From Caminibacter mediatlanticus TB-2 (lineage in GTDB: Bacteria > Campylobacterota > Campylobacteria > Campylobacterales > Nautiliaceae): a DNA stretch of 64,000 nt. The notes beneath the pieces were generated by a model, which saw nothing but the letters and a program-made list of their open reading frames with translations, was not told the DNA's origin and made no database searches. Below are positions 1 to 64,000 of this stretch, piece by piece. The position numbers and the translations under genes were made by a program. Position 1 is the first letter of the stretch. Each line of letters opens with the position of its first letter. Where the stretch lies: the NCBI RefSeq assembly GCF_005843985.1, contig NZ_CP040463.1, forward strand, positions 1,414,001-1,478,000. Reading direction: 5' to 3'.

Positions 1-235
1 TAAAATCAGGTAAAATTGGCACTTCAATCCAAGGTATATGAGGGATTGGAATCCCATAAGCAAATTTTTTACCAAATAAAGCGTCTCCTGGAAGAAGAGT
101 TTTTTTCATACTACCGCTTGGTATCACAAATGCTTGTGCTGCAAAAAAAATAACTAATAAAACTATTACAATAGTTCCTGTCCAACTATTTGACCAATGA
201 TAAAACTTTTTTAGTTTTTCAAATATATTTTTCAT
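1..235 (-). CDS. lepB: Signal peptidase I, N-terminal part (cut by window edge)
   Basis: This is the first 78 residues of a type I leader peptidase, which cleaves signal peptides at the outer face of the inner membrane. A single membrane segment (about residues 20-36) is followed by the box PSGSMKKTLLPGD; Ser42 is the expected catalytic serine. The catalytic lysine lies beyond the window edge. The ATG overlaps the folD stop in an ATGA tetranucleotide, so translation is probably coupled to folD. The family call is firm because the catalytic serine box and the adjacent membrane anchor are both seen. Confidence 0.9.
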   Translation of the reverse strand, partial: MKNIFEKLKKFYHWSNSWTGTIVIVLLVIFFAAQAFVIPSGSMKKTLLPGDALFGKKFAYGIPIPHIPWIEVPILPDF

Positions 236-1083
236 TTAGATTCTTTCAAAAAATTTTTAGCTGCTTTTATAGTATTGCTAAGAAGCATAGCAATAGTCAT
301 AGGACCAACTCCCCCAGGTACTGGTGTTATGTAAGAAGCTTTTTTACTTACATTTTCAAAATCTACATCTCCAACAATTTTACCATCTACCTTATTAATT
401 CCAATATCAATTACTATAACTCCATCTTTTACCATATCAACTGTTATTAAATTTGACTTTCCAACACCTACAATTACAATATCTGCCCTTTTTGTATGAG
501 AAGCTAAATCTTTTGTAGCAATATGGCAAATATCAACAGTTGCCATTTTATTTACAAGCAAAGCCCACATAGGTTTTCCAACAATATTGCTTGCCCCAAC
601 TACACATACATCTTTCCCATACAAATCAATATCATATTCTTTAAATAACTCCATAACACCAAGAGGTGTACAAGGTGCAAATGTATCAAGCCCTTCTACT
701 AATCTGCCCATATTATAAGGATGAAATCCATCAACATCTTTTTTAGGGTCTACTGCTTCAAGAATTTTTGTAGTATCAATATGTTTTGGAAGTGGTAGTT
801 GAATTAAAAGCCCATGAATATTTGGATTTTCATTAATCATTTTTATAGTAGATAACAACTCTTTTTCAGTAATACTCTCAGGAAATTCATGGACTACACT
901 ATAAATTCCTACTTCTTTACAAGCTTTATTTTTCATACTAACATATGTATGACTTGCTGGGTCATTTCCTACTAAAATAACTGCTAATCCAGGAGTTATT
1001 CCTTTATTTTTTAAATTTTCAACTTCAACTTTTAAATTTTCTTTTATTTTATTAGATAACTTTTTACCATCTAAAATTGTCAT
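232..1083 (-). CDS. folD: Bifunctional methylenetetrahydrofolate dehydrogenase/cyclohydrolase
   Basis: FolD interconverts 5,10-methylene-THF and 10-formyl-THF in the cytosol, supplying one-carbon units for purines and for the formyl-Met made by Fmt. At 283 aa it has normal length. The YVSMKNKACKEVGI box carries Tyr47, Lys51 and Lys53 (the last at the catalytic-lysine position); DPKKDVDGFHP and the C-terminal TPVPGGVGPMT box are the two family signatures. An AAAAAAGG ribosome site precedes the ATG. It starts a folD-lepB operon and is divergent from the cytochrome gene 53 bp away. Confidence 0.96.
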   Translation of the reverse strand: MTILDGKKLSNKIKENLKVEVENLKNKGITPGLAVILVGNDPASHTYVSMKNKACKEVGIYSVVHEFPESITEKELLSTIKMINENPNIHGLLIQLPLPKHIDTTKILEAVDPKKDVDGFHPYNMGRLVEGLDTFAPCTPLGVMELFKEYDIDLYGKDVCVVGASNIVGKPMWALLVNKMATVDICHIATKDLASHTKRADIVIVGVGKSNLITVDMVKDGVIVIDIGINKVDGKIVGDVDFENVSKKASYITPVPGGVGPMTIAMLLSNTIKAAKNFLKESK

Positions 1084-1106
1084 AATTTTTCCTTTTTTGG
1101 TAAAAT

Positions 1107-1116
1107 ATTTTAGAAT
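1107..1116. promoter_or_regulatory. Overlapping divergent -10 boxes of folD and cytochrome c gene
   Basis: The minus-strand TAAAAT (read from 1112 to 1107) lies 20 nt upstream of the folD Shine-Dalgarno GG. The plus-strand TAGAAT (1111-1116) lies 18 nt upstream of the GG of the cytochrome gene. The two hexamers share 2 bp. Motif match only; no start-site data. Confidence 0.45.
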
Positions 1117-1136
1117 TTTAACATAAAAGGTCTATA

Positions 1137-1493
1137 TTGAAGTTAAGTGTTATTTTTTTACTTATTACTTTTAGCTTCTCCCAAGAATGGTTTATTACAA
1201 ATTATGAATATGGGAAAATGCTCTATCACAACCCAAGGGGTATTAGTTGTGCAAAATGTCACGGAGAAAATGCAAAAGGAAAAATAATCGCAAAGTATTA
1301 TATAACTAAAAATAATAAGAAAATTTTAAAAAAAATTATCGCTCCAAATATTTCAAATATTACTTTTGAGAAATTAAAAAAAACTCTCTTTCCAAAAAAA
1401 GATATATTAACAATAATGCCAAAATACAGTTATCTAACTGAAAATGAAGTTGAAGCAATTTATCTATATCTAAAAAGCAAAGGCAAAAAATGA
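1137..1493 (+). CDS. Small monoheme c-type cytochrome, periplasmic
   Basis: A 118-aa exported electron carrier. A short signal peptide (residues 1-15) precedes one heme-attachment motif CAKCH (residues 38-42). Met94 in TIMPKY is the likely sixth heme ligand, followed by the usual C-terminal helix (TENEVEAIYLYLKS). The start is TTG, chosen because AAAAGG lies 6 nt upstream and the signal peptide begins exactly there. The stop overlaps the next gene by 4 nt. Class I cytochrome c is clear; its redox partner cannot be told from the sequence. Confidence 0.85.
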   Translation: MKLSVIFLLITFSFSQEWFITNYEYGKMLYHNPRGISCAKCHGENAKGKIIAKYYITKNNKKILKKIIAPNISNITFEKLKKTLFPKKDILTIMPKYSYLTENEVEAIYLYLKSKGKK

Positions 1494-2380
1494 TTTTTAA
1501 AGATATCTCTTTTTTAGAAAAATTAGTAGAAAAAAATGATATAAAAGAAGCAAAAAAATTAATTAAACCTCCAAAAAATATACCCCTCATAACAACAAAA
1601 AAAAGAAGTGCATTAATGGTAAGTGGCCATAATGTAAAACATTTAAATAAAATAGATGAATTACCAGCTGATATTGTTATATTAAACTTAGAAGATGGCG
1701 TTCCAAAAGAAAAAAAAGAAATAGCAAAAATTATGATTGCTATATTTTTATCTTACATAGAAAAAATAGATAAAGAAATTGTAATAAGAGTTAATAGTTT
1801 AGATGAAGGAGGGATAAAAGAAATTGAATTTTTAGATAACTTTTCTTTCAATGCTTTTAGAATTCCAAAAGTTAATTCATTAGAAGATATAGATAATGTT
1901 TTTTTAAAAACTGAAAAAGATATTCATCTCTCTATTGAAACAAAAAACTCATTTTTTAATCTTAAAGAATTCACTCATCCAAAAATAAAAGCATTTTATA
2001 TAGGAATTTATGATTTACTAAACTCTTTAAATATTTCTCACTCAATAATTGATATAAACAATCCTTTAATTCATAATATCTTATCTAATTTTTCTTTAAC
2101 ATCACATTATATTAATATAACTCCTATTGGATTTGTTTATCAACACTATAAAGACTTAGAAGGTTTTATTAATTGGTGCAAATTACAAAAAAATTTAGGA
2201 ATAAAAGGTGTTGGATGTATAACTCCTAACCAATGTATTATTGCAAATTCAATTTTTGATGAAAATTTAGAATTTGCTAAAAAAATAGTAGAAAAATTTG
2301 AAAAAGAAGGACCTTTTACAATTAATGGACTCTACGTAGATGAGCCTATTTATAAAAACTACAAACAACTCCTAAAATGA
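1490..2380 (+). CDS. CitE-like HpcH/HpaI aldolase/citrate lyase family protein
   Basis: A 296-aa TIM-barrel protein of the CitE/HpcH family, whose members cleave or join C-C bonds of CoA esters or 2-oxo acids with Mg2+. Family motifs in order are RSALMVSG near residue 40, LEDGVP near 70, IRVN near 105, RIPKV near 127 and IETK near 145. The pattern is that of stand-alone CitE-like proteins rather than of a citrate lyase complex; no citD or citF is nearby. It is translationally coupled to the cytochrome gene, and its end overlaps the thioesterase gene tail-to-tail by 9 nt. Substrate unknown. Confidence 0.75.
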   Translation: MIFKDISFLEKLVEKNDIKEAKKLIKPPKNIPLITTKKRSALMVSGHNVKHLNKIDELPADIVILNLEDGVPKEKKEIAKIMIAIFLSYIEKIDKEIVIRVNSLDEGGIKEIEFLDNFSFNAFRIPKVNSLEDIDNVFLKTEKDIHLSIETKNSFFNLKEFTHPKIKAFYIGIYDLLNSLNISHSIIDINNPLIHNILSNFSLTSHYINITPIGFVYQHYKDLEGFINWCKLQKNLGIKGVGCITPNQCIIANSIFDENLEFAKKIVEKFEKEGPFTINGLYVDEPIYKNYKQLLK

Positions 2381-2806
2381 TTTAATTATAAATTCAGGTA
2401 TTTTAGAAGGTTTATTTTTATTTAAATCTATATATACCCATTCACTCTCAGCTAATATAATAATTTCATTATTTTTCCTAATTTCATATTTTCTAATACC
2501 AGATAGTTTTTTGAATTTTTCTATCCAAGTAATAATAGTTAATTTATCTCCTAAAAATGCAGGCTTTTTATACTCTACATAATGATATTTTGTTACCCAA
2601 GTAAATTTATTTGTTTTCATAAAATCTATATCATAACCCTTTGAGTAAAAATGCTCTCCTGCTATATCAACTAACCACTCTAAATATTTTACATTATTTA
2701 CATGATTATTAAAATCTAAATCTGATTTCTTAACTATTATTTCTTTTGTATAAATATCCTTATTGCCACCCACGTTGATATAATCCCATAATTGATACTG
2801 AATCAA
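2372..2806 (-). CDS. 4HBT-family acyl-CoA thioesterase
   Basis: A hot-dog-fold thioesterase of about 130-144 aa. The conserved stretch SDLDFNNHVNNVKYLEW contains the Asp/Asn-His-Val-Asn pattern of YbgC/FatA-like enzymes, and residues 60-140 fit the rest of the fold. The start is uncertain: the longest reading begins with TTG inside the upstream PEBP gene, and a GTG at 2772-2774 is an alternative; no ATG fits. An AAGGA sits just after the PEBP stop, so translation probably re-initiates there. Likely hydrolyses a cytosolic acyl-CoA; substrate not predictable. Confidence 0.75.
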   Translation of the reverse strand: MIQYQLWDYINVGGNKDIYTKEIIVKKSDLDFNNHVNNVKYLEWLVDIAGEHFYSKGYDIDFMKTNKFTWVTKYHYVEYKKPAFLGDKLTIITWIEKFKKLSGIRKYEIRKNNEIIILAESEWVYIDLNKNKPSKIPEFIIKSF

Positions 2807-3284
2807 TTGTATGTTTTTTTATATATTTAGCTATTAATTGTGGATTTACTTCTCTACTTACTTTAAATCCAGCTACATTAAGTGCATATACTGTAATTAT
2901 ATATCTATGAGGTGGTCCAGGGGGAGGACATGGACCTCCATATCCTATTTCACCATAGTCATTAATTGTTTGAAAGCCCAAATCAAAATATTCACTTATT
3001 GGATTTCCTGCATTTTTAGGAAAATGAGTGATTTTTGTTGGTATATTAATAACTATCCAATGCCACCATCCATGGTCAGTTGGTGCATCAGGGTCATACA
3101 TTGTAATTGCAAAGGATTTAGTCTCTTGTGGAAAATTACTCCAAAATAGTTCAGGTGAAATATTTTTTCCACCACATGCAGGATAAACTTGTTCAAGAGA
3201 TATTCTCTCTTTAAAATCTGGCGAAGTTAAATTCATAGAATACATTAAAATACCCCCAATTATAAAAATTAATAATTTTTTCAT
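2760..3284 (-). CDS. PEBP (YbhB/YbcL, Raf-kinase-inhibitor-like) family protein, exported
   Basis: A 174-aa phosphatidylethanolamine-binding-protein fold. The anion-pocket motifs are both present: YDPDAPTDHGWWHW and GYGGPCPPPGPPHRY. A hydrophobic N-terminus (residues 1-17) suggests export or a membrane anchor. AAGG directly abuts the ATG with no spacer, so initiation may be weak or use the GAGAG just upstream. Divergent from glyS; the downstream thioesterase overlaps it. Biological role in bacteria is unknown. Confidence 0.8.
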   Translation of the reverse strand: MKKLLIFIIGGILMYSMNLTSPDFKERISLEQVYPACGGKNISPELFWSNFPQETKSFAITMYDPDAPTDHGWWHWIVINIPTKITHFPKNAGNPISEYFDLGFQTINDYGEIGYGGPCPPPGPPHRYIITVYALNVAGFKVSREVNPQLIAKYIKKHTIDSVSIMGLYQRGWQ

Positions 3285-3340
3285 CCTTCTCTCTTACTCT
3301 TTGACACTTTTAATTAGAAATAATAATACAAAAAATTTGA

Positions 3341-3360
3341 TAAAATTGCAATAAAAAAGG
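3341..3360 (+). promoter_or_regulatory. Compact promoter and RBS of glyS
   Basis: TAAAAT at 3341-3346 is followed 18 nt later by the GG of AAAAAAGG (3353-3360), then ATG at 3367. RNA started at the normal distance from this -10 would have a leader of about 15 nt. Inferred from motif and spacing. Confidence 0.45.
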
Positions 3361-3366
3361 AATTTT

Positions 3367-5340
3367 ATGAATAAACCTTTACTTGTAGAAATTGGAGTTG
3401 AAGAACTACCAGCCATACCCTTTTTAAATGAACTCCCTAATATAGAAAAAAAATGGTTAAATATTTTAGAAGAATATAATTTAAAAACAAATTTTGAATT
3501 TTTCTATACACCAAGAAGATTAGTTTTATGGCATAGAGAATTTCCTATAAAACAAGAAGATATTGAAAAAGAGATTTGGGGTGCTCCAAAATCTATTGTA
3601 GAAAAAAATAAAAATGCATTACTTGGATTTGCTAAAAAAAACAACATAAATGTTGAAGATGTTCAATACAAAGAAAAAAATGGACAAGAATTTTTATACT
3701 ATAAAACAACTATTAAAGGGAAAGAATCAAAAGAGTTACTACCTGAAATGGTTGAAAAATGGCTAAAAAGTTTAAATTTTGGCAAAACAATGAAATGGGG
3801 AAGATGTAAAGAAGAGTTTATTAGACCAATTAGATGGATTTTATGTATGTTAGAAGATGAAGCTATTACATTTAAAAAATTTTGCACAACATCAAGTAAT
3901 TTCACACTTCCTCATAGAGTTTTTAAAGAAAAAATATTTATTGATTTTGTAGGAAAATATTTTTGCGAACTTGATAAAAAAGGTGTAATAGTATTTCAAA
4001 AGGAAAGAAAAGAAAAAATTTTAAGAGAAATTAAAGAAATTGAAAAAAAAGAAGATGTAAAAGTAGAAATTGATAATGAATTATTAGATGAAATTGTAGC
4101 AATTACAGAATATCCAACGGCTCTTATTGGAAAATTTGATGAAGAATTTTTAGCTTTACCACAAGAAGTTATTATTACTTCAATGAAAGAGCATCAAAGA
4201 TATTTTCCTGTTTATAAAAACAATAGATTAACTAATGCTTTTATAGTAGTAAGTAACGCATTTACTGATAATTTTGAATATATTATTAAAGGAAATGAAA
4301 AGGTACTTAGAGCAAGACTTAGTGATGCAATGTTTTTTTATAAAAATGATTTAAAAAATGGTTTATCTATTGAAGGGCTTAAAAATATAGTATTTATGGA
4401 CAAACTTGGAAGTTTATATGATAAAGTAAAAAGAGAAGAAAAAATAGGAGAATATTTAGCTGATGAATTTAATTTAGATAAAGAAAAAATAAAAAAAGCA
4501 ATAAATCTTGCAAAAGCAGACCTTTTAAGTGAAATGGTATATGAATTTACAGAACTTCAAGGAATTATGGGATATTATTATGCCTTAGCACAAAATGAAG
4601 ATAAAGAAATTGCAATCGCAATAAAAGAACAATACACAGACATAGCAACTAACAAAATATCTGCTATTTTAAATATCTCAAAAAACTTAGATACTATATT
4701 AGGCCTTTTTAGCATAGGAAAGATACCAAAAGGAAATAAAGACCCATTTGGATTAAGAAGAGCTGCAAATCATATCATTAAAATTGCAATTGAAAATAAT
4801 ATCCCACTTGATATTAAAAAAGCAGTTGAAGATAATAAAATTTTATATAATAATTTAGATACTAAAAAAGTAATAGATTTTATTTTTGAAAGACTTTATA
4901 AATTTTATGATGTAAATCCATCTGTAATTAGAGCTGTGTTAAATACAGGAGAGAGTAATTTACTTCAAATAGATAAAAAAATAAAATTATTAAATGAGAT
5001 AGTAAATAGTAGTGACTTTAAAGATTTATCAAAAACTTTTAAAAGAGTTGCAAATATTGTAAAAGGCTTTGATTTAGAAGATATTAAAATTGAAGAAAAT
5101 TTATTTAAAACAAAAGAAGAAAAAGAGTTATATGAAGCAATTAAAAAAACAAAAGAGTTTAAGAATATAGAAAAAAAACTTGATTACTTAATTTCTCTAA
5201 AACCACTAATTGATAAGTTTTTTGATAATGTATTAGTAAATGTAGAAGATGAAAAAATAAGAAACAATAGAAAAAGTTTAATTGCATCAATTTATAAAGA
5301 ATTTTTAGATATAGCAGATATTAAAGAAATAAGTCTTTAA
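3367..5340 (+). CDS. glyS: Glycine-tRNA ligase beta subunit
   Basis: The beta chain of the bacterial alpha2beta2 glycyl-tRNA synthetase; it binds tRNA-Gly while the alpha chain (glyQ, not in this window) makes glycyl-adenylate. 657 aa, slightly short for the family. Typical N-terminal LLVEIGVEELPA and FYTPRRLVL boxes, then the HD-like core and the signature KDPFGLRRAA near residue 460, followed by the C-terminal helical tRNA-binding region. Followed after 10 nt by thiS. Confidence 0.96.
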   Translation: MNKPLLVEIGVEELPAIPFLNELPNIEKKWLNILEEYNLKTNFEFFYTPRRLVLWHREFPIKQEDIEKEIWGAPKSIVEKNKNALLGFAKKNNINVEDVQYKEKNGQEFLYYKTTIKGKESKELLPEMVEKWLKSLNFGKTMKWGRCKEEFIRPIRWILCMLEDEAITFKKFCTTSSNFTLPHRVFKEKIFIDFVGKYFCELDKKGVIVFQKERKEKILREIKEIEKKEDVKVEIDNELLDEIVAITEYPTALIGKFDEEFLALPQEVIITSMKEHQRYFPVYKNNRLTNAFIVVSNAFTDNFEYIIKGNEKVLRARLSDAMFFYKNDLKNGLSIEGLKNIVFMDKLGSLYDKVKREEKIGEYLADEFNLDKEKIKKAINLAKADLLSEMVYEFTELQGIMGYYYALAQNEDKEIAIAIKEQYTDIATNKISAILNISKNLDTILGLFSIGKIPKGNKDPFGLRRAANHIIKIAIENNIPLDIKKAVEDNKILYNNLDTKKVIDFIFERLYKFYDVNPSVIRAVLNTGESNLLQIDKKIKLLNEIVNSSDFKDLSKTFKRVANIVKGFDLEDIKIEENLFKTKEEKELYEAIKKTKEFKNIEKKLDYLISLKPLIDKFFDNVLVNVEDEKIRNNRKSLIASIYKEFLDIADIKEISL

Positions 5341-5350
5341 GGAACAAAAA

Positions 5351-5551
5351 ATGAAAATAATAATTAATGGAATTGAAACAAACATAAAAGAAAATACAAC
5401 TATCAAAGAATTATTAGAAGAATTAAAAGTTTTAGATAAAACAATGGCAGTAGCTGTAAATATGAAAATTGTCAAAAAAGATGACTGGGATAAATATAAA
5501 TTAAACGAAAATGATAAAATTGAAGCTTTAAATTTTGTAGGAGGTGGTTAA
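5351..5551 (+). CDS. thiS: Sulfur carrier protein ThiS
   Basis: A 66-aa ubiquitin-fold sulfur carrier for thiazole synthesis. The C-terminus NFVGGG carries the Gly-Gly tail that is adenylated and thiocarboxylated; the N-terminus has the beta-strand IIINGIET. It lies 10 nt after glyS and probably shares its mRNA. No thiG, thiH or thiF is near, and no thiamine riboswitch is visible upstream. Confidence 0.88.
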   Translation: MKIIINGIETNIKENTTIKELLEELKVLDKTMAVAVNMKIVKKDDWDKYKLNENDKIEALNFVGGG

Positions 5552-5555
5552 GGTC

Positions 5556-6056
5556 TTAGTGACCACAACCACAATTTCCACTACCGCAATGTCCACCTTC
5601 TTTATGAGCACCAACTTGACCTGTTAATGCTTCCTCAGCAGTTGCTTCTCTTTTTGATACAACTTTTACATCAAATGTTAAATCTTCACCCGCTAATGGA
5701 TGGTTATAATCAATTACTACTTTTTCATCATCAAAATCTTTAACAGTTACTGCAATAACTTGTCCATCTTGAGATTGACCATAAAGTGTCATACCTTTTT
5801 GTAAATCAATTCCTTCAAATTGACTTCTTGGAAGAGTTTCAACAAGCTCATCATTTCTTTGTCCATATGCTTCATTAGCTTTTACTACTACTGTTTTTTC
5901 TTCACCTATTTCCATATTTTCTACTTCTTTTTCAAGTCCAGGAATAATTTGTCCTTTTCCTGCTATAAATTCTAATGGAGCTTGTCCTTTATTAGAATCT
6001 ACTACTTCACCTTTTGAGTTTTTTACTGTATATTCAATACCATATACTGTTGCCAT
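5556..6056 (-). CDS. slyD: FKBP-type peptidyl-prolyl isomerase SlyD
   Basis: A 166-aa cytosolic prolyl isomerase/chaperone. The FKBP part (residues 1-70 and 120-140) brackets the insert-in-flap chaperone domain. The C-terminal tail HCGSGNCGCGH is a short metal-binding Cys/His cluster, as in nickel-handling SlyD proteins, which deliver Ni to hydrogenase or urease. It ends the long minus-strand run after cpoB and may also have its own promoter (TATAAT read from 6094 to 6089). Confidence 0.93.
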   Translation of the reverse strand: MATVYGIEYTVKNSKGEVVDSNKGQAPLEFIAGKGQIIPGLEKEVENMEIGEEKTVVVKANEAYGQRNDELVETLPRSQFEGIDLQKGMTLYGQSQDGQVIAVTVKDFDDEKVVIDYNHPLAGEDLTFDVKVVSKREATAEEALTGQVGAHKEGGHCGSGNCGCGH

Positions 6057-6088
6057 TTTTTTCCTTTTTAAATTATTAAATGTAATTG

Positions 6089-6094
6089 ATTATA
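6089..6094 (-). promoter_or_regulatory. Putative -10 of slyD
   Basis: A perfect TATAAT on the minus strand in the 43-bp cpoB-slyD gap, about 30 nt before the slyD ribosome site (AAAAAGG). Motif evidence only. Confidence 0.4.
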
Positions 6095-6099
6095 ACAAA

Positions 6100-6981
6100 T
6101 TATTTTAGTTTTTCCAACTCTTTTTTTGCTATCTTTGAATATTTTGAATTAGGATAATCTTTTATTAATTTTTGAAAACTAAGTTTTGCTGCTTCTTTGT
6201 TTCCTAATTTTAAAAATGAAACACCACTATGATATAAAAGTTTATCCGTAAAAGAAGTCTTTTTAGGATATATTTCAACACTTTTTTTATAATATGCTAA
6301 TGCTTGATTATATTCTTTATTTTTAAATGCTATTTCACCTAAATAAAATGCACTTGTTGCAGGAAAATAATTTTTAGATAAAGTATATAAAAAATATTCT
6401 TTTGCTTTTTGTAATTTGCCTTCATTAAACAATTTTTTTGCTTTTTTATAAGCAGTTTTTTTATCAAGTGGTTTTTGTTCTTTTTTATTTAATGTTTTTA
6501 AAATTTCCTGAATAGCATTTTTCAGATAATTAAAATTTTCATTTTGCACTTTTGTAATTTCTTTAATTGTAGATTTTAATGATGTAATTTCAGTTTGTAT
6601 TTTTGTGATATTTGATTCTAAATTGTTTACTTTTAATTCTAAGTTTTTATAATTTGTGACTGATAGATTTTGTTCTTTTTTTACTTTATCTATTTGTGAT
6701 TTTAATACACCTATTTCTGAAAGAATAGAATCTAATGCAGATAATCTATCATTTAATGTATTAATTGTTTCATCATAAGAAATTAATTTTAACTTCATCT
6801 TATCAAGATTATCTTTTAATGTTTCTATCTCTTTACTTAATTTAGTAATATTTTGTTTGTTTTTAAGTATAGCTTTTTCTGTCGGAGTTAAACCATATGG
6901 AGTTTTAGAGTTTAAACCTGCACTAAAAGGGTCAATTTCAGCAACTAATATTAAAGGTAAGAAAAAAAGAAGCTTTTTCAT
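6100..6981 (-). CDS. cpoB: Tol-Pal coordinator CpoB/YbgF-like TPR protein
   Basis: A 293-aa periplasmic protein: signal peptide (1-14), a long coiled coil (about 40-165) and C-terminal TPR repeats (about 178-290, with AKKLFNEGKLQKAKEYF and KEYNQALAYYKKSVEIYPKK). This is the YbgF/CpoB layout that links the Tol-Pal machine to peptidoglycan synthesis during division. Position directly after pal supports the call. Its ribosome site is buried in a perfect 11-bp palindrome (see 6981-7006). The coiled coil is longer than in the E. coli protein. Confidence 0.88.
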   Translation of the reverse strand: MKKLLFFLPLILVAEIDPFSAGLNSKTPYGLTPTEKAILKNKQNITKLSKEIETLKDNLDKMKLKLISYDETINTLNDRLSALDSILSEIGVLKSQIDKVKKEQNLSVTNYKNLELKVNNLESNITKIQTEITSLKSTIKEITKVQNENFNYLKNAIQEILKTLNKKEQKPLDKKTAYKKAKKLFNEGKLQKAKEYFLYTLSKNYFPATSAFYLGEIAFKNKEYNQALAYYKKSVEIYPKKTSFTDKLLYHSGVSFLKLGNKEAAKLSFQKLIKDYPNSKYSKIAKKELEKLK

Positions 6982-7006
6982 ACAATTCCTTTTTTAAGGA
7001 ATTGTA
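6981..7006 (-). promoter_or_regulatory. Palindrome covering cpoB RBS and internal -10
   Basis: A perfect inverted repeat with 11-bp arms (6981-6991 and 6996-7006) and a 4-nt loop. On the minus strand the 3' arm contains the AAGGAA ribosome site and the first base of the cpoB ATG. The 5' arm begins with TACAAT, a possible -10 placed 17 nt before the Shine-Dalgarno GG. Read-through RNA from pal would fold; RNA started from the internal -10 would lack the 5' arm. Confidence 0.6.
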
Positions 7007-7012
7007 TCTAAA

Positions 7013-7603
7013 TTATGGAAGATATGTGAAATTATCTCTTCTATTTAATCTCCAACACCATTTAGCATGGGCTGTACAAACAGGATTTAATTCTCCATAA
7101 CTAATAATTGTTAATTTTTTAGGATCCACACCAAGTTTAATTAATGCATTTTTTACACTATTAGCTCTTTTAAGACCTAAAGCATAGTTATACTCTTCTG
7201 TACCCCACTCATCACAATTACCCTCTATTCTAACTGTATAATTACTTGGATTTTCTTTAATTAGTTTTGCAAGTTTCTCAACTTTTGGCCATTGGTCAGG
7301 TCTAATATTATATTTATCAAAGTCAAAATAAACAACAATGCTTGCTAATTTTTTTGCAAATTCTTGATTATTTTGCATTTTAGAAACTGTTACAGTTGTT
7401 GCAGTTAAGTTTTCTTCTTGAACATTTGCGTTTTCAGTATTTACAGTTTCAGGTTGAGTTACAACTTGTTGTTGATTTGTCATTTGTTCTTGAACTGTTG
7501 CATTATTTTCTTGCATTTGTGCATTTTCTAAGTTTGGTTGTTTAGAACATCCCGCAAAAAAAAGTAATGCTGCTAAACCTATTCCTAATCCAGTTTTTTT
7601 CAT
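7013..7603 (-). CDS. pal: Peptidoglycan-associated lipoprotein Pal
   Basis: A 196-aa outer-membrane lipoprotein. The lipobox LFFAGC puts the lipidated Cys at residue 19. A Gln/Asn-rich linker follows, then an OmpA-like peptidoglycan-binding domain (about 85-190) with VYFDFDKYNIRPD and GNCDEWGTEEYNYALG. The start was set at MKKTGLG because AAAGGAGA lies just upstream; the nine residues before it in the open frame are not part of a signal peptide. It anchors the Tol complex to the cell wall. Confidence 0.95.
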   Translation of the reverse strand: MKKTGLGIGLAALLFFAGCSKQPNLENAQMQENNATVQEQMTNQQQVVTQPETVNTENANVQEENLTATTVTVSKMQNNQEFAKKLASIVVYFDFDKYNIRPDQWPKVEKLAKLIKENPSNYTVRIEGNCDEWGTEEYNYALGLKRANSVKNALIKLGVDPKKLTIISYGELNPVCTAHAKWCWRLNRRDNFTYLP

Positions 7604-7620
7604 TGTTTCTCCTTTTGTAG

Positions 7621-7626
7621 ATTTTA
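7621..7626 (-). promoter_or_regulatory. Putative -10 of pal
   Basis: TAAAAT on the minus strand overlaps the tolB stop codon and lies 14 nt before the GG of the pal ribosome site, matching the compact spacing seen at other genes here. It would allow pal to be made in excess over tolB. Confidence 0.35.
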
Positions 7627-8775
7627 CCAATCAAATGATTGCAACGTTTTTCTAAGTGGATAATAAAAAACTTTATTCTCCTCTAATCGTATTATACCAA
7701 TTTTACTTGAAAAATTAACACGTTTTATAAACATAATTGAATTTCCATCTACTGAAAAATTTGGAAACATATTTTGACCATTCATAGTAAGCCTTTTAAG
7801 TGAATCATCATTTGCATTTACTAAAAATAAATTAAATGTATTTGGCTTAAAAGCATTGGCTGTCTCTCTTGTAGAAATAACTAAATTATCCATATATGTA
7901 TCAACACCTACTTGATTTTTACCATGATATAATACTCTACTTACTGCACCTGTTGTTAAGTCTTTTTGAAATACATATGGGTTTCCATATCTATCTGATA
8001 CAAAAATAATTTTATCTCCCCAAAATTTACCATTTACATCAATACCTTGATAATTTGTTATCTTAGTTAGTTTTTTAGTATTTAAGTCAAATAAATATAC
8101 ATCAGGTTGTCCATTTGGAGCAAGTGTTAATAATAATTTGTTATCTTTAACATCTGATACTATTAACATCCCCTGAGAAGATAATATTTTTTCTTTTTTG
8201 CCTGTATAAATATTAAATTTATATAAAACTGGTTTTCTTTCGTATCTTGTAAAATATATTGTTGTTTGTTTATTATCTGCCCATTTTGGAAATACATTAA
8301 GTCCCCCAGCTAAAAGTCTTCTTTTATATGAAAGCGTATAATCAGCCAAATAGATATTTGCTTCTTTTGGTGCAACTAACAAAGAATATATTACTTTTCT
8401 AATTAAAAATTTAGCACTTGGCAATTTAAAAAATTCATTAATATCATAAACAGCTCTATGAACTAAAAAAGGAAAAAACGCATATGTATTTGAATGATAT
8501 CTTTTTATTAAAATTGTATTAGAGTCTTTTTGATATTCAACAGTTAAAGTTTTCTTGATTTTATTATAATTAAAAATAAATTTATATGGTGTATTATTAC
8601 TAATCTCAAAATGGTCTAATACTTTAATATCCATATCTAAGATTTTTTTTACTTCTTGGGGGCCAGAATATTTTATACTAATTACTGGCTTATTTTCTAA
8701 ATATTTAGTAATAACAAATTCTTTTGAAAATGTAATATTAAATAATAAAATAATTGTTAAGAGTATTTTTTTCAT
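7624..8775 (-). CDS. tolB: Tol-Pal system beta-propeller protein TolB
   Basis: A 383-aa periplasmic protein: signal peptide (1-17), N-terminal alpha/beta domain (about 20-130) and a C-terminal beta-propeller with repeated strand motifs (KWADNKQTTIYFTRYE, KIIFVSDRYGNPYVF, MFPNFSVDGNSIMFIKR). It contacts Pal and the TolA C-terminus. The ATG overlaps the tolA stop by 4 nt. Somewhat shorter than the 430-aa enterobacterial protein. Confidence 0.93.
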   Translation of the reverse strand: MKKILLTIILLFNITFSKEFVITKYLENKPVISIKYSGPQEVKKILDMDIKVLDHFEISNNTPYKFIFNYNKIKKTLTVEYQKDSNTILIKRYHSNTYAFFPFLVHRAVYDINEFFKLPSAKFLIRKVIYSLLVAPKEANIYLADYTLSYKRRLLAGGLNVFPKWADNKQTTIYFTRYERKPVLYKFNIYTGKKEKILSSQGMLIVSDVKDNKLLLTLAPNGQPDVYLFDLNTKKLTKITNYQGIDVNGKFWGDKIIFVSDRYGNPYVFQKDLTTGAVSRVLYHGKNQVGVDTYMDNLVISTRETANAFKPNTFNLFLVNANDDSLKRLTMNGQNMFPNFSVDGNSIMFIKRVNFSSKIGIIRLEENKVFYYPLRKTLQSFDW

Positions 8776-9473
8776 CTATTCACCTTCGTATTAAAAGTTA
8801 TATTAAAATTAAAATTTTTATTAAATATCAACGATTTAATTCCACTAATTAACTCTTTTTGCTTGGCTTCATCTAAATTACTATCTAATATAATAACATA
8901 AATTTTTCCATCTTTTGACACAACGTTTATTTTAGCATATTCTCCTGGCAAATTAGAAACTTTATACCATATTTTTCCAATTTTTTGTATAGTTTCATTT
9001 ACTTCTTTATCACTCATATTATTAGATGTTTTAGATTGAATACTTATATCAACATTTAAATCTTTCACTTTTTTTAATACTTTCTCCACTTTTCTTGTTA
9101 TACCTTTTAGTCTACTCATTTCTTCTTGTTTTTGTAATTTTAATGGTGTAGAATTAATATTATCATTTACACTTTTAAATATGTCATTAAAATTAACATC
9201 ACCACCTTTTGTAATATTTGTTTTAGAACCTTTTTTAACTTTTTTTGTAACTTTTTTCTCAACTTTTACAATTTTTTTATCTAATACTGATATTTTTTTA
9301 TTTTCTTTATTAATTGTTTGTTTTATTGATTTATTTTTTGAAGGTACAATTATTGCAGTATGTATTAATACCTTTTTTTCTTTTTTTACATTAGGAATAA
9401 TGTTAAAAAAAAAGAAAAAAATTAAAGATAAATAAATAATTAAAGTTAATAAAAAAGAAAAAAAAGCAATCAT
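8772..9473 (-). CDS. tolA: TolA-like energy transducer (TonB/TolA C-terminal domain)
   Basis: A 233-aa inner-membrane protein with one N-terminal membrane anchor (about 3-25), a Lys-rich middle (about 60-100) and a C-terminal TolA/TonB-type domain (about 155-230, starting near VNETIQKIGKIWYKV). It would span the periplasm and pass proton-motive energy from TolQR to TolB-Pal. Poorly conserved in sequence; the name rests mainly on position between tolR and tolB and on architecture. Start overlaps tolR by 4 nt. Confidence 0.8.
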   Translation of the reverse strand: MIAFFSFLLTLIIYLSLIFFFFFNIIPNVKKEKKVLIHTAIIVPSKNKSIKQTINKENKKISVLDKKIVKVEKKVTKKVKKGSKTNITKGGDVNFNDIFKSVNDNINSTPLKLQKQEEMSRLKGITRKVEKVLKKVKDLNVDISIQSKTSNNMSDKEVNETIQKIGKIWYKVSNLPGEYAKINVVSKDGKIYVIILDSNLDEAKQKELISGIKSLIFNKNFNFNITFNTKVNR

Positions 9474-9847
9474 TTAGTTAATAATCCTATTTGAGTAAAT
9501 CCAGATTTTACCACTGCTGCATATACCTTCATAAAGGTATCATATTTTATATTTTTATCAGCAGCTATATATACTAATGCATTTTTATTAAAATTTCCAT
9601 ATTTTAAATTAAAATTTTCTAAAAAATCATTAAGAGGAATTTTTTGTTGATTAACAATAGCATAAGAAGAATTAGGAATAGTAATTGTAATTGTTGCTTT
9701 TTTTACTGCTGGTGTAGTTTTACTACCTTCTGGTAAATTAACATTTTTTTCTTGATACGTAGAGACTGTAACAGAAACCATCAATATTGCAAGTAAAACC
9801 AACATTATATCTACAAAAGGTGTTATATTAAGTTCTGGCTTTTTCAT
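9470..9847 (-). CDS. tolR: TolR/ExbD-type proton-channel protein
   Basis: A 125-aa protein with a single N-terminal membrane helix carrying the essential aspartate in NITPFVDIMLVLLAILMV, then a periplasmic ExbD domain. It forms the proton-driven stator with the TolQ homologue encoded just before it (4-nt overlap). Confidence 0.92.
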   Translation of the reverse strand: MKKPELNITPFVDIMLVLLAILMVSVTVSTYQEKNVNLPEGSKTTPAVKKATITITIPNSSYAIVNQQKIPLNDFLENFNLKYGNFNKNALVYIAADKNIKYDTFMKVYAAVVKSGFTQIGLLTK

Positions 9848-10392
9848 TTGCTTAAATACATATCCCTTTGCATTTTTAAAGTTAAAATTAAATCTTCAAC
9901 TTTTTTAGATAATATTTGATGAAAAGTATAAGCAGGTACTGCTACTATAATACCTATTGCAGTTGCAATTAGTGCATCTGCTATTGCAGGTGCAATCATA
10001 TTAATAGTAGTAACACTTTGCATTCCAGCAAAAGCATTTAAAATTCCAACAACAGTACCAAATAATCCAATAAAAGGCGCAGTTGAAGCAACAATGCTTA
10101 AAAACACAAGACCATTATTTGCTTTTTTTCTTGCACCTTCAATACAAGCATCAAAAGTATATTTATTTGGTTTATTAGCTTTTTCTAAACAAGAATATAA
10201 TGAAGAATTCATTGGAAATAATTCGCTAATTAATAAAGAATTTAAAGCTTCTTCTTCTTTTTTTATCCAAATAAATAAAGAAATATATTTATAAAAAAAG
10301 ACAAAAAAGACAAAAAAAAGATAAATACCTAGCCATCCTAAAACAATTAAGTTTATAGGATTACTTAGTATTTTAGATATTTCTGGCAGCAT
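9844..10392 (-). CDS. tolQ: TolQ/ExbB-type proton-channel protein
   Basis: A 182-aa inner-membrane protein with three membrane segments (about 15-37, 95-120 and 135-160). The MotA/TolQ/ExbB signature includes APFIGLFGTVVGI and the Thr/Ala-rich third helix. It surrounds the TolR helices in the proton channel. The reading frame starts inside atpC (20-nt overlap), tying tol to the atp operon. Confidence 0.93.
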   Translation of the reverse strand: MLPEISKILSNPINLIVLGWLGIYLFFVFFVFFYKYISLFIWIKKEEEALNSLLISELFPMNSSLYSCLEKANKPNKYTFDACIEGARKKANNGLVFLSIVASTAPFIGLFGTVVGILNAFAGMQSVTTINMIAPAIADALIATAIGIIVAVPAYTFHQILSKKVEDLILTLKMQRDMYLSK

Positions 10393-10753
10393 TTTCTATT
10401 TTCGATGCAACTGCTGCTGCTAAAACATCAGAATCAGCAGCTTCTTGTATTAATTTTTTAGCTCTTTCAATTGCTTCAGCAATTTCACTCTCACTACTTC
10501 CCGTAACAGGTACTGCACCTTCTGCTAAAACATTAATATGCTCAGGAGTCACTTCTACATATCCCCAATTTATAGCAATTACTTCTTCATTTCCATTATC
10601 TTTTTTTAACGTAATTACGCCTGGCTTTAAATTTGTAACTAATGGTAAGTGTCCATCTAATACACCAAACTCACCATCAATCCCAGGAAAAGTTGCTTCT
10701 TTTATTTCCCCTTGGAAAATTCTTCCAAGTGGAGTTACAATATCAATTTTCAT
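10373..10753 (-). CDS. atpC: F1Fo ATP synthase epsilon subunit
   Basis: A 126-aa central-stalk subunit with an N-terminal beta-sandwich (TPLGRIFQGEIKEATFPGIDGEFGVLDGH) and a C-terminal helical hairpin rich in Ala/Glu. It controls ATP hydrolysis by F1. Last gene of the atp cluster; it ends inside tolQ. Confidence 0.96.
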   Translation of the reverse strand: MKIDIVTPLGRIFQGEIKEATFPGIDGEFGVLDGHLPLVTNLKPGVITLKKDNGNEEVIAINWGYVEVTPEHINVLAEGAVPVTGSSESEIAEAIERAKKLIQEAADSDVLAAAVASKIENAARNI

Positions 10754-10755
10754 TT

Positions 10756-12174
<1,419 letters not shown>

Positions 12175-13056
12175 TTATTTTTTCTTCATAGCTTCAATAG
12201 CTGTAACAATTTCTATAAGTTCTCTTGTAACGTTTTCTTGTCTTACTTTGTTAAATTGAAGTGTTAATTGTCTTACCATTTCTTGTGCATTATTTGTTGC
12301 AGCATCCATTGCTTGCATTCTTGCACTATGTTCACCTGCTAATGAATCAAGTAAACTATAATACATTGTATATTCTAAATATTTTTTTACAAGACTTTCT
12401 AATATTACTTCATAATCATCCTCAGGTTCTACTTCTAAAAATTCATTTTTTGGTTCAGTTTCAACTTCAACAGGTAATAGTTCTTGTACATGTACTTGTT
12501 GAGTTAATTTATTTACATAACCATTGTGGATTAAAATAATATTATCAATATTTTCATTTACGAAATCTTCGTAAGATTTTTCAATTACTTCTGCTGCTTT
12601 TTCATAATTTGGTGCTGAGCTTAGACCAATATATTCTTCATACATTTCAATACCAACAAATCTAAAATATTCAATTGCTTTTTTTCCAACAACTTTTAAT
12701 CTAATTTTTATATTATTCTTTTTTAATTCTTCTATTTTTTTAAGTGTAGCCTTAATAGTTTGTATATTAAAACCTCCACATAAACCTTTATCGGCAGTTA
12801 CAACAATTAAATCAACTTTTTCATGTTTTTCTATATGAGCAAAAGCTCTTAAATTTATACTATCTTTAATTGAAGCAAGTTTTGATGATATTTCTTTTAT
12901 AACTTCATCTATTTTTCTTGCATATTCTCTTGACATTAATAAAGCTTCTTCTGCTCTTTTTAATTTAGCAGTAGATACGAGCTTCATAGCTCGTGTTGTT
13001 TTTTGTGTGTTTTTAACACTATTTATTTTTGCTTTTAGTTCTTTTAAAGTTGCCAT
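12175..13056 (-). CDS. atpG: F1Fo ATP synthase gamma subunit
   Basis: A 293-aa rotor shaft. Two long terminal helices form the coiled coil: MATLKELKAKINSVKNTQK at the start and RQENVTRELIEIVTAIEA at the end. A Rossmann-like middle lies between them (VTADKGLCGGFN near residue 90). Standard length and position. Confidence 0.97.
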   Translation of the reverse strand: MATLKELKAKINSVKNTQKTTRAMKLVSTAKLKRAEEALLMSREYARKIDEVIKEISSKLASIKDSINLRAFAHIEKHEKVDLIVVTADKGLCGGFNIQTIKATLKKIEELKKNNIKIRLKVVGKKAIEYFRFVGIEMYEEYIGLSSAPNYEKAAEVIEKSYEDFVNENIDNIILIHNGYVNKLTQQVHVQELLPVEVETEPKNEFLEVEPEDDYEVILESLVKKYLEYTMYYSLLDSLAGEHSARMQAMDAATNNAQEMVRQLTLQFNKVRQENVTRELIEIVTAIEAMKKK

Positions 13057-13060
13057 TTAA

Positions 13061-14566
13061 TTATCCTTCTGGACTAAATTGAGCCTTGAACTCTTCTAAA
13101 GCTTTTTTAATTAAATCTTCAGTTTCATCATCAATTTTTTGTTTAGTTCTAATGTTTTCAAAAATTTGTGGATATTTAGTCTCAATGAATGGATATAGTT
13201 CTTCTTCAAATTTTCTAACAGCTTTTACAGGAATATCATCTAAATATCCTCTTGTACCAGCATAGATTATTACAACTTGTTTTTCTACTGGTAATGGTTG
13301 ATGAGCAGGTTGTTTTAAGATTTCTACTAATCTTTGTCCTCTTTCAAGTTGTTTTCTACTTGCTTCATCTAAATCACTTGCAAATTGTGCGAATGCTTCA
13401 AGTTCTCTATATTGTGCAAGTTCAAGTCTAAGTGTACCTGCTACTTGTTTCATAGCTTTAATTTGAGCTGCACCACCAACCCTTGATACTGATAACCCAA
13501 CATTAATTGCAGGTCTTATACCTTTATTAAATAGATTTGTTTCTAAGAAAATCTGTCCATCTGTAATTGAAATTACGTTAGTTGGAATGTATGCTGCAAC
13601 ATCTCCACCTTTTGTTTCAATAATTGGAAGTGCAGTTAAACTTCCCGCACCAAGTTTATCATTAAGTTTTGCAGCTCTTTCAAGCAATCTACTATGAAGA
13701 TAAAATACATCACCTGGATACGCTTCTCTTCCTGGAGGTCTTCTAAGAAGAAGTGACATTTCTCTATAAGCATCAGCATGTTTACTTAAATCATCATAAA
13801 CTATTAATGCATGTCTTCCATTATCTCTAAAATATTCACCCATAGTTACACCTGAATATGGTGCTAAAAATTTAAGTGATGCTGCTTCTGATGCTGATGC
13901 ATTTACAACAATTGTATAATCCATTGCACCATGTTCTTCAAGAATTCTTACAATATTTGCAACAGTTGATTGTTTTTGTCCAATTGCAACATATATACAA
14001 ATTACATCTTGACCTTTTTGATTTAAGATTGTATCAATTGCAACAGTAGTTTTACCTGTTTGTCTATCACCAATAATTAACTCTCTTTGTCCTCTTCCAA
14101 TTGGAACTAATGCATCAATTGCTTTAATACCAGTTTGAAGTGGCTCATGAACAGATTTTCTTGCCATAATTCCAGGTGCTTTTTCTTCTACATATCTATA
14201 TTCAGTAGCTTCAATTTCACCTTTTCCATCAATAGGCTCACCTAATGCATTAACAACTCTTCCTATAAGTGCTTCACCAACTGGTACTGAAATTAATCTA
14301 CCAAGTCTTTTTACTGTGCTTCCTTCTACAATATCAGTACCTTTTCCAAGTACAACTACACCTACATTATCAGTTTCAAGGTTGAATACTAAACCTTTTT
14401 CACCTGTTTCAAATTCAACCATTTCACCAGCCATAACTTTTGTAAGACCATAAACTTTTGCAATCCCATCTGCTGAATAGATTACTTTTCCAACTTCTTC
14501 TACATCTACTTTTAATTCAAAGTTTTCTATTCTCTCTTTAATAATTTGCGTGATTTCCTGTACCAC
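13061..14566 (-). CDS. atpA: F1Fo ATP synthase alpha subunit
   Basis: A 501-aa non-catalytic nucleotide-binding subunit. The P-loop GDRQTGKT is near residue 168 and the family signature [14 protein letters not shown] near residue 365. Pairs with atpD to form the F1 hexamer. Confidence 0.99.
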
Positions 14567-14585
14567 TTAAACTCCTTTCATTAAT

Positions 14586-15101
14586 TTAAATTGCTTTTAT
14601 AATTGTATCTATTAAATTTTGTTTAATTCTATCTTCTACAACAGCTATTTCAACATCTAATACATCAACTAAAACTTTAATACCTTTTAAATCTTCATCT
14701 TTTAATTTAAGCTTTATTGTTGCATTAAATTCTTTTGATAATTTATCTTCAATAGCTTTTAAAGTATCTTCTGATACTTTACCTATAACCGTACCAGCAT
14801 ATGTGTTAAACATTTTTGAAACTTCTGCATAAAGTTTTTTATAAATCTCTTTTATTAAATCAATTCTCTTATTTTCAATTAGAATTCTTAAAAAGTTTTT
14901 AAATTTACTATTTTCACATTCAGCTGTTTTAGACAAAAAATCTACTTTTTCATCTACTGTTAGTAAAGGAGATTTTACTAATAAAATAAATTTTGGCTCT
15001 TTTGCAACTAAACTAAGTTTTGCAACTGCTTCGTAAACTTCTACTACTTCATTTTCATTTAAGCTTAAAAGTAATGCTTTTACATACTTATCTACTATCA
15101 T
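14586..15101 (-). CDS. atpH: F1Fo ATP synthase delta subunit
   Basis: A 171-aa peripheral-stalk cap (OSCP-like). The N-terminal helical domain covers about residues 1-105; the C-terminal part contains VGKVSEDTLKAIEDKLS and ends IKQNLIDTIIKAI. It joins the b/b' stalk to the top of F1. Adjacent to atpF with a 1-nt overlap. Confidence 0.93.
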   Translation of the reverse strand: MIVDKYVKALLLSLNENEVVEVYEAVAKLSLVAKEPKFILLVKSPLLTVDEKVDFLSKTAECENSKFKNFLRILIENKRIDLIKEIYKKLYAEVSKMFNTYAGTVIGKVSEDTLKAIEDKLSKEFNATIKLKLKDEDLKGIKVLVDVLDVEIAVVEDRIKQNLIDTIIKAI

Positions 15102-15601
15102 TATGCTGCCTTTAATATTAATTTAGCTGCATCTTCACTTGAAATATGCACATCTTTTAATACTTCTTCTAAGAAAGTTTTAATAGCTTCTTGTTTATTT
15201 TTCTTAATTTCATTTTCTTTATATTCTTCAAAATATTTTTGAAGCGTTTTAATTTCTTCTTCAACCTTAGTTAAAATTTGTTTTTCAATGAACTCAGCTT
15301 CTTTTTTAGCATTTTCTCTAATCTCTTCTGCTAATTTTTTAGTTTGTTCAAGTTCAGCTTTTAAAGCTTCTTTTCTTGTTTTAACTTCATTTAGTTTTGA
15401 TTCAATTTCTTGAAATCTTTTTGCTATATTTTCCTTTCTCTCTTTAAAAAATTTTTTAATTTTATCAGCTAAAAGATAATATAAAATTGCTGCAAATATA
15501 ATAAAGTTAATTGTTCTTGGAATTATATCTGTCTGATTAGCAGCTTCACTTGCAAAAACTGTTGCTACACTTAAAATAGATAAAAACAGTAGTTTCTTCA
15601 T
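15101..15601 (-). CDS. atpF: F1Fo ATP synthase subunit b
   Basis: A 166-aa stator with an extra N-terminal hydrophobic, signal-like stretch (MKKLLFLSILSVATVFAS). The true membrane helix follows (about 27-46), then a long charged coiled coil. A cleavable or second N-terminal segment is typical of the Campylobacterota b subunit. Overlaps b' by 4 nt. Fo subunits a and c are not in the window; in this phylum they sit elsewhere. Confidence 0.93.
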   Translation of the reverse strand: MKKLLFLSILSVATVFASEAANQTDIIPRTINFIIFAAILYYLLADKIKKFFKERKENIAKRFQEIESKLNEVKTRKEALKAELEQTKKLAEEIRENAKKEAEFIEKQILTKVEEEIKTLQKYFEEYKENEIKKNKQEAIKTFLEEVLKDVHISSEDAAKLILKAA

Positions 15602-16023
15602 GCTACAGTCCTTAATTTATTTTCAATTAGAGATTTTAATTCATCTTTATCTTTTAATAACTCACTAAGAATTTTTTTCTTTTCAACTTCTAATTGCTCT
15701 CTTAAAGCCTCTTTTGCTTCTTCTATTTCTCTAACTTTTATAGCTTTTAATTTTTCAGCTTCTTCTTTTGCTTTTAATTTTGCATTTTCAATAGTTTTTC
15801 TTGCATCATCTCTTGCTAATTGTAGAATCGTTTTAATTTCTTCTTCAATTTCTTTTGTTTCTTCTGTGTTTTTAGAGATTAATTCCATCTCATTTTTTAA
15901 TTTTGCTTCTCTTTCATCCATAAATTTTACAAGTGGATCAAATAACCAAATTTTTAAAAAAAACATCGTTATGAAAAATAATATAGCCATAATGGCCATC
16001 ACGCCAATGTTAATATCTAACAT
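15598..16023 (-). CDS. atpF': F1Fo ATP synthase subunit b'
   Basis: A 141-aa second stator chain with one N-terminal membrane helix (about 7-28) and a highly charged coiled coil (30-140). It forms a b-b' heterodimer with the next gene product. It is the first gene of the atp cluster, with AAAAAGGAG upstream of the ATG and a plausible -10 16 nt before the GG. Confidence 0.93.
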   Translation of the reverse strand: MLDINIGVMAIMAILFFITMFFLKIWLFDPLVKFMDEREAKLKNEMELISKNTEETKEIEEEIKTILQLARDDARKTIENAKLKAKEEAEKLKAIKVREIEEAKEALREQLEVEKKKILSELLKDKDELKSLIENKLRTVA

Positions 16024-16042
16024 TAAATCTCCTTTTTATGAA

Positions 16043-16048
16043 ATTTTA
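16043..16048 (-). promoter_or_regulatory. Putative -10 of the atp operon
   Basis: TAAAAT on the minus strand sits in the 33-bp gap between parB and atpF', 16 nt before the GG of the atpF' ribosome site, and matches the compact promoter layout of this genome. The atp genes may therefore have their own promoter besides read-through from parAB. Confidence 0.45.
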
Positions 16049-16056
16049 ACATAATT

Positions 16057-16887
16057 CTAATTATTAATACCTAAAAGTTTTTTTAATTTTTCTAAATCTG
16101 TATCATTTTTATACTTTAACTTAATAAAATCTTTTCCAATTTCTACTTTTATATCATTTTCTTTTAATTTTTCTGTTATTTTTATGATATCTTCATTTAA
16201 ATAATCATCTTTTTTATTCTCTTTTATTTTTTTTACTAATTTTTCAGTTTCTCGTACTGATAAATTTTCTTTTAAAATTTTTTCGGCTATTTCTTTAGTT
16301 TTTTCATTAGATAAACTAACAAGCACTTTTGCATGTCCTAAACTTAACTCTTTTTTTCTAATTTTTTCTATAACTTCTTCTGGGAGATTTAAGATTCTAA
16401 GCATATTTGTAATATATGCTCTACTTTTTCCTAAATTTTTAGCTAATTCATCATGAGTATAACCATGTTTTTTGATTAGTTCATATAAAGAAAGAGCAAT
16501 TTCAATAGGAGATAAATCTTCTCTTTGTATATTTTCAATTAAAGCATATTCTCTTAAATCATCCACTGTATAATCAACAATTATTGCTTTTATTTTATCT
16601 TTACCAAGTTTTTTTGTTGCTTTAAGCCTTCTCTCTCCTGCAACTAAAATATAATTATCATCTTTTTTATCTTTAATAACTATAATTGGCTGGATTAGAC
16701 CGTGTTTTTTAATTGATTCTGCTAATTCATTGATAGATTCTTCATTAAATTCTCTTCTTGGTTGAAAAGGATTAGATTTTATTTTTAATACGTCAATTTC
16801 ACTAACACCGCTATTTGGCAAATCTTTAAGATAACCAGCTTCTGCATCTTCTAAAATAGCTCCAAGTCCTCTACCAAGCCTTTTCAT
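16057..16887 (-). CDS. parB: Chromosome-partitioning protein ParB
   Basis: A 276-aa centromere-binding CTPase. The N-terminal GLGAILEDAE is followed by the ParB/Srx domain with NPFQPRREF and the CTP-binding box GERRLKA. The helix-turn-helix is around LAKNLGKSRAYITNMLRIL, then a C-terminal dimer domain. Its start overlaps parA by 4 nt. No parS palindrome was seen in this window. Confidence 0.95.
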   Translation of the reverse strand: MKRLGRGLGAILEDAEAGYLKDLPNSGVSEIDVLKIKSNPFQPRREFNEESINELAESIKKHGLIQPIIVIKDKKDDNYILVAGERRLKATKKLGKDKIKAIIVDYTVDDLREYALIENIQREDLSPIEIALSLYELIKKHGYTHDELAKNLGKSRAYITNMLRILNLPEEVIEKIRKKELSLGHAKVLVSLSNEKTKEIAEKILKENLSVRETEKLVKKIKENKKDDYLNEDIIKITEKLKENDIKVEIGKDFIKLKYKNDTDLEKLKKLLGINN

Positions 16888-17666
16888 TCAGCACTCTCCA
16901 AAATTTTTTTTGCAAGCATCTCATATGCAACAGCACCTTTACTTTTAATATCATAAAGTAAAATAGGTTTACCAAAACTTGGAGCTTCAGCAAGTCTTAC
17001 ATTTCTTGGAATGACTAAAAAATTCCCCTCTTTATCTATAAAAAGTTTTTCTCTAAAATGTCTAATAATATCTGCTAAAACCTGTTTTGAAAGATTGTTT
17101 TTACTTGAATACATAGTTGGGAGCAATCCTTTAATTTGTAATTTAGGATTTGTTGTATGTTGTAAAAGTTTAATTGTTTTCATAAGTTGAGCTAATCCTT
17201 CAAGTGCAAAAAATTCAGTTTGAATTGGAATTATTACACTATCACTTGCATTAAGTGCATTAATAGTAATAAGTCCAAGAGTAGGTGGAGTGTCAATAAT
17301 TATATAATCATAATTAATATTTAAATCTTTTATTCTTTTTCTTAAAATTAACTCTTTATCTTCTAAATAATCAAACTCTCTTTCAATTCCAACAAGCCCA
17401 ATATTTGAAGGAATTAAATCAAGCGTTGGTAAATTTGTATTTAATATAACATCGTTAATATTTTTACTGCCAATTAAAACATGATACAAATTATATTCAT
17501 AATCATTTTTATAAAATCCAAGAGATGATGTTGCATTTGCTTGGGGGTCTGCATCTATTAATAATACTTTTTTATCTGCAATTGCTAAACTTGCTGCTAA
17601 ATTTACTGCCGTTGTTGTTTTACCAACACCACCTTTTTGATTTGCTACTGATATAATCTCTATCAT
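16884..17666 (-). CDS. parA: Chromosome-partitioning ATPase ParA/Soj
   Basis: A 260-aa deviant Walker ATPase. KGGVGKTTTAVNLA (about residues 11-24) is the signature P-loop, LLIDADPQANAT gives the A' motif, and IIIDTPPTLG the Walker B motif. It drives origin segregation with ParB. Part of the conserved birA-parA-parB-atp order. Confidence 0.97.
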   Translation of the reverse strand: MIEIISVANQKGGVGKTTTAVNLAASLAIADKKVLLIDADPQANATSSLGFYKNDYEYNLYHVLIGSKNINDVILNTNLPTLDLIPSNIGLVGIEREFDYLEDKELILRKRIKDLNINYDYIIIDTPPTLGLITINALNASDSVIIPIQTEFFALEGLAQLMKTIKLLQHTTNPKLQIKGLLPTMYSSKNNLSKQVLADIIRHFREKLFIDKEGNFLVIPRNVRLAEAPSFGKPILLYDIKSKGAVAYEMLAKKILESAE

Positions 17667-18283
17667 CTTCTTGAATATACCTTTTTATTATTTTTTATTA
17701 ATGCACCATCATAATTTAAATTTCCATCAATTTTAAAAATATCTTTTGTTTTTTCAAATTCTTTTTTATATTCTTTAATTACTTTTGAAAAATTTTTATA
17801 TTCAAAAACTTCATTAAAAAATTCTTCTAAAATTTTAACATTTTTTATATCAATATCCAAACATCCAAATTCATCATTTAAAGCAAATTTTGTATTTATT
17901 CCAATTCCAGTAACTAAATTTTCATTTACAATATTTGTAATTATTCCACCTATTTTTCTTGGAAAGTTCTCTAATAAATATATATCATTAGGCCATTTTA
18001 AAACCACATTACTTCCAAATTTATTTAATAACTTCTTTAATATCCATCCAAAATAGATAGAAAAGCTTTGAATTGGAACATCTAAAAATTCATTTTTATC
18101 TACAACAAAAGAAAAAAAAAGATTACCTTTTTTTCCTATCCATTTATTATTTCTACTTCCAATACCATCTGTCTGATAATCGCTCCAATAACATATATTT
18201 TTTTCTACCCTATTTTTTTTTAAATCTTCTAATAAAACTTTTTGTGTTGAAGTAATTTCAGGAAAATAAACATATTTAATCAA
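17663..18283 (-). CDS. birA: Biotin-[acetyl-CoA-carboxylase] ligase (no DNA-binding domain)
   Basis: A 206-aa class I biotin protein ligase without the N-terminal helix-turn-helix, so it is an enzyme and not a repressor. It attaches biotin to the carboxyl carrier protein of acetyl-CoA carboxylase. The adenylate loop reads TDGIGSRNNKW and the catalytic Lys lies in LKWPNDIYL. Its start overlaps fmt by 8 nt and its end overlaps parA by 4 nt. Confidence 0.9.
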   Translation of the reverse strand: MIKYVYFPEITSTQKVLLEDLKKNRVEKNICYWSDYQTDGIGSRNNKWIGKKGNLFFSFVVDKNEFLDVPIQSFSIYFGWILKKLLNKFGSNVVLKWPNDIYLLENFPRKIGGIITNIVNENLVTGIGINTKFALNDEFGCLDIDIKNVKILEEFFNEVFEYKNFSKVIKEYKKEFEKTKDIFKIDGNLNYDGALIKNNKKVYSRR

Positions 18284-19166
18284 GGATATTATCTCCTACT
18301 TTTAATCGTTTTCCATTAATATAACTTATTGCATCAATCTCTTTTTTTCCTGGAACTTGAATTTTTATAAGTTTTATTCTTCCTTGTTTACATCCAATTA
18401 TTACTCCATCCTTACAAATTTCTAAAATCTCCCCTATGTTATTTTTAGAGTCAATATCTATTAATTCCATTTTATTGATTTTAAACTTGTCACAAAAAAT
18501 TCCAGGCCAAGGTTGAAAAGCTCTATACTTTCTATCAATTGTTAATGCATTATCAAAACTAATTAAACCATCTTGTTTTTTAATTTTAGGAGAATAAGTG
18601 GCTTCAATATCATTTTGTTTTAGGGGCTTTATTTTATCAAAATTTTTTAAAGTATATATTATTTGATTTGCTGCAATATTCCCTAATTCATCAAATAAAT
18701 CAATACTTGTATTATTACCAACTTCTACATAGTCCCAAACTAAAATATCTCCTGTATCTAATCCTTCATCCATAAGCATTGAAGTAACACCTGTATATCT
18801 ATCACCATTTAAAATAGCACTTTGAATTGGACTTGCACCTCTATATTTTGGAAGAAGTGAAGCATGTAAATTAATACAAGGGGCTATGTCTAAAATCTCT
18901 TTTGGAAGTAAAAGACCATAAGCTGCTACTACTATAAAATCAGGCTTTAATGTTTTAATAACATCATCGTTTTTTAAACTCGTTGGAGTATAAACTTTTA
19001 AATTATTTTTAAGCGCATATTCTTTGACAGGTGTTGGAGTTAAAACCTTTTTTCTTCCAACCGGTTTATCAGGTTGAGTATAAACAGATAAAATATTAAA
19101 ATTTTTATTTAAAGAATCCAAAATTTTAACAGCATATTCAGGAGAACCCATAAAAACAATATTCAT
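18276..19166 (-). CDS. fmt: Methionyl-tRNA formyltransferase
   Basis: A 296-aa enzyme that formylates initiator Met-tRNA using 10-formyl-THF (made by FolD). Catalytic residues lie in CINLHASLLPKYRG (Asn, His) and MLMDEGLDTGD (Asp). The start was set at MNIVFMGSP because AAAAAAGGAA lies 4 nt upstream; the six codons before it have no ribosome site. That ribosome site lies in an 11-bp inverted repeat. Confidence 0.95.
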   Translation of the reverse strand: MNIVFMGSPEYAVKILDSLNKNFNILSVYTQPDKPVGRKKVLTPTPVKEYALKNNLKVYTPTSLKNDDVIKTLKPDFIVVAAYGLLLPKEILDIAPCINLHASLLPKYRGASPIQSAILNGDRYTGVTSMLMDEGLDTGDILVWDYVEVGNNTSIDLFDELGNIAANQIIYTLKNFDKIKPLKQNDIEATYSPKIKKQDGLISFDNALTIDRKYRAFQPWPGIFCDKFKINKMELIDIDSKNNIGEILEICKDGVIIGCKQGRIKLIKIQVPGKKEIDAISYINGKRLKVGDNILD

Positions 19167-19170
19167 AAAT

Positions 19171-19200
19171 TTCCTTTTTTGCAATTATACAAAAAAGGAA
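19171..19200 (-). promoter_or_regulatory. Palindrome holding fmt -10 and RBS
   Basis: Perfect 11-bp inverted-repeat arms (19171-19181 and 19190-19200) flank an 8-nt loop. On the minus strand the loop holds TATAAT (read from 19189 to 19184) and the 3' arm holds the fmt ribosome site, with 15 nt from the -10 to the GG. In RNA reading through from pstB the arms could pair and hide the ribosome site; RNA started at this -10 would lack the 5' arm. Confidence 0.6.
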
Positions 19201-19206
19201 AAAAAA

Positions 19207-19998
19207 TTATCCAAACTTACCAGCAATATAATCAGCTGTGTGTTTTTCTTTTGGATTAAGAAAGATTTGCTCAGTAGTTCCAAACTCAATTAATTCTCCA
19301 AGATACATATAAGCAGTAAAGTCACTAACTCTACTTGCTTGTTGCATATTATGTGTAACAATTACAATAGTAACTTTATCTTTTAATTTAGTTACAAGTT
19401 CTTCTATTGCAATTGTTGAAATAGGATCAAGTGCACTTGTTGGCTCATCCATTAATAATACTTCTGGCTCAACTGCAATTGCTCTTGCAATACATAATCT
19501 TTGTTGCTGACCACCACTAAGGCCTCTTGCATCATCTTTTAATCTATCTTTTACTTCATTCCATAAAGCAGCACCTTTAAGAGCTTCTTCTACTTTTTCA
19601 TCTAATTCTTTTTTATTTTTTTTACCCATAAGTCTTAGTCCATAAGCAATATTATCATATATACTCATAGGAAATGGGGTTGGTTTTTGAAAAATCATTC
19701 CCACTCTTTGTCTGAGTTTAATTAATTCATCTTCTTTTTTATATTCTAAAATATTTTCCATTTCTTTTGTTTCAAAATTTTTAAGTAAAATTTCACCTTC
19801 ATATTTATTTCCAGGGTATAAATCATGAATTCTGTTAAGACTTCTTAGAAGTGTTGATTTACCACATCCACTTGGTCCAATTAAAGCAGTTACTTTATTT
19901 TGATAAATTGGCATGTTTATATTTCTTAAACTTGGCTTATCAGCACCAGCGTATGTAAAAGAAAAGTTTTTTATATCCATTACTTTTTCTAAACTCAT
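19207..19998 (-). CDS. pstB: Phosphate ABC transporter ATP-binding protein
   Basis: A 263-aa ATPase powering phosphate import. Walker A is GPSGCGKST, the Q-loop [14 protein letters not shown] is specific to PstB, the signature is [14 protein letters not shown] and Walker B is [11 protein letters not shown]. Coupled to pstA by a 4-nt overlap. Confidence 0.98.
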
Positions 19999-20804
19999 TT
20001 GATTTTCTCCTTAATAATATATCTACCAAGTAAATTTATAATTAAAACAAAAAGTGTAAGTAAAAATGCTCCAGCCCATGCAATCTCAACTAAATGTTTA
20101 TCTGGCATTGTAGCAAGATTATATATTGCAACAGTTAAACTTGGAAACACTTCATTTAAATTAAGAGTAAAATATTCACTATTACCACTTGTAAATAAAA
20201 GTGGAGCTGTCTCTCCAATAATTCTTGCAAATGCAAGTAAAAGACCAGTCATAATTCCAACTTTTGCAGCTTTTATAATAATATCAAAAATTACTTTATA
20301 TTTTGGTGCTCCAATTGCTACTCCTGCTTCTCTTAGCTCTCTTGGCACAAGTCCTAACATATCATCAGTTGTCCTAACTACAATTGGAAGCATCATAATA
20401 GCAAGTGCAATAGCCCCAGCCCACCCATTTTGATGACCAACTGGGACTACTAAAATTGCATACACAAAAGTACCTATAACAATTGATGGAGCAGACATCA
20501 TTACATCTGAGAGATTTCTAATAAATTTAGCATAATTATTATTAAAAGAATATTCTTGAAGATATATTCCTGCTACTATTCCAATTGGAACTCCAATTAT
20601 AACTGCAATTAGAGCTAAAACAAATTGTCCTATAAGTAAATTTCTAAGACCATTGTCTACTAAATCATGAGTAAAAAGATATAAATTTATTGAACTAAAA
20701 CCTTTAATAGTTAAAGTAACTAAAATCCAAAAAAGAAATAAAAGTCCAATAATAGCTGCAAGAGTTGATAATAAAAGAACAATTTTATTAATTAAAAGTC
20801 TCAT
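19995..20804 (-). CDS. pstA: Phosphate ABC transporter permease PstA
   Basis: A 269-aa inner-membrane permease with about six membrane segments. The EAA-type cytoplasmic loop is at [24 protein letters not shown] (about residues 157-180). Partners PstC and PstB; start overlaps pstC by 4 nt. Confidence 0.96.
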
Positions 20805-21784
20805 TTTTTATCCCTTAAAAAGTAAAACTTAGCAAAAGTAATTACAATAAATGAAACAACAAATAAAATTAATGCTAAATAAAATAAAGCTGAATAACTC
20901 ATTCCACTACTTTCAGCAAAGTTATTTGCAAGAACTACTGGAATTGAAACTGTTGGGTCTGTAATTTTATCTGGAAATTTAAATACTCCTCCAATCACAA
21001 ATGCAACTGCCATAGTTTCACCAAGAGCCCTACCAAGAGCTAAAATCATACTACCTATAATCCCTTGTTTAGCATAAGGAAATATAACATCTTTAATAAC
21101 TTCAAATTTAGTAGCACCTATTGCATAAGCCGATTCTTTTAAAACAGAAGGAGTTGTATTCATACTATCACGAGTCAATGAAGCCATAAAAGGAATTATC
21201 ATAATCCCAAGTACAAGTCCTGCAACAAGTAAACTAACACTACCACCACCAAAAATACTACTAATAAAAGGACCAAAATAAAAAAGCCCCCACATACCAT
21301 AAATAATACTTGGAATCGCGGCAAGTAGTTCTATTGCAATACCAACTGGCTTAGAAATAAAAGGCGGAGCAATTTCAGCTAAAAAAATTGCAATTCCCAT
21401 TGCAATTGGAACTGCAAATGCCATTGCAATAAGAGTAGATAAAATTGTACCTACTATTGGAATTAATCCTCCATAAACTACATCGGTATTTTGATTAACT
21501 CCTCCAATTGCTGCTAATGCATCTTCATCATCAATTGCTATATCATCTCCCTCATTAAAATTGTTTACCTTTTCATTTGTATGAGTTACATCAGCATTAG
21601 AATTCATATTATTTTTTAGTTCATTCACGACTGTAACTCCCCATCGTGGATCAACTAAAAAATGAAATCCATACTTTTCAATAGCTGGTTTTGCTTGAAT
21701 AAACAAAACTACAAAAATTGCTGAGAGTATAATTAAAATAGTAGTTGCACTAAGAGCAGATAATTTTTTGAAGATAGCTTCCAT
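20801..21784 (-). CDS. pstC: Phosphate ABC transporter permease PstC
   Basis: A 327-aa permease with about six membrane segments and an EAA loop at LKESAYAIGATKFEVIKDVI. Unusually, the first periplasmic loop carries about 50 extra polar, acidic residues (about 51-100, rich in Asn and Asp, with GDDIAIDDEDALAA) between the usual WGV stretch and the conserved YGGLIPIVGT. It follows pstS after a hairpin. Confidence 0.95.
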   Translation of the reverse strand: MEAIFKKLSALSATTILIILSAIFVVLFIQAKPAIEKYGFHFLVDPRWGVTVVNELKNNMNSNADVTHTNEKVNNFNEGDDIAIDDEDALAAIGGVNQNTDVVYGGLIPIVGTILSTLIAMAFAVPIAMGIAIFLAEIAPPFISKPVGIAIELLAAIPSIIYGMWGLFYFGPFISSIFGGGSVSLLVAGLVLGIMIIPFMASLTRDSMNTTPSVLKESAYAIGATKFEVIKDVIFPYAKQGIIGSMILALGRALGETMAVAFVIGGVFKFPDKITDPTVSIPVVLANNFAESSGMSYSALFYLALILFVVSFIVITFAKFYFLRDKK

Positions 21785-21824
21785 AAACTATATCCTTATT
21801 GTTTTAATGAAATTATAATAAAAT

Positions 21825-21849
21825 AAAAGAGGATTTGAAGTCCTCTTTT
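21825..21849 (-). terminator. Hairpin between pstS and pstC (partial terminator or processing site)
   Basis: A perfect 9-bp stem (AAAAGAGGA / TCCTCTTTT, 21825-21833 and 21841-21849) with a 7-nt loop, followed on the transcribed strand by an AT-rich tail with several T tracts. It sits 7 nt after the pstS stop and 40 nt before pstC, where Pst operons often lower expression of the membrane genes relative to the binding protein. Confidence 0.65.
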
Positions 21850-21855
21850 GAGAAA

Positions 21856-22857
21856 TTATTTAGAAGGAGCAATACCTTTTTCTTCCCAATATTTTTTAAC
21901 TTGTGCTTTTACACTGCTTGGAAGTGGAATATATCCTAATTTACTTGCCATTTCATCATGGTCATAACCATAGCTAAAGAATGTTGTAACTTTTTTATTT
22001 GTATTAGTTTTTTCTTTTGGTAATAAAATAAATGTTGCTGCAATGATTGGATATCCTTTTTGTGGATAAGCAATAATTTTATAGAAATCTTGTTTTGGGT
22101 CAAATCCAGCAAATGCTGCACCTTCTGCAAAGTTTTTAGGTGTTGGAGCATAGAACTTACCATCTTTTCCTTGAACTGTTGCTAAATTTAGATTATTTTT
22201 AACTGCATCAGCATAATCAACATAACCAATTGAATATGTATTTGTTTTAATTGCAGCACTTACACCAAAGTTACCTTTACCAGCAATACTTCTTCCTTGC
22301 TCATCTGTTGGCCAATTAAGAGCTTTTTTTGCTCCATAGTATTTTCTCCAAATACTACTCATTTTACTTAAATAGTATGTAAAGTTAAATGTTGTACCTG
22401 ATTTATCACTTCTGTGTACAAAAATAATTTTTTTGTGAGGTAATTTTGCATTTGGATTATATTTGGCAATTACAGGATTATCCCAATATTGAATAGTACC
22501 AAGTACAATACCTTCTATTGCAGCTTCACTTAATTTTAGATTATTTACACCTGGGATATTATATGCTAATGTAATTCCTCCAACTACTGTTGGGAATTGA
22601 TATAGTTTTGCTTTTTTAAGAACAGCTGGTGATAATGGTTTATCACTTCCACCAAAATCAACATGTCTTGCTACAACTTCTTTAATACCAGTACCACTAC
22701 CTGTTGCAGTATAGTTAACTTTGTTTCCTGTTTCTTGATAAAATCCTTTTATCCATTGTTTATAAACTGGATATGGAAAAGATGCACCTGTACCATTAAT
22801 TGTCCATGCAAATGAACTAACCGCTGCAAGAGTTAAACCTGCGATAAATTTTTTCAT
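21856..22857 (-). CDS. pstS: Periplasmic phosphate-binding protein PstS
   Basis: A 333-aa phosphate receptor. A signal peptide (MKKFIAGLTLAAVSSFAW) is followed by the PstS core with NGTGASFPYPVYKQW, YTATGSGTGIKEV, VDFGGSDKPLS and the HRSDKSGTTFNFT box, all phosphate-contact regions. The start was placed at the second of two adjacent ATGs, 5 nt after GGAG; the ATG at 22860 has only 2 nt spacing. Faces the Pho regulatory genes across a shared control region. Confidence 0.97.
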   Translation of the reverse strand: MKKFIAGLTLAAVSSFAWTINGTGASFPYPVYKQWIKGFYQETGNKVNYTATGSGTGIKEVVARHVDFGGSDKPLSPAVLKKAKLYQFPTVVGGITLAYNIPGVNNLKLSEAAIEGIVLGTIQYWDNPVIAKYNPNAKLPHKKIIFVHRSDKSGTTFNFTYYLSKMSSIWRKYYGAKKALNWPTDEQGRSIAGKGNFGVSAAIKTNTYSIGYVDYADAVKNNLNLATVQGKDGKFYAPTPKNFAEGAAFAGFDPKQDFYKIIAYPQKGYPIIAATFILLPKEKTNTNKKVTTFFSYGYDHDEMASKLGYIPLPSSVKAQVKKYWEEKGIAPSK

Positions 22858-22885
22858 CATTTCTCCTTTTGTTTTTGTTTGTGAA

Positions 22886-22944
22886 ATTATAAAAAATAAA
22901 AATAACAATTCAGTAACAATTGCAATTAACCGATTTGGTATAAT
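22886..22944. promoter_or_regulatory. Divergent pstS / Pho-regulator promoter with putative Pho box
   Basis: Two exact copies of TAACAATT (22903-22910 and 22914-22921) recur with an 11-bp period. On the minus strand they lie 12-30 bp upstream of the pstS -10 (TATAAT, read from 22891 to 22886), where a Pho box replaces the -35. On the plus strand TATAAT at 22939-22944 serves the PhoU-like gene 18 bp beyond the repeat. The 11-bp direct-repeat period is the usual spacing for PhoB-type regulators. Confidence 0.65.
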
Positions 22945-22973
22945 ATATGCAAATTAATTCAAAGGAAAAATAA

Positions 22974-23528
22974 ATGTATATAGAAGAAAAATTAGAAGAA
23001 TTAAATGAAAAATTTTATAATTATATTACTACAATTGAAGAGTCTTTGCAAAAAAAAGAATTAACTGATGACTTTTTCTTTATTGATTTAAAAGAATTTG
23101 ATAATGAAGTAATAAGAGTAATAGCTCTTTATCATCCACAAGGAGAACTTCTTAGAGAAGCAATAGCCTTTTTAAAAATCAGTTCATTTCTTGTAAAAAT
23201 TAAAAAATCCGTAAAAGCTTTTATCAAAAGATACGATTTTAATAATGATAAAATTGATGCGCTCTACCAAAATGCACTCAGCGCTATTACTACATTAAAA
23301 CTTGCAACAAAAAGTGACAATTTAGAAGATGCTTACTCAACAATTATAAGTTATGAAAAAATAGCAGATGAAATTTATAAAGAATTAGTAATTGAAATTA
23401 AACAAATTGATGATATTGATTTAATTCTTAAAACATTAAACATTGCTAAAAAACTTGAAAGAATTAGTGATAGTGTAAAAACAATTACAAAATATTTACT
23501 TTTTGCAAAAGAAGGAATTGATATATGA
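22974..23528 (+). CDS. PhoU-like phosphate regulatory protein
   Basis: A 184-aa all-helical protein. Residues about 45-100 (EVIRVIALYHPQGELLREAIAFLKIS) and 140-180 (DLILKTLNIAKKLERISDSVKTI) resemble the two PhoU three-helix bundles, with the metal-site-like E-x3-D at LERISD. Slightly shorter than the standard 210-230 aa. Context (divergent from pstSCAB, upstream of a two-component pair) supports a role in repressing the Pho response. Overlaps the next gene by 4 nt. Confidence 0.75.
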   Translation: MYIEEKLEELNEKFYNYITTIEESLQKKELTDDFFFIDLKEFDNEVIRVIALYHPQGELLREAIAFLKISSFLVKIKKSVKAFIKRYDFNNDKIDALYQNALSAITTLKLATKSDNLEDAYSTIISYEKIADEIYKELVIEIKQIDDIDLILKTLNIAKKLERISDSVKTITKYLLFAKEGIDI

Positions 23529-24154
23529 TTATTGCTATAATTGAAGATGAAGAAGATTTATTAGAACTACTTGAATTTAATCTCTCAAAAGAAGGATATG
23601 ATGTTGTTGGTTTTTTAAACTCTAAAAAAATAAGAGACTTTTTAAAAGAAGAGAGTCCTGATTTACTAATAGTAGATAGAAATTTACCTTGTATTGAAGG
23701 GACAAAACTTATAAAGGAACTAAGAGAAGAGGGGTATAATGTTCCTGTCATTTTCTTAACAGCTAAAAATTCAGAAGAAAATATTTTAGAAGGATTTGAT
23801 GTAGGTGGAGATGATTATATTACCAAACCATTTAGTATGAAAGAACTTCTTGCAAGAATAAAAGCTGTTTTAAAAAGAAATAAAGGTATTAATGAAGTTT
23901 TGTCATATAAAAATGCTAAGCTAAATTTAAATACTCATACTTTATTAATTGATGGTATATCTATACATCTTACTAATAATGAATTTAAATTACTAAAAAT
24001 ATTTTTTGAAAATCCAAATACAATAATTTCTAAATCAGAAATAGCAGATATTTTAGAAATAGGTGAAAAAAGTGTAAATGTTGCAATAAGTAGATTAAAT
24101 AACAAAACTAATTTACTTGTCGCAATAAGAGGTGTTGGATATAAATTAAAATGA
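23525..24154 (+). CDS. OmpR/PhoB-family response regulator (Pho system)
   Basis: A 209-aa DNA-binding regulator. The receiver domain (1-115) has the acidic pocket EDE, phospho-acceptor Asp in LLIVDRNLP (about residue 51), and Thr/Lys in FLTAKN and DDYITKPF. The C-terminal winged helix (about 120-209) ends in ISRLNNKTNLLVAIRGVGYKL. Probably the phosphate-response regulator that binds the 11-bp repeats next to pstS; that link is inferred from position. Confidence 0.9.
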   Translation: MIIAIIEDEEDLLELLEFNLSKEGYDVVGFLNSKKIRDFLKEESPDLLIVDRNLPCIEGTKLIKELREEGYNVPVIFLTAKNSEENILEGFDVGGDDYITKPFSMKELLARIKAVLKRNKGINEVLSYKNAKLNLNTHTLLIDGISIHLTNNEFKLLKIFFENPNTIISKSEIADILEIGEKSVNVAISRLNNKTNLLVAIRGVGYKLK

Positions 24155-24924
24155 AAAATAAAATTAAAAATTATATAAAAAAGAATTTTTTTAAAGAATG
24201 TAATGAAATAGAAAAATTAAAAAGAGAAAATAAAAGACTAAAACAAATTAATGAAAAACTAAAAACTATGAATTCTTTTAAAGATGAAGTAATTTCAGCT
24301 ATTTCTCATGAATTTAAAAATCCAATTTCAATCATTAATGGATATATTGAAACAATAATTGAATCTAATCTTGACGAAAAAACAAAAATAAAATTTTTAA
24401 AAAAAATATATAACAATACTACAAGACTTAGTGAATTAATAGATAGATTATATTTAATAACAAAACTTGAAAATAAAAAATTAAAACCAAAATTTGAAAA
24501 ATTTAGATTAGATACTGTTGCAAAAAATTTAATTGATTCATTTGATGAAGATAGAATAAAATTAAATGCTAAAAAAATTGAAATAACAGCAGATAAAAAT
24601 TTAATAGATATAGTTTTAAGAAACTTAATATCAAATGCTCTAAAATACTCATCAAAAGAAATAATTGTAAATATTAATGAAGAAAAAGTAGAAGTAATAG
24701 ATAAAGGGAAAGGAATAGATGAAAAACATATTGAATTAATCAAAGAAAAGTTTTATAGAGTTGCAAAAAATGATTGGGATAACTCTCTTGGTCTTGGGCT
24801 TGCAATAGTAGAACATATTTTACAATTACATAACACTAAATTAGAAATAGAAAGCAAAAAAGGTAAAGGAAGTAAATTTTATTTTGATATTACTTCATTA
24901 GTAAATAAGGAACTCCAACAATAA
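24151..24924 (+). CDS. Soluble sensor histidine kinase (Pho system)
   Basis: A 257-aa kinase with no membrane segment. An N-terminal coiled coil (about 15-45, Lys/Glu-rich) leads into the H-box AISHEFKNPIS (His about residue 52), then the N-box NLISNALKYSS, G1 VIDKGKGI, F-box FYRVAK and G2 GLGLAI. It lacks PAS or periplasmic sensing domains, so input must come from a protein partner such as the PhoU-like protein or PstB. It lies in one overlapping operon with both regulators. Confidence 0.88.
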   Translation: MKNKIKNYIKKNFFKECNEIEKLKRENKRLKQINEKLKTMNSFKDEVISAISHEFKNPISIINGYIETIIESNLDEKTKIKFLKKIYNNTTRLSELIDRLYLITKLENKKLKPKFEKFRLDTVAKNLIDSFDEDRIKLNAKKIEITADKNLIDIVLRNLISNALKYSSKEIIVNINEEKVEVIDKGKGIDEKHIELIKEKFYRVAKNDWDNSLGLGLAIVEHILQLHNTKLEIESKKGKGSKFYFDITSLVNKELQQ

Positions 24925-25000
24925 TTGAAGTTATTATTAAAAGTCCAATAAACATTAAAAACATAAATTTCCAAAAATTAAATGGTTTTTCTTTATTCAC
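24890..25000 (-). CDS. 36-aa single-pass membrane peptide
   Basis: A small open frame starting at GTG (24998-25000), with a strong AAAGGAGA ribosome site 6 nt upstream. It encodes a basic N-terminus ([11 protein letters not shown]) and one hydrophobic helix (about residues 12-33, FMFLMFIGLLIITSIIVG) ending VPYLLMK. Its start overlaps the end of the 96-aa gene upstream and its 3' end is antisense to the last 35 nt of the histidine kinase gene. Function unknown; the ribosome site, coupling and clean membrane helix argue that it is real. Confidence 0.6.
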   Translation of the reverse strand: MNKEKPFNFWKFMFLMFIGLLIITSIIVGVPYLLMK

Positions 25001-25283
25001 TACATATCTCCTTTGCATTTCTAAAACTTGCTTTAACTATTAAAGTATTCTCTGGTGTGCATAAATAAATTATATCATCAGGTTCTAAAAGATTAAACAA
25101 ATCTTGTAAGGCATCAATATTTAAAGCTTTATAACCTTTTTCTCTTAAATAAGCAATACTTTGTAAATCATTTACTGCAAAAATTACTTCTTCATTTCCT
25201 AAATTTTTTATAGCATTTTCAATTCTATCTAACCTTTTTTGCTTTTGCTTATCCCCTGTATAAACATAACAATATTTTTTCAT
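24993..25283 (-). CDS. Hypothetical 96-aa protein downstream of mnmG
   Basis: No family was recognised. A soluble alpha/beta protein, basic at the N-terminus ([21 protein letters not shown]) with three Cys (residues 5, about 75 and 94). The alternating pattern [22 protein letters not shown] and [18 protein letters not shown] suggests a small Rossmann-like fold. The start overlaps the mnmG stop by 4 nt, and the stop overlaps the small membrane peptide, so all three are probably co-translated. Confidence 0.7.
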
Positions 25284-27151
25284 TTTTTATTCCTTTTTAT
25301 ATTAATATACATATGAATAATATCAATTGCAGCAGGAGTTACCCCACTAATCTCACTTGCTTGAAAAAGTGTAGCTGGTCTATATTTTTCAAGCTTTTCT
25401 ACAATTTCACGACTTAAACCTGGAATTCCTTTATACTCAAAATCTTCTGGAATTTTTACACTTAGCATCTCTTTCATTTTATCAATTTGCTGTTTTTGTT
25501 TTTCAATATAGTGATGATATCTTGATTCTATTAAAATTTGTTCAATTGCTTCATCACTAAAACTTTTAAGCTCTGGTAAAAGTTTAAATAATTTATCTTT
25601 ATTAAAAGTATGTCTTCCTATAATTTTTCTTATTTCCATTTTATTTTGAATTTTCTCTTCTCCTAAACTTTCAAGCAATACATTAATCTCTTTATTTGGA
25701 GTTACAAAAGTTTCATTTACAATTTTCATTCCTCTATTTATTTCTTCTTTTAATTTTTCAATTCTTTTATAAGTTTCCTCATCTAAAAGTCCAAGTTTAT
25801 ATCCATAATCACCAAGTCTAAGTATTGCATTATCTTCTCTTAATAAAAGTCTATATTCACTCCTACTTGTAAACATTCTATATGGCTCATTTGTTCCTTT
25901 TGTAACTAAATCATCAATCAAAACTCCAATATAAGCTTCATCTCTTCTTAAAATTAAAGGCTCTTTTTCATCAATTTTTAGTGCTGCATTAATACCTGCC
26001 ATTATTCCTTGGGCAGCAGCCTCTTCATAACCAGTAGTTCCATTAATTTGACCAGCAAAGAAGAGTCCTTCAATAGCTTTGGTTTCAAGAGAATGTTTTA
26101 AATTTGTTGGTTGAATAAAATCATACTCAATTGCATATCCAAACCTAACAATTTTTGCATTTTCAAGTCCAGGTATCGTATGAATAAAATCTTCTTGAAC
26201 ATCCATTGGAAGCGATGTTGAAAGACCATTTAAGTAATACTCAGTCGCCTCTAATGTTTGAGGTTCAACAAATACATGATGTCTTTCTTTATCTGGAAAT
26301 TTATTAAGTTTATCTTCAATACTTGGACAATATCTTGGGCCTATTCCTTCAATTTGACCTGTAAAAAGAGGCGCTCTATGAAAATTGCCTTTTATAATAT
26401 CGTGAGTAGTTTCATTTGTATATGTTATAAAACATGGAAGTTGTTTTGGATTAAAAGTTTTTTTATCAGTTCTAAAACTAAATGGCTTTGGATTTTCATC
26501 TCCTGGCTGAATTTCCATTTTTGAAAAATCAATAGTTCTTGCATCAATTCTTGCAGTAGTTCCTGTTTTTAATCTTTCTAACTTAAATCCAAGTTCTTCA
26601 AGAGATTTGCTTATTTTTTTAGCAGGAAGTTCATGAAATCTACCACCTTCAATCTTAACAGGTCCAAAATGCATAAGACCTCTCATGAAAGTACCTGTTG
26701 TTAATATTAATGCCTTACATCTATATACATTTAAAAGATTTGTTTTTACTCCATATATTTTCCCATTTTTCACTAAAATTTCATCTACTATTTCTTGGGC
26801 AACTGTTAAATTTGGAGTATTAAGAATTGCATTTCTCATCCAAATTCTATATCTATCCATATCAATTTGAGCCCTACTTCCTCTAACAGCTGGTCCTCTA
26901 TTTTCATTTAATACTCTAAATTGAATTCCAGCATTATCAGTAGCAAGAGCCATAAGACCACCAAGAGCATCAATCTCTTTTACTAAATGCCCCTTAGCAA
27001 GTCCTCCTATTGCTGGATTACAACTTGCAGCTCCAATTTGTTCTACAAGCATCGTTAAAAGAAGGGTATTTTTACCCATTCTTGCAGCAGCATTTGCAGC
27101 TTCAATTCCTGCATGACCACCACCCACAACTATTACATCAAATTCTTTCAT
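25280..27151 (-). CDS. mnmG: tRNA uridine-34 carboxymethylaminomethyl-modifying enzyme MnmG (GidA)
   Basis: A FAD-dependent protein of 623 aa that, with MnmE, modifies U34 of certain tRNAs. The N-terminal Rossmann motif [19 protein letters not shown] is intact, the central [16 protein letters not shown] box is typical, and the C-terminal helical domain ends in [15 protein letters not shown]. The start is at MKEFD, 4 nt after AGGAG, and overlaps the end of fliO. Confidence 0.97.
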
Positions 27152-27890
27152 CAAACTCCTTTAATTCTTCCGCATTTTTTATATAGTTTTTTATTTCATC
27201 CATTTTGCTATTTAATTTTAAATATTCATCAAATTCTTTATTTGTAGTAATATTTACCATGTTTTCATCAAAAACGTCGATTAATATATTAGTATTTCCT
27301 ATAACCATTAAATATTTTCTTTTATTAAACTCTATTAAAACTACTTTATTTTTTGCATCTATTGGCTTTTGAAAAACAATATTTAAATTTGAAGCAGTAG
27401 TTGGTAACTTTACTATCCTCTTTTTCACAAGCCAAAGGATTATAGCAAGAATAACTAAAATTGCAAGTACTATAATATAAGTAATATAATCAAATTTATT
27501 TTCTATATTATTAGCCATTAAGTTTTTAATACTATCTTGTTTTAATATTTTATTACTTTTAATTCGTAATCTTATACCATAACCTTCTGGCGTCAAATCA
27601 AATTTTGTAGAAAAATTTTTAGCATTTATTTTTACTAATATCCCTTCTTTATAAGGACTTACCTCTATTGTTTTAATAAAACTATTTTCAAAATTTTTTA
27701 TATATTCTTTTGAGCTTTTTATATTTTTTAAATAAAATTCATTACTATTTAATTTAATTACTTTTCCATCAAATTTATTATCAAGAGAAAATAAAACATC
27801 TACAAAATTTTTATGAGTAAAATAATCTACATTAATTAGATTAGCTCCAAATAAAAAAACACTTAATAATAAAAAAAATATTTTTTTCAT
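27138..27890 (-). CDS. fliO: FliO-like flagellar export component
   Basis: A 250-aa protein with a signal peptide (1-16), a periplasmic domain (about 17-130), one membrane helix (about 137-156) and a cytoplasmic part containing [26 protein letters not shown], the beta-rich stretch typical of FliO. FliO helps assemble the FliPQR export gate. The fliN-fliO order is that of Campylobacter and Helicobacter. The long periplasmic domain is normal for this phylum. Overlaps fliN by 4 nt. Confidence 0.72.
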
Positions 27891-28192
27891 TTTTGCTCTT
27901 TTGTTAAATAATAAATCAATGAATTTGCATCTAAAACTTCATTAAGTCTTATAGCAAGATTTTTTTCATAAACCATTACTTCACCCTTGCCTATTATTCT
28001 TCCATTAACATAAACCTCTGCACTTTCACCTGCTGGCTTTTTTAAATCAATTATACTTCCTCTTTTTAAATCAAGAATTTCTCTAATACTCATTTCTACT
28101 CTTCCTATATCACTTTCAAACAAAACTTCTGTATCAATTAAATTAGAATAATCAGGAATTAATTGCTCAACATCATCAAATTTTTCTTCCAC
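27887..28192 (-). CDS. fliN: Flagellar motor switch protein FliN
   Basis: A 101-aa C-ring protein with a complete SpoA domain (about 20-95): DTEVLFESDIGRVEMSIREI, LKRGSIIDLKKPAGE and VYVNGRIIGKGEVMVYEKNL. It sets rotation direction and docks export cargo. Sits between the CheX-like gene (1-nt overlap) and fliO (4-nt overlap). Confidence 0.95.
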   Translation of the reverse strand: MEEKFDDVEQLIPDYSNLIDTEVLFESDIGRVEMSIREILDLKRGSIIDLKKPAGESAEVYVNGRIIGKGEVMVYEKNLAIRLNEVLDANSLIYYLTKEQK

Positions 28193-28587
28193 TACTCCTC
28201 CTTATATAAAACAAAAAATTTTATACCATTTGATTTTAAACATATTTTATCATCAAATTCTAAATTTTTATACTCACCTAAAAATTTTGGAACTGAAATA
28301 TCAAAATTTATATTCTTCTCAGATGCAACTACATTAGCGTTACCTACGATTAAATTCGCTATCTCTTTTGATAAATCTTCAATATCATAACTTGTATCAC
28401 CAAAAAAAATCTCACTAACCATATCAAGTTTCTCTTTTGGCAAAACTACATACACTTTATAATTTAAATCTCCTCTAACATCTACTTCACTAACAAAACC
28501 TTTTATATCATCATCATTACACTTTATAATATCTATCCCTAAACTTTTAGCAAAATTTTCACAAGATTGATATAAAATATTATTCAT
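28192..28587 (-). CDS. CheX/CheC-like chemotaxis phosphatase-family protein
   Basis: A 131-aa protein with the core DLSKEIANLIVGNAN (about residues 69-83), which fits the D-x3-E-x2-N active-site pattern of CheC/CheX/FliY CheY-P phosphatases; a Pro follows 22 positions after the Asn, close to the published spacing. First gene of a fliN-fliO operon, so it may dephosphorylate CheY-P near the switch. The match is at motif level only. Confidence 0.65.
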   Translation of the reverse strand: MNNILYQSCENFAKSLGIDIIKCNDDDIKGFVSEVDVRGDLNYKVYVVLPKEKLDMVSEIFFGDTSYDIEDLSKEIANLIVGNANVVASEKNINFDISVPKFLGEYKNLEFDDKICLKSNGIKFFVLYKEE

Positions 28588-28603
28588 CCATCTCTCCTTT
28601 GGT

Positions 28604-28613
28604 TATAATTTTA
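28604..28613. promoter_or_regulatory. Overlapping divergent -10 boxes of the CheX-like and TauE genes
   Basis: Plus-strand TATAAT (28604-28609) lies 18 nt before the GG of AAAAAAGG at the TauE gene. Minus-strand TAAAAT (28613-28608) lies 16 nt before the GGAG of the CheX-like gene. The two hexamers share exactly 2 bp. Confidence 0.5.
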
Positions 28614-28630
28614 TCAAAAAAGGCTATATT

Positions 28631-29368
28631 TTGATAACTGCAATAATTATCGGTATTATCACTGGTTTTTTTAGTGGATTTTTAGGAGTTGGTGGAGGTA
28701 CTATACTTGTTCCAATGCTTTTATTTTTAGGATTCCCTCTAAAAGAAGCAATTGGAATTAGTGTAACTCAAATGATGATGAGTAGTATTTATGGAAGCTT
28801 TTTAAATTATAAAAAAGGTCTTTTAAAAATAAAAAATGGCATCTCTCTTGCACTTGGTGGAGCTCTTGGAGCAAGTCTTAGCGGAATAATAGTGAAATAT
28901 ACACCAAAAGAGATTTTAGGTGCAATTTTTTTAACACTTGTTGCAATTGCAATAATTAGGTTTTTTATAACAGTTAAAGAACCAGAATATGAACCTCCTA
29001 TTGATAATAAAAAATTATTTTTTATAGGATTTTTTGTAGGAGCTATTGCAATAAGTGTAGGAGTTGGTGGAGCAATTCTGATAACTCCAATTTTAGTAGG
29101 ATTTTTAAAATATAAACTAAAAACAACTGTAAGTCTTAGTCTATTTTTTGTTGTGTTTTCATCAGTTTTTGGATTTATATCTCAAAGCATTGCTGGTCAT
29201 ATTAATTATACAGAAGGCTTTATAATTGGATTTGCAAGTTTGATTGGGACATATTTTGGTGTTAAACTTTATCACAAGGTTGATACAAAAATACATAAAA
29301 AAATTCTTTTAATTTGGTATATATTTATATTTTTCGCTATGATTTATAAATTATATCTAAAAGGATAA
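28631..29368 (+). CDS. TauE/SafE-family membrane transporter
   Basis: A 245-aa inner-membrane protein with about eight helices arranged as two repeats: GFFSGFLGVGGGTILVPML at the start and AISVGVGGAILITPILVGF in the second half. The family exports sulfite, sulfonates or other organosulfur anions; the substrate here is not predictable. The start is TTG, 7 nt after AAAAAAGG. The following gene starts 2 nt after the stop. Confidence 0.88.
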   Translation: MITAIIIGIITGFFSGFLGVGGGTILVPMLLFLGFPLKEAIGISVTQMMMSSIYGSFLNYKKGLLKIKNGISLALGGALGASLSGIIVKYTPKEILGAIFLTLVAIAIIRFFITVKEPEYEPPIDNKKLFFIGFFVGAIAISVGVGGAILITPILVGFLKYKLKTTVSLSLFFVVFSSVFGFISQSIAGHINYTEGFIIGFASLIGTYFGVKLYHKVDTKIHKKILLIWYIFIFFAMIYKLYLKG

Positions 29369-29370
29369 TA

Positions 29371-29832
29371 TTGGATTATAAATTAATTTGCGAAGTTTTA
29401 GTAATATTAATAATTGGATTTAGGATTTATGTTTTAAGTAGATTTAACATAAAATCAGCAGCAGATAAAATTTTCGCTTTATATTATTTAAAAAATCATT
29501 ATCCACTTATTGGATATATTGTAATTTTTTATATTTTAGAAATAATATTAATACAAATTGCTCTATTAAATATTATAGACATTGTTTTAATAGTAATTTT
29601 TACCTTAGAAGCTTTTTTAGTTTATAGACATATTTTTATTTCTTTAAAAACTGATGATAAAGATGATTATATTGATGTAGTAATCAAAAGAATTTTTATA
29701 ACACTTACATATTCAGAGTACCAAGAAATAAAGAATGAATTATACAAACCTCAACCTATATGGAAACTTTATATTACAGAAATTATGGTATTTTTCTTTG
29801 CTATTTGGTCAATTGAAATTCATAATATTTAA
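29371..29832 (+). CDS. Hypothetical 153-aa membrane protein
   Basis: No family was recognised. Four hydrophobic segments are visible (about residues 5-22, 47-68, 70-90 and 133-150), with a charged cytoplasmic stretch (KTDDKDDYIDVVIKR) before the last. TTG start; AAAAGG overlaps the end of the TauE gene, implying co-translation. Possibly an accessory subunit of that transporter. Confidence 0.65.
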   Translation: MDYKLICEVLVILIIGFRIYVLSRFNIKSAADKIFALYYLKNHYPLIGYIVIFYILEIILIQIALLNIIDIVLIVIFTLEAFLVYRHIFISLKTDDKDDYIDVVIKRIFITLTYSEYQEIKNELYKPQPIWKLYITEIMVFFFAIWSIEIHNI

Positions 29833-29844
29833 TTCTATATTCTA

Positions 29845-29949
29845 ATATTAGTTAACAATGGAAAATGGACAATAAAAAATGATAAAAAGTATTGAAACAA
29901 CGAAAATTTTAAACATTTTTAAATTAACTAACTTATTGTAAATTGGTAT
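29845..29949 (+). repeat. 105-bp interspersed repeat, copy A
   Basis: It aligns without gaps over 105 positions to copies at 40874-40978 and 50966-51070. The best-conserved blocks are ATTTTTAAA followed by TAACTAACTTATT near the right end, and GTATTGAAA in the middle (shared with copy B). The right end, AATTGGTAT, is the exact inverse of the left end (ATACCAATT) of copy C. It fills the gap between two convergent genes. Confidence 0.75.
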
Positions 29950-30004
29950 CTTACAAAGTAATAAAACAAAAAAATAAAAATTTTTCTTTATATAATTAAA
30001 TTAA

Positions 30005-31936
30005 TCACTTAATAGTAAAATCAACTATTTTAGGAATAACCGGTAATTGTAATTTAGCATTATCAATATACATATAGACAATTGAAGATTGTATATCATT
30101 ATCACTTATTTGTTCTTTATTAAGTAGTTTAGATTTAAATTTTCTATCAAAATTTTTTAAAGATGCCATATATGCAATATTTTTTTGATTAAATATATTA
30201 AAAATTTTATTTGTTAATGGGATAATTCTCGAACTTAAATCATTATCAAATTTATATAAATCAATATATTTACATAAACTAATTAAAGTAATAATTTTCT
30301 CTTTTTCATTATTTTGATCATAATAATTTGTTTTACTTATAATTTGATTAATATATTTACTAATATAATTTATATCATCTGAGTTTATTGAGCGTGAATT
30401 CATAATACGTGCATAACTCATCATAATATTTTTTAAAATTAAATAAGTATACTTACTTTTCTTAACATTATTTAATATATTTTGAAAAAATCCTATCGTA
30501 AAAAAATAATATATAGTGTTTTCAAATCTGTTAGATATAAAATCACTTGTAAAACTTGGATTTTTTTTAAGCTCCATTATATAAACAGAATACATGTTTA
30601 ATATTAAATTATAATATTGAGTCAAAGAAAGATTATTAGAATTTAATGTTGATGTACTACTCACTCCTTCCTCTATGTATTTTAATAACATATCTGTTTT
30701 GTATGTTTTTGATATATTTAAAGCATTCGAAGCATTTACACCATTATTTATTAATGATATATATAACAATTCTTTCCCTAAAAATATATTCTTAGAATAA
30801 TTGAATTCATTATATATCTTTTTAAAATTATTTATAATATTTATTAATGAATCTTTAGTAAATGACAAATTATTTAAAATAATATTATCTAACACATTAA
30901 ATTTATCTTTAAAAAATTCAGAATTTGTGTCCCGTAAAACTTGCAAAACTTGCACATTTTTATTTTTAAAAAAATAAAAATCATTTAATTTAAAAAACTC
31001 TAATTCAGGTAGTATATCACTAAGCAAAATCGTATTGATATCAGTTTTAACAAACTGAATATTTTTTTCCATATTAATAGAAAGTTTTTTCAAATTAATT
31101 AAATCGATACTTTTTAATGAAGTTAGAATTTTTGTTATATTATTATCATTTGATGCATTTAATATATCAAATAGATTATCATTAATAAATTTATTTTCAT
31201 TATTACTATAATATTTTCTACCTATAATATCATTTACATTAATGTTTTGGTAATCTATTTTATTTATATCAATTAATTTATCCTGTTTAGAAATAATATA
31301 TTTCACCAATATATCTGTATTTAAATCATAAGGTAAAGCTTTTTTTATTGCATTTAAAAATAATATTATTTTTCTTAATAACAAATTATCTTTAGGATTT
31401 AAATAAATTAAAGTCAAATGATTATTAATATTAAAAGCCTTGTTTATAATTTTTTTTGTTTCTTCAAACGAATAATCATAATTTCTCATAATTTTATACC
31501 AAATATCTGATAAAGGAGAAACTGAAATAAATGATGCATTACTTTCTCCTACTGAAAATATAGGAAAACTAATATTAGTATCATTTTTATTAATCAAATT
31601 ATCTAAACCTGTATCAACACCATTTAATAATTTTATATAAAAAATATTAGGTAATTTATTTTTTTTAATAATAAAATTAAATTCGCCTAAACTCTCTTTA
31701 TTATTAGATGTAATACTTTCTCCTAAAATATTTCCTTCTTTATCTAATAATTGGACTCTACCATTATATATAAAACCATCATATGCAATACCTTTTATTT
31801 GTATATTATTTTGTGTAGGTGCATTATTTTGTGTAGGTGTATTATTTTGTTTATGATGTTTTTTTCTCTTAAAAATACATCCATTAAATAATATTAATAA
31901 AATAAAAATTAATAAAAGATTAAAAGTTTTTTTCAT
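30005..31936 (-). CDS. Hypothetical lipoprotein of the SLH operon
   Basis: 643 aa, no known family. The signal peptide has the lipobox LFNGC (Cys20), followed by a basic stretch and an imperfect repeat of QNNTPT-type units (about 30-47). A short beta-rich domain follows (about 48-120, IKGIAYDGFIYNGRVQLLDK), like a carboxypeptidase-regulatory or bacterial Ig fold. The rest (120-643) is mainly helical, rich in Asn, Lys and Ile. ATG overlaps the SLH-protein stop by 4 nt. Probably a membrane-anchored partner of the SLH protein. Confidence 0.75.
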   Translation of the reverse strand: MKKTFNLLLIFILLILFNGCIFKRKKHHKQNNTPTQNNAPTQNNIQIKGIAYDGFIYNGRVQLLDKEGNILGESITSNNKESLGEFNFIIKKNKLPNIFYIKLLNGVDTGLDNLINKNDTNISFPIFSVGESNASFISVSPLSDIWYKIMRNYDYSFEETKKIINKAFNINNHLTLIYLNPKDNLLLRKIILFLNAIKKALPYDLNTDILVKYIISKQDKLIDINKIDYQNINVNDIIGRKYYSNNENKFINDNLFDILNASNDNNITKILTSLKSIDLINLKKLSINMEKNIQFVKTDINTILLSDILPELEFFKLNDFYFFKNKNVQVLQVLRDTNSEFFKDKFNVLDNIILNNLSFTKDSLINIINNFKKIYNEFNYSKNIFLGKELLYISLINNGVNASNALNISKTYKTDMLLKYIEEGVSSTSTLNSNNLSLTQYYNLILNMYSVYIMELKKNPSFTSDFISNRFENTIYYFFTIGFFQNILNNVKKSKYTYLILKNIMMSYARIMNSRSINSDDINYISKYINQIISKTNYYDQNNEKEKIITLISLCKYIDLYKFDNDLSSRIIPLTNKIFNIFNQKNIAYMASLKNFDRKFKSKLLNKEQISDNDIQSSIVYMYIDNAKLQLPVIPKIVDFTIK

Positions 31937-34900
31937 TTTATACTCCTTTTTTTAACACATATAACAATAGCACCTTCATTTGATTCAATAGTATTAAATT
32001 CTTTTATATTTTCTGACGGAATAAATTTTAACCATTTATTATTTTTTAATTTATAAATACCTCCTATGGTATAATTTACATTACATCTTATGTCATTAAT
32101 GTCTAAAATACCCCCTTCTGAACCTATTAAAGAATACCCTTCTGGTAAATTTAAAAGATCCATATCATTATCAATTTTAATATTATTTAAAAACTTTATT
32201 TTAGTCTGTTTTTTAGAAATAACAAAAAAACTTCTGCTATCATTAATCTTAGTAAGAAGTTTGTAACCATTCTTAATTATCAATTTTTGAATATTCCCAT
32301 AAGGAGAATAACCTTCCCATTCTTTTGTAGTTGGATTTATTGCCCAAACAATTAAAACATCTTTATTTTTTAAATCTTTAAAATTTATATTACCACTTAT
32401 TAAAGACAGACCTTTAGGAATATTGACAACATTTTCATTTTCATTATTATTTTGTTCATTATTGACAACATTTTCATTTTCATTATTATTTTGTTCATTA
32501 TTGACAACATTTTCATTTTCATTATTATTTTGTTCATTATTGACAACATTTTCATTTTCATTATTATTTTGTTCATTATTGACAACATTTTCATTTTCAT
32601 TATTATTTTGTTCATTATTGACAACATTTTCATTTTCATTATTATTTTGTTCATTATTGACAACATTTTCATTTTTATTTGATAAAAACACACTTTGAAT
32701 TGGCTTTTTATCAGTAATTTTAACAACTTCACTAGTATAATTTTTATTTATTGAAACATTATAATCTCCTACTTTATCTAACATACAATAAAATTTTCCA
32801 TTATTTATTACTACTTTTTTCCCATTTATAAATACATAATCAGGATAATCTCCTTCATTATTTATACTTACTATTCCTTCAATCGCATAAATTGGCTCAT
32901 ATCTAATATTATGGAAATTATATTCTCTAAATTTATCATTTGAAGCAATAATTACTTTCATTGTTAAGGTTTTTCCATAAAATGCTGGAATTGAAGGAAC
33001 AACAAAATAAATTTGATTATTATTCCAATTTACATTTTCAATATTATAAGTGGTATTATTATCACTTAAAATTATATTTATTCTTTCTAAACCAATATTT
33101 AAATTACCTTTGTATAAAGAACCTCTTTTATTTAAAATATACAATTTATTTTCTTTTAATACTTTATTAGGAACACTTAAATTAATATCAAAATTAACAA
33201 AAGTAGAATTATTATCTGCAATATTATTTTTATACGAAAAATTATTTTTATTTAAAGTTAATCTATATTCATCAAAATTAAAATATCCATCATTCCCTAT
33301 TACTTTTATAGTATAATCTACATCAGGCTTTTTTGTAGATGGACAAAAAATCACTTGTGAATTATTCTCATTAACTTTTTTAAAATACCCAAAATTAGTA
33401 GTCCATTTATAATAAGGAGATGAATTTTTATCAAAATTTGCCTTAATAATTAACTTATTACAATTACCTTCTTTTTGTATACTAACATTTATTATTTTTA
33501 TAGGTTTTATACTAGGATTATATTTCTGATAATCAGGAATAATACCAAGCTCTGAACCAGTATTGTAAGAAAAATTAGGTAAATTGAACTGACTATTATT
33601 TACATCGAATTTATAATTTTTAATTCTATCTAAAATTGTTAAAGCTTGAAATACTGTCAATTTTTGATATGGTAATAATTTATTATTATCACCTCTTATA
33701 ATGCCATTTTTAATTGCTGTAGAAAAATATATTTTTGCATCATTACCTAACAAATTATAATCACTAAAATTTTTAATATTTGAAAAATCATAAGATTTTG
33801 GAATATTCAATCCTTCTATTATCATTTTAACAAACTGAAATCTTGTAACATAATCAAGAGGATTAAAAACACCATATTTTGTTGTTAAAACCGATATATT
33901 ATCATCACCCTTATAATTTGTAAGAGTTATTACGGCATTATAATAATTAGTGTTTTTATCTACATCTGCAAAAGGATTTGAATAAAGAGCAATATTAAAT
34001 GGTAATTTAAAATTCGGATTTTTAAGTTTCAAAAATTCATAAATAATTAATGCAGCTTCTGCTCTTGAAATAGGAGAGAATCTAACATTTTTATTCCCTA
34101 AATCAAGTTTTTTTAGTATTTGAGATTTATTAAGAAAACTTAAAATATTACTAAAATCTTCTTCAGAAGTATCTCTATATACTTTAATTTTAATACTTTT
34201 ATCACCTAATATATGTTTCAAATCATCACTTAAAAGATAAAAATTCAATGTTACATTATTTTCTTTTGCATTATAAAGGTATAAACTATTTACAGTATAT
34301 GTAACTTTCCAAGTGTAATTATTTATAGGTTTAATTTGAATATTTCCAAATGTTCCATAACCATCTCTTAATCTTATTTTACTTTCACCTTTTGAAGAAG
34401 TTACTTTCAATACATTTACTTTATAATCAGTTTTTACAGTAAAAATAAATGTTGCTGGAATTTTTTTAACATTACTATCTACTTTTATATGAATAGATGA
34501 TTTTCTAGAATCTTTTGCTAAAACATTAAAACTATAAATTTTGTAATCAACTAAATCATTTGAATTTTTTGCTCTATAGTCTTGCACTATCAATTTAAAC
34601 CATTTATTTTGTATTTTATTATTTTTATATATTCTAAAATTTATCAACCAATTTTTATAATCGTCACTATAATTAAATGCAGTTACAAAATCAGGTTTAG
34701 TCTGAACTATTCCATCTTTTAAAAAATAATAAATATTTTTATTATCAGTTTCAATTTTTACAACTTTTGGTTTTGTAGATAAATTAATCTCTGCTTTATA
34801 ATCAACATAAGCATTTGTTTCATTTATTTTTGAAATTGAGAAATTTTTTATTTTTATATAATCTATTCTATCCACATCAAAATATTTTATTTGACTATCA

Positions 34901-35634
34901 ACTAATTCATTAGCACTTTTAGCTCTATAATCCTGAACTATTAATTTAAACCATTTATGTTGTTTTTCATTATTTTTATAAATTTTAAAAAAAATTGTCC
35001 AATCTTTATAATTATTAGAATATATATATTTATAAAAAATTTTATCATTAATGTACGGAACATTTCCATTTTTTAAAAAATAATATGAACTACCACTATT
35101 AGTCTCTATTTTAATAACTATAGGTCTTTGAGAAAGTGTTATATTCATTTTAAAATAATTATAATTATCATCATTTTTTATTTTTTGAATAGTAAAATTA
35201 GTTATTTTTATAGGATTTACCGCTTTTAAAATAAAATCAGGAAAAGAAAAATAATCACCATTATCCGATTTAACCCAAACTTTTAATTTTCCTTGTGATA
35301 AATAATTAAACGGATAAGTATATTCTGCCACATCCATATCATAATATTTACAAATAAATACTTTATTATCACCTGACATATATCTTGATGAAAAAGAATC
35401 TCCATCTGAAAATTTTATAAACATTTCTCCACTATATTTAAATTCACTTCCATCTTCTTTTTCAATTAATACACAAAATCTTTTATTCTGTTCACTTATT
35501 CCAGCTGCAGCTTTTAATTTAATACCTGAATTAGTAGAATATACCCATTTATGATCAGGTATTACTTGCCATGTTGCTGCATTTAATGCTGACAAGATAA
35601 AGAAAAATATTATGAGAATTTTATTTATTTTCAT
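31933..35634 (-). CDS. Large exported protein with S-layer homology domains and Asn/Glu repeats
   Basis: 1233 aa with a signal peptide (1-19). Two tandem repeats of about 115 aa (about 141-255 and 259-373) share WFKLIVQDYRAK and close flanks; a looser third beta domain follows (380-490). Three SLH-like units span about 510-675: ISRAEAALIIYEFLK, FADVDKNTNYYNAVITL with TRFQFVKMIIEGL, and AIKNGIIRGDNNKLLPYQ. After more Ig-like stretches comes a 13-aa tandem repeat (about 990-1072) and a C-terminal domain (1073-1233). SLH domains normally bind wall polymers, so this is likely a cell-wall- or envelope-bound surface protein. Confidence 0.82.
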   Translation of the reverse strand: MKINKILIIFFFILSALNAATWQVIPDHKWVYSTNSGIKLKAAAGISEQNKRFCVLIEKEDGSEFKYSGEMFIKFSDGDSFSSRYMSGDNKVFICKYYDMDVAEYTYPFNYLSQGKLKVWVKSDNGDYFSFPDFILKAVNPIKITNFTIQKIKNDDNYNYFKMNITLSQRPIVIKIETNSGSSYYFLKNGNVPYINDKIFYKYIYSNNYKDWTIFFKIYKNNEKQHKWFKLIVQDYRAKSANELVDSQIKYFDVDRIDYIKIKNFSISKINETNAYVDYKAEINLSTKPKVVKIETDNKNIYYFLKDGIVQTKPDFVTAFNYSDDYKNWLINFRIYKNNKIQNKWFKLIVQDYRAKNSNDLVDYKIYSFNVLAKDSRKSSIHIKVDSNVKKIPATFIFTVKTDYKVNVLKVTSSKGESKIRLRDGYGTFGNIQIKPINNYTWKVTYTVNSLYLYNAKENNVTLNFYLLSDDLKHILGDKSIKIKVYRDTSEEDFSNILSFLNKSQILKKLDLGNKNVRFSPISRAEAALIIYEFLKLKNPNFKLPFNIALYSNPFADVDKNTNYYNAVITLTNYKGDDNISVLTTKYGVFNPLDYVTRFQFVKMIIEGLNIPKSYDFSNIKNFSDYNLLGNDAKIYFSTAIKNGIIRGDNNKLLPYQKLTVFQALTILDRIKNYKFDVNNSQFNLPNFSYNTGSELGIIPDYQKYNPSIKPIKIINVSIQKEGNCNKLIIKANFDKNSSPYYKWTTNFGYFKKVNENNSQVIFCPSTKKPDVDYTIKVIGNDGYFNFDEYRLTLNKNNFSYKNNIADNNSTFVNFDINLSVPNKVLKENKLYILNKRGSLYKGNLNIGLERINIILSDNNTTYNIENVNWNNNQIYFVVPSIPAFYGKTLTMKVIIASNDKFREYNFHNIRYEPIYAIEGIVSINNEGDYPDYVFINGKKVVINNGKFYCMLDKVGDYNVSINKNYTSEVVKITDKKPIQSVFLSNKNENVVNNEQNNNENENVVNNEQNNNENENVVNNEQNNNENENVVNNEQNNNENENVVNNEQNNNENENVVNNEQNNNENENVVNIPKGLSLISGNINFKDLKNKDVLIVWAINPTTKEWEGYSPYGNIQKLIIKNGYKLLTKINDSRSFFVISKKQTKIKFLNNIKIDNDMDLLNLPEGYSLIGSEGGILDINDIRCNVNYTIGGIYKLKNNKWLKFIPSENIKEFNTIESNEGAIVICVKKRSIK
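32425..32676 (-). repeat. 39-bp in-frame tandem repeat
   Basis: Six near-perfect 39-bp units (32425-32658) plus a partial seventh encode repeats of NNEQNNNENENVV in the SLH protein. There is no spacer between units and the unit is a multiple of three, so copy-number change keeps the frame. The repeat forms a polar, disordered linker. Confidence 0.95.
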
Positions 35635-37529
35635 CTGTGCACCTTTTTATTTATTAGTATTTCAGTTCTTTCTAATAACAATAGTACTTGCCATATTTTT
35701 AATGGTTTATTTGAATATTTACCAGTCGAAATTTTATATTTCCTCAAAATACATCCTACTTTTGAATCACATAAAGATCCAAAACTTTTCTTTAATAAAG
35801 ACAAATCTTTATAATGATCTAAATTTAAAATATTGACTAAAAATCTAAAAAACTCTTCTCTTTTAATATATAAACTCCATTTAATTTTTTGTAAATTTTT
35901 ATTTATATTTGCTCTATTTTGCATTTCCTTTATTGAAGTTATTTTAGAAAATCTATAAAGAATGTTAATAAGTTTATTATATGAAATATCATCTAAAATT
36001 TCTTCTTTAAGATTTGGATTATAATCAATCAAACCTAATTTTAATGCTTTTATCAAAACAATATTAAGCAAATTTTTTTTATCATAAGAAATCTTGTAAA
36101 TAGGAATAAAAGACTTAATAAAAAATTCTTTCTTATTAATTTTTTTTATCCCTGAAAATAATAAAAATTCTCTATTGTCTATTTTAACTAACTTAAATAT
36201 TGTATTATATAATTGTGCATTTTTAATATATTTCATATATACATCTTTATAATAATACGGATTTAATACAGAATAATTGTAATTAGCCAAATATAAATTA
36301 TAATAAAAAGACTCAAAATTATTGATAGAATCAGTATATATCATTTCAATATTATATTTTTCTTCTAATGGCAACATCCAATATAAACTATTTGTAAAAA
36401 AAGTTTTGCTATTAATAGAACTATTTATAGGATTTTTATCATTAACATTTATATATATTTTATAATTACCACCATCTCCAAATCTATTAATTAAATCTAA
36501 TGCAGTATGAGCAACAATCCATAAATAGTACATATTTCTACCATCCATTAAATTTATATTATTCAAATAATTATGAGTAATACCATAAATAATAAAAACT
36601 TGAAAAAAAGTAAATGGTTTATGTAATAATGTTGGGTTATTAATTCTATAATTACCTGCTTTTTCTGAACTTAAGTCACAATCATTTGCCATTAATTTAA
36701 TGTTCATATTATATTTAAAGATATAATCTTTAATAAAATTTTGTAAATAGAATAAAATTTGTTGCTTATTTTCTATATTCTCTGATTTTGCTACACTATT
36801 CATTAAATTAATACCCTTTAAAATTGCAGTTATAGCTTTTAAATTAATTGTAATTCTATCTAATAAGTATCTTCCAACTGATACTTTTGTTTCTTCATGT
36901 TTACAAACTATTTTATTCACACCTTCTTTTATTACCTGATCCCATATAATATCAAATATTACTTTTTGAAAAGGATGCTGTTTGAAATAATCGTCAGTAA
37001 TAATATCAATAATAGGAGCTTTTATATTTGCATCTATAAGAGCCATTATTTTTTCACAATTAGAACTTTTTTCTTCACCAAGTATTATATACTCTTCTAA
37101 TTGTTTAGCTAACGTTGAAACAATCTTTCCATCTGGATTTTTATCAAAAGGTAATAATAAAAATAGAATTACCGCTTTATAAGGATCATCTATATTATTT
37201 AAAGTATTATCAATTTCATTATATGTCAAATTTAAATCATCTAACTCTTCATTATTATAATTAAGCTGTTGATTTACGTATTTAACTGTTCTTAAATATA
37301 ATAAAAACCCAATAAATTTTTTTGTCAAATTTGTAGGTACAGGATATAATTCTTTTTTATTTTTTTGAGAGACTATAACATAATTTAATACATTTGAATA
37401 ATTTGAAATATTATGATAAATTTTCCATCTTCCTATTGTATTTAAACTAGGATAAATTTCAACTATTCTTGCATTTAACAAATTTATAATTAAAAAAAAT
37501 AATAATATAACTTTAAAAAACTTTTCCAT
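35631..37529 (-). CDS. Hypothetical exported protein, first gene of the SLH operon
   Basis: 632 aa, no recognised family. Signal peptide (1-20, ending LLNA). Mostly helical, with four Cys in the first 300 residues. The C-terminal part (about 485-620) reads like degenerate SLH units: IKALKLGLIDYNPN, then IKREEFFRFLVNILNLDHYKDL, the latter resembling the TRAEF helix. The ribosome site AAAGG is 4 nt before the ATG. Its stop overlaps the SLH-protein start by 4 nt, so the three genes form one translational unit. Confidence 0.7.
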   Translation of the reverse strand: MEKFFKVILLFFLIINLLNARIVEIYPSLNTIGRWKIYHNISNYSNVLNYVIVSQKNKKELYPVPTNLTKKFIGFLLYLRTVKYVNQQLNYNNEELDDLNLTYNEIDNTLNNIDDPYKAVILFLLLPFDKNPDGKIVSTLAKQLEEYIILGEEKSSNCEKIMALIDANIKAPIIDIITDDYFKQHPFQKVIFDIIWDQVIKEGVNKIVCKHEETKVSVGRYLLDRITINLKAITAILKGINLMNSVAKSENIENKQQILFYLQNFIKDYIFKYNMNIKLMANDCDLSSEKAGNYRINNPTLLHKPFTFFQVFIIYGITHNYLNNINLMDGRNMYYLWIVAHTALDLINRFGDGGNYKIYINVNDKNPINSSINSKTFFTNSLYWMLPLEEKYNIEMIYTDSINNFESFYYNLYLANYNYSVLNPYYYKDVYMKYIKNAQLYNTIFKLVKIDNREFLLFSGIKKINKKEFFIKSFIPIYKISYDKKNLLNIVLIKALKLGLIDYNPNLKEEILDDISYNKLINILYRFSKITSIKEMQNRANINKNLQKIKWSLYIKREEFFRFLVNILNLDHYKDLSLLKKSFGSLCDSKVGCILRKYKISTGKYSNKPLKIWQVLLLLERTEILINKKVHR

Positions 37530-37664
37530 AATCCTTTCCCCTTTCTCACAAAATAAGCTTCTCTTAGAATAATTTTCTCTATTTTACTAAAATTAAAATC
37601 TCTTTTTCTATAATAATACCATTTTTTATTATCATATATAAAGTTGGCACATACTGGGCACTGA
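37530..37664. other. Non-coding spacer between SLH operon and IS1 remnant
   Basis: 135 bp without a supportable gene. It contains TTGGCACATACTGGGCAC (37643-37660), with GGCAC repeated 9 bp apart (once as GGGCAC), possibly the worn end of the insertion sequence. An AT-rich stretch with TATTAT-like hexamers could promote the SLH operon. No clear inverted end or target duplication could be matched on the other side. Confidence 0.4.
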
Positions 37665-37995
37665 CTAAATAGCAATTTTATGACCTTTAAGATTAAGTTC
37701 AACAAAGAACATAGCAAGTTTATTATTAAGCCATTCAAAAGATTTAGCATGAGCTTTAGTTTTTCTAACAAGATATGAAATTTTATCTCTCATCTGTGAA
37801 TTTAAATTTTCAACTAAATTTATATATTTTGATTTCTTCTGACTTGCTTTATCTCCATATACATTTGAATATGCAAAATGACCATCTGTATAATACTTTT
37901 CTACTTTTGGCAAATCAAAATTAAATGATAATAAACTCTCAATATCTTTCTTTTTAGACAAAAAGTAAAAATAAAACTTTCTCCGCACATAATTG
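37665..37995 (-). pseudogene. Truncated IS1-family transposase (C-terminal part)
   Basis: About 107 residues of a DDE transposase of the IS1 type. YYTDGHFAYSNVYGD holds the second catalytic Asp, and NLVENLNSQMRDKISYLVRK the catalytic Glu, followed by AHAKSFEWLNNKLAMF. The N-terminal zinc-ribbon and helix-turn-helix half and the first Asp are missing: the frame opens at the left break with no start or ribosome site. It is a dead remnant lying between the SLH operon and uvrA. Confidence 0.8.
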
Positions 37996-38029
37996 ACAAA
38001 AAAAAATTATTATGCTATCTTACACAACT

Positions 38030-38050
38030 TAAAATCTCCTTTCTGTAAGG
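38030..38050 (+). promoter_or_regulatory. Putative uvrA -10 and RBS
   Basis: TAAAAT (38030-38035) lies 19 nt before the GG of TAAGG (38046-38050), fitting the compact layout. An alternative is TTGACA (37993-37998) with TATCTT (38016-38021) at 17-bp spacing, starting right at the break of the IS1 remnant. Confidence 0.35.
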
Positions 38051-38056
38051 AAATAA

Positions 38057-40867
38057 ATGGATAAAATTAAAATTATTGGTGCAAGAGAAAACAATTTAAA
38101 AAATATTAATCTTGAAATTCCAAAAAATAAACTTATTGTATTTACTGGACTCTCAGGTAGTGGAAAATCAACTCTTGCATTTGATACACTATATGCAGAA
38201 GGACAAAGAAGATATATCGAATCACTTAGTAGCTATGCAAGACAATTTTTACAAAAAACAGGAAAACCAGAAGTTGATAAAATAGAAGGCTTAACTCCTG
38301 CAATTGCAATAGACCAAAAAACAACTTCAAAAAATCCTCGCTCAACCGTTGGGACTGTTACTGAAATATATGATTATTTAAGACTTTTATATGCAAGAAT
38401 TGGAATCCAACACTGCCATTTATGTGGAAAAGAGATAACTCAAATGACTCCACAAGATATTATAAATGAAGTTTTAAAATTACCTGAGGGTGCTAAAATT
38501 ATTATTTATGCTCCAATTATTAAAGAAAAAAAGGGAGAATTTAACGATTTAATTGAAAAACTAAGGCATGATGGAATAATTAGAGCTTATATTGATGGAG
38601 TTATTGTTAGACTTGATGAAGAGATTGAACTTAAAAAAACAAAAAAACACACCATAAAAGCAGTAATTGATAGAGTAATAGTTAAAGAAGAAAATAAAAC
38701 AAGAATAGCAGAAGCAGTTGAAAAAGCACTTAATAAAAGTTTTGGAGAAGTTGAAATTGAAATACTTAATGCCAAAGAATTAGGATTAGAAAAAGATTTT
38801 ATCCATTTTAGCGAACATTTAGCTTGTTTTGATTGTAAGGTTAGTTTTGAAGAACTTGAACCTGTTAGTTTTTCATTCAATTCACCAAAAGGTGCTTGTC
38901 CTAAATGTGATGGACTTGGAGTTACTTATACTCTTGATATTGAAAAAGTAATTAAAGATAAGCCACTAAATAAAGGAGCAATTCCACTTATTTGGGGTTT
39001 TAATAAAAAATATTATCAAGAATTTTTTAAAGCCTTATGTAATGAGCTTGATATAGATATGAATAAAAGTTTTTATGAATTAGATGAGTATCAAAAAAAG
39101 ATTATTTTAAATGGAACAGCATATGAGATAGAATTTAATTACGGTAAGCATAAAATATCAAAAAAATGGCCAGGACTTAAACAAATTGCACTTGATTTAT
39201 ACAAAGATGAAAATATGAATGAAATTATGAGTGAGAGTATTTGTCCTGAGTGTAAAGGATTTAGATTAAAAAAAGAAAGTCTTGCTGTAAAAGTTGCTGG
39301 AAAAACAATTAGTGAAATTATTTCTATGCCAATTGAAGAAGTTTATAAGTTTTTTAATAATGAAGAAAATTTTTCTCATTTAACTAACCAAGAAAAAAGA
39401 ATTGCAGAGCCAATTCTTAAAGAAATTAAAGAGAGACTTTTTTTCTTAGTTGATGTAGGGCTTGGATATTTAACTCTTCATCGTGATGCAAGAACTATTA
39501 GTGGAGGAGAATCTCAAAGAATAAGAATAGCTTCACAAATTGGAAGTGGATTAACAGGAGTTATGTATGTATTAGACGAACCAAGCATAGGACTTCATGA
39601 AAGAGATACTCTAAAACTAATAAATACACTAAAAAGTCTAAGAGACAAAGGAAATACTGTAATAGTAGTTGAACACGATAGAGAAACTATTCTTAATGCA
39701 GATTATATTGTAGATATTGGTCCTGGTGCTGGAAAATTTGGAGGAGAAGTTGTATTTGCTGGAAATGTAAAAGAACTTTTAAAAAGCAATACTGAAACAT
39801 CTAAATATTTAAAATATGAAAAAGATATTAACTATCAAAAAAATAGACCTCAAAAAGAGTGGATTGAAATTAAAAATGTAAATATTCATAATATTAAAAA
39901 CTTAAATGTAAAAATTCCACTAAGAAATCTTGTATGTGTTACAGGAGTTAGTGGAAGTGGAAAAAGTAGTTTAATACTTCAAACTCTTCTTCCTGTTGCA
40001 AGAGAGATTTTAAATCACGCTCATAAAATTCAAAAAGTAAAAGGTGTAGAAATAAAAGGACTAAAACAGCTTGATAAAGTTATATATCTTGACCAAAGTC
40101 CAATAGGAAGAACTCCAAGAAGCAATCCTGCAACATATACAGGTGTATTTGATGATATAAGAGCACTTTTTGCTAAAACTCCTGAGGCTCAACTAAGAGG
40201 ATATACACCTGGTAGATTTAGCTTTAATGTAAAGGGTGGTAGATGTGAAGTTTGTAAAGGTGAAGGAGAGATAAAAATTGAAATGCACTTTTTACCTGAT
40301 GTAATGGTTACTTGTGAGGCATGTGGAGGTAAAAGATATAATGAACAAACCCTTGAAATTAAATACAAAGGAAAATCAATTGCAGATGTGCTTGAAATGA
40401 GTGTTGATGAGGCATATGAATTTTTTGAAAAAATTCCAAAAATTGCACAGAAACTAAAAACACTAAAAGATGTAGGACTTGGATATATAACTCTTGGACA
40501 AAACGCTACTACTCTTAGTGGTGGAGAAGCTCAAAGAATAAAACTTGCAAAAGAATTATCTCGCCGTGATACAGGAAATACTCTTTATATTTTAGACGAA
40601 CCAACTACTGGACTTCATTTTAAAGACATTGATAACTTAATGAAAGTATTACAACATTTAGTTGATTTAGGAAACAGCGTTATTGTTATTGAACATAATC
40701 TTGATTTTATAAAAAATGCTGATTATATTATCGATATGGGACCAGAAGGTGGAAGTGGAGGTGGAAAAGTTATAGCACAAGGCAATATAAATGAAATTTT
40801 AAAATATAAAGATATAAGCTATACTGCTAAATACTTAGAAAAAGAATTACAAAGAAAATCAAGATAA
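38057..40867 (+). CDS. uvrA: Excinuclease ABC subunit A
   Basis: A 936-aa DNA-damage sensor of nucleotide excision repair, with two ABC ATPase halves: Walker A GLSGSGKST (about 31) and GVSGSGKSS (about 634), signatures ISGGESQRI and LSGGEAQRI. Zinc-binding Cys pairs include CFDC/CPKC in the first half and CEVC/CEAC in the second. Normal length. Isolated between the IS remnant and copy B of the 105-bp repeat. Confidence 0.98.
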   Translation: MDKIKIIGARENNLKNINLEIPKNKLIVFTGLSGSGKSTLAFDTLYAEGQRRYIESLSSYARQFLQKTGKPEVDKIEGLTPAIAIDQKTTSKNPRSTVGTVTEIYDYLRLLYARIGIQHCHLCGKEITQMTPQDIINEVLKLPEGAKIIIYAPIIKEKKGEFNDLIEKLRHDGIIRAYIDGVIVRLDEEIELKKTKKHTIKAVIDRVIVKEENKTRIAEAVEKALNKSFGEVEIEILNAKELGLEKDFIHFSEHLACFDCKVSFEELEPVSFSFNSPKGACPKCDGLGVTYTLDIEKVIKDKPLNKGAIPLIWGFNKKYYQEFFKALCNELDIDMNKSFYELDEYQKKIILNGTAYEIEFNYGKHKISKKWPGLKQIALDLYKDENMNEIMSESICPECKGFRLKKESLAVKVAGKTISEIISMPIEEVYKFFNNEENFSHLTNQEKRIAEPILKEIKERLFFLVDVGLGYLTLHRDARTISGGESQRIRIASQIGSGLTGVMYVLDEPSIGLHERDTLKLINTLKSLRDKGNTVIVVEHDRETILNADYIVDIGPGAGKFGGEVVFAGNVKELLKSNTETSKYLKYEKDINYQKNRPQKEWIEIKNVNIHNIKNLNVKIPLRNLVCVTGVSGSGKSSLILQTLLPVAREILNHAHKIQKVKGVEIKGLKQLDKVIYLDQSPIGRTPRSNPATYTGVFDDIRALFAKTPEAQLRGYTPGRFSFNVKGGRCEVCKGEGEIKIEMHFLPDVMVTCEACGGKRYNEQTLEIKYKGKSIADVLEMSVDEAYEFFEKIPKIAQKLKTLKDVGLGYITLGQNATTLSGGEAQRIKLAKELSRRDTGNTLYILDEPTTGLHFKDIDNLMKVLQHLVDLGNSVIVIEHNLDFIKNADYIIDMGPEGGSGGGKVIAQGNINEILKYKDISYTAKYLEKELQRKSR

Positions 40868-40873
40868 CTTTTT

Positions 40874-40978
40874 ATACCAACTGAAAATTGAAAATGAACA
40901 ATGGAAAATTATGAAAAGTATTGAAATAATAGTAATTGTGAACATTTTTAAAGTAACTAACTTATTGAGTAATAAATA
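40874..40978 (+). repeat. 105-bp interspersed repeat, copy B
   Basis: Ungapped relative of copies A and C, starting ATACCAACTGAAAATTG and carrying GTATTGAAA, ATTTTTAAAG and TAACTAACTTATT at the same offsets. The right end is degenerate. It begins 7 bp after the uvrA stop and fills most of the 170-bp gap to the histone-fold gene, which holds no open frame. Confidence 0.72.
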
Positions 40979-41037
40979 TAAAAATATACTTCACAGCTTA
41001 TATATTATTAAGCACTAATATAGAGAAAAGAAGAAAA

Positions 41038-41487
41038 TTAAAGAGTTAAATCTAAAATTCTTGAAGTTCTTTCTATATCTTCTTTTGAAGGTTTTCTGCC
41101 AGCTCCAATTTCTTTAAGCACTCTTGCAATAATTAACATTAATGCACCTATGTATTCAGGCAATTTAGCTTCAAGTTCAGCACTAATTGGATATTTTAAA
41201 GGCGGTATTTGTTCTAAGAATTGTAATACATCTTGAAGTTCAACTTCCTCTTCAAGCTCTTTAAATTGTCTTAGAGATTCTTCAAATCCTTTTGTTACAG
41301 GCATATCTGGTTCCATAATTACATCTCTTCCATTATATCCAGCTTTTTCCACTGCTACAAGCAGCATATCATGAAATTTTTTCTCTACAATATCAATTAT
41401 TTCATCTGCTTTACTTTTATCTAAGTCTATTCCTGCTGCTTTTCTAAAAACTGCTTCTATTTTTTTAAATCCTACAACTCTTGCCAT
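41038..41487 (-). CDS. DUF1931 histone-fold protein
   Basis: 149 aa, matching the DUF1931 family of Aquifex and Thermus, whose structures are a fused pair of histone folds. Visible family features are VVGFKKIEAVFRKAAGIDLD (first fold, about 4-23), NGRDVIMEPDMPVTKG (about 52-67), LEQIPPLKYPIS and the second fold (about 100-149) with GRKPSKEDIERTSRILDL. It may be a nucleoid or DNA-associated protein; DNA binding is not shown for the family as a whole. A strong TTGACA/TATAAT promoter and AAGGAG ribosome site suggest high expression. Confidence 0.85.
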   Translation of the reverse strand: MARVVGFKKIEAVFRKAAGIDLDKSKADEIIDIVEKKFHDMLLVAVEKAGYNGRDVIMEPDMPVTKGFEESLRQFKELEEEVELQDVLQFLEQIPPLKYPISAELEAKLPEYIGALMLIIARVLKEIGAGRKPSKEDIERTSRILDLTL

Positions 41488-41514
41488 TTCCGCTCCTTAA
41501 GTTTTATTTTTATA

Positions 41515-41544
41515 ATTATAACTTATTTTAAATAGAAATGTCAA
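41515..41544 (-). promoter_or_regulatory. Near-consensus sigma-70 promoter of the histone-fold gene
   Basis: On the minus strand a perfect TTGACA (41544-41539) and a perfect TATAAT (41520-41515) are 18 bp apart, followed by AAGGAG before the ATG. A consensus -35 is rare in Campylobacterota, whose vegetative promoters usually depend on the -10 alone. Confidence 0.6.
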
Positions 41545-41576
41545 TAAAATTGAGTAGAAAAGACTAAAAGAAGAAA

Positions 41577-42110
41577 TTAGAAGTGATATCCAATTCCTCC
41601 ATACATTACACTATTGTAATTATGATTAAAACTTATATTCCTATAACCTACAAAAACTTCTCCATTTTCAATTGGTTGAATACCAACTTGAATATCAAAT
41701 TTACTAAACCTATTTGCATCATCAAAACTTAAAATTTCAGGTGCATACTCATATTCTCCTCTAACAAAAACTGAATAATCTATATTTGGAACATATCCAA
41801 ATACACCAATTCCAACTGGTAATGCTGTATTGTTTTTAGTATGTACTAAATCAAGAAGCAATGATACTTTTATATTTGGAATATTAATTCCTATTAAATT
41901 ACCTTCACCTTTTAATCCAATTGAATAAAAATTATTTTTATCTTTTTTATCATTATATAAGAAAAAACCTCTTGCATAAATTTCATTATTTGTTATTTTC
42001 CCTTGTGCATAAATTCCTAATGTAGAATTAGATATTTGTAAATTAGCATAGTTGCTTGCAAACGCTAAAACTCCTATTGTTAAAATAGATAATAATTTTT
42101 TCATTTTCAC
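41577..42110 (-). CDS. YfaZ-like outer-membrane beta-barrel protein
   Basis: A 177-aa exported protein with a signal peptide (about 1-18, ending LAFAS). Alternating beta-strand patterns ([43 protein letters not shown]) lead to a final aromatic GGIGYHF, the C-terminal phenylalanine signal for barrel insertion. It resembles YfaZ-type barrels. Starts 4 nt inside the accA stop. Confidence 0.7.
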
Positions 42111-43039
42111 TCCTTATATTCACCATAATTTAGGTATTTTTCGAATCTTTTTTGAAGTAATTCATCTTTTGAAATATTTTTTAACTCTTCTATTTGTTTT
42201 AGAAAATAGTTTTTAATATTTTCTGCTGTTAAATCGTAATCTCTATGAGCCCCCATTAAAGGCTCATCAATTATATCATCAATGAGACCTAATTCTTTAA
42301 GCTCTTCAGCTGATATTTTAAGAGCCTTAGTAGCAATCTCTACTTTCGAATTATCTCCCCATAAAATTGCTGCACATCCTTCTGGTGAGATTACACTAAA
42401 AACTGAATATTTAAGCATAGCAAGTTTATCAGCAACTCCTATTGCCAATGCTCCTCCGCTTCCACCTTCACCAATTACAACTGATACAGTAGGTACTTTA
42501 AGTCTTGATAACTCTAATAAATTCCTTGCAATAGCTTCACTTTGACCTCTCTCCTCAGCTCCGATTCCAGGAAAAGCCCCAGGAGTATCAACTAAAAATA
42601 AAATTGGCAAATCAAACTTTTCAGCAAGTTTAGCTACTCTTAAAGCCTTTCTATATCCTTCTGGATGAGGCATACCAAAGTTTCTTTTAATTTTTTCTTT
42701 TGTATTTCTACCTTTTTCTTCTCCAATAACTACACATTTTTCATCACCTATTTTACCAATAAAACAGATAATTGCTTCATCATCCCTAAATTCTCTATCA
42801 CCATGTAGTTCATACTTCTCATCCATAATTCTTTCAATTATATCAATTGCATGAGGTCTATCAGGATGACGAGCAAGAAGAAGTTTTTGATAAGGAGTTA
42901 AATTTTTAAAAGTTTTTTCTACTTCTCTTTTTAACTCTTTTTCTAATGTTTCAACCGCGTGATTATCACCTTTTATTTTAGCTACTTCAATGTGCTCTTG
43001 AATATCTTGTAATTTTTTTTCAAAGTCAAGTACTGCCAA
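42107..43039 (-). CDS. accA: Acetyl-CoA carboxylase carboxyltransferase subunit alpha
   Basis: A 310-aa subunit that, with AccD, transfers CO2 from biotin to acetyl-CoA, the first step of fatty-acid synthesis. The N-terminal coiled coil ([19 protein letters not shown]) and the catalytic core [20 protein letters not shown] and [15 protein letters not shown] are clear. Grouped with fabF, acpP and fabG. BirA, encoded in this window, supplies the biotinylation. Confidence 0.97.
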
Positions 43040-43048
43040 TTTAAACCT

Positions 43049-44269
43049 TTATTTTACTTTTTTAAAAATAACAACTCCATTTGTCCCACCAAATCCAAAA
43101 GAGTTACTCATAGCTACATCAATTTCAGCCTCTCTTGCTTGATTTGGTACATAATCTAAATCACACTCTGGGTCAGGTTCTTCATAATTAATTGTTGGTG
43201 GCATAATATTTTTATCCATTGCCATTAAAGTAATAATTGCCTCTATTGTCCCAGCAGCACCTAAACAGTGTCCAGTTGCACCTTTTGTTGAACTAACAGG
43301 AGGACATTTTTCTTTTCCGCCAAATAAAGTTTTAATAGCCATTGTCTCATATAAATCATTATATTTTGTTGAAGTACCATGAGCATTTATATAATCAATT
43401 TTTGGTCTTCCAGCCATTTCATAAGCCATTTTCATAGCTCTATATGCACCCTCACCTCCTGGGGCTGGTGTTGTGATATGATTAGCATCCCCACTCTCAC
43501 CTATACCAATAATCTCTGCATATATTTTAGCACCTCTATTAATAGCATCTTCATATTTTTCTAAAATCAAACAAGCCCCACCTTCACCCATAACAAAACC
43601 ATCTCTTTTTGCATCAAATGGACGAGAAGCTTTTTGTGGCTCATCATTTCTTGTAGATAATGCTCTCATAGCAGCAAAACCACCTACTCCCACAGGACAA
43701 ATACAAGCTTCACCTGCTACTACCATCATTTTATCAGCCATACCTGCCTTAATTGTTTTATAAGCTTCTGTAATTGCATGAGTACCAGCTGCACAAGCTG
43801 TAACTGATGCAAGATTTGGTCCTTTAAGATTATATTCAATTGAAACAAACCCACCTAACATATTTACTAAAGCGCTTGGAATAAAAAATGGAGAAATTCT
43901 CTTTGGACCTCTCGTCTCAACAATAACACTTGCTTTTTCAATAACTGGAAGACCTCCAATCCCACTTGCAGCACTAATTCCAAATCTCTTAGAATCGTAT
44001 TCACTAAGTCCACTATCTGCCATGGCTTCTTTTGCAGCTGCCATTCCAAGTTGAATAAATCTATCAGCTTTTTTTACTTCTTTTGCATCCATTATTGTTT
44101 TTGGGTCAAATCCTTTTACTTCTCCTGCAATTTGAGAACCAAAGCCTTCCGGGTCAAAATGAGTTATTCTATCAATTCCTGTTTTTCCATTGATAATATT
44201 TTCAAAACTCTCATCTTTATTTAACCCAACTGAGTTTATCATCCCAATACCTGTTACAACTATTCTCAT
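43049..44269 (-). CDS. fabF: 3-oxoacyl-[ACP] synthase II
   Basis: A 406-aa condensing enzyme of chain elongation. The active-site Cys is in TACAAGTHA (near 162), with catalytic His in NAHGTST and GATGHCLGAAG. Its mRNA leader carries two adjoining hairpins between acpP and this gene. Ribosome site AAAGGAAGA. Confidence 0.98.
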   Translation of the reverse strand: MRIVVTGIGMINSVGLNKDESFENIINGKTGIDRITHFDPEGFGSQIAGEVKGFDPKTIMDAKEVKKADRFIQLGMAAAKEAMADSGLSEYDSKRFGISAASGIGGLPVIEKASVIVETRGPKRISPFFIPSALVNMLGGFVSIEYNLKGPNLASVTACAAGTHAITEAYKTIKAGMADKMMVVAGEACICPVGVGGFAAMRALSTRNDEPQKASRPFDAKRDGFVMGEGGACLILEKYEDAINRGAKIYAEIIGIGESGDANHITTPAPGGEGAYRAMKMAYEMAGRPKIDYINAHGTSTKYNDLYETMAIKTLFGGKEKCPPVSSTKGATGHCLGAAGTIEAIITLMAMDKNIMPPTINYEEPDPECDLDYVPNQAREAEIDVAMSNSFGFGGTNGVVIFKKVK

Positions 44270-44280
44270 TCTCTTCCTTT

Positions 44281-44342
44281 AGTGTAGTATGTAGTAGGTA
44301 GTAACTCTACTCACTAAATACTACACTGCCAAAAAAGGCAGT
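44281..44342 (-). promoter_or_regulatory. Two adjoining hairpins between acpP and fabF
   Basis: On the minus-strand mRNA a short hairpin comes first (ACTGCC, six T, GGCAGT; 44342-44325). It is followed by a long one (44327-44281): a 10-bp stem closed at AGTGTAGTAT, then 4 bp, a G-T pair and 4 bp around a 5-nt loop. The two share the bases at 44325-44327, so they cannot both form fully. Likely a processing or stability element setting acpP above fabF. Confidence 0.6.
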
Positions 44343-44345
44343 TAA

Positions 44346-44582
44346 TTAACTTTTATTTTTTTCGATATAATCTACAACATCTTGAACTGTTTTGATATTT
44401 TCAGCTTCACTATCAGGAATTTCAATTCCAAATCTCTCTTCAAGTGCCATAATCATCTCAACAACATCTAAACTATCTGCTCCTAAATCTTCTACAAAAT
44501 TTGCTTCTGGTTTTACTTCCTCTGGACTTACATTTAATTGCTCTACGATTACTTCTTTTACTTGTTCAAATGTATTAGCCAT
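44346..44582 (-). CDS. acpP: Acyl carrier protein
   Basis: A 78-aa acidic carrier. Ser37 in [12 protein letters not shown] receives the phosphopantetheine arm. It carries all intermediates of fatty-acid synthesis between FabG, FabF and partners. AAAGGAG ribosome site. Confidence 0.98.
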
Positions 44583-44640
44583 TATTTCTCCTTTATTTTT
44601 TATTTCAGCATTTTAGCAAAAAAAAGTTTCATTTGTAAAA

Positions 44641-45384
44641 TCACATATACATACCGCCATTAACTTTAAGAGTTTCTCCTGTTATATAACTTGCTTCATC
44701 ACTTAAAAGAAATGCTACTGCATTTGCAACTTCAATTGGCTTTGCAAGTCTTTTTAGTGGAATTTTATTTAAAAGTTCACTTTTTACTCTCTCAGGTAAA
44801 TCTTTCGTCATATCTGTTTCAATAAATCCAGGTGTAACACTATTGAATCTAATATTTCTACTTGCTCCTTCAAGTGCAAATGTTTTTGTCATAGCAATTA
44901 CACCACCCTTACTTGCCACATAATTAGCTTGTCCTATATTTCCACTCTCACCTACAATACTTGCTACATTAACAACTGCACCAAATCTTTTTTTGCTCAT
45001 TACTTTTAGGGCTTCTCTACATCCTATAAAAGTTGATACTAAATTTGCATCAATAACTTTTTTAAAATCTTCAACACTCATTCTCATTGCAAGTTTATCA
45101 AGAGTAATTCCAGCATTATTTACTAAATAACTAAGTTCTCCATCGCTATCAATAATTGTCTTTATTGCATCAACAAAAGCATTTTCATCACTAACATCAA
45201 ACCCTATAACTGCTGCTATTCCTCCATCATTCTCAATCTCTTCTTTTAATTCATCTGCTAATTGAGCATTACTTCTATAATTAATCCATACCTTTACCCC
45301 ATTTTTTGCTAAAACTTTTGCAATTTCTCTTCCAATACCTCTACTTGCACCTGTAATTAATGCATTTTTCCCTGAAAAAGTCAT
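44641..45384 (-). CDS. fabG: 3-oxoacyl-[ACP] reductase
   Basis: A 247-aa short-chain dehydrogenase using NADPH. The cofactor loop is TGASRGIGREIA, the catalytic Ser is in NVASIVGES and Tyr/Lys in YVASKGG. First gene of the fabG-acpP-fabF-accA run; divergent from mraY with a shared compact promoter. Confidence 0.97.
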   Translation of the reverse strand: MTFSGKNALITGASRGIGREIAKVLAKNGVKVWINYRSNAQLADELKEEIENDGGIAAVIGFDVSDENAFVDAIKTIIDSDGELSYLVNNAGITLDKLAMRMSVEDFKKVIDANLVSTFIGCREALKVMSKKRFGAVVNVASIVGESGNIGQANYVASKGGVIAMTKTFALEGASRNIRFNSVTPGFIETDMTKDLPERVKSELLNKIPLKRLAKPIEVANAVAFLLSDEASYITGETLKVNGGMYM

Positions 45385-45402
45385 ACTCTTTCCTTTTTTT
45401 GT

Positions 45403-45412
45403 TAAAATTTTA
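45403..45412. promoter_or_regulatory. Palindromic bidirectional -10 of fabG and mraY
   Basis: The core TAAAATTTTA reads TAAAAT on both strands, with 2 bp shared. The plus-strand hexamer is 19 nt before the GG of the mraY site; the minus-strand hexamer is 19 nt before the GG of the fabG site. The flanking CCTTTTTT and AAAAAAGG ribosome sites make the whole spacer close to symmetrical. Confidence 0.55.
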
Positions 45413-45429
45413 TCTAAAAAAGGTTATAT

Positions 45430-46485
45430 ATGTTATATTTTTTATATGAACAAGGACTTAATATATTTCATTATATATCAGTTAGAGCAATTATTGCTTT
45501 TTTTCTCTCATTTTTTATAACACTATATTTTATTCCAAAATTTATCAAATGGGCAAAAAGCAAATCAGCCACTCAACCAATTTTAGAATATACTCCAAAA
45601 AATCATCAAGAAAAAAAAGATACTCCTACTATGGGAGGAGTTGTATTTATTAGTGCAGCAATAATTTCTACTTCAATTGCAGCAAAATTAAATTTTTATG
45701 TAATAGTTGGACTACTAACTCTCTTTGCTTTTATGTTAATTGGTGTAATTGATGATTTAGGAAAAATTTTAAAAAAAGACAATAAAGCAGGACTAAGTGC
45801 TAAATTTAAATTTATTTTACAATGGATAGTTGCATTTATTATTACTATTACCTTATATTTTTACAATTTTGATACAGATTTTTATATTCCTTTTTATAAA
45901 TACCCTCTTTTTGATATGAAACTATTTGCAATAATTTTTTGGGCATTTGTAATCGTTGGTATGAGCAATGCAGTTAATTTAACTGATGGTCTTGATGGAC
46001 TTGCAGCAATACCAAGTGTTTTTTCACTTTTAACATTAATGATATTTGCATATTTTATGGGAAATGCAATTTTTAGTAAATATTTACTACTACCTTTTGA
46101 ATATGGAATTGGAGAAGTAGTTATTTTAGCTGCTGCACTTATTGGTGCTATACTTGGATTTTTATGGTACAACGCTAATCCCGCACAAATTTTTATGGGA
46201 GATAGCGGAAGTTTAAGTATTGGAGCAATAATTGGCTATTTAGCAATTCTTACAAAAACAGAAATATTACTTTTATTAATTGGTTTTGTGTTTATAATGG
46301 AGACAATTTCAGTTATACTTCAAGTTGGGAGCTTTAAAACAAGAGGAAAAAGAATTTTTAAAATGGCACCAATTCATCATCACTTTGAAATGAGTGGATG
46401 GAGTGAAACTCAAATTACAATTAGATTTTGGATTATTGCATTAATTACAAATATAATTGCAATTTTAAGTATTAAAATTAGATAG
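45430..46485 (+). CDS. mraY: Phospho-N-acetylmuramoyl-pentapeptide transferase
   Basis: A 351-aa enzyme with about ten membrane helices that makes lipid I for peptidoglycan. Conserved catalytic boxes: [27 protein letters not shown] and [14 protein letters not shown]. It heads the mraY-sppA-murD operon. Confidence 0.98.
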
Positions 46486-46493
46486 GAGAAAAA

Positions 46494-47396
46494 ATGGAAG
46501 AAAATCAAAAATTAAAAGCAGAATTAAAAATCTTTAAAATAAAAGCACTAAAAGAAAAGGTAGTTTTATTTGGAGTAATTATTTTAATTATTGCTGAAAT
46601 TATTTTTTTAGGAAGCTTATTAAAAAAAACACTATTTCCAACAAATATAAATCTTCATAAGCCATATGTTGCTGTTATAAATATTAATAAAACAATTACA
46701 GTCGATTATATAGATAAAATTACTAAGAAAATGGATGCTTTACTTAAAGACAAAAATTGTAAAGAATTTTTATTAGTTTTCAATACCCCAGGTGGTAGTC
46801 CAAGTGCAAGTGATGAGTTTAATGCCTATTTAAAATATGTAAATAAGAAAAAGAGAGTAAATGTATATGTTGAGAGTATGGCTGCAAGTGGTGGTTATTA
46901 TATCATTAGTGCAATAAAGCCAATTGTAGCAAATAAAAATGCCGTTGTAGGAAGCATTGGAGTTATTATGCCACATTTTGTGCTTAAAAAACTTGCTGAT
47001 AAAATAGGAATAGAAGAAGATTCTTTAACAATTGGAAAATATAAAGAACCAGTTTCACTATTTAGAAAATTTAGTGATAAAGACAAAGAATATTTAAAAA
47101 CTCACTTACTACTTCCTACTTATGAAAATTTTCTAAAAACAGTAGCAAAAGATAGAAATATATCAGTTGATAAATTAAAACAATATGCTGATGGAAAAAT
47201 ATATGTAGCATCAATTGTAAAAGGGATTTTAGTAGATAAAATTTCTACTCTTATTGATGTTAAAGAAGAAATTAAAAAAAGATTAGGAAAAAATATAAAG
47301 TTTTATAATATATCTCTTGAAAAACAAAAAGTTCCATTTTTTAATATAAAACTATCAAGCGATATTGGAGAATTTTTAAAGGAAATAGTTAAATGA
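46494..47396 (+). CDS. sppA: Signal peptide peptidase SppA-like protease
   Basis: A 300-aa membrane-anchored serine protease with one membrane helix (about 22-45). The Ser/Lys dyad is Ser132 in SMAASGGYY and probably Lys184 in GKYKEP; FNTPGGSPSAS forms the oxyanion loop. It digests released signal peptides in the membrane. Placed between mraY and murD, overlapping murD by 4 nt. Confidence 0.9.
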   Translation: MEENQKLKAELKIFKIKALKEKVVLFGVIILIIAEIIFLGSLLKKTLFPTNINLHKPYVAVININKTITVDYIDKITKKMDALLKDKNCKEFLLVFNTPGGSPSASDEFNAYLKYVNKKKRVNVYVESMAASGGYYIISAIKPIVANKNAVVGSIGVIMPHFVLKKLADKIGIEEDSLTIGKYKEPVSLFRKFSDKDKEYLKTHLLLPTYENFLKTVAKDRNISVDKLKQYADGKIYVASIVKGILVDKISTLIDVKEEIKKRLGKNIKFYNISLEKQKVPFFNIKLSSDIGEFLKEIVK

Positions 47397-48556
47397 AATC
47401 TCTTTTTGGATATGGGGTTACTACAAAAGAGATAGCAAAAAGTGGAGGATGGCATATTTATGATGATAAATTTAGTGAAATTAGTTTTGATAAATATGGA
47501 AATAAATTATTACCAAGTGAGATGTTTGAACCTGAAAAATCAACTCTTGAAATAACATCTCCTGGAATTCCTCCAACTCACCCACTAATAAAAAAAGCAA
47601 AAAATTTAATAAGCGAACTTGATTTTTATTATGACAAATCTATTTTTCAAATATGGATTACAGGGACTAATGGAAAAACAACTACAACAGAAATGACTCA
47701 TTTTTTACTTGAAAATAGTGAAATTGGAGGAAATATTGGAATACCTCTTGGAAAACTAAATAAAAATAAAACTTGGGTAATTGAGGTTAGTAGTTTTCAA
47801 CTTCATTATACAAAATTTGCAAAACCAAATATTTTTGCAATTTTACCGATAAAAGAAGACCATCTCTCTTGGCATGGAAGTTTTGAAGAGTATAAAAATA
47901 CAAAACTCTCTCCCTTAAAAAGAATGACTCAAAGAGATGTTGTAATAATGCCAAAAGAATTAGACACTCCAACAAAAGCATATAAAATTCTTTATGAAAA
48001 TGAAGAAGATTTCATTAAAAAATTTAATTTTAATGCTGAATTTAAAACACCATTTTTACTTGATGAGATGATTGCAAAAACAATTTATTATATTTTAAAC
48101 TTTAAAGAAAAATCACTAAAAAACTTTAAAATAGACCCTCATAAATTAGAAGAATTTAAAGATAAATTTAATAGAATTTGGGTAGATGATAGTAAAGCTA
48201 CAAATGTCGATGCTACTCTTCAAGCCTTAAAAAGATATAAAGATAAAAAGTTATACTTAATTATAGGAGGAGTTGATAAAGGACAAAATTTTGAAGAGTT
48301 ATTTGAATTTATGAAAAATTTAAATATTAAAATTTTTATAATAGGAAAAGAAACATCTATTTTTGAAAAGTTAGCTAAAAATAAAAATATAAGTTTTGAA
48401 GTTTCAAAAACACTAAATAATGCAATAAATTCTATAAACAAAATCCATAATGAAAATTCAATTGCCCTGCTTAGCCCAGCTTGTGCAAGTTTTGATATAT
48501 TTAATAGTTATAAACACAGAGGAGAAGAATTTAAAAAATTAGTTTATAATTTATAA
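47393..48556 (+). CDS. murD: UDP-N-acetylmuramoylalanine-D-glutamate ligase
   Basis: A 387-aa Mur ligase adding D-Glu in peptidoglycan precursor synthesis. The P-loop is ITGTNGKTTTTEM (near residue 90); the C-terminal domain has WVDDSKATNVDAT and LIIGGVDKGQ. Shorter than the 430-450 aa of other phyla, mainly in the N-terminal UDP-binding domain, as is usual in this group. Confidence 0.95.
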   Translation: MKSLFGYGVTTKEIAKSGGWHIYDDKFSEISFDKYGNKLLPSEMFEPEKSTLEITSPGIPPTHPLIKKAKNLISELDFYYDKSIFQIWITGTNGKTTTTEMTHFLLENSEIGGNIGIPLGKLNKNKTWVIEVSSFQLHYTKFAKPNIFAILPIKEDHLSWHGSFEEYKNTKLSPLKRMTQRDVVIMPKELDTPTKAYKILYENEEDFIKKFNFNAEFKTPFLLDEMIAKTIYYILNFKEKSLKNFKIDPHKLEEFKDKFNRIWVDDSKATNVDATLQALKRYKDKKLYLIIGGVDKGQNFEELFEFMKNLNIKIFIIGKETSIFEKLAKNKNISFEVSKTLNNAINSINKIHNENSIALLSPACASFDIFNSYKHRGEEFKKLVYNL

Positions 48557-48564
48557 GGCTTTTG

Positions 48565-49482
48565 ATGAAATATCTTTTTTTTATTATATCTATAATTTTT
48601 TTGGGTTGTGCAAATAAAATAAATATTAATGAATTTACACCTATTAATGCTCCTAAGTCTAAGTTTTTACCTTCTAAAAATGAAATTTTATATAAGCCTC
48701 AAATTTTAATTACAAATTTTAGTGGATCATATTCTAATTATGCAAAAGATTTTTTAAAAATAACTTTAAGCAATATAAAAAGTATAAAATTACTAAATAG
48801 ACAATTTAAGTCTTTAAAAGAAGAAATAAAATTAAGTGAAATTGCTAAAAGCAATAATAGTAATTTAGACCAAGCAGATTTTTTAATAGAAGGGAAAATT
48901 ATTGAAATTACAAAAAAAAGAATATATCATCCATCTCAAAGATTTAAAGATAAAAAAGGAAGAATTTATTATACAAAAGCATATTATGAACATACTGTGT
49001 GTGTAAAAGGAGAAATATCAATTACTAAACTTCCAGAAAATATTATCTATCAAACATTACCTTTTTATAAATGTGAATATGAAACTACTTCTTCATACTA
49101 TTTTGATTATAAACCTTTAATTATTGAAACAATTAAATCAGCAATATATAACTTAAATGATAAATTAAAAAAAATATTTGCTAAAAAAGGATATATATTT
49201 GAAATAAGAAAAAAAGATAATGATATAATCATAAAAACTACTCTTAATTCTAATTTTGGAGCAAAAGAAAATGAAAATGTCGATATTTTTACAATAAAAA
49301 AAATAAAAATACCATTTTCTAATGATTATAAAAAAGAAATACTCAAAATTGGTGAAGGAAAAATTATAAAAGTTACTAATGAATACTCATGGATCTTGGT
49401 AAAAAAACACTCACAAACAATAAAAATAGGAGATTTTGTAAAAATGAATTACAAACACTCTTTTTGGGACATTTTTGAATGA
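48565..49482 (+). CDS. CsgG/LpoB-like lipoprotein
   Basis: A 305-aa lipoprotein; lipobox IFLGC near residue 15. The middle has the alternating pattern of CsgG-type domains: PQILITNFSG, ADFLIEGKIIEITKK and VCVKGEISITK. The C-terminal GEGKIIKVTNEYSWILVK resembles a short beta-barrel. The start was placed at the second codon (ATG), 6 nt after AAGG; the TTG just before has only 3 nt. It overlaps the next lipoprotein gene by 4 nt. Specific role unknown. Confidence 0.65.
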   Translation: MKYLFFIISIIFLGCANKININEFTPINAPKSKFLPSKNEILYKPQILITNFSGSYSNYAKDFLKITLSNIKSIKLLNRQFKSLKEEIKLSEIAKSNNSNLDQADFLIEGKIIEITKKRIYHPSQRFKDKKGRIYYTKAYYEHTVCVKGEISITKLPENIIYQTLPFYKCEYETTSSYYFDYKPLIIETIKSAIYNLNDKLKKIFAKKGYIFEIRKKDNDIIIKTTLNSNFGAKENENVDIFTIKKIKIPFSNDYKKEILKIGEGKIIKVTNEYSWILVKKHSQTIKIGDFVKMNYKHSFWDIFE

Positions 49483-50393
49483 AAAATATTTTTTTATTAA
49501 TGTTAGTCTTTTTTATTGGATGTACTACAAAGCCTCCAAAATGGTATTTAACTCCTTATAATGATACACAAACAACAATTTATGCCTCTGCAAGTGGTAA
49601 AACAAAAATAAATGCTATAAATAACGCTCTAAGTCTTGCTGCAAGCAAAATTTCAGTGACTATAAATAGTATTTTTCAATCTACAAAAGGGTATTATAAA
49701 ACCAATAACTCATTAAAAACTTACTCTAATGTATCTCAAATAATTACATCAACAATTAAAAACTTCGAATTTAATAATTATAAAATATTAAAAATTGAAA
49801 AAAAAGATAAATTTTATGTCCTAATTTCAGTTGATAGAATTAAAAACTCAAACTATTTATATCAAAAAGCCTTAAATAACTATCAAAAATTAAAAGAATA
49901 TTTAAAACTTGATGATAAAATAGAAATACTAAAAATTTATCCAAAAATAATTAAACAAATAGATAAAAACATTTCAAATCTTTATATAGCAAAAAGCTTA
50001 TACAATAATCCTAATATTGACAATCTAATAAAAAATTATATTAATTTAAAAAATAAACTTTTACAAAAACTTCAAAACATTTCATTTAAAATTAAATCCG
50101 ATAAATTTAATATAATAAAAGATACTTTATCTGAGCTGAATTTAAACTTAGCAAATAACGGAAATATCGAAATTTCATCAAATTCAATAATTAACAAATA
50201 CAAAATAAGTAATTACAAAATTTTTACTTTGAGATTAAACATAAAAATAAAGAACAAAACACAAATAAATTTCTCAATTAATTGTGCAGGAAAATCAATA
50301 GGAAGTTATAATGTAGCAAAGAGTTTTGCTATAAAAAATTGCAAAGAAAAACTAAAAGAGAAATTAAAAGAAATTATTCAAATTCCTTATTAA
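49479..50393 (+). CDS. LPP20-family lipoprotein (long form)
   Basis: A 304-aa lipoprotein; lipobox FFIGC (Cys15). The N-terminal half (about 20-125) matches the LPP20 fold: PPKWYLTPYND, IYASASGKTKINAINNALSLAASKI and FYVLISVDRIK. The C-terminal half (130-304) is helical then beta and unrecognised. Co-transcribed with the CsgG-like gene. Overlaps the next LPP20 gene tail-to-tail by 20 nt. Confidence 0.75.
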   Translation: MKNIFLLMLVFFIGCTTKPPKWYLTPYNDTQTTIYASASGKTKINAINNALSLAASKISVTINSIFQSTKGYYKTNNSLKTYSNVSQIITSTIKNFEFNNYKILKIEKKDKFYVLISVDRIKNSNYLYQKALNNYQKLKEYLKLDDKIEILKIYPKIIKQIDKNISNLYIAKSLYNNPNIDNLIKNYINLKNKLLQKLQNISFKIKSDKFNIIKDTLSELNLNLANNGNIEISSNSIINKYKISNYKIFTLRLNIKIKNKTQINFSINCAGKSIGSYNVAKSFAIKNCKEKLKEKLKEIIQIPY

Positions 50394-50922
50394 TCTCTTT
50401 ATCTAATTTATTCCATTCAATATTTGCTTTTTCATTTTGACTTTCATATTTTTTTATGCTTTGATAAAAAGCTTTTTTGATATTTGCTTTTGGCATTCCA
50501 ACTAAAACATAAAGAGTACCATTTTTAGACTGCCATGTATTTAAAATTTTAGAATCATTTAAAGTAAGATTTGATAGTTGTTTTGAAACATTAGTTACAA
50601 CTTTTTCTGAAACTAAGTTTCCTTTTACTCCTGTATTTGATTCATATCTTTTAAAGATATTTTTTACTTTAACAGAAATTCTTCTTGCAAGTGCATCTCT
50701 TGCAGCTGCTACTGCTTCGGTTTGTTGAAAACTAAATCCAAGATTTGTCTTTTCTGCACTTCCAACTGCTGTAATATACTCTTTTGTATCCTCTGGTCTA
50801 CAAATCCAAGATGGTGCATTTTGATTTTCAATAATACAGGTAGAATTAATTTTATTCACATCTGATTTTGAACTACAACCTATAAAAAAAATAATAAAAG
50901 CAAAAAATAAAAATTTTTTCAT
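50374..50922 (-). CDS. LPP20-family lipoprotein
   Basis: A 182-aa outer-membrane lipoprotein; lipobox FFIGC (Cys16). The LPP20 domain includes APSWICRPE, YITAVGSAEKTNLGFSFQQTEA, ARDALARRISVKVKNIF and GTLYVLVGMPK. It resembles Helicobacter Lpp20 and, more loosely, the FlgP basal-disk lipoprotein. Transcribed toward the long-form LPP20 gene. Confidence 0.85.
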   Translation of the reverse strand: MKKFLFFAFIIFFIGCSSKSDVNKINSTCIIENQNAPSWICRPEDTKEYITAVGSAEKTNLGFSFQQTEAVAAARDALARRISVKVKNIFKRYESNTGVKGNLVSEKVVTNVSKQLSNLTLNDSKILNTWQSKNGTLYVLVGMPKANIKKAFYQSIKKYESQNEKANIEWNKLDKEINKEFE

Positions 50923-50965
50923 TAAATTCCTTTTTTATGAATTATATCATATAAAATACTTACTA

Positions 50966-51070
50966 ATACCAATTGAAAATGGAAAATGGACAACTTAAAA
51001 TTATGAAAAAATATTGAAAAAATGGAATTTTAAATATTTTTAAAGTAACTAACTTATTTGGAAATGGTAT
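50966..51070 (+). repeat. 105-bp interspersed repeat, copy C
   Basis: The best-preserved copy: left end ATACCAATT and right end AAATGGTAT form a 9-bp terminal inverted repeat with one mismatch. It is exactly as long as copy A, and the shared blocks AATTTTAAA, ATTTTTAAA and TAACTAACTTATT lie at identical offsets. It occupies the middle of the 223-bp spacer between the LPP20 gene and tRNA-Phe; the rest of that spacer shows only the tRNA promoter. Confidence 0.78.
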
Positions 51071-51129
51071 AAGTAAAAAAGTAAAACTGACTAAATAAAT
51101 TATTTAAGCAGAATTTAAGTTTAATTAAA

Positions 51130-51135
51130 TATAAT
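51130..51135 (+). promoter_or_regulatory. -10 box of tRNA-Phe
   Basis: TATAAT lies 10 bp upstream of the first base of the mature tRNA, the normal distance for transcription starting a few bases before the 5' end. Confidence 0.6.
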
Positions 51136-51145
51136 TTCAATCCAC

Positions 51146-51221
51146 GCCTCGGTAGCTCAGTCGGTAGAGCAAGGGACTGAAAATCCCTGTGTCGGCGGTT
51201 CGATTCCGTCCCGAGGCACCA
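51146..51221 (+). tRNA. tRNA-Phe (anticodon GAA)
   Basis: 76 nt including an encoded CCA. The acceptor stem GCCTCGG/CCGAGGC is perfect, the anticodon stem AGGGA/TCCCT frames the loop CTGAAAA with GAA at 51179-51181, and the T loop is TTCGATT. It folds fully as a cloverleaf. The CCA ends directly at the stop codon of the opposite-strand DUF309 gene. Confidence 0.98.
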
Positions 51222-51506
51222 TCAAAATGGCTTATATCTATCTAAAAACTTCATAATTTCAATAAATTCAGATTTTTGTTTATATAAAAATTTGTATTTT
51301 TCATATGTCATCCACACTCTTTTATAACAATCTCTACCTCGTTTTTTAAGTTCAAGTGCAACTGCTGCATTAATAAATCCTCTATAAGCATTTTTATAAG
51401 GATGGTCTGTTTTTCTAATAGTATGCCAATACTCTTCTAAAACTTCATGAGCATCATAATATTTACCTTCTTTTATTAACTCTTTAAAAAGTTCAAAATT
51501 TGCCAT
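51222..51506 (-). CDS. DUF309-family small helical protein
   Basis: 94 aa, with the DUF309 signature FELFKELIKEGKYYDAHEVL followed by EEYWHT and AYRGFINAAVALELKKRG. Role unknown; probably a metal- or ligand-binding helical bundle. The start was placed at MANFEL after AAAGGAATT; the longer open frame upstream runs into the divergent nucleosidase gene and has no ribosome site. Only 25 bp separate the two divergent starts. Confidence 0.82.
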   Translation of the reverse strand: MANFELFKELIKEGKYYDAHEVLEEYWHTIRKTDHPYKNAYRGFINAAVALELKKRGRDCYKRVWMTYEKYKFLYKQKSEFIEIMKFLDRYKPF

Positions 51507-51531
51507 ATAATTCCTTTCAAAAAGGTTTTTA

Positions 51532-52260
51532 ATGCTTAATATTGTAACTGCTCTAAAAATAGAAGCAGACCTAATAATTAAAAAATACAATTTAAAATGT
51601 TATAACAACGTTTATCAAAATAAATACATAAATCTAATAATCACAGGTCAAGGAAAAATTAAATCAGCAATTAACACTGCGTTACTATTAAATCAATTTA
51701 AATTTCCAACCTTAAATATTGGTATTGCAGGTAGCAATAAATATAACATAAATAAAGGATTTTTTATAGATAAAATTATCGATTATGATACAAATTTAGA
51801 ATATTTTCCTGATTTTTTTCCTAAAAAAAGCACTACTTTAACCACTATTTCAAAAATAGGTAAATATTTTTCTCTTACAGATATGGAAGGAAGCGGATTT
51901 TTTGAGGCATGTTATAAATTTTTAAATGTTAATGAAATAATTCTTTATAAAATTGTAAGTGATACACTAAAAAATCCTATAAATAAACAAGAAATACCAA
52001 ATCTCATTTCAACTCATTTAGAAATTATTGATTTTTTATTAGACAATATACAAACAAAAAAAGATATAAATAAAGAAGTCGAGGAATATTTACAAAAAGC
52101 AAAAGAAAAAATGCACTTAACACAAACACAAGAAAATGAACTTAAAAATTTATTTTATTATTTAATAGTTTCAAACAAAAAAATCCCTTATTTTCCAAAA
52201 ATAAAACAAAAAAAAGAAGTTAGTAAATTTTTAAATTACCTTACCAATTTAATTTCTTAA
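51532..52260 (+). CDS. Nucleoside phosphorylase/nucleosidase-like protein
   Basis: A 242-aa protein. Residues 1-165 resemble the MTA/SAH-nucleosidase and futalosine-hydrolase superfamily: IVTALKIEADLII at the start, LIITGQGKIKSAINTALLL (glycine loop), NIGIAGS, and SLTDMEGSGFFEAC with the ribose-binding Met-Glu. The C-terminal tail (170-242) is helical and charged. Substrate uncertain; its position near a spore-photoproduct-lyase-like gene suggests a nucleotide-repair or salvage role. Overlaps the giant gene tail-to-tail by 20 nt. Confidence 0.7.
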   Translation: MLNIVTALKIEADLIIKKYNLKCYNNVYQNKYINLIITGQGKIKSAINTALLLNQFKFPTLNIGIAGSNKYNINKGFFIDKIIDYDTNLEYFPDFFPKKSTTLTTISKIGKYFSLTDMEGSGFFEACYKFLNVNEIILYKIVSDTLKNPINKQEIPNLISTHLEIIDFLLDNIQTKKDINKEVEEYLQKAKEKMHLTQTQENELKNLFYYLIVSNKKIPYFPKIKQKKEVSKFLNYLTNLIS

Positions 52261-55200
52261 CTTCATTTTTTGTTGCATTAACTTCTATACTCATATTCAC
52301 TTCAACTGTTTTATTTTTCTCACTATATCTTGAATTTTCTCTTCCAACTCCTGCCCAACCGGAACCTGATTTTAAAAATGTAACTTTCATACAAGGATGA
52401 GTTAGACAATCTAAATTTGTTGCGCTTGGATTAGAATAAGATTTTGCTAATGGATGATACCACAGCCAACTTGGAATTGCCAAATGTATTTTTGCACTAT
52501 ATGGAAGAGTATGTGTTGTAGAAATATTAACACTCTCTTTTCCGTCATTAATATTTTTTCCATTTTTTTGATTAATTGTTAAAGCAATATCACTTGGTTT
52601 TTGAATTAAAGAAGTATTAATGTCTCCAAAATCACTTGAATTATGTTCTTTATTTATAACCCAACCATTAGATGTAAAATAATAATATTCAAAGGTTGTA
52701 TTTATATCCTTTGTATCATAAGCTGTTAAATTCTTCGCTTTAAAAAAGCCATATCTAAAATTAGCATTTTGATTTAATGTTAAATTTCCTTCAACATTGT
52801 TAATATCCTTTATTTTTATATTGTTAATTGTGAAATTAAATTCATTTACTGGTATATTAGGTTGTCTTTCAAAGTTTATATAAACAGGAATATTTGCAAC
52901 TCCATTATTAAAATAATCTTTTGTAATATTATTAGCAATAATATTTTGTGTATTAGAAATATTATATTCAGTTCCATTAATTTCATAAATTAAATTTAAA
53001 TTATTATTTGGTATAGAATGAGTTATGTTAATATCAATATTTTTTGCATAACAGTTTTTATTATAGTTTTTAGTAACACTTACACTTTTATTAACAGCAG
53101 TTATATTTAAATTAAGTATACTACTCATATTTAAATTATTTGATAAATATGTAAAACTTGAATTATTATAGTTTTTATAATTACTAATTAAATTAAATTT
53201 ATATGGAATAAATTTTAAAATAGTGCTATTTTTTTCAATCAATAAACCGTTTGGATTATTTGAATCTTTCTCATCTACAATAGCATATTCACTTCCATTA
53301 TTTTCTTGAATTGTAAAATTTAAATCCCCAACTTCATTATATTTTAATACAACATTTGCTATACCATCTTTAAAGTCTAAATTATTAATTGTTATTCCTC
53401 CTGTTATACAACCTTTTGAAACATTATTATCTTTATACTCAATTGATGGTGATTTTAAATTTGTTGATAAAAATATTGTTTCATTATATTCATTTACAGG
53501 TTTTCCATTAAAATCAATAGCTTTAATTGTCAAATTATATTCTTCTCCTGCTTTTAATATTGAAGGCAAAGTAGTTCTATCTATTATAAATTTATAAGGT
53601 CTAATTGCGAAATTATCTCTACTTAATAAACTTTCAGAATAATGACCAAATAAACACTCTAAACATTCATTGCTTGGAACATCTCCTCCACCTTCAGTCC
53701 TATTACGATAATAATTACAAACCTCAGCACAATATACATCACAATATTCATCACTATTTCCAGTAGTTAATCTTCCACCACTTGTTGGACAACTATCTCC
53801 ATATCTTTCACTTGCAATCTGAGTTAATAATCCCCATATACAATTTAATGTTTTATCCGTACAAGCAGAATCCTCTATAACATTTCCATTTCCATCTGTT
53901 AAAAAGCTTATTCTAAATCTTGCATCTTTTATTGATTTATTAACATCAAGTGAAATTAACTTTTCACTTTGATTGTTTAGTAATACATAAATAGATTTAT
54001 ATGATGGTAAAGAAGAAATACTACTTTCTTCGTTAATATTACCTAAACCTACAACATCAACTTTTAAAATACCTTGATATTTTTTAAGTGTTTGATTATC
54101 ATCATCTAAACTTAATATCTTTACATTAAATTGTTTATTAACTATTTGTGTATAAAGTTCATTTTCAGTTGCATTTTGGTCTAATGGATCAACATTACTA
54201 TTAAAATTTTCATTTACAACATTAAAATAACCAGGTGTCACTTGTAATACTTTATAGGTATTATTAAAATCCTCACATTTTGGTAAAATATCATTATATT
54301 TAAACTCCTTATCTCCTATTGAATAATTATACTCAGTATAAAAATTAAAAGTTAAGTTTCCTTCATTTTCTATTGTGTTATTAAACTCAACATAAGCAAT
54401 ATACTCATTATTCAATAAAGTAGATTTAAATGTCTGATTTTCATCACCTAAAACTCCAAGACTCCAAACTCCGTTAAAGTAATTTACTGCTAAACTTCCA
54501 ACTTGATTATCAATTAATCTTACAAACTCATTATTTAAAACATTTTTAACTCTCGTAGAATTTTCTATATATGAAGTTTGATTATTTTCGTTATAATCAT
54601 ATAATACATAAACATCTCTGGCATTTTCATAATCCATATTTTTAACATCAAATTTAATTGTTACCTTATCACCAACTTTTAAATTTTCACCATTATTTAT
54701 TAATTCTCCATCTCTATATAATTCAAAATTATCATAACAAATTTTTGGAACATAAATATCTGTATTAAATATCACTAAATTTGGATAATAAGCATCTCCA
54801 TCTGAAGTCATAGTAATATTTGCATCAGTTTGTCCATTCTTAATAATATTATAACCAGAAGAACCTATATTATAATTATGAATATCAATACCTAATGTAT
54901 TACTTAAAGAAGGATTAGCTAAGTAGCCCAAAATAGTAGAATCAAATGCATTAGTATTATTAATATATTTACCATCAACACTTAAAGTATCACCTGTATA
55001 TGCTTTATCTCCTTCTCCTACAAATAATGATAGTGTTGAATTAATAGGACCATTAAGTGGTGTTAAAAATCCTGATATATTTATTGTAACACTTCTATGT
55101 CCTGTATCATTTGATACCCTTTTATATCCATCAAAAACTGAAATATTTTTGTAAGTTTCTCCTTTATATCTATATACAACAGCCATTGTCCAAGCACCAT

Positions 55201-56143
55201 AAAACCCTAAAGCTCTATTATAACCTGCCTGAGTTTGAATATTTGCGCCAGTCCACCAACCATTAATATCTTTTCCATAAACTTTATGAGTTTCATTACT
55301 TTCTAATTCTTTAACTTCTGTAAATGTTGAAAAAGTATATACATCACTAAATGGATATACATCAATTACAGAAGGATATAATTCATAATATTTTCCATTT
55401 GGTGAGATTAAATAAGAAGGATGAGTTGCTAAATATGCAATTAATTGATTCTGTCCCATATCAGACCTATCACCTTGCGTGTAAAAGCCAACCCAAAGTA
55501 TTTCAGCATCATCTGGAATACCTGACATTTCTGCTTTTGTAGAATTAAATAAAGAAGAATTACCTTCTAAATTCACATATGATAAATATAAATCATTATC
55601 AGGTAAGCTTGTATCAACACACTCTCCATTTCTCATATAGCACAAAACACTATTACCTATTAATTTTGAATTTCCATGAATATTAAAAGATTTTCTTAAC
55701 TTAAAATCTCTTTCATTAGTTGATATATTAATATCTTTTGGTGTAAAATTAAAATGTAATTTATAATCTGTATTTCCCCAGCCATAATCATATAAATCTA
55801 AATAATAAGTTTTACCTTTTTCAACGTATAGTTTTATATCTATATTATTATTATATGAATTATCATATGTAATTTGATTTTGATTTTCATCATAAATATA
55901 CCCATCTATATCTACTATAGAATCAGTAGTATAAACTTTTAAAATTCCATTTTCAGGTGCTGTAAATTTCCACCAATCATCTAAATCATAAGTACTTTGA
56001 TTATAATATAATGATCCAATTCCTGTATCATTTATTGTAATATTTGTTGCATCTTGCAATACATCATTTGGTTCAATTTCATTAACATTAGAAGCATAAA
56101 TAAAATTAAATAATAAAAATACTAATATAATAATTCTTTTCAT
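52241..56143 (-). CDS. Giant secreted protein with PPC domain and Cys-rich loop
   Basis: About 1300 aa. Signal peptide (1-18), then a pre-peptidase C-terminal-like beta domain (about 20-133, NEIEPNDVLQDATNI). Long beta-rich segments follow (about 140-470, with an Ig/CARDB-like stretch about 470-560). A Cys-rich loop lies at about 750-835 (at least nine Cys), followed by DNFAIRPYKFIID, which recalls MshQ/DUF6701-type adhesin proteins. The tail has HLAIPSWLWYHPLA and ends VKKLNW. Probably an exported surface or pilus-tip-like protein; no enzymatic motif seen. ATG chosen 6 nt after AAAAGG. Confidence 0.72.
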   Translation of the reverse strand: MKRIIILVFLLFNFIYASNVNEIEPNDVLQDATNITINDTGIGSLYYNQSTYDLDDWWKFTAPENGILKVYTTDSIVDIDGYIYDENQNQITYDNSYNNNIDIKLYVEKGKTYYLDLYDYGWGNTDYKLHFNFTPKDINISTNERDFKLRKSFNIHGNSKLIGNSVLCYMRNGECVDTSLPDNDLYLSYVNLEGNSSLFNSTKAEMSGIPDDAEILWVGFYTQGDRSDMGQNQLIAYLATHPSYLISPNGKYYELYPSVIDVYPFSDVYTFSTFTEVKELESNETHKVYGKDINGWWTGANIQTQAGYNRALGFYGAWTMAVVYRYKGETYKNISVFDGYKRVSNDTGHRSVTINISGFLTPLNGPINSTLSLFVGEGDKAYTGDTLSVDGKYINNTNAFDSTILGYLANPSLSNTLGIDIHNYNIGSSGYNIIKNGQTDANITMTSDGDAYYPNLVIFNTDIYVPKICYDNFELYRDGELINNGENLKVGDKVTIKFDVKNMDYENARDVYVLYDYNENNQTSYIENSTRVKNVLNNEFVRLIDNQVGSLAVNYFNGVWSLGVLGDENQTFKSTLLNNEYIAYVEFNNTIENEGNLTFNFYTEYNYSIGDKEFKYNDILPKCEDFNNTYKVLQVTPGYFNVVNENFNSNVDPLDQNATENELYTQIVNKQFNVKILSLDDDNQTLKKYQGILKVDVVGLGNINEESSISSLPSYKSIYVLLNNQSEKLISLDVNKSIKDARFRISFLTDGNGNVIEDSACTDKTLNCIWGLLTQIASERYGDSCPTSGGRLTTGNSDEYCDVYCAEVCNYYRNRTEGGGDVPSNECLECLFGHYSESLLSRDNFAIRPYKFIIDRTTLPSILKAGEEYNLTIKAIDFNGKPVNEYNETIFLSTNLKSPSIEYKDNNVSKGCITGGITINNLDFKDGIANVVLKYNEVGDLNFTIQENNGSEYAIVDEKDSNNPNGLLIEKNSTILKFIPYKFNLISNYKNYNNSSFTYLSNNLNMSSILNLNITAVNKSVSVTKNYNKNCYAKNIDINITHSIPNNNLNLIYEINGTEYNISNTQNIIANNITKDYFNNGVANIPVYINFERQPNIPVNEFNFTINNIKIKDINNVEGNLTLNQNANFRYGFFKAKNLTAYDTKDINTTFEYYYFTSNGWVINKEHNSSDFGDINTSLIQKPSDIALTINQKNGKNINDGKESVNISTTHTLPYSAKIHLAIPSWLWYHPLAKSYSNPSATNLDCLTHPCMKVTFLKSGSGWAGVGRENSRYSEKNKTVEVNMSIEVNATKNEVKKLNW

Positions 56144-56157
56144 CACAAACCTTTTGC

Positions 56158-56167
56158 TAAAATTTCA
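56158..56167. promoter_or_regulatory. Overlapping divergent -10 boxes of giant gene and radical SAM gene
   Basis: Plus-strand TAAAAT (56158-56163) is 17 nt before the GG of AAAAAGG. Minus-strand TGAAAT (56167-56162) is 16 nt before the GG of the giant gene's AAAAGG. The two share 2 bp, as at fabG/mraY. Confidence 0.45.
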
Positions 56168-56182
56168 TTAAAAAGGTAGCTT

Positions 56183-57094
56183 TTGGTTATATATATCGAA
56201 CAAAAAGCATTAGATTATAATATTACTAAACATATTATACAAAAATTTAATCCCTATATTATAACAATCAAACATTACAAAGAAGTGTTTAATCGCACAC
56301 ATCAAGATTTTAATTACCAAAAATCTCAAAATAGATTTATTTTAGCATTTAAAGAAAATAATTTTTTATATCACGGAAGTAAATTTTGTGATAATAGAGG
56401 ATATGAAAATTTTTATTATTCAACCCAAATACTTGGATGTATTTATAATTGTGAATATTGTTATTTAGGAGGAATGTATCCTTGTGGATATCCTGTAATT
56501 TTTGTAAATGAAGAGGATTTTATAAATGAAGCTAAAAAACTTAAAAATGCATTTTTACCAATTAGTTATGAAAGTGATTTATTAGCATTTGAGGGGATAT
56601 ATCCATTTCATAAAACTTGGATAGATTTGGCAAAAGAGAAAAAAGATATATTAATTGAAAGTAGAACAAAATCAGCAAATGTAGATAGACTACCTTCTAA
56701 TCCACCAGATAATTTTTTATTAACTTTTTCACTATCACCAAATGAAATTATAATTTTTGAAAAAAAAGCTCCAAGTTTAGAAAAGAGAGTAAAATCTATT
56801 CAAACAGCAATAAAAAAAGGATACAAAGTAGAAATTGCAATAGACCCAATTATAAAAGTAGATAATTTTAAAGAAGTTTATAAAAATTTTATTAATTATT
56901 TAAAAAATAATCTACCACTTAATAACATACCTGTTTCTATTGGTGCTTTTAGAATGAATAAAGATTTTTTAAAAAGACTTAGAAAAATTCATCTCTCACC
57001 TATTACTTATTATCCCTATGAAATTAAAAACAATGAAGCAAGATATAAAGATGAAAAAAAATTAATTGAATATATTAAAGACTTAATTTATTGA
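56183..57094 (+). CDS. Spore-photoproduct-lyase-like radical SAM protein
   Basis: A 303-aa enzyme with the SPL-type cluster motif CIYNCEYC (C-x3-C-x2-C, about residues 91-98) binding 4Fe-4S and S-adenosylmethionine. ILIESRTKSANV and TFSLSPNEI match the SplB barrel. In spore formers SplB repairs thymine dimers; the non-sporulating relatives are uncharacterised. TTG start, 6 nt after AAAAAGG. Stops 33 bp before murI, tail-to-tail. Confidence 0.82.
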   Translation: MVIYIEQKALDYNITKHIIQKFNPYIITIKHYKEVFNRTHQDFNYQKSQNRFILAFKENNFLYHGSKFCDNRGYENFYYSTQILGCIYNCEYCYLGGMYPCGYPVIFVNEEDFINEAKKLKNAFLPISYESDLLAFEGIYPFHKTWIDLAKEKKDILIESRTKSANVDRLPSNPPDNFLLTFSLSPNEIIIFEKKAPSLEKRVKSIQTAIKKGYKVEIAIDPIIKVDNFKEVYKNFINYLKNNLPLNNIPVSIGAFRMNKDFLKRLRKIHLSPITYYPYEIKNNEARYKDEKKLIEYIKDLIY

Positions 57095-57127
57095 CTAATT
57101 TAGCATTTTACATTTTCAATTTTACAT

Positions 57128-57865
57128 TTATTTTAGCCATTTTTTAGCTATTTTTCTAACTTCTTCTACATTATCACTTGCATAGATTTCTATTTTTGAA
57201 ATTTGTTTAGGTTTTAAATTATACTCTTTTTTTAAAAGTTTCACTATTGCTTGACCTGAGTGAATAAGTTTTGCATTAGGAAAATGTTTTTTAAATGACT
57301 TTTCTAAAAAAGGGTAATGAGTACAACCTAAAATAATTATATCAATCTTTTCTTTATCTAAATTTCTAAAATACATCTCAAAAATATCATCTACTATTTT
57401 ACCTTCTACTATACCCTCTTCAACAAGTGGGACTAAAAGTGGAGTAGCAATTGAAATTATATTTTTAAATCCAAGAGATATTAAAGCATTTTGATATTTA
57501 TTTGATGAAATTGTCCTTTTAGTGCCAATTAGTAAAATATTAGAATTTTTATTTTCATTTTCTATTGCTTTAATTCCAGCTTCAATTACCCCTACAACTG
57601 GAAAAGAAACTTCTTTTCTAAGCTCTTCAATCGCAACAGAAGATGCTGAATTGCATGCAACAACTAAAAAATCAATATTAAAATTTTTTAAAAACTCTAA
57701 ACATTCAAGTGAATATCTAATAATTGTACTTTCATTTTTATTTCCATAAGGAACTCTTGCTGTATCACCAAAATAGATAATTTCATCAAAAAGTTTTGAT
57801 TTTAAAATTTCTCTTGCAACACTAAGCCCACCTACTCCACTATCAAAGATTCCACATCTATTCAT
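57128..57865 (-). CDS. murI: Glutamate racemase
   Basis: A 245-aa enzyme making D-Glu, the substrate MurD adds to the wall precursor. [15 protein letters not shown] is the N-terminal signature; the two catalytic Cys lie in VVACNSAS (about 72) and LGCTHYPFL (about 181). Starts 8 nt before the end of rho. Confidence 0.96.
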
Positions 57866-59204
57866 TAATTACGCTTAAAAATTCCTGATTATTTTTTGTT
57901 TTTAACATTTTTGAATAAATAAGTTTTAATGCTTCAATCTCATCCATTTCAGCTAAAATATTTCTAATTACCCATACTTTACTAAGTTCTTCTGGTGTTA
58001 ATAGAAGTTCTTCTTTTCTTGTACCTGATTTTAATAAATCAATTGCAGGATAAATTCTTCTATCAGCAATTCTACGACTTAATACTGCCTCCATATTACC
58101 AGTACCTTTAAATTCTTCAAAAATAACCTCATCCATTTTTGAACCAGTCTCAATAAGAGCTGTTGCAATAATTGTAAGACTTCCGCCCTCTTCAATATTT
58201 CTTGCAGCCCCAAAAAATCTTTTTGGTTTATGAAGTGCATTTGCATCAACTCCACCGCTTAATACTTTACCACTTGCAGGAGTTACTGTATTATATGCCC
58301 TTGCAAGTCTTGTGATAGAATCAAGTAAAATAACTACATCTTTACCCATCTCAACCATTCTTTTTGCTTTTTCTATAACTAATTCAGCAACTCTTACGTG
58401 ATTTTGAGCTGGCTTATCAAATGTTGAAGAATAAACTTCACCTTTTACACTTCTTTGCATATCTGTAACTTCCTCTGGTCTTTCATCTATAAGTAAAACC
58501 ATCAAATCAACTTCTGGATGATTTTTTGTAATTCCATGTGCTATTTCTTTTAGTAAAACCGTTTTACCACTTCTTGGAGGAGCAACAATAAGTCCTCTTT
58601 GACCTTTTCCAATAGGAGCGAATAAATCAAGTACTCTTCCTGTAAGTTTAGTTGGTTCGTATTCAAGTTTAATCTTCTCTTGTGGATAAAGAGGCGTTAA
58701 GTTATCAAAAAGTGGTCTTTGTTTTGCCTCTTCTGGTGGCATATAGTTAATTGCTTCAATTTTAAGTAGAGCATAATATTTTTCTTGGTCTTTTGGTGGT
58801 CTAACTTGTCCTGTTACAATATCACCAGTACGTAAAGCAAATCTTCTAATTTGAGTTTGAGAAACATAAACATCATTTAAAGAGTTTTCAAAATTACCAC
58901 CAATACTTCTTAAAAACCCATATCCATCAGGCATTATTTCAAGAATTCCAGTAAATAATAAATATCCACCTTTTGCTACTTGTGTTTTTAAAATTTCAAA
59001 CATTAAATCCTGTCGTTTAAACTCTTGTGGATTTTCAATATTTAATTCTTTTGCAATTTTTATAAGTTCATCTGTTGGCATTTTTCTAAGTTCTTCAATA
59101 GTATAACCCTCAACAGGTATATGAGTTCTTTGTTTTTTCTTTTCTACTTGTTGTGTAGAAGTATCGTTTTGATTTTCAGTATTTACATTACCATTTTTTT
59201 CCAT
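57858..59204 (-). CDS. rho: Transcription termination factor Rho
   Basis: A 448-aa hexameric helicase. A polar N-terminal extension of about 30 residues (Asn/Gln/Lys-rich) precedes the Rho N-terminal domain ([17 protein letters not shown]), the RNA-binding cold-shock-like fold (GYGFLRS) and the ATPase with P-loop APPRSGKT (about 211). Upstream AAAAGG. Confidence 0.98.
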
Positions 59205-59287
59205 ATGATTTTATCCTTTTAGCAGATTATTGAGGTATGGAGTTTTAATGCGATTTTAATTAAATATATTTTTTTTGTCAAGTTTGA

Positions 59288-59305
59288 TAAAATTTTAAAA
59301 AAAGG
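59288..59305 (+). promoter_or_regulatory. Compact promoter and RBS of the RluD-type gene
   Basis: TAAAAT (59288-59293) is 16 nt before the GG of AAAAAAAGG (59297-59305); the TTG start is 6 nt beyond. Confidence 0.45.
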
Positions 59306-59311
59306 AATTAA

Positions 59312-60238
59312 TTGCAAATATTTATATGTGATAAAAATGAAAGATTAGACAAATTTTTAGCAAATAAGCTTAATGTTTCAAGAAATCAAATCGAACAATT
59401 AATAAAAAAAGGCTATGTAAAAGTTAATGAAAAAGTAGTTACTAAAAGTGGTTATAAACTTAAAGAAAATGAAAAAGTCGAAGTTTCACCTCCTAAAATA
59501 GAAGAAAAAGAAACAAAAAAAGCAGATTTTGATATTCCAATTCTTTATGAAGATGAAGATTTACTTGTTATTAATAAACCGCCAGGAATAGTAGTACATC
59601 CTGCCCCAAGTTACAAAGAAGCTACTCTTGTTGATTGGCTAAAACAAAAAGGATACTCCCTATCAACTATTGCAGGAGAAGAGAGATTTGGAATAGTACA
59701 TAGAATAGATAAAGAAACAAGTGGTGCATTAGTTATTGCTAAAAACAATAAAACACATGAATTTTTAAGCAATCAACTAAAAGATAAATCAATGGGTAGA
59801 TACTATTTAATGTTACTTAATGAACCGCTAAAAGAGGCTAAATGTGTTGAAGAAAAAATTGGAAGAAACCCAAAAAACAGATTAAAAATGGCAATTGTAA
59901 ACAATGGAAAAGAAGCAAAAACATTATTTGTACCAATTTTTGATAATTTAACTGCTGCTAAACTCTATACAGGTAGGACTCATCAAATAAGAGTTCATTT
60001 AACAAAACTTGGAAGATATATTTTAGGAGACACTACCTATGGAAAAAAAGAACAAAAAATAAATAGAGTAATGCTACACGCAAGAGAGATTTATTTTACT
60101 CATCCAAATGGAAAAAAACTTAGTATAATAGCACCACTATTTGATGATTTTAAAAATTTACTTCCAAAAGGAAATGAAAATGAAAAAATTAATAACCTCA
60201 GCAGCTTTTTTAATAATTATGACAGGATGTGCAAATAA
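59312..60238 (+). CDS. RluA/RluD-family 23S rRNA pseudouridine synthase
   Basis: A 308-aa enzyme: N-terminal S4 RNA-binding domain (about 1-60, RLDKFLANKLNVSRNQIEQLI) and a catalytic domain with HRIDKETSGALV, where Asp is the nucleophile. TGRTHQIRVHL is the second family motif. Length and the S4 domain fit RluD (helix 69 uridines) best. TTG start. The downstream lipoprotein gene begins inside its 3' end. Confidence 0.9.
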   Translation: MQIFICDKNERLDKFLANKLNVSRNQIEQLIKKGYVKVNEKVVTKSGYKLKENEKVEVSPPKIEEKETKKADFDIPILYEDEDLLVINKPPGIVVHPAPSYKEATLVDWLKQKGYSLSTIAGEERFGIVHRIDKETSGALVIAKNNKTHEFLSNQLKDKSMGRYYLMLLNEPLKEAKCVEEKIGRNPKNRLKMAIVNNGKEAKTLFVPIFDNLTAAKLYTGRTHQIRVHLTKLGRYILGDTTYGKKEQKINRVMLHAREIYFTHPNGKKLSIIAPLFDDFKNLLPKGNENEKINNLSSFFNNYDRMCK

Positions 60239-61385
60239 CCTAATTAATAAACCAGTCCCAAAGTCTAATCCAAATTTACCTGTTGTGAAAGAATTTAAAG
60301 CATATCCTGATAGAAATGCAATGGCTTTATTTTGGAAACCAATTCCAAAAATGTCAGGATATTATATCCAAAGATATAATCCTAAAAATAAAAAATGGGT
60401 AGAAATTGCAACTATAAACGACCCATATAAATCGATATATGTTGATACTAAATTAAAGCCAAATACTATTTATAAATATAGAATTGCAACTTTTGATAAA
60501 AATAAAATTCCATCATTAGCTGTTAATACTACTCAAAAAACATTACCTAAACTCCAACCTGTAATTCCTCTCGAAGCCCGCCCTTTAAAAAAAGGAATGG
60601 TAAAAATAATATTTAGGCCTCATCCAAATGAAAGAGTAAAAGAGTATTTAATTGAAAGATTTAATGATGAAAAAGCAAGATGGGAAAAATTATCTACTCT
60701 CTCTCCAAGACTAAATGTAGAATATATTGATAAAAACTTAAAAGATGGGAAAATTTATAAATATAGAATTATTGCTATAAGTTTTGATAAAATCAAATCT
60801 TATCCATCAAAAACTATTGTAGTATCAACCTATCCAAAACCACCTGTTGTATTAAATATTACTGCAAGTGTAGATATGCCTAAACAGATAAAAATCACAT
60901 TCTCTCCTGTTAAAGACGCAGTTTATTATAAAATATACAGAGCCGACTCGCCAGATGGGACTTTTAGATATATTGGAAAAACTACAAATACTTTTTATAT
61001 AGACAAAATTAATGAAGATGGAGTAAAAAAATATTATAAAGTAACAGCTGTTTCAAAATATAAAACTGAATCACTCTTAAATGAAACTCCAACTGTAATG
61101 GGACAAACTCTTCCAAAACCAGCTACTCCTATTGTTTCAACTAATGTAGGATTAAATTTTGTTGAATTTATTTTTACCTCTCCTGATAATAGAGCTGCAA
61201 AATATTTGATTGTAAAAGAGATTAAAGAAGGCTTATTTAAAACCAAACAACAAAAATTTATAACAGCAAAAAACTCTTTCAAAGATACAATTGACCCTAA
61301 AAAAAGTTATATTTATTATATTTATGAAGTTGATAAATATGGCCTTATCTCAAAAAAACCAGCCAAAGTTGAAGTAGGAGGATAG
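60180..61385 (+). CDS. Lipoprotein with four fibronectin type III-like repeats
   Basis: 401 aa. Lipobox IMTGC (Cys about 18), followed by four FN3-like domains of about 90 aa. The repeated pattern is strongest at YYIQRYNPKNKKWVEIATI, YLIERFNDEKARWEKLSTL and YYKIYRADSPDGTF. Start chosen at the ATG 7 nt after AAGGA; an ATG two codons earlier abuts the ribosome site. It begins about 59 nt inside the pseudouridine-synthase gene. Likely an outer-membrane scaffold or adhesion protein. Confidence 0.8.
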   Translation: MKKLITSAAFLIIMTGCANNLINKPVPKSNPNLPVVKEFKAYPDRNAMALFWKPIPKMSGYYIQRYNPKNKKWVEIATINDPYKSIYVDTKLKPNTIYKYRIATFDKNKIPSLAVNTTQKTLPKLQPVIPLEARPLKKGMVKIIFRPHPNERVKEYLIERFNDEKARWEKLSTLSPRLNVEYIDKNLKDGKIYKYRIIAISFDKIKSYPSKTIVVSTYPKPPVVLNITASVDMPKQIKITFSPVKDAVYYKIYRADSPDGTFRYIGKTTNTFYIDKINEDGVKKYYKVTAVSKYKTESLLNETPTVMGQTLPKPATPIVSTNVGLNFVEFIFTSPDNRAAKYLIVKEIKEGLFKTKQQKFITAKNSFKDTIDPKKSYIYYIYEVDKYGLISKKPAKVEVGG

Positions 61386-62495
61386 ATGCCTCATATTGTA
61401 ATAGATAAGATAAAAGATTTATCTTTTCCTCAAAAAATAGATGATATAGAGTTTTTATTTAAAGCCCAAGAACTAATAGGAGTTAAAACTCCTTTATCTA
61501 AGTTTCTTATAAAAGTTCAAAAAAGAGAAAATGGATATTTAGTAAAATACGACAAAATAACAAGACCCATAATTAGTGAAATTAAAAAAGCATATATTGG
61601 ATTTGTAAAATTAAATGATGCAAATATTATTTTTGAAAATATAAGTGGAATTAAAGAAAAACTTCCAAATAAAAATCTTTTATCAATTGATGATGATTTA
61701 AGTAATATTGATATAGTTGAAGTTGGATTTGGTAGTGGAAGGCATTTAATACATCTTGCAAAAGAAAATCCTACAAAAATTATTCTTGGGATTGAAATAC
61801 ATAAACCTTCAATTGAACAAGTCTTAAAGAGATTAGAGCATGAAAATATTCAAAATGTAAGAATTTTAAATCATGATGCGAGAATTATTCTTAGTAAAAT
61901 TCCATCAAATAGGCTTGATGCAATTTATGTGCATTTCCCAGTACCTTGGGATAAGAAACCTCATAGAAGAGTCATTAATAAAGATTTTATAAATGAATCA
62001 ATAAGAACTCTAAAAAAGGATGGCTTTTTACATTTAAGAACTGATAGTGAAAAATATTTTAATTATTCTTTAAATGAATTTTTAAATTTTGATAAAATTG
62101 AACTAAAAATTAAAAAAAATATGCCTTATATTGTTTCAAGCAAATACGAAGATAGATGGAAAAAATTAAATAAAAACATTTATGATATATATATGATAAA
62201 TAATGAAATTTCACCTAAATTAAAAGAAGAGTTTGATTTTTCATTTGAAAAAAAACTAAAAAACTTAACATTTAAACCATTAATTTTTGATAAATTTGTC
62301 ATTCATATAGAAAAAGTTTTTAAAATAGATGAAGAAAAAGAGTTAATCAGATTAACATTAGGTAATTTTAATAGACCAGAACATATCTATATATTAAATA
62401 AGGAAAAACCTGAATATTTTAAAAAACCAGCGCCTATTAAAGAAAATTATTTAGCTCATTTAGAATTAAAAAGGATTTTTAGTGAGTTTAATTAA
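61386..62495 (+). CDS. trmB: tRNA (guanine-N7-)-methyltransferase
   Basis: A 369-aa enzyme that methylates G46 of tRNA. The SAM site is VEVGFGSGRHLIHLA (about 117-131) and the catalytic region is HFPVPWDKKPHRRV. There is an N-terminal extension of about 110 residues and a C-terminal extension of about 120 residues beyond the standard 220-aa core, as in other Campylobacterota. Overlaps ftsE by 14 nt. Confidence 0.93.
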   Translation: MPHIVIDKIKDLSFPQKIDDIEFLFKAQELIGVKTPLSKFLIKVQKRENGYLVKYDKITRPIISEIKKAYIGFVKLNDANIIFENISGIKEKLPNKNLLSIDDDLSNIDIVEVGFGSGRHLIHLAKENPTKIILGIEIHKPSIEQVLKRLEHENIQNVRILNHDARIILSKIPSNRLDAIYVHFPVPWDKKPHRRVINKDFINESIRTLKKDGFLHLRTDSEKYFNYSLNEFLNFDKIELKIKKNMPYIVSSKYEDRWKKLNKNIYDIYMINNEISPKLKEEFDFSFEKKLKNLTFKPLIFDKFVIHIEKVFKIDEEKELIRLTLGNFNRPEHIYILNKEKPEYFKKPAPIKENYLAHLELKRIFSEFN

Positions 62496-63141
62496 AGCAA
62501 ATAATCTCTCAATTGCATACAAAAACAATGAAATAATTAAAGATTCTAATTTCACAATTAATGATGGAGATTTTGTTTTTTTAACAGGAATTAGTGGTAG
62601 TGGTAAAACAAGCTTAATAAAATCAATTTATGGAGAAATAAAACCAAGAGGTGAACTATTTTTAGGTCCTTATAACTTAGCAAAAATAAATAAATCTACA
62701 CTATCTAAAATAAGAAAAAGACTTGGTATTGTATTTCAAGATTACAAACTTATACCTGAATGGAATATACTAAAAAATGTAATGCTACCTTTAATTATTT
62801 TAGGATATGATAAAAAAGCATCTCAACAAAAAGCAATTGAATTATTAAAAAAAGTAAAACTTTCACACAAAATCGATAGATTTCCAGCAGAACTTAGTGG
62901 AGGAGAACAACAAAGAGTAGCAATTGCAAGAGCACTTATTCACAATCCTGCTTTAATATTAGCAGATGAGCCAATTTCTGGACTTGATGAATTCTCAGCA
63001 TCACTTGTAATGGACTTATTTATAATGGCAAATAAACTTGGAATTGCAGTACTAATAGCTTCACACTCTTTACCACAAGATTTTAATATTCAATATAGAC
63101 ATCTTCATATAGAAAAAGGTAAAGTATATGAATTATCTTAA
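62482..63141 (+). CDS. ftsE: Cell-division ABC ATPase FtsE
   Basis: A 219-aa ATPase: Walker A GISGSGKTS, signature ELSGGEQQRVAIARA and Walker B LILADEPISGLD. With FtsX it controls septal wall hydrolases. GTG start, preceded by AAGGA 7 nt upstream, inside trmB. The adjacent ftsX and EnvC-like genes support the name. Confidence 0.9.
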   Translation: MSLIKANNLSIAYKNNEIIKDSNFTINDGDFVFLTGISGSGKTSLIKSIYGEIKPRGELFLGPYNLAKINKSTLSKIRKRLGIVFQDYKLIPEWNILKNVMLPLIILGYDKKASQQKAIELLKKVKLSHKIDRFPAELSGGEQQRVAIARALIHNPALILADEPISGLDEFSASLVMDLFIMANKLGIAVLIASHSLPQDFNIQYRHLHIEKGKVYELS

Positions 63142-63910
63142 AAGTCACATTACTTTAATATTATCTTTAATCTCAATATTAATAAGCATATTTATGTTTA
63201 GAACTTTTGATAACATATTAAAACTTTACGAACAAAATATAGTAAATAATTATTCAATAGTAGTTGTTTCTGACTCTATTATTAATAATTTAGATATACC
63301 TCAGATAAAAAAAATAGAAAAAATTGATATAAAAGAACAAATTTCAGCTCTTCAACAAAAATATCCTAATATTAATTTTAAAAATATTAAACTTCCTTAT
63401 TTTTATAATCTAAAACTTAATTATTTACCAAGCCCAAATGAACTTAAAAATTTAAAAAATTCTCTTTTAAATAAACCTTTTATAAAAAGAGTTTTAACTC
63501 ATTCAACATCCCAAACAAAAATATATAATTTATTAATGTTATTAAAAAGCATAACAAAAACATTTATGTTCATAACAGCTATTTTAGGAACTCTTCTTAT
63601 TATTAAGCAGCTTGAAGTATGGAAGTTACTACATAGTGAAAGGATGTATATAATGGAACTTTTTGGAGCACCTTTTTGGATAAAAGGAGCAGCTCTATTT
63701 AAAATAGCTATTATAGACTCTTTTATTGCTATAATTATCACATTAGGCTTAATATATTTTATAACTAATTCAATAATTTTTGAAAGCATTATTAATGAAT
63801 TAAATATAAATTTTAAAATTAACTATTTACAAGAATTTGGAATCTTATTTATTGTTTCATTTGCAATTTCTCTAATATCTTCAATAATAGTGGTGATGTC
63901 TAAAAAATGA
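63128..63910 (+). CDS. ftsX: Cell-division permease-like protein FtsX
   Basis: A 260-aa inner-membrane protein with four membrane segments (about 6-24, 140-160, 190-212 and 233-255) and a periplasmic loop (about 30-135), the FtsX plan. Starts inside ftsE (14-nt overlap) and its stop overlaps the next gene in ATGA. Confidence 0.88.
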   Translation: MNYLKSHITLILSLISILISIFMFRTFDNILKLYEQNIVNNYSIVVVSDSIINNLDIPQIKKIEKIDIKEQISALQQKYPNINFKNIKLPYFYNLKLNYLPSPNELKNLKNSLLNKPFIKRVLTHSTSQTKIYNLLMLLKSITKTFMFITAILGTLLIIKQLEVWKLLHSERMYIMELFGAPFWIKGAALFKIAIIDSFIAIIITLGLIYFITNSIIFESIINELNINFKINYLQEFGILFIVSFAISLISSIIVVMSKK

Positions 63911-64000
63911 GATTATTAATAATTTTTATCCTTTCATTAACTCTTTTTAGTGCAAATATAAAAACTGAACTTAAACAAACAAAAAATATTATTTCAAATA
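63907..64000 (+). CDS. EnvC-like murein hydrolase activator, N-terminal fragment (cut by window edge)
   Basis: 31 residues are visible: a signal peptide (MRLLIIFILSLTLFSA) and the start of a polar, Lys/Thr/Asn-rich helix (KTELKQTKNIISN) that would begin a coiled coil. Its position directly after ftsEX, coupled through ATGA, is that of EnvC-family activators. The M23-like domain would lie beyond the window. Confidence 0.6.
   Translation, partial: MRLLIIFILSLTLFSANIKTELKQTKNIISN

What the first reader, a model, noticed from the sequence alone, without database searches (positions are those of the whole stretch)
30005..37529. Three-gene exported SLH operon in a campylobacterial genome
Three genes with 4-nt overlaps encode an orphan with degenerate SLH-like C-terminus, a 1233-aa SLH/beta-domain protein and a lipoprotein. 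All have signal peptides. Known S-layer attachment in Campylobacter works through lipopolysaccharide, not SLH domains, so a wall-binding SLH protein with a dedicated lipoprotein and orphan partner may be an undescribed surface system. Flanking repeats and an IS remnant suggest it was acquired.
Basis: partly seen in the sequence, partly recalled or inferred. Interest (0 to 1): 0.65.

Follow-up and report, generated by a model that had tools for sequence, protein, structure and literature searches.

The report
SLH protein paired with outer-membrane lipoprotein
A horizontally gained three-gene unit encodes a wall-binding (SLH) protein whose tail domain is always found next to a particular lipoprotein, and it looks like a two-part link between cell wall and outer membrane in a bacterial group where such SLH links are reported as missing.

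Summary
The three genes are real, with 4-nt overlaps and exported products. The middle protein (B, 1233 aa) truly carries an SLH triad: tblastn finds a Paenibacillus SLH protein, the isolated segment passes the Pfam cut-off, and its AlphaFold model matches SLH trimers in the PDB. The orphan's (A) SLH-like C-terminus and the 'flanking repeats' are not supported. The operon is an 8.2-kb insert absent from the same site in four same-genus genomes. Same-order Sulfurovaceae relatives show what it belongs to. B's last ~160 aa (CTD) lie directly upstream of a homologue of the lipoprotein (C) in all 14 loci compared, and the two co-diverge (Mantel r 0.95). At least two Sulfurovum-type loci have the same A-B-C trio with SLH in A and B. 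Around this constant frame the cargo is exchanged: M23 peptidase, alpha/beta hydrolase, RHS repeats, AHH nuclease. Best reading: a bipartite SLH-spacer-CTD plus outer-membrane-lipoprotein chassis, working like an OmpM tether without its barrel and holding interchangeable exported domains. SLH proteins are rare here (3 of 377 genomes over cut-off) and OmpM is reported absent from Gracilicutes. Binding of B to C, and of SLH to this wall, is inferred.

The parts
29833..38055 (.). strain-specific insert between the 29371-29832 gene and uvrA-like 38057-40867
   Evidence: the flanking genes lie about 40-250 bp apart in G085, G299 and G542; G039 has two unrelated genes there
35631..37529 (-). gene A, 632-aa exported orphan; no relatives found; SLH at its C-terminus not supported
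31933..35634 (-). gene B, 1233-aa exported SLH / beta-domain protein ending in the CTD
33589..34113 (-). SLH triad of B (residues 508-682; motifs SRAE 523, TRFQ 597, TVFQ 660)
   Evidence: tblastn, Pfam on the segment, AF2 plus Foldseek
34507..35214 (-). repeated beta domains of B (about residues 141-376), similar to repeats in a 1406-aa lipoprotein of G009
   Evidence: tblastn E 3e-19 over 141-360, internal 178-nt repeat at 73%
32421..32679 (-). 39-bp tandem array coding an Asn/Glu-rich spacer just before the CTD
   Evidence: TRF 6.6 copies, 99% match; relatives have a coiled coil or other repeats at this place
31945..32421 (-). C-terminal domain (CTD) of B, residues 1072-1230, WxGYSP family
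   Evidence: homologues directly upstream of gene C in all 14 loci compared
30005..31936 (-). gene C, 643-aa lipoprotein (lipobox LFNGC), cognate partner of the CTD
   Evidence: homologues next to every strong CTD
31352..31810 (-). N-terminal beta domain of C (residues 43-195), the only confidently modelled part
   Evidence: AF2 pLDDT mostly above 80 there; CarboxypepD_reg-like in 7 of 14 members, below the curated cut-off
37657..37982 (-). IS1-family transposase remnant upstream of gene A
   Evidence: Pfam and NCBIfam sub-cut-off IS1 matches; six 88% copies in the same genome

Best explanation
The operon encodes a two-part envelope chassis plus cargo. C is an outer-membrane lipoprotein. The CTD of B docks on C, and a flexible spacer (39-bp repeats here, a coiled coil in most Sulfurovaceae) leads from the CTD towards the SLH triad, which grips peptidoglycan or a wall-linked glycan. 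B therefore bridges outer membrane and wall, works like OmpM with its barrel replaced by CTD plus lipoprotein, and holds beta domains (here) or enzyme or toxin-like domains (relatives) at the envelope. A is a co-expressed exported partner in the slot where relatives carry a second SLH protein or an SLH-bearing RHS or nuclease protein. Shown: gene order, SLH fold in B, CTD-C pairing and co-divergence, exchange of cargo, insertion at this site. Inferred: CTD-C contact, outer-membrane location, wall binding, tether role, role of A.
For: SLH triad in B. CTD and C adjacent in 14 of 14 compared loci, gaps -8 to +10 nt, distance matrices r=0.95 with 0 of 5000 permutations as high. Trio with SLH in A (41.7 and 65 bits, over cut-off) and in B (17.1 and 19.1 bits, just below cut-off) in L063/L069 and L074. 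Order SLH - coil - CTD - lipoprotein in Sulfurovaceae parallels SLH - coiled stalk - outer-membrane barrel of OmpM (PMC10628300). Spacer slot conserved in position, variable in sequence. 13 of 14 C proteins begin as lipoproteins; the residue after the Cys is not Asp in the window and most others (by eye).
Against: Five Sulfurovaceae loci have only a short B (signal peptide, repeats, CTD) without SLH before C, so CTD-C does something without wall tethering. SLH sugar-binding motifs are partly lost (SRAE, TRFQ, TVFQ). No CsaB-type pyruvyl transferase: the one PF04230 protein scores 77.5 bits against the CsaB cut-off of 213 and lies in a glycan gene cluster. No structure for the CTD; C modelled poorly beyond residue 200. 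The L078 partner has no lipobox. In this genome B's SLH lies mid-protein, not at the N-terminus. Operon linkage alone can give co-divergence.
Confidence: 0.4

Rival explanations
1. A contact-dependent or secreted polymorphic-toxin system: SLH and CTD-lipoprotein are the constant display/export parts, and the exchangeable middle is the effector; the window copy carries a beta-domain (adhesin-like) version with A as partner.
For: The slot before B in L099 is a protein with TIG, M23 (68.9 bits) and AHH nuclease (26.1 bits, over cut-off) and an SLH-like N-terminus by eye; in L077/L121 SLH-TIG-...-RHS repeats; B pieces of L076 have SLH, M23 (sub-cut-off) and alpha/beta hydrolase.
Against: C is constant and pairs with the CTD, not with the variable part, so it is not a matching immunity protein; no toxin domain found in the window proteins; the trio loci L063, L074 and L100 have no recognised toxin domain in A.
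Confidence: 0.25
2. A surface-layer or adhesin system: B is a cell-surface beta-domain protein anchored by SLH and by lipoprotein C.
For: B is mostly beta-domain and exported; SLH anchors S-layers in other phyla (PMC8559796).
Against: Single copy, absent from same-genus genomes, patchy in the class; relatives replace the beta part by enzymes; campylobacterial S-layers bind LPS (general knowledge).
Confidence: 0.12
3. A decaying genomic-island remnant with no current function: SLH motifs eroded, A without relatives, next to IS debris.
For: IS1 remnant adjacent; degenerate SLH motifs; low GC.
Against: Three long intact ORFs with kept 4-nt overlaps, signal peptides and lipobox; 39-bp array kept in frame.
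Confidence: 0.13

Closest known systems
OmpM / Slp SLH outer-membrane tethers of diderm Terrabacteria (PMC10628300, PMC9388160)
   Same: exported protein with a wall-binding SLH domain and a long spacer leading to an outer-membrane anchor
   Different: no outer-membrane barrel recognised in B; the putative anchor is a separate lipoprotein joined through a CTD; the host is a Gracilicute, where OmpM is reported completely absent
Gram-positive SLH surface proteins (Sap, SpaA)
   Same: three SLH repeats, fold match to 3pyw, 6bt4 and SpaA entries
   Different: diderm host, no CsaB over cut-off, motifs eroded, paired lipoprotein
Polymorphic toxins (RHS, AHH nuclease)
   Same: relatives carry such domains in the exchangeable part
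   Different: no such domain in the window; the downstream gene is constant, not a matching immunity gene
CTD-like (WxGYSP) domain of Campylobacterota beta-propeller (PF09826) proteins
   Same: weak CTD homologues at the N-terminus of those exported proteins
   Different: those copies are not followed by a C-type lipoprotein

Membership tests
SLH domain (PF00395) | profile score over curated cut-off | tested here: met
   isolated segment 24.8 bits vs 20.8; whole protein 14.8, below cut-off
SLH domain (PF00395) | three-repeat pseudo-trimer fold | tested here: met
   AF2 pTM 0.71, mean pLDDT 69 with SLH relatives in the alignment; Foldseek 3pyw E 5e-6, TMt 0.71; 15 best hits all SLH
SLH domain (PF00395) | TRAE-type ligand motif in the repeats | tested here: inconclusive
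   SRAE, TRFQ, TVFQ: one nearly full, one partial, one lost
OmpM tether | N-terminal SLH in the periplasm followed by a spacer | tested here: inconclusive
   SLH at N-terminus in Sulfurovaceae B, mid-protein in the window; location not testable
OmpM tether | C-terminal outer-membrane beta-barrel | tested here: not met
   C-terminus is the ~160-aa CTD followed by a separate lipoprotein; no barrel family match
S-layer protein | abundant lattice-forming surface protein | not testable with these tools
   needs proteomics or electron microscopy
Pyruvyl-glycan (CsaB) anchored SLH system | CsaB pyruvyl transferase in the genome | tested here: not met
   only PF04230 member scores 77.5 vs CsaB cut-off 213.1 and lies in a glycan gene cluster
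Polymorphic toxin system | toxin domain in the variable part | tested here: not met
   none in window A, B, C; present in relatives L099 (AHH) and L077 (RHS, read by eye)
B-CTD / lipoprotein C pair (defined here) | CTD gene directly upstream of a C homologue | tested here: met
   14 of 14 loci, window included

The most novel reading that the evidence does not exclude
A previously undescribed bipartite envelope system of Campylobacterota in which SLH and CTD-lipoprotein form a constant wall-to-outer-membrane frame into which adhesins, peptidoglycan hydrolases, lipases and RHS/nuclease toxins are slotted: at once an OmpM-like tether in Gracilicutes and a display platform for polymorphic effectors.
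Probability: 0.25. Interest if true: 0.8.

Novelty: new variant of a known kind. Interest (0 to 1): 0.55.

Why it matters
SLH-based outer-membrane attachment is described as a Terrabacteria trait and OmpM as completely absent from Gracilicutes (PMC10628300). An SLH protein tied to an outer-membrane lipoprotein in Campylobacterota would show that the wall-binding domain can be recruited, by horizontal transfer, onto a lipoprotein anchor, and would give these bacteria a swappable display platform. It turns an unannotated operon into a defined, testable pair (CTD and C).

Tried and rejected
Whole-protein Pfam and NCBIfam gave nothing useful for A, B or C. A single triad profile from mixed A and B SLH regions misaligned and was no better than shuffles, so single-repeat profiles, an independent tblastn hit and structure were used. 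A as an SLH protein in this genome: rejected as unsupported. Flanking repeats: not found. Phage or plasmid origin: no CTD in viral contigs, no C homologue in plasmids. Fold search with the lipoprotein model gave nothing below E 0.001. Lysozyme-like (GH25, SLT) and LGFP-like stretches that I saw by eye in A of L100 and L074 were not confirmed by Pfam, PHROGs or PDB sequence search and are not used. The SLH hit in same-genus G085 turned out to be a contig open only under TGA=Gly, probably mis-binned. PADLOC: nothing.

Full report
Observation. Three minus-strand genes at 30005-37529 overlap by 4 nt each. Reading order is A (35631-37529, 632 aa), B (31933-35634, 1233 aa), C (30005-31936, 643 aa). 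By eye A and B begin with signal peptides and C has the lipobox LFNGC. GC is 18-22% in the operon against about 25-30% around it. A real 39-bp tandem array (6.6 copies) lies inside B, not in the flanks.

Is SLH real? Whole-protein Pfam gave 14.8 bits, below the 20.8 cut-off. Three further tests support it. (i) tblastn of all of B against 7.3 Gb of plasmid DNA found residues 508-682 in a Paenibacillus protein (E 8e-4) whose stretch holds three SLH domains at 110 bits; the alignment runs through the three repeats. (ii) The segment scanned alone scores 24.8 bits, over the cut-off. (iii) AlphaFold2 of residues 485-705 (pTM 0.71, pLDDT 69; SLH relatives in the alignment, so not fully independent) has as its 15 best PDB matches only SLH trimers (3pyw E 5e-6, TMt 0.71; 6bt4 TMt 0.75).

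Acquisition. In four same-genus genomes the genes on either side of the operon (29371-29832 and the uvrA-like gene) flank the same site without it: about 40 bp apart in G085 and G299, about 250 bp in G542, while G039 has two unrelated genes there. The operon is thus a strain-specific insert of about 8.2 kb in a variable site. A search of 200 class genomes found no relative of A and none of C by single sequence. The IS1 remnant (37657-37982) is 88% identical to six copies elsewhere in this genome, so it belongs to an IS family already present here and does not by itself explain the insertion.

Relatives. The C-terminal ~160 aa of B (CTD) hit small proteins in Sulfurovum-type genomes, each directly followed by a lipoprotein whose N-terminal 115 aa match window C. 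Profiles of CTD and C then found each other: every strong CTD lies next to a strong C. A scan of 84,980 species genomes gave 12 CTD loci, all Sulfurovum, Sulfurovaceae or 'Campylobacteraceae' MAGs, and a family-wide search 13 of 175 genomes. In 14 compared loci B and C are -8 to +10 nt apart, and CTD and C distances correlate at r=0.95 (0 of 5000 permutations as high). Operon linkage alone could produce co-divergence; it shows that the pair is inherited as a unit, not that the proteins touch.

The trio. L063/L069 (Sulfurovum sp. FS08-3) has A with a C-terminal SLH (41.7 bits), B with an N-terminal SLH region (17.1 bits, sub-cut-off), coiled coil and CTD, then C. L074 (Sulfurovaceae BB14) has A with SLH at 65 bits, B overlapping A by 4 nt with SLH at 19.1 bits (sub-cut-off), then C. 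L100 has A with SLH (50.4 bits) and a B cut by the contig end.

Exchangeable cargo. In L099 the slot before B is a 1959-aa protein with an SLH-like N-terminus (by eye), TIG, M23 peptidase and AHH nuclease. In G284 two contig ends share an identical stretch of residues, which suggests, without proof of contiguity, one protein of SLH-TIG-...-RHS repeats before B. In L076 B pieces contain SLH, M23 and an alpha/beta hydrolase. Just before the CTD there is a coiled coil in most Sulfurovaceae loci and Asn/Asp-rich tandem repeats in the window, L075, L070, L073 and L098. Five loci have only a short B of signal peptide, repeats and CTD, behind an STT3/PglB-like gene.

Mechanism. The frame SLH - spacer - CTD - outer-membrane lipoprotein has the same order as OmpM, SLH - coiled stalk - barrel (PMC10628300). 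I therefore favour a bipartite wall-to-outer-membrane connector that carries exchangeable exported domains. Shown: SLH fold, gene pairing, order, cargo exchange, insertion. Inferred: CTD-C contact, outer-membrane location of C (residue after the lipobox Cys is not Asp), binding of SLH to this wall. The ligand is open: the SLH motifs are SRAE, TRFQ and TVFQ, and no CsaB-type enzyme was found.

Comparison. B is a member of the SLH domain family by profile and fold. The system is not an OmpM, because the barrel is missing; it may still work like one. It is not shown to be an S-layer. It is not a polymorphic toxin system in this genome, though relatives carry such domains. SLH over the Pfam cut-off was found in only 3 of 377 class genomes, one of them likely a mis-binned contig. 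The window itself is missed by that whole-genome cut-off, so diverged SLH proteins are undercounted. No paper in the held library was found that links SLH domains to Sulfurovum, and the four that mention S-layer homology together with Campylobacterota are gut, rumen or host-adaptation surveys by title.

Noticed in passing
L070, L065/L071, L012/L072, L073, L098: A short B (signal peptide, NDNST-rich repeats, CTD) plus C sits directly behind an STT3/PglB-like oligosaccharyltransferase gene in Sulfurovum-type loci; the repeats are rich in N-x-S/T sites.
   Followed up: partly
L120 (G085:C41): 37-kb contig binned in the window's genus is open only with TGA=Gly (table 25) and reads like phage structural genes, one with an SLH region; probably mis-binned or a phage of an SR1/Gracilibacteria host.
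   Followed up: partly
29833-38055; L123 5678-7359: Same-genus genomes have no genes, or an EamA-like transporter plus an AraC-like regulator (by eye), at this site: a variable insertion spot beside the uvrA-like gene.
   Followed up: yes
G000:C1 at about 421, 422, 572, 673, 741 and 1341 kb: Six near-identical copies of an IS1-family element in this genome.
   Followed up: no
L102-L106, L108: Weak CTD-like (WxGYSP) domain at the N-terminus of beta-propeller (PF09826) type proteins and at the C-terminus of a DUF6055 protein: a mobile exported domain without a Pfam name.
   Followed up: partly
L061 4964-7216, L062 5007-8171: Two further lipoproteins of this genome share the N-terminal beta domain of C; one carries a metallophosphatase.
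   Followed up: no
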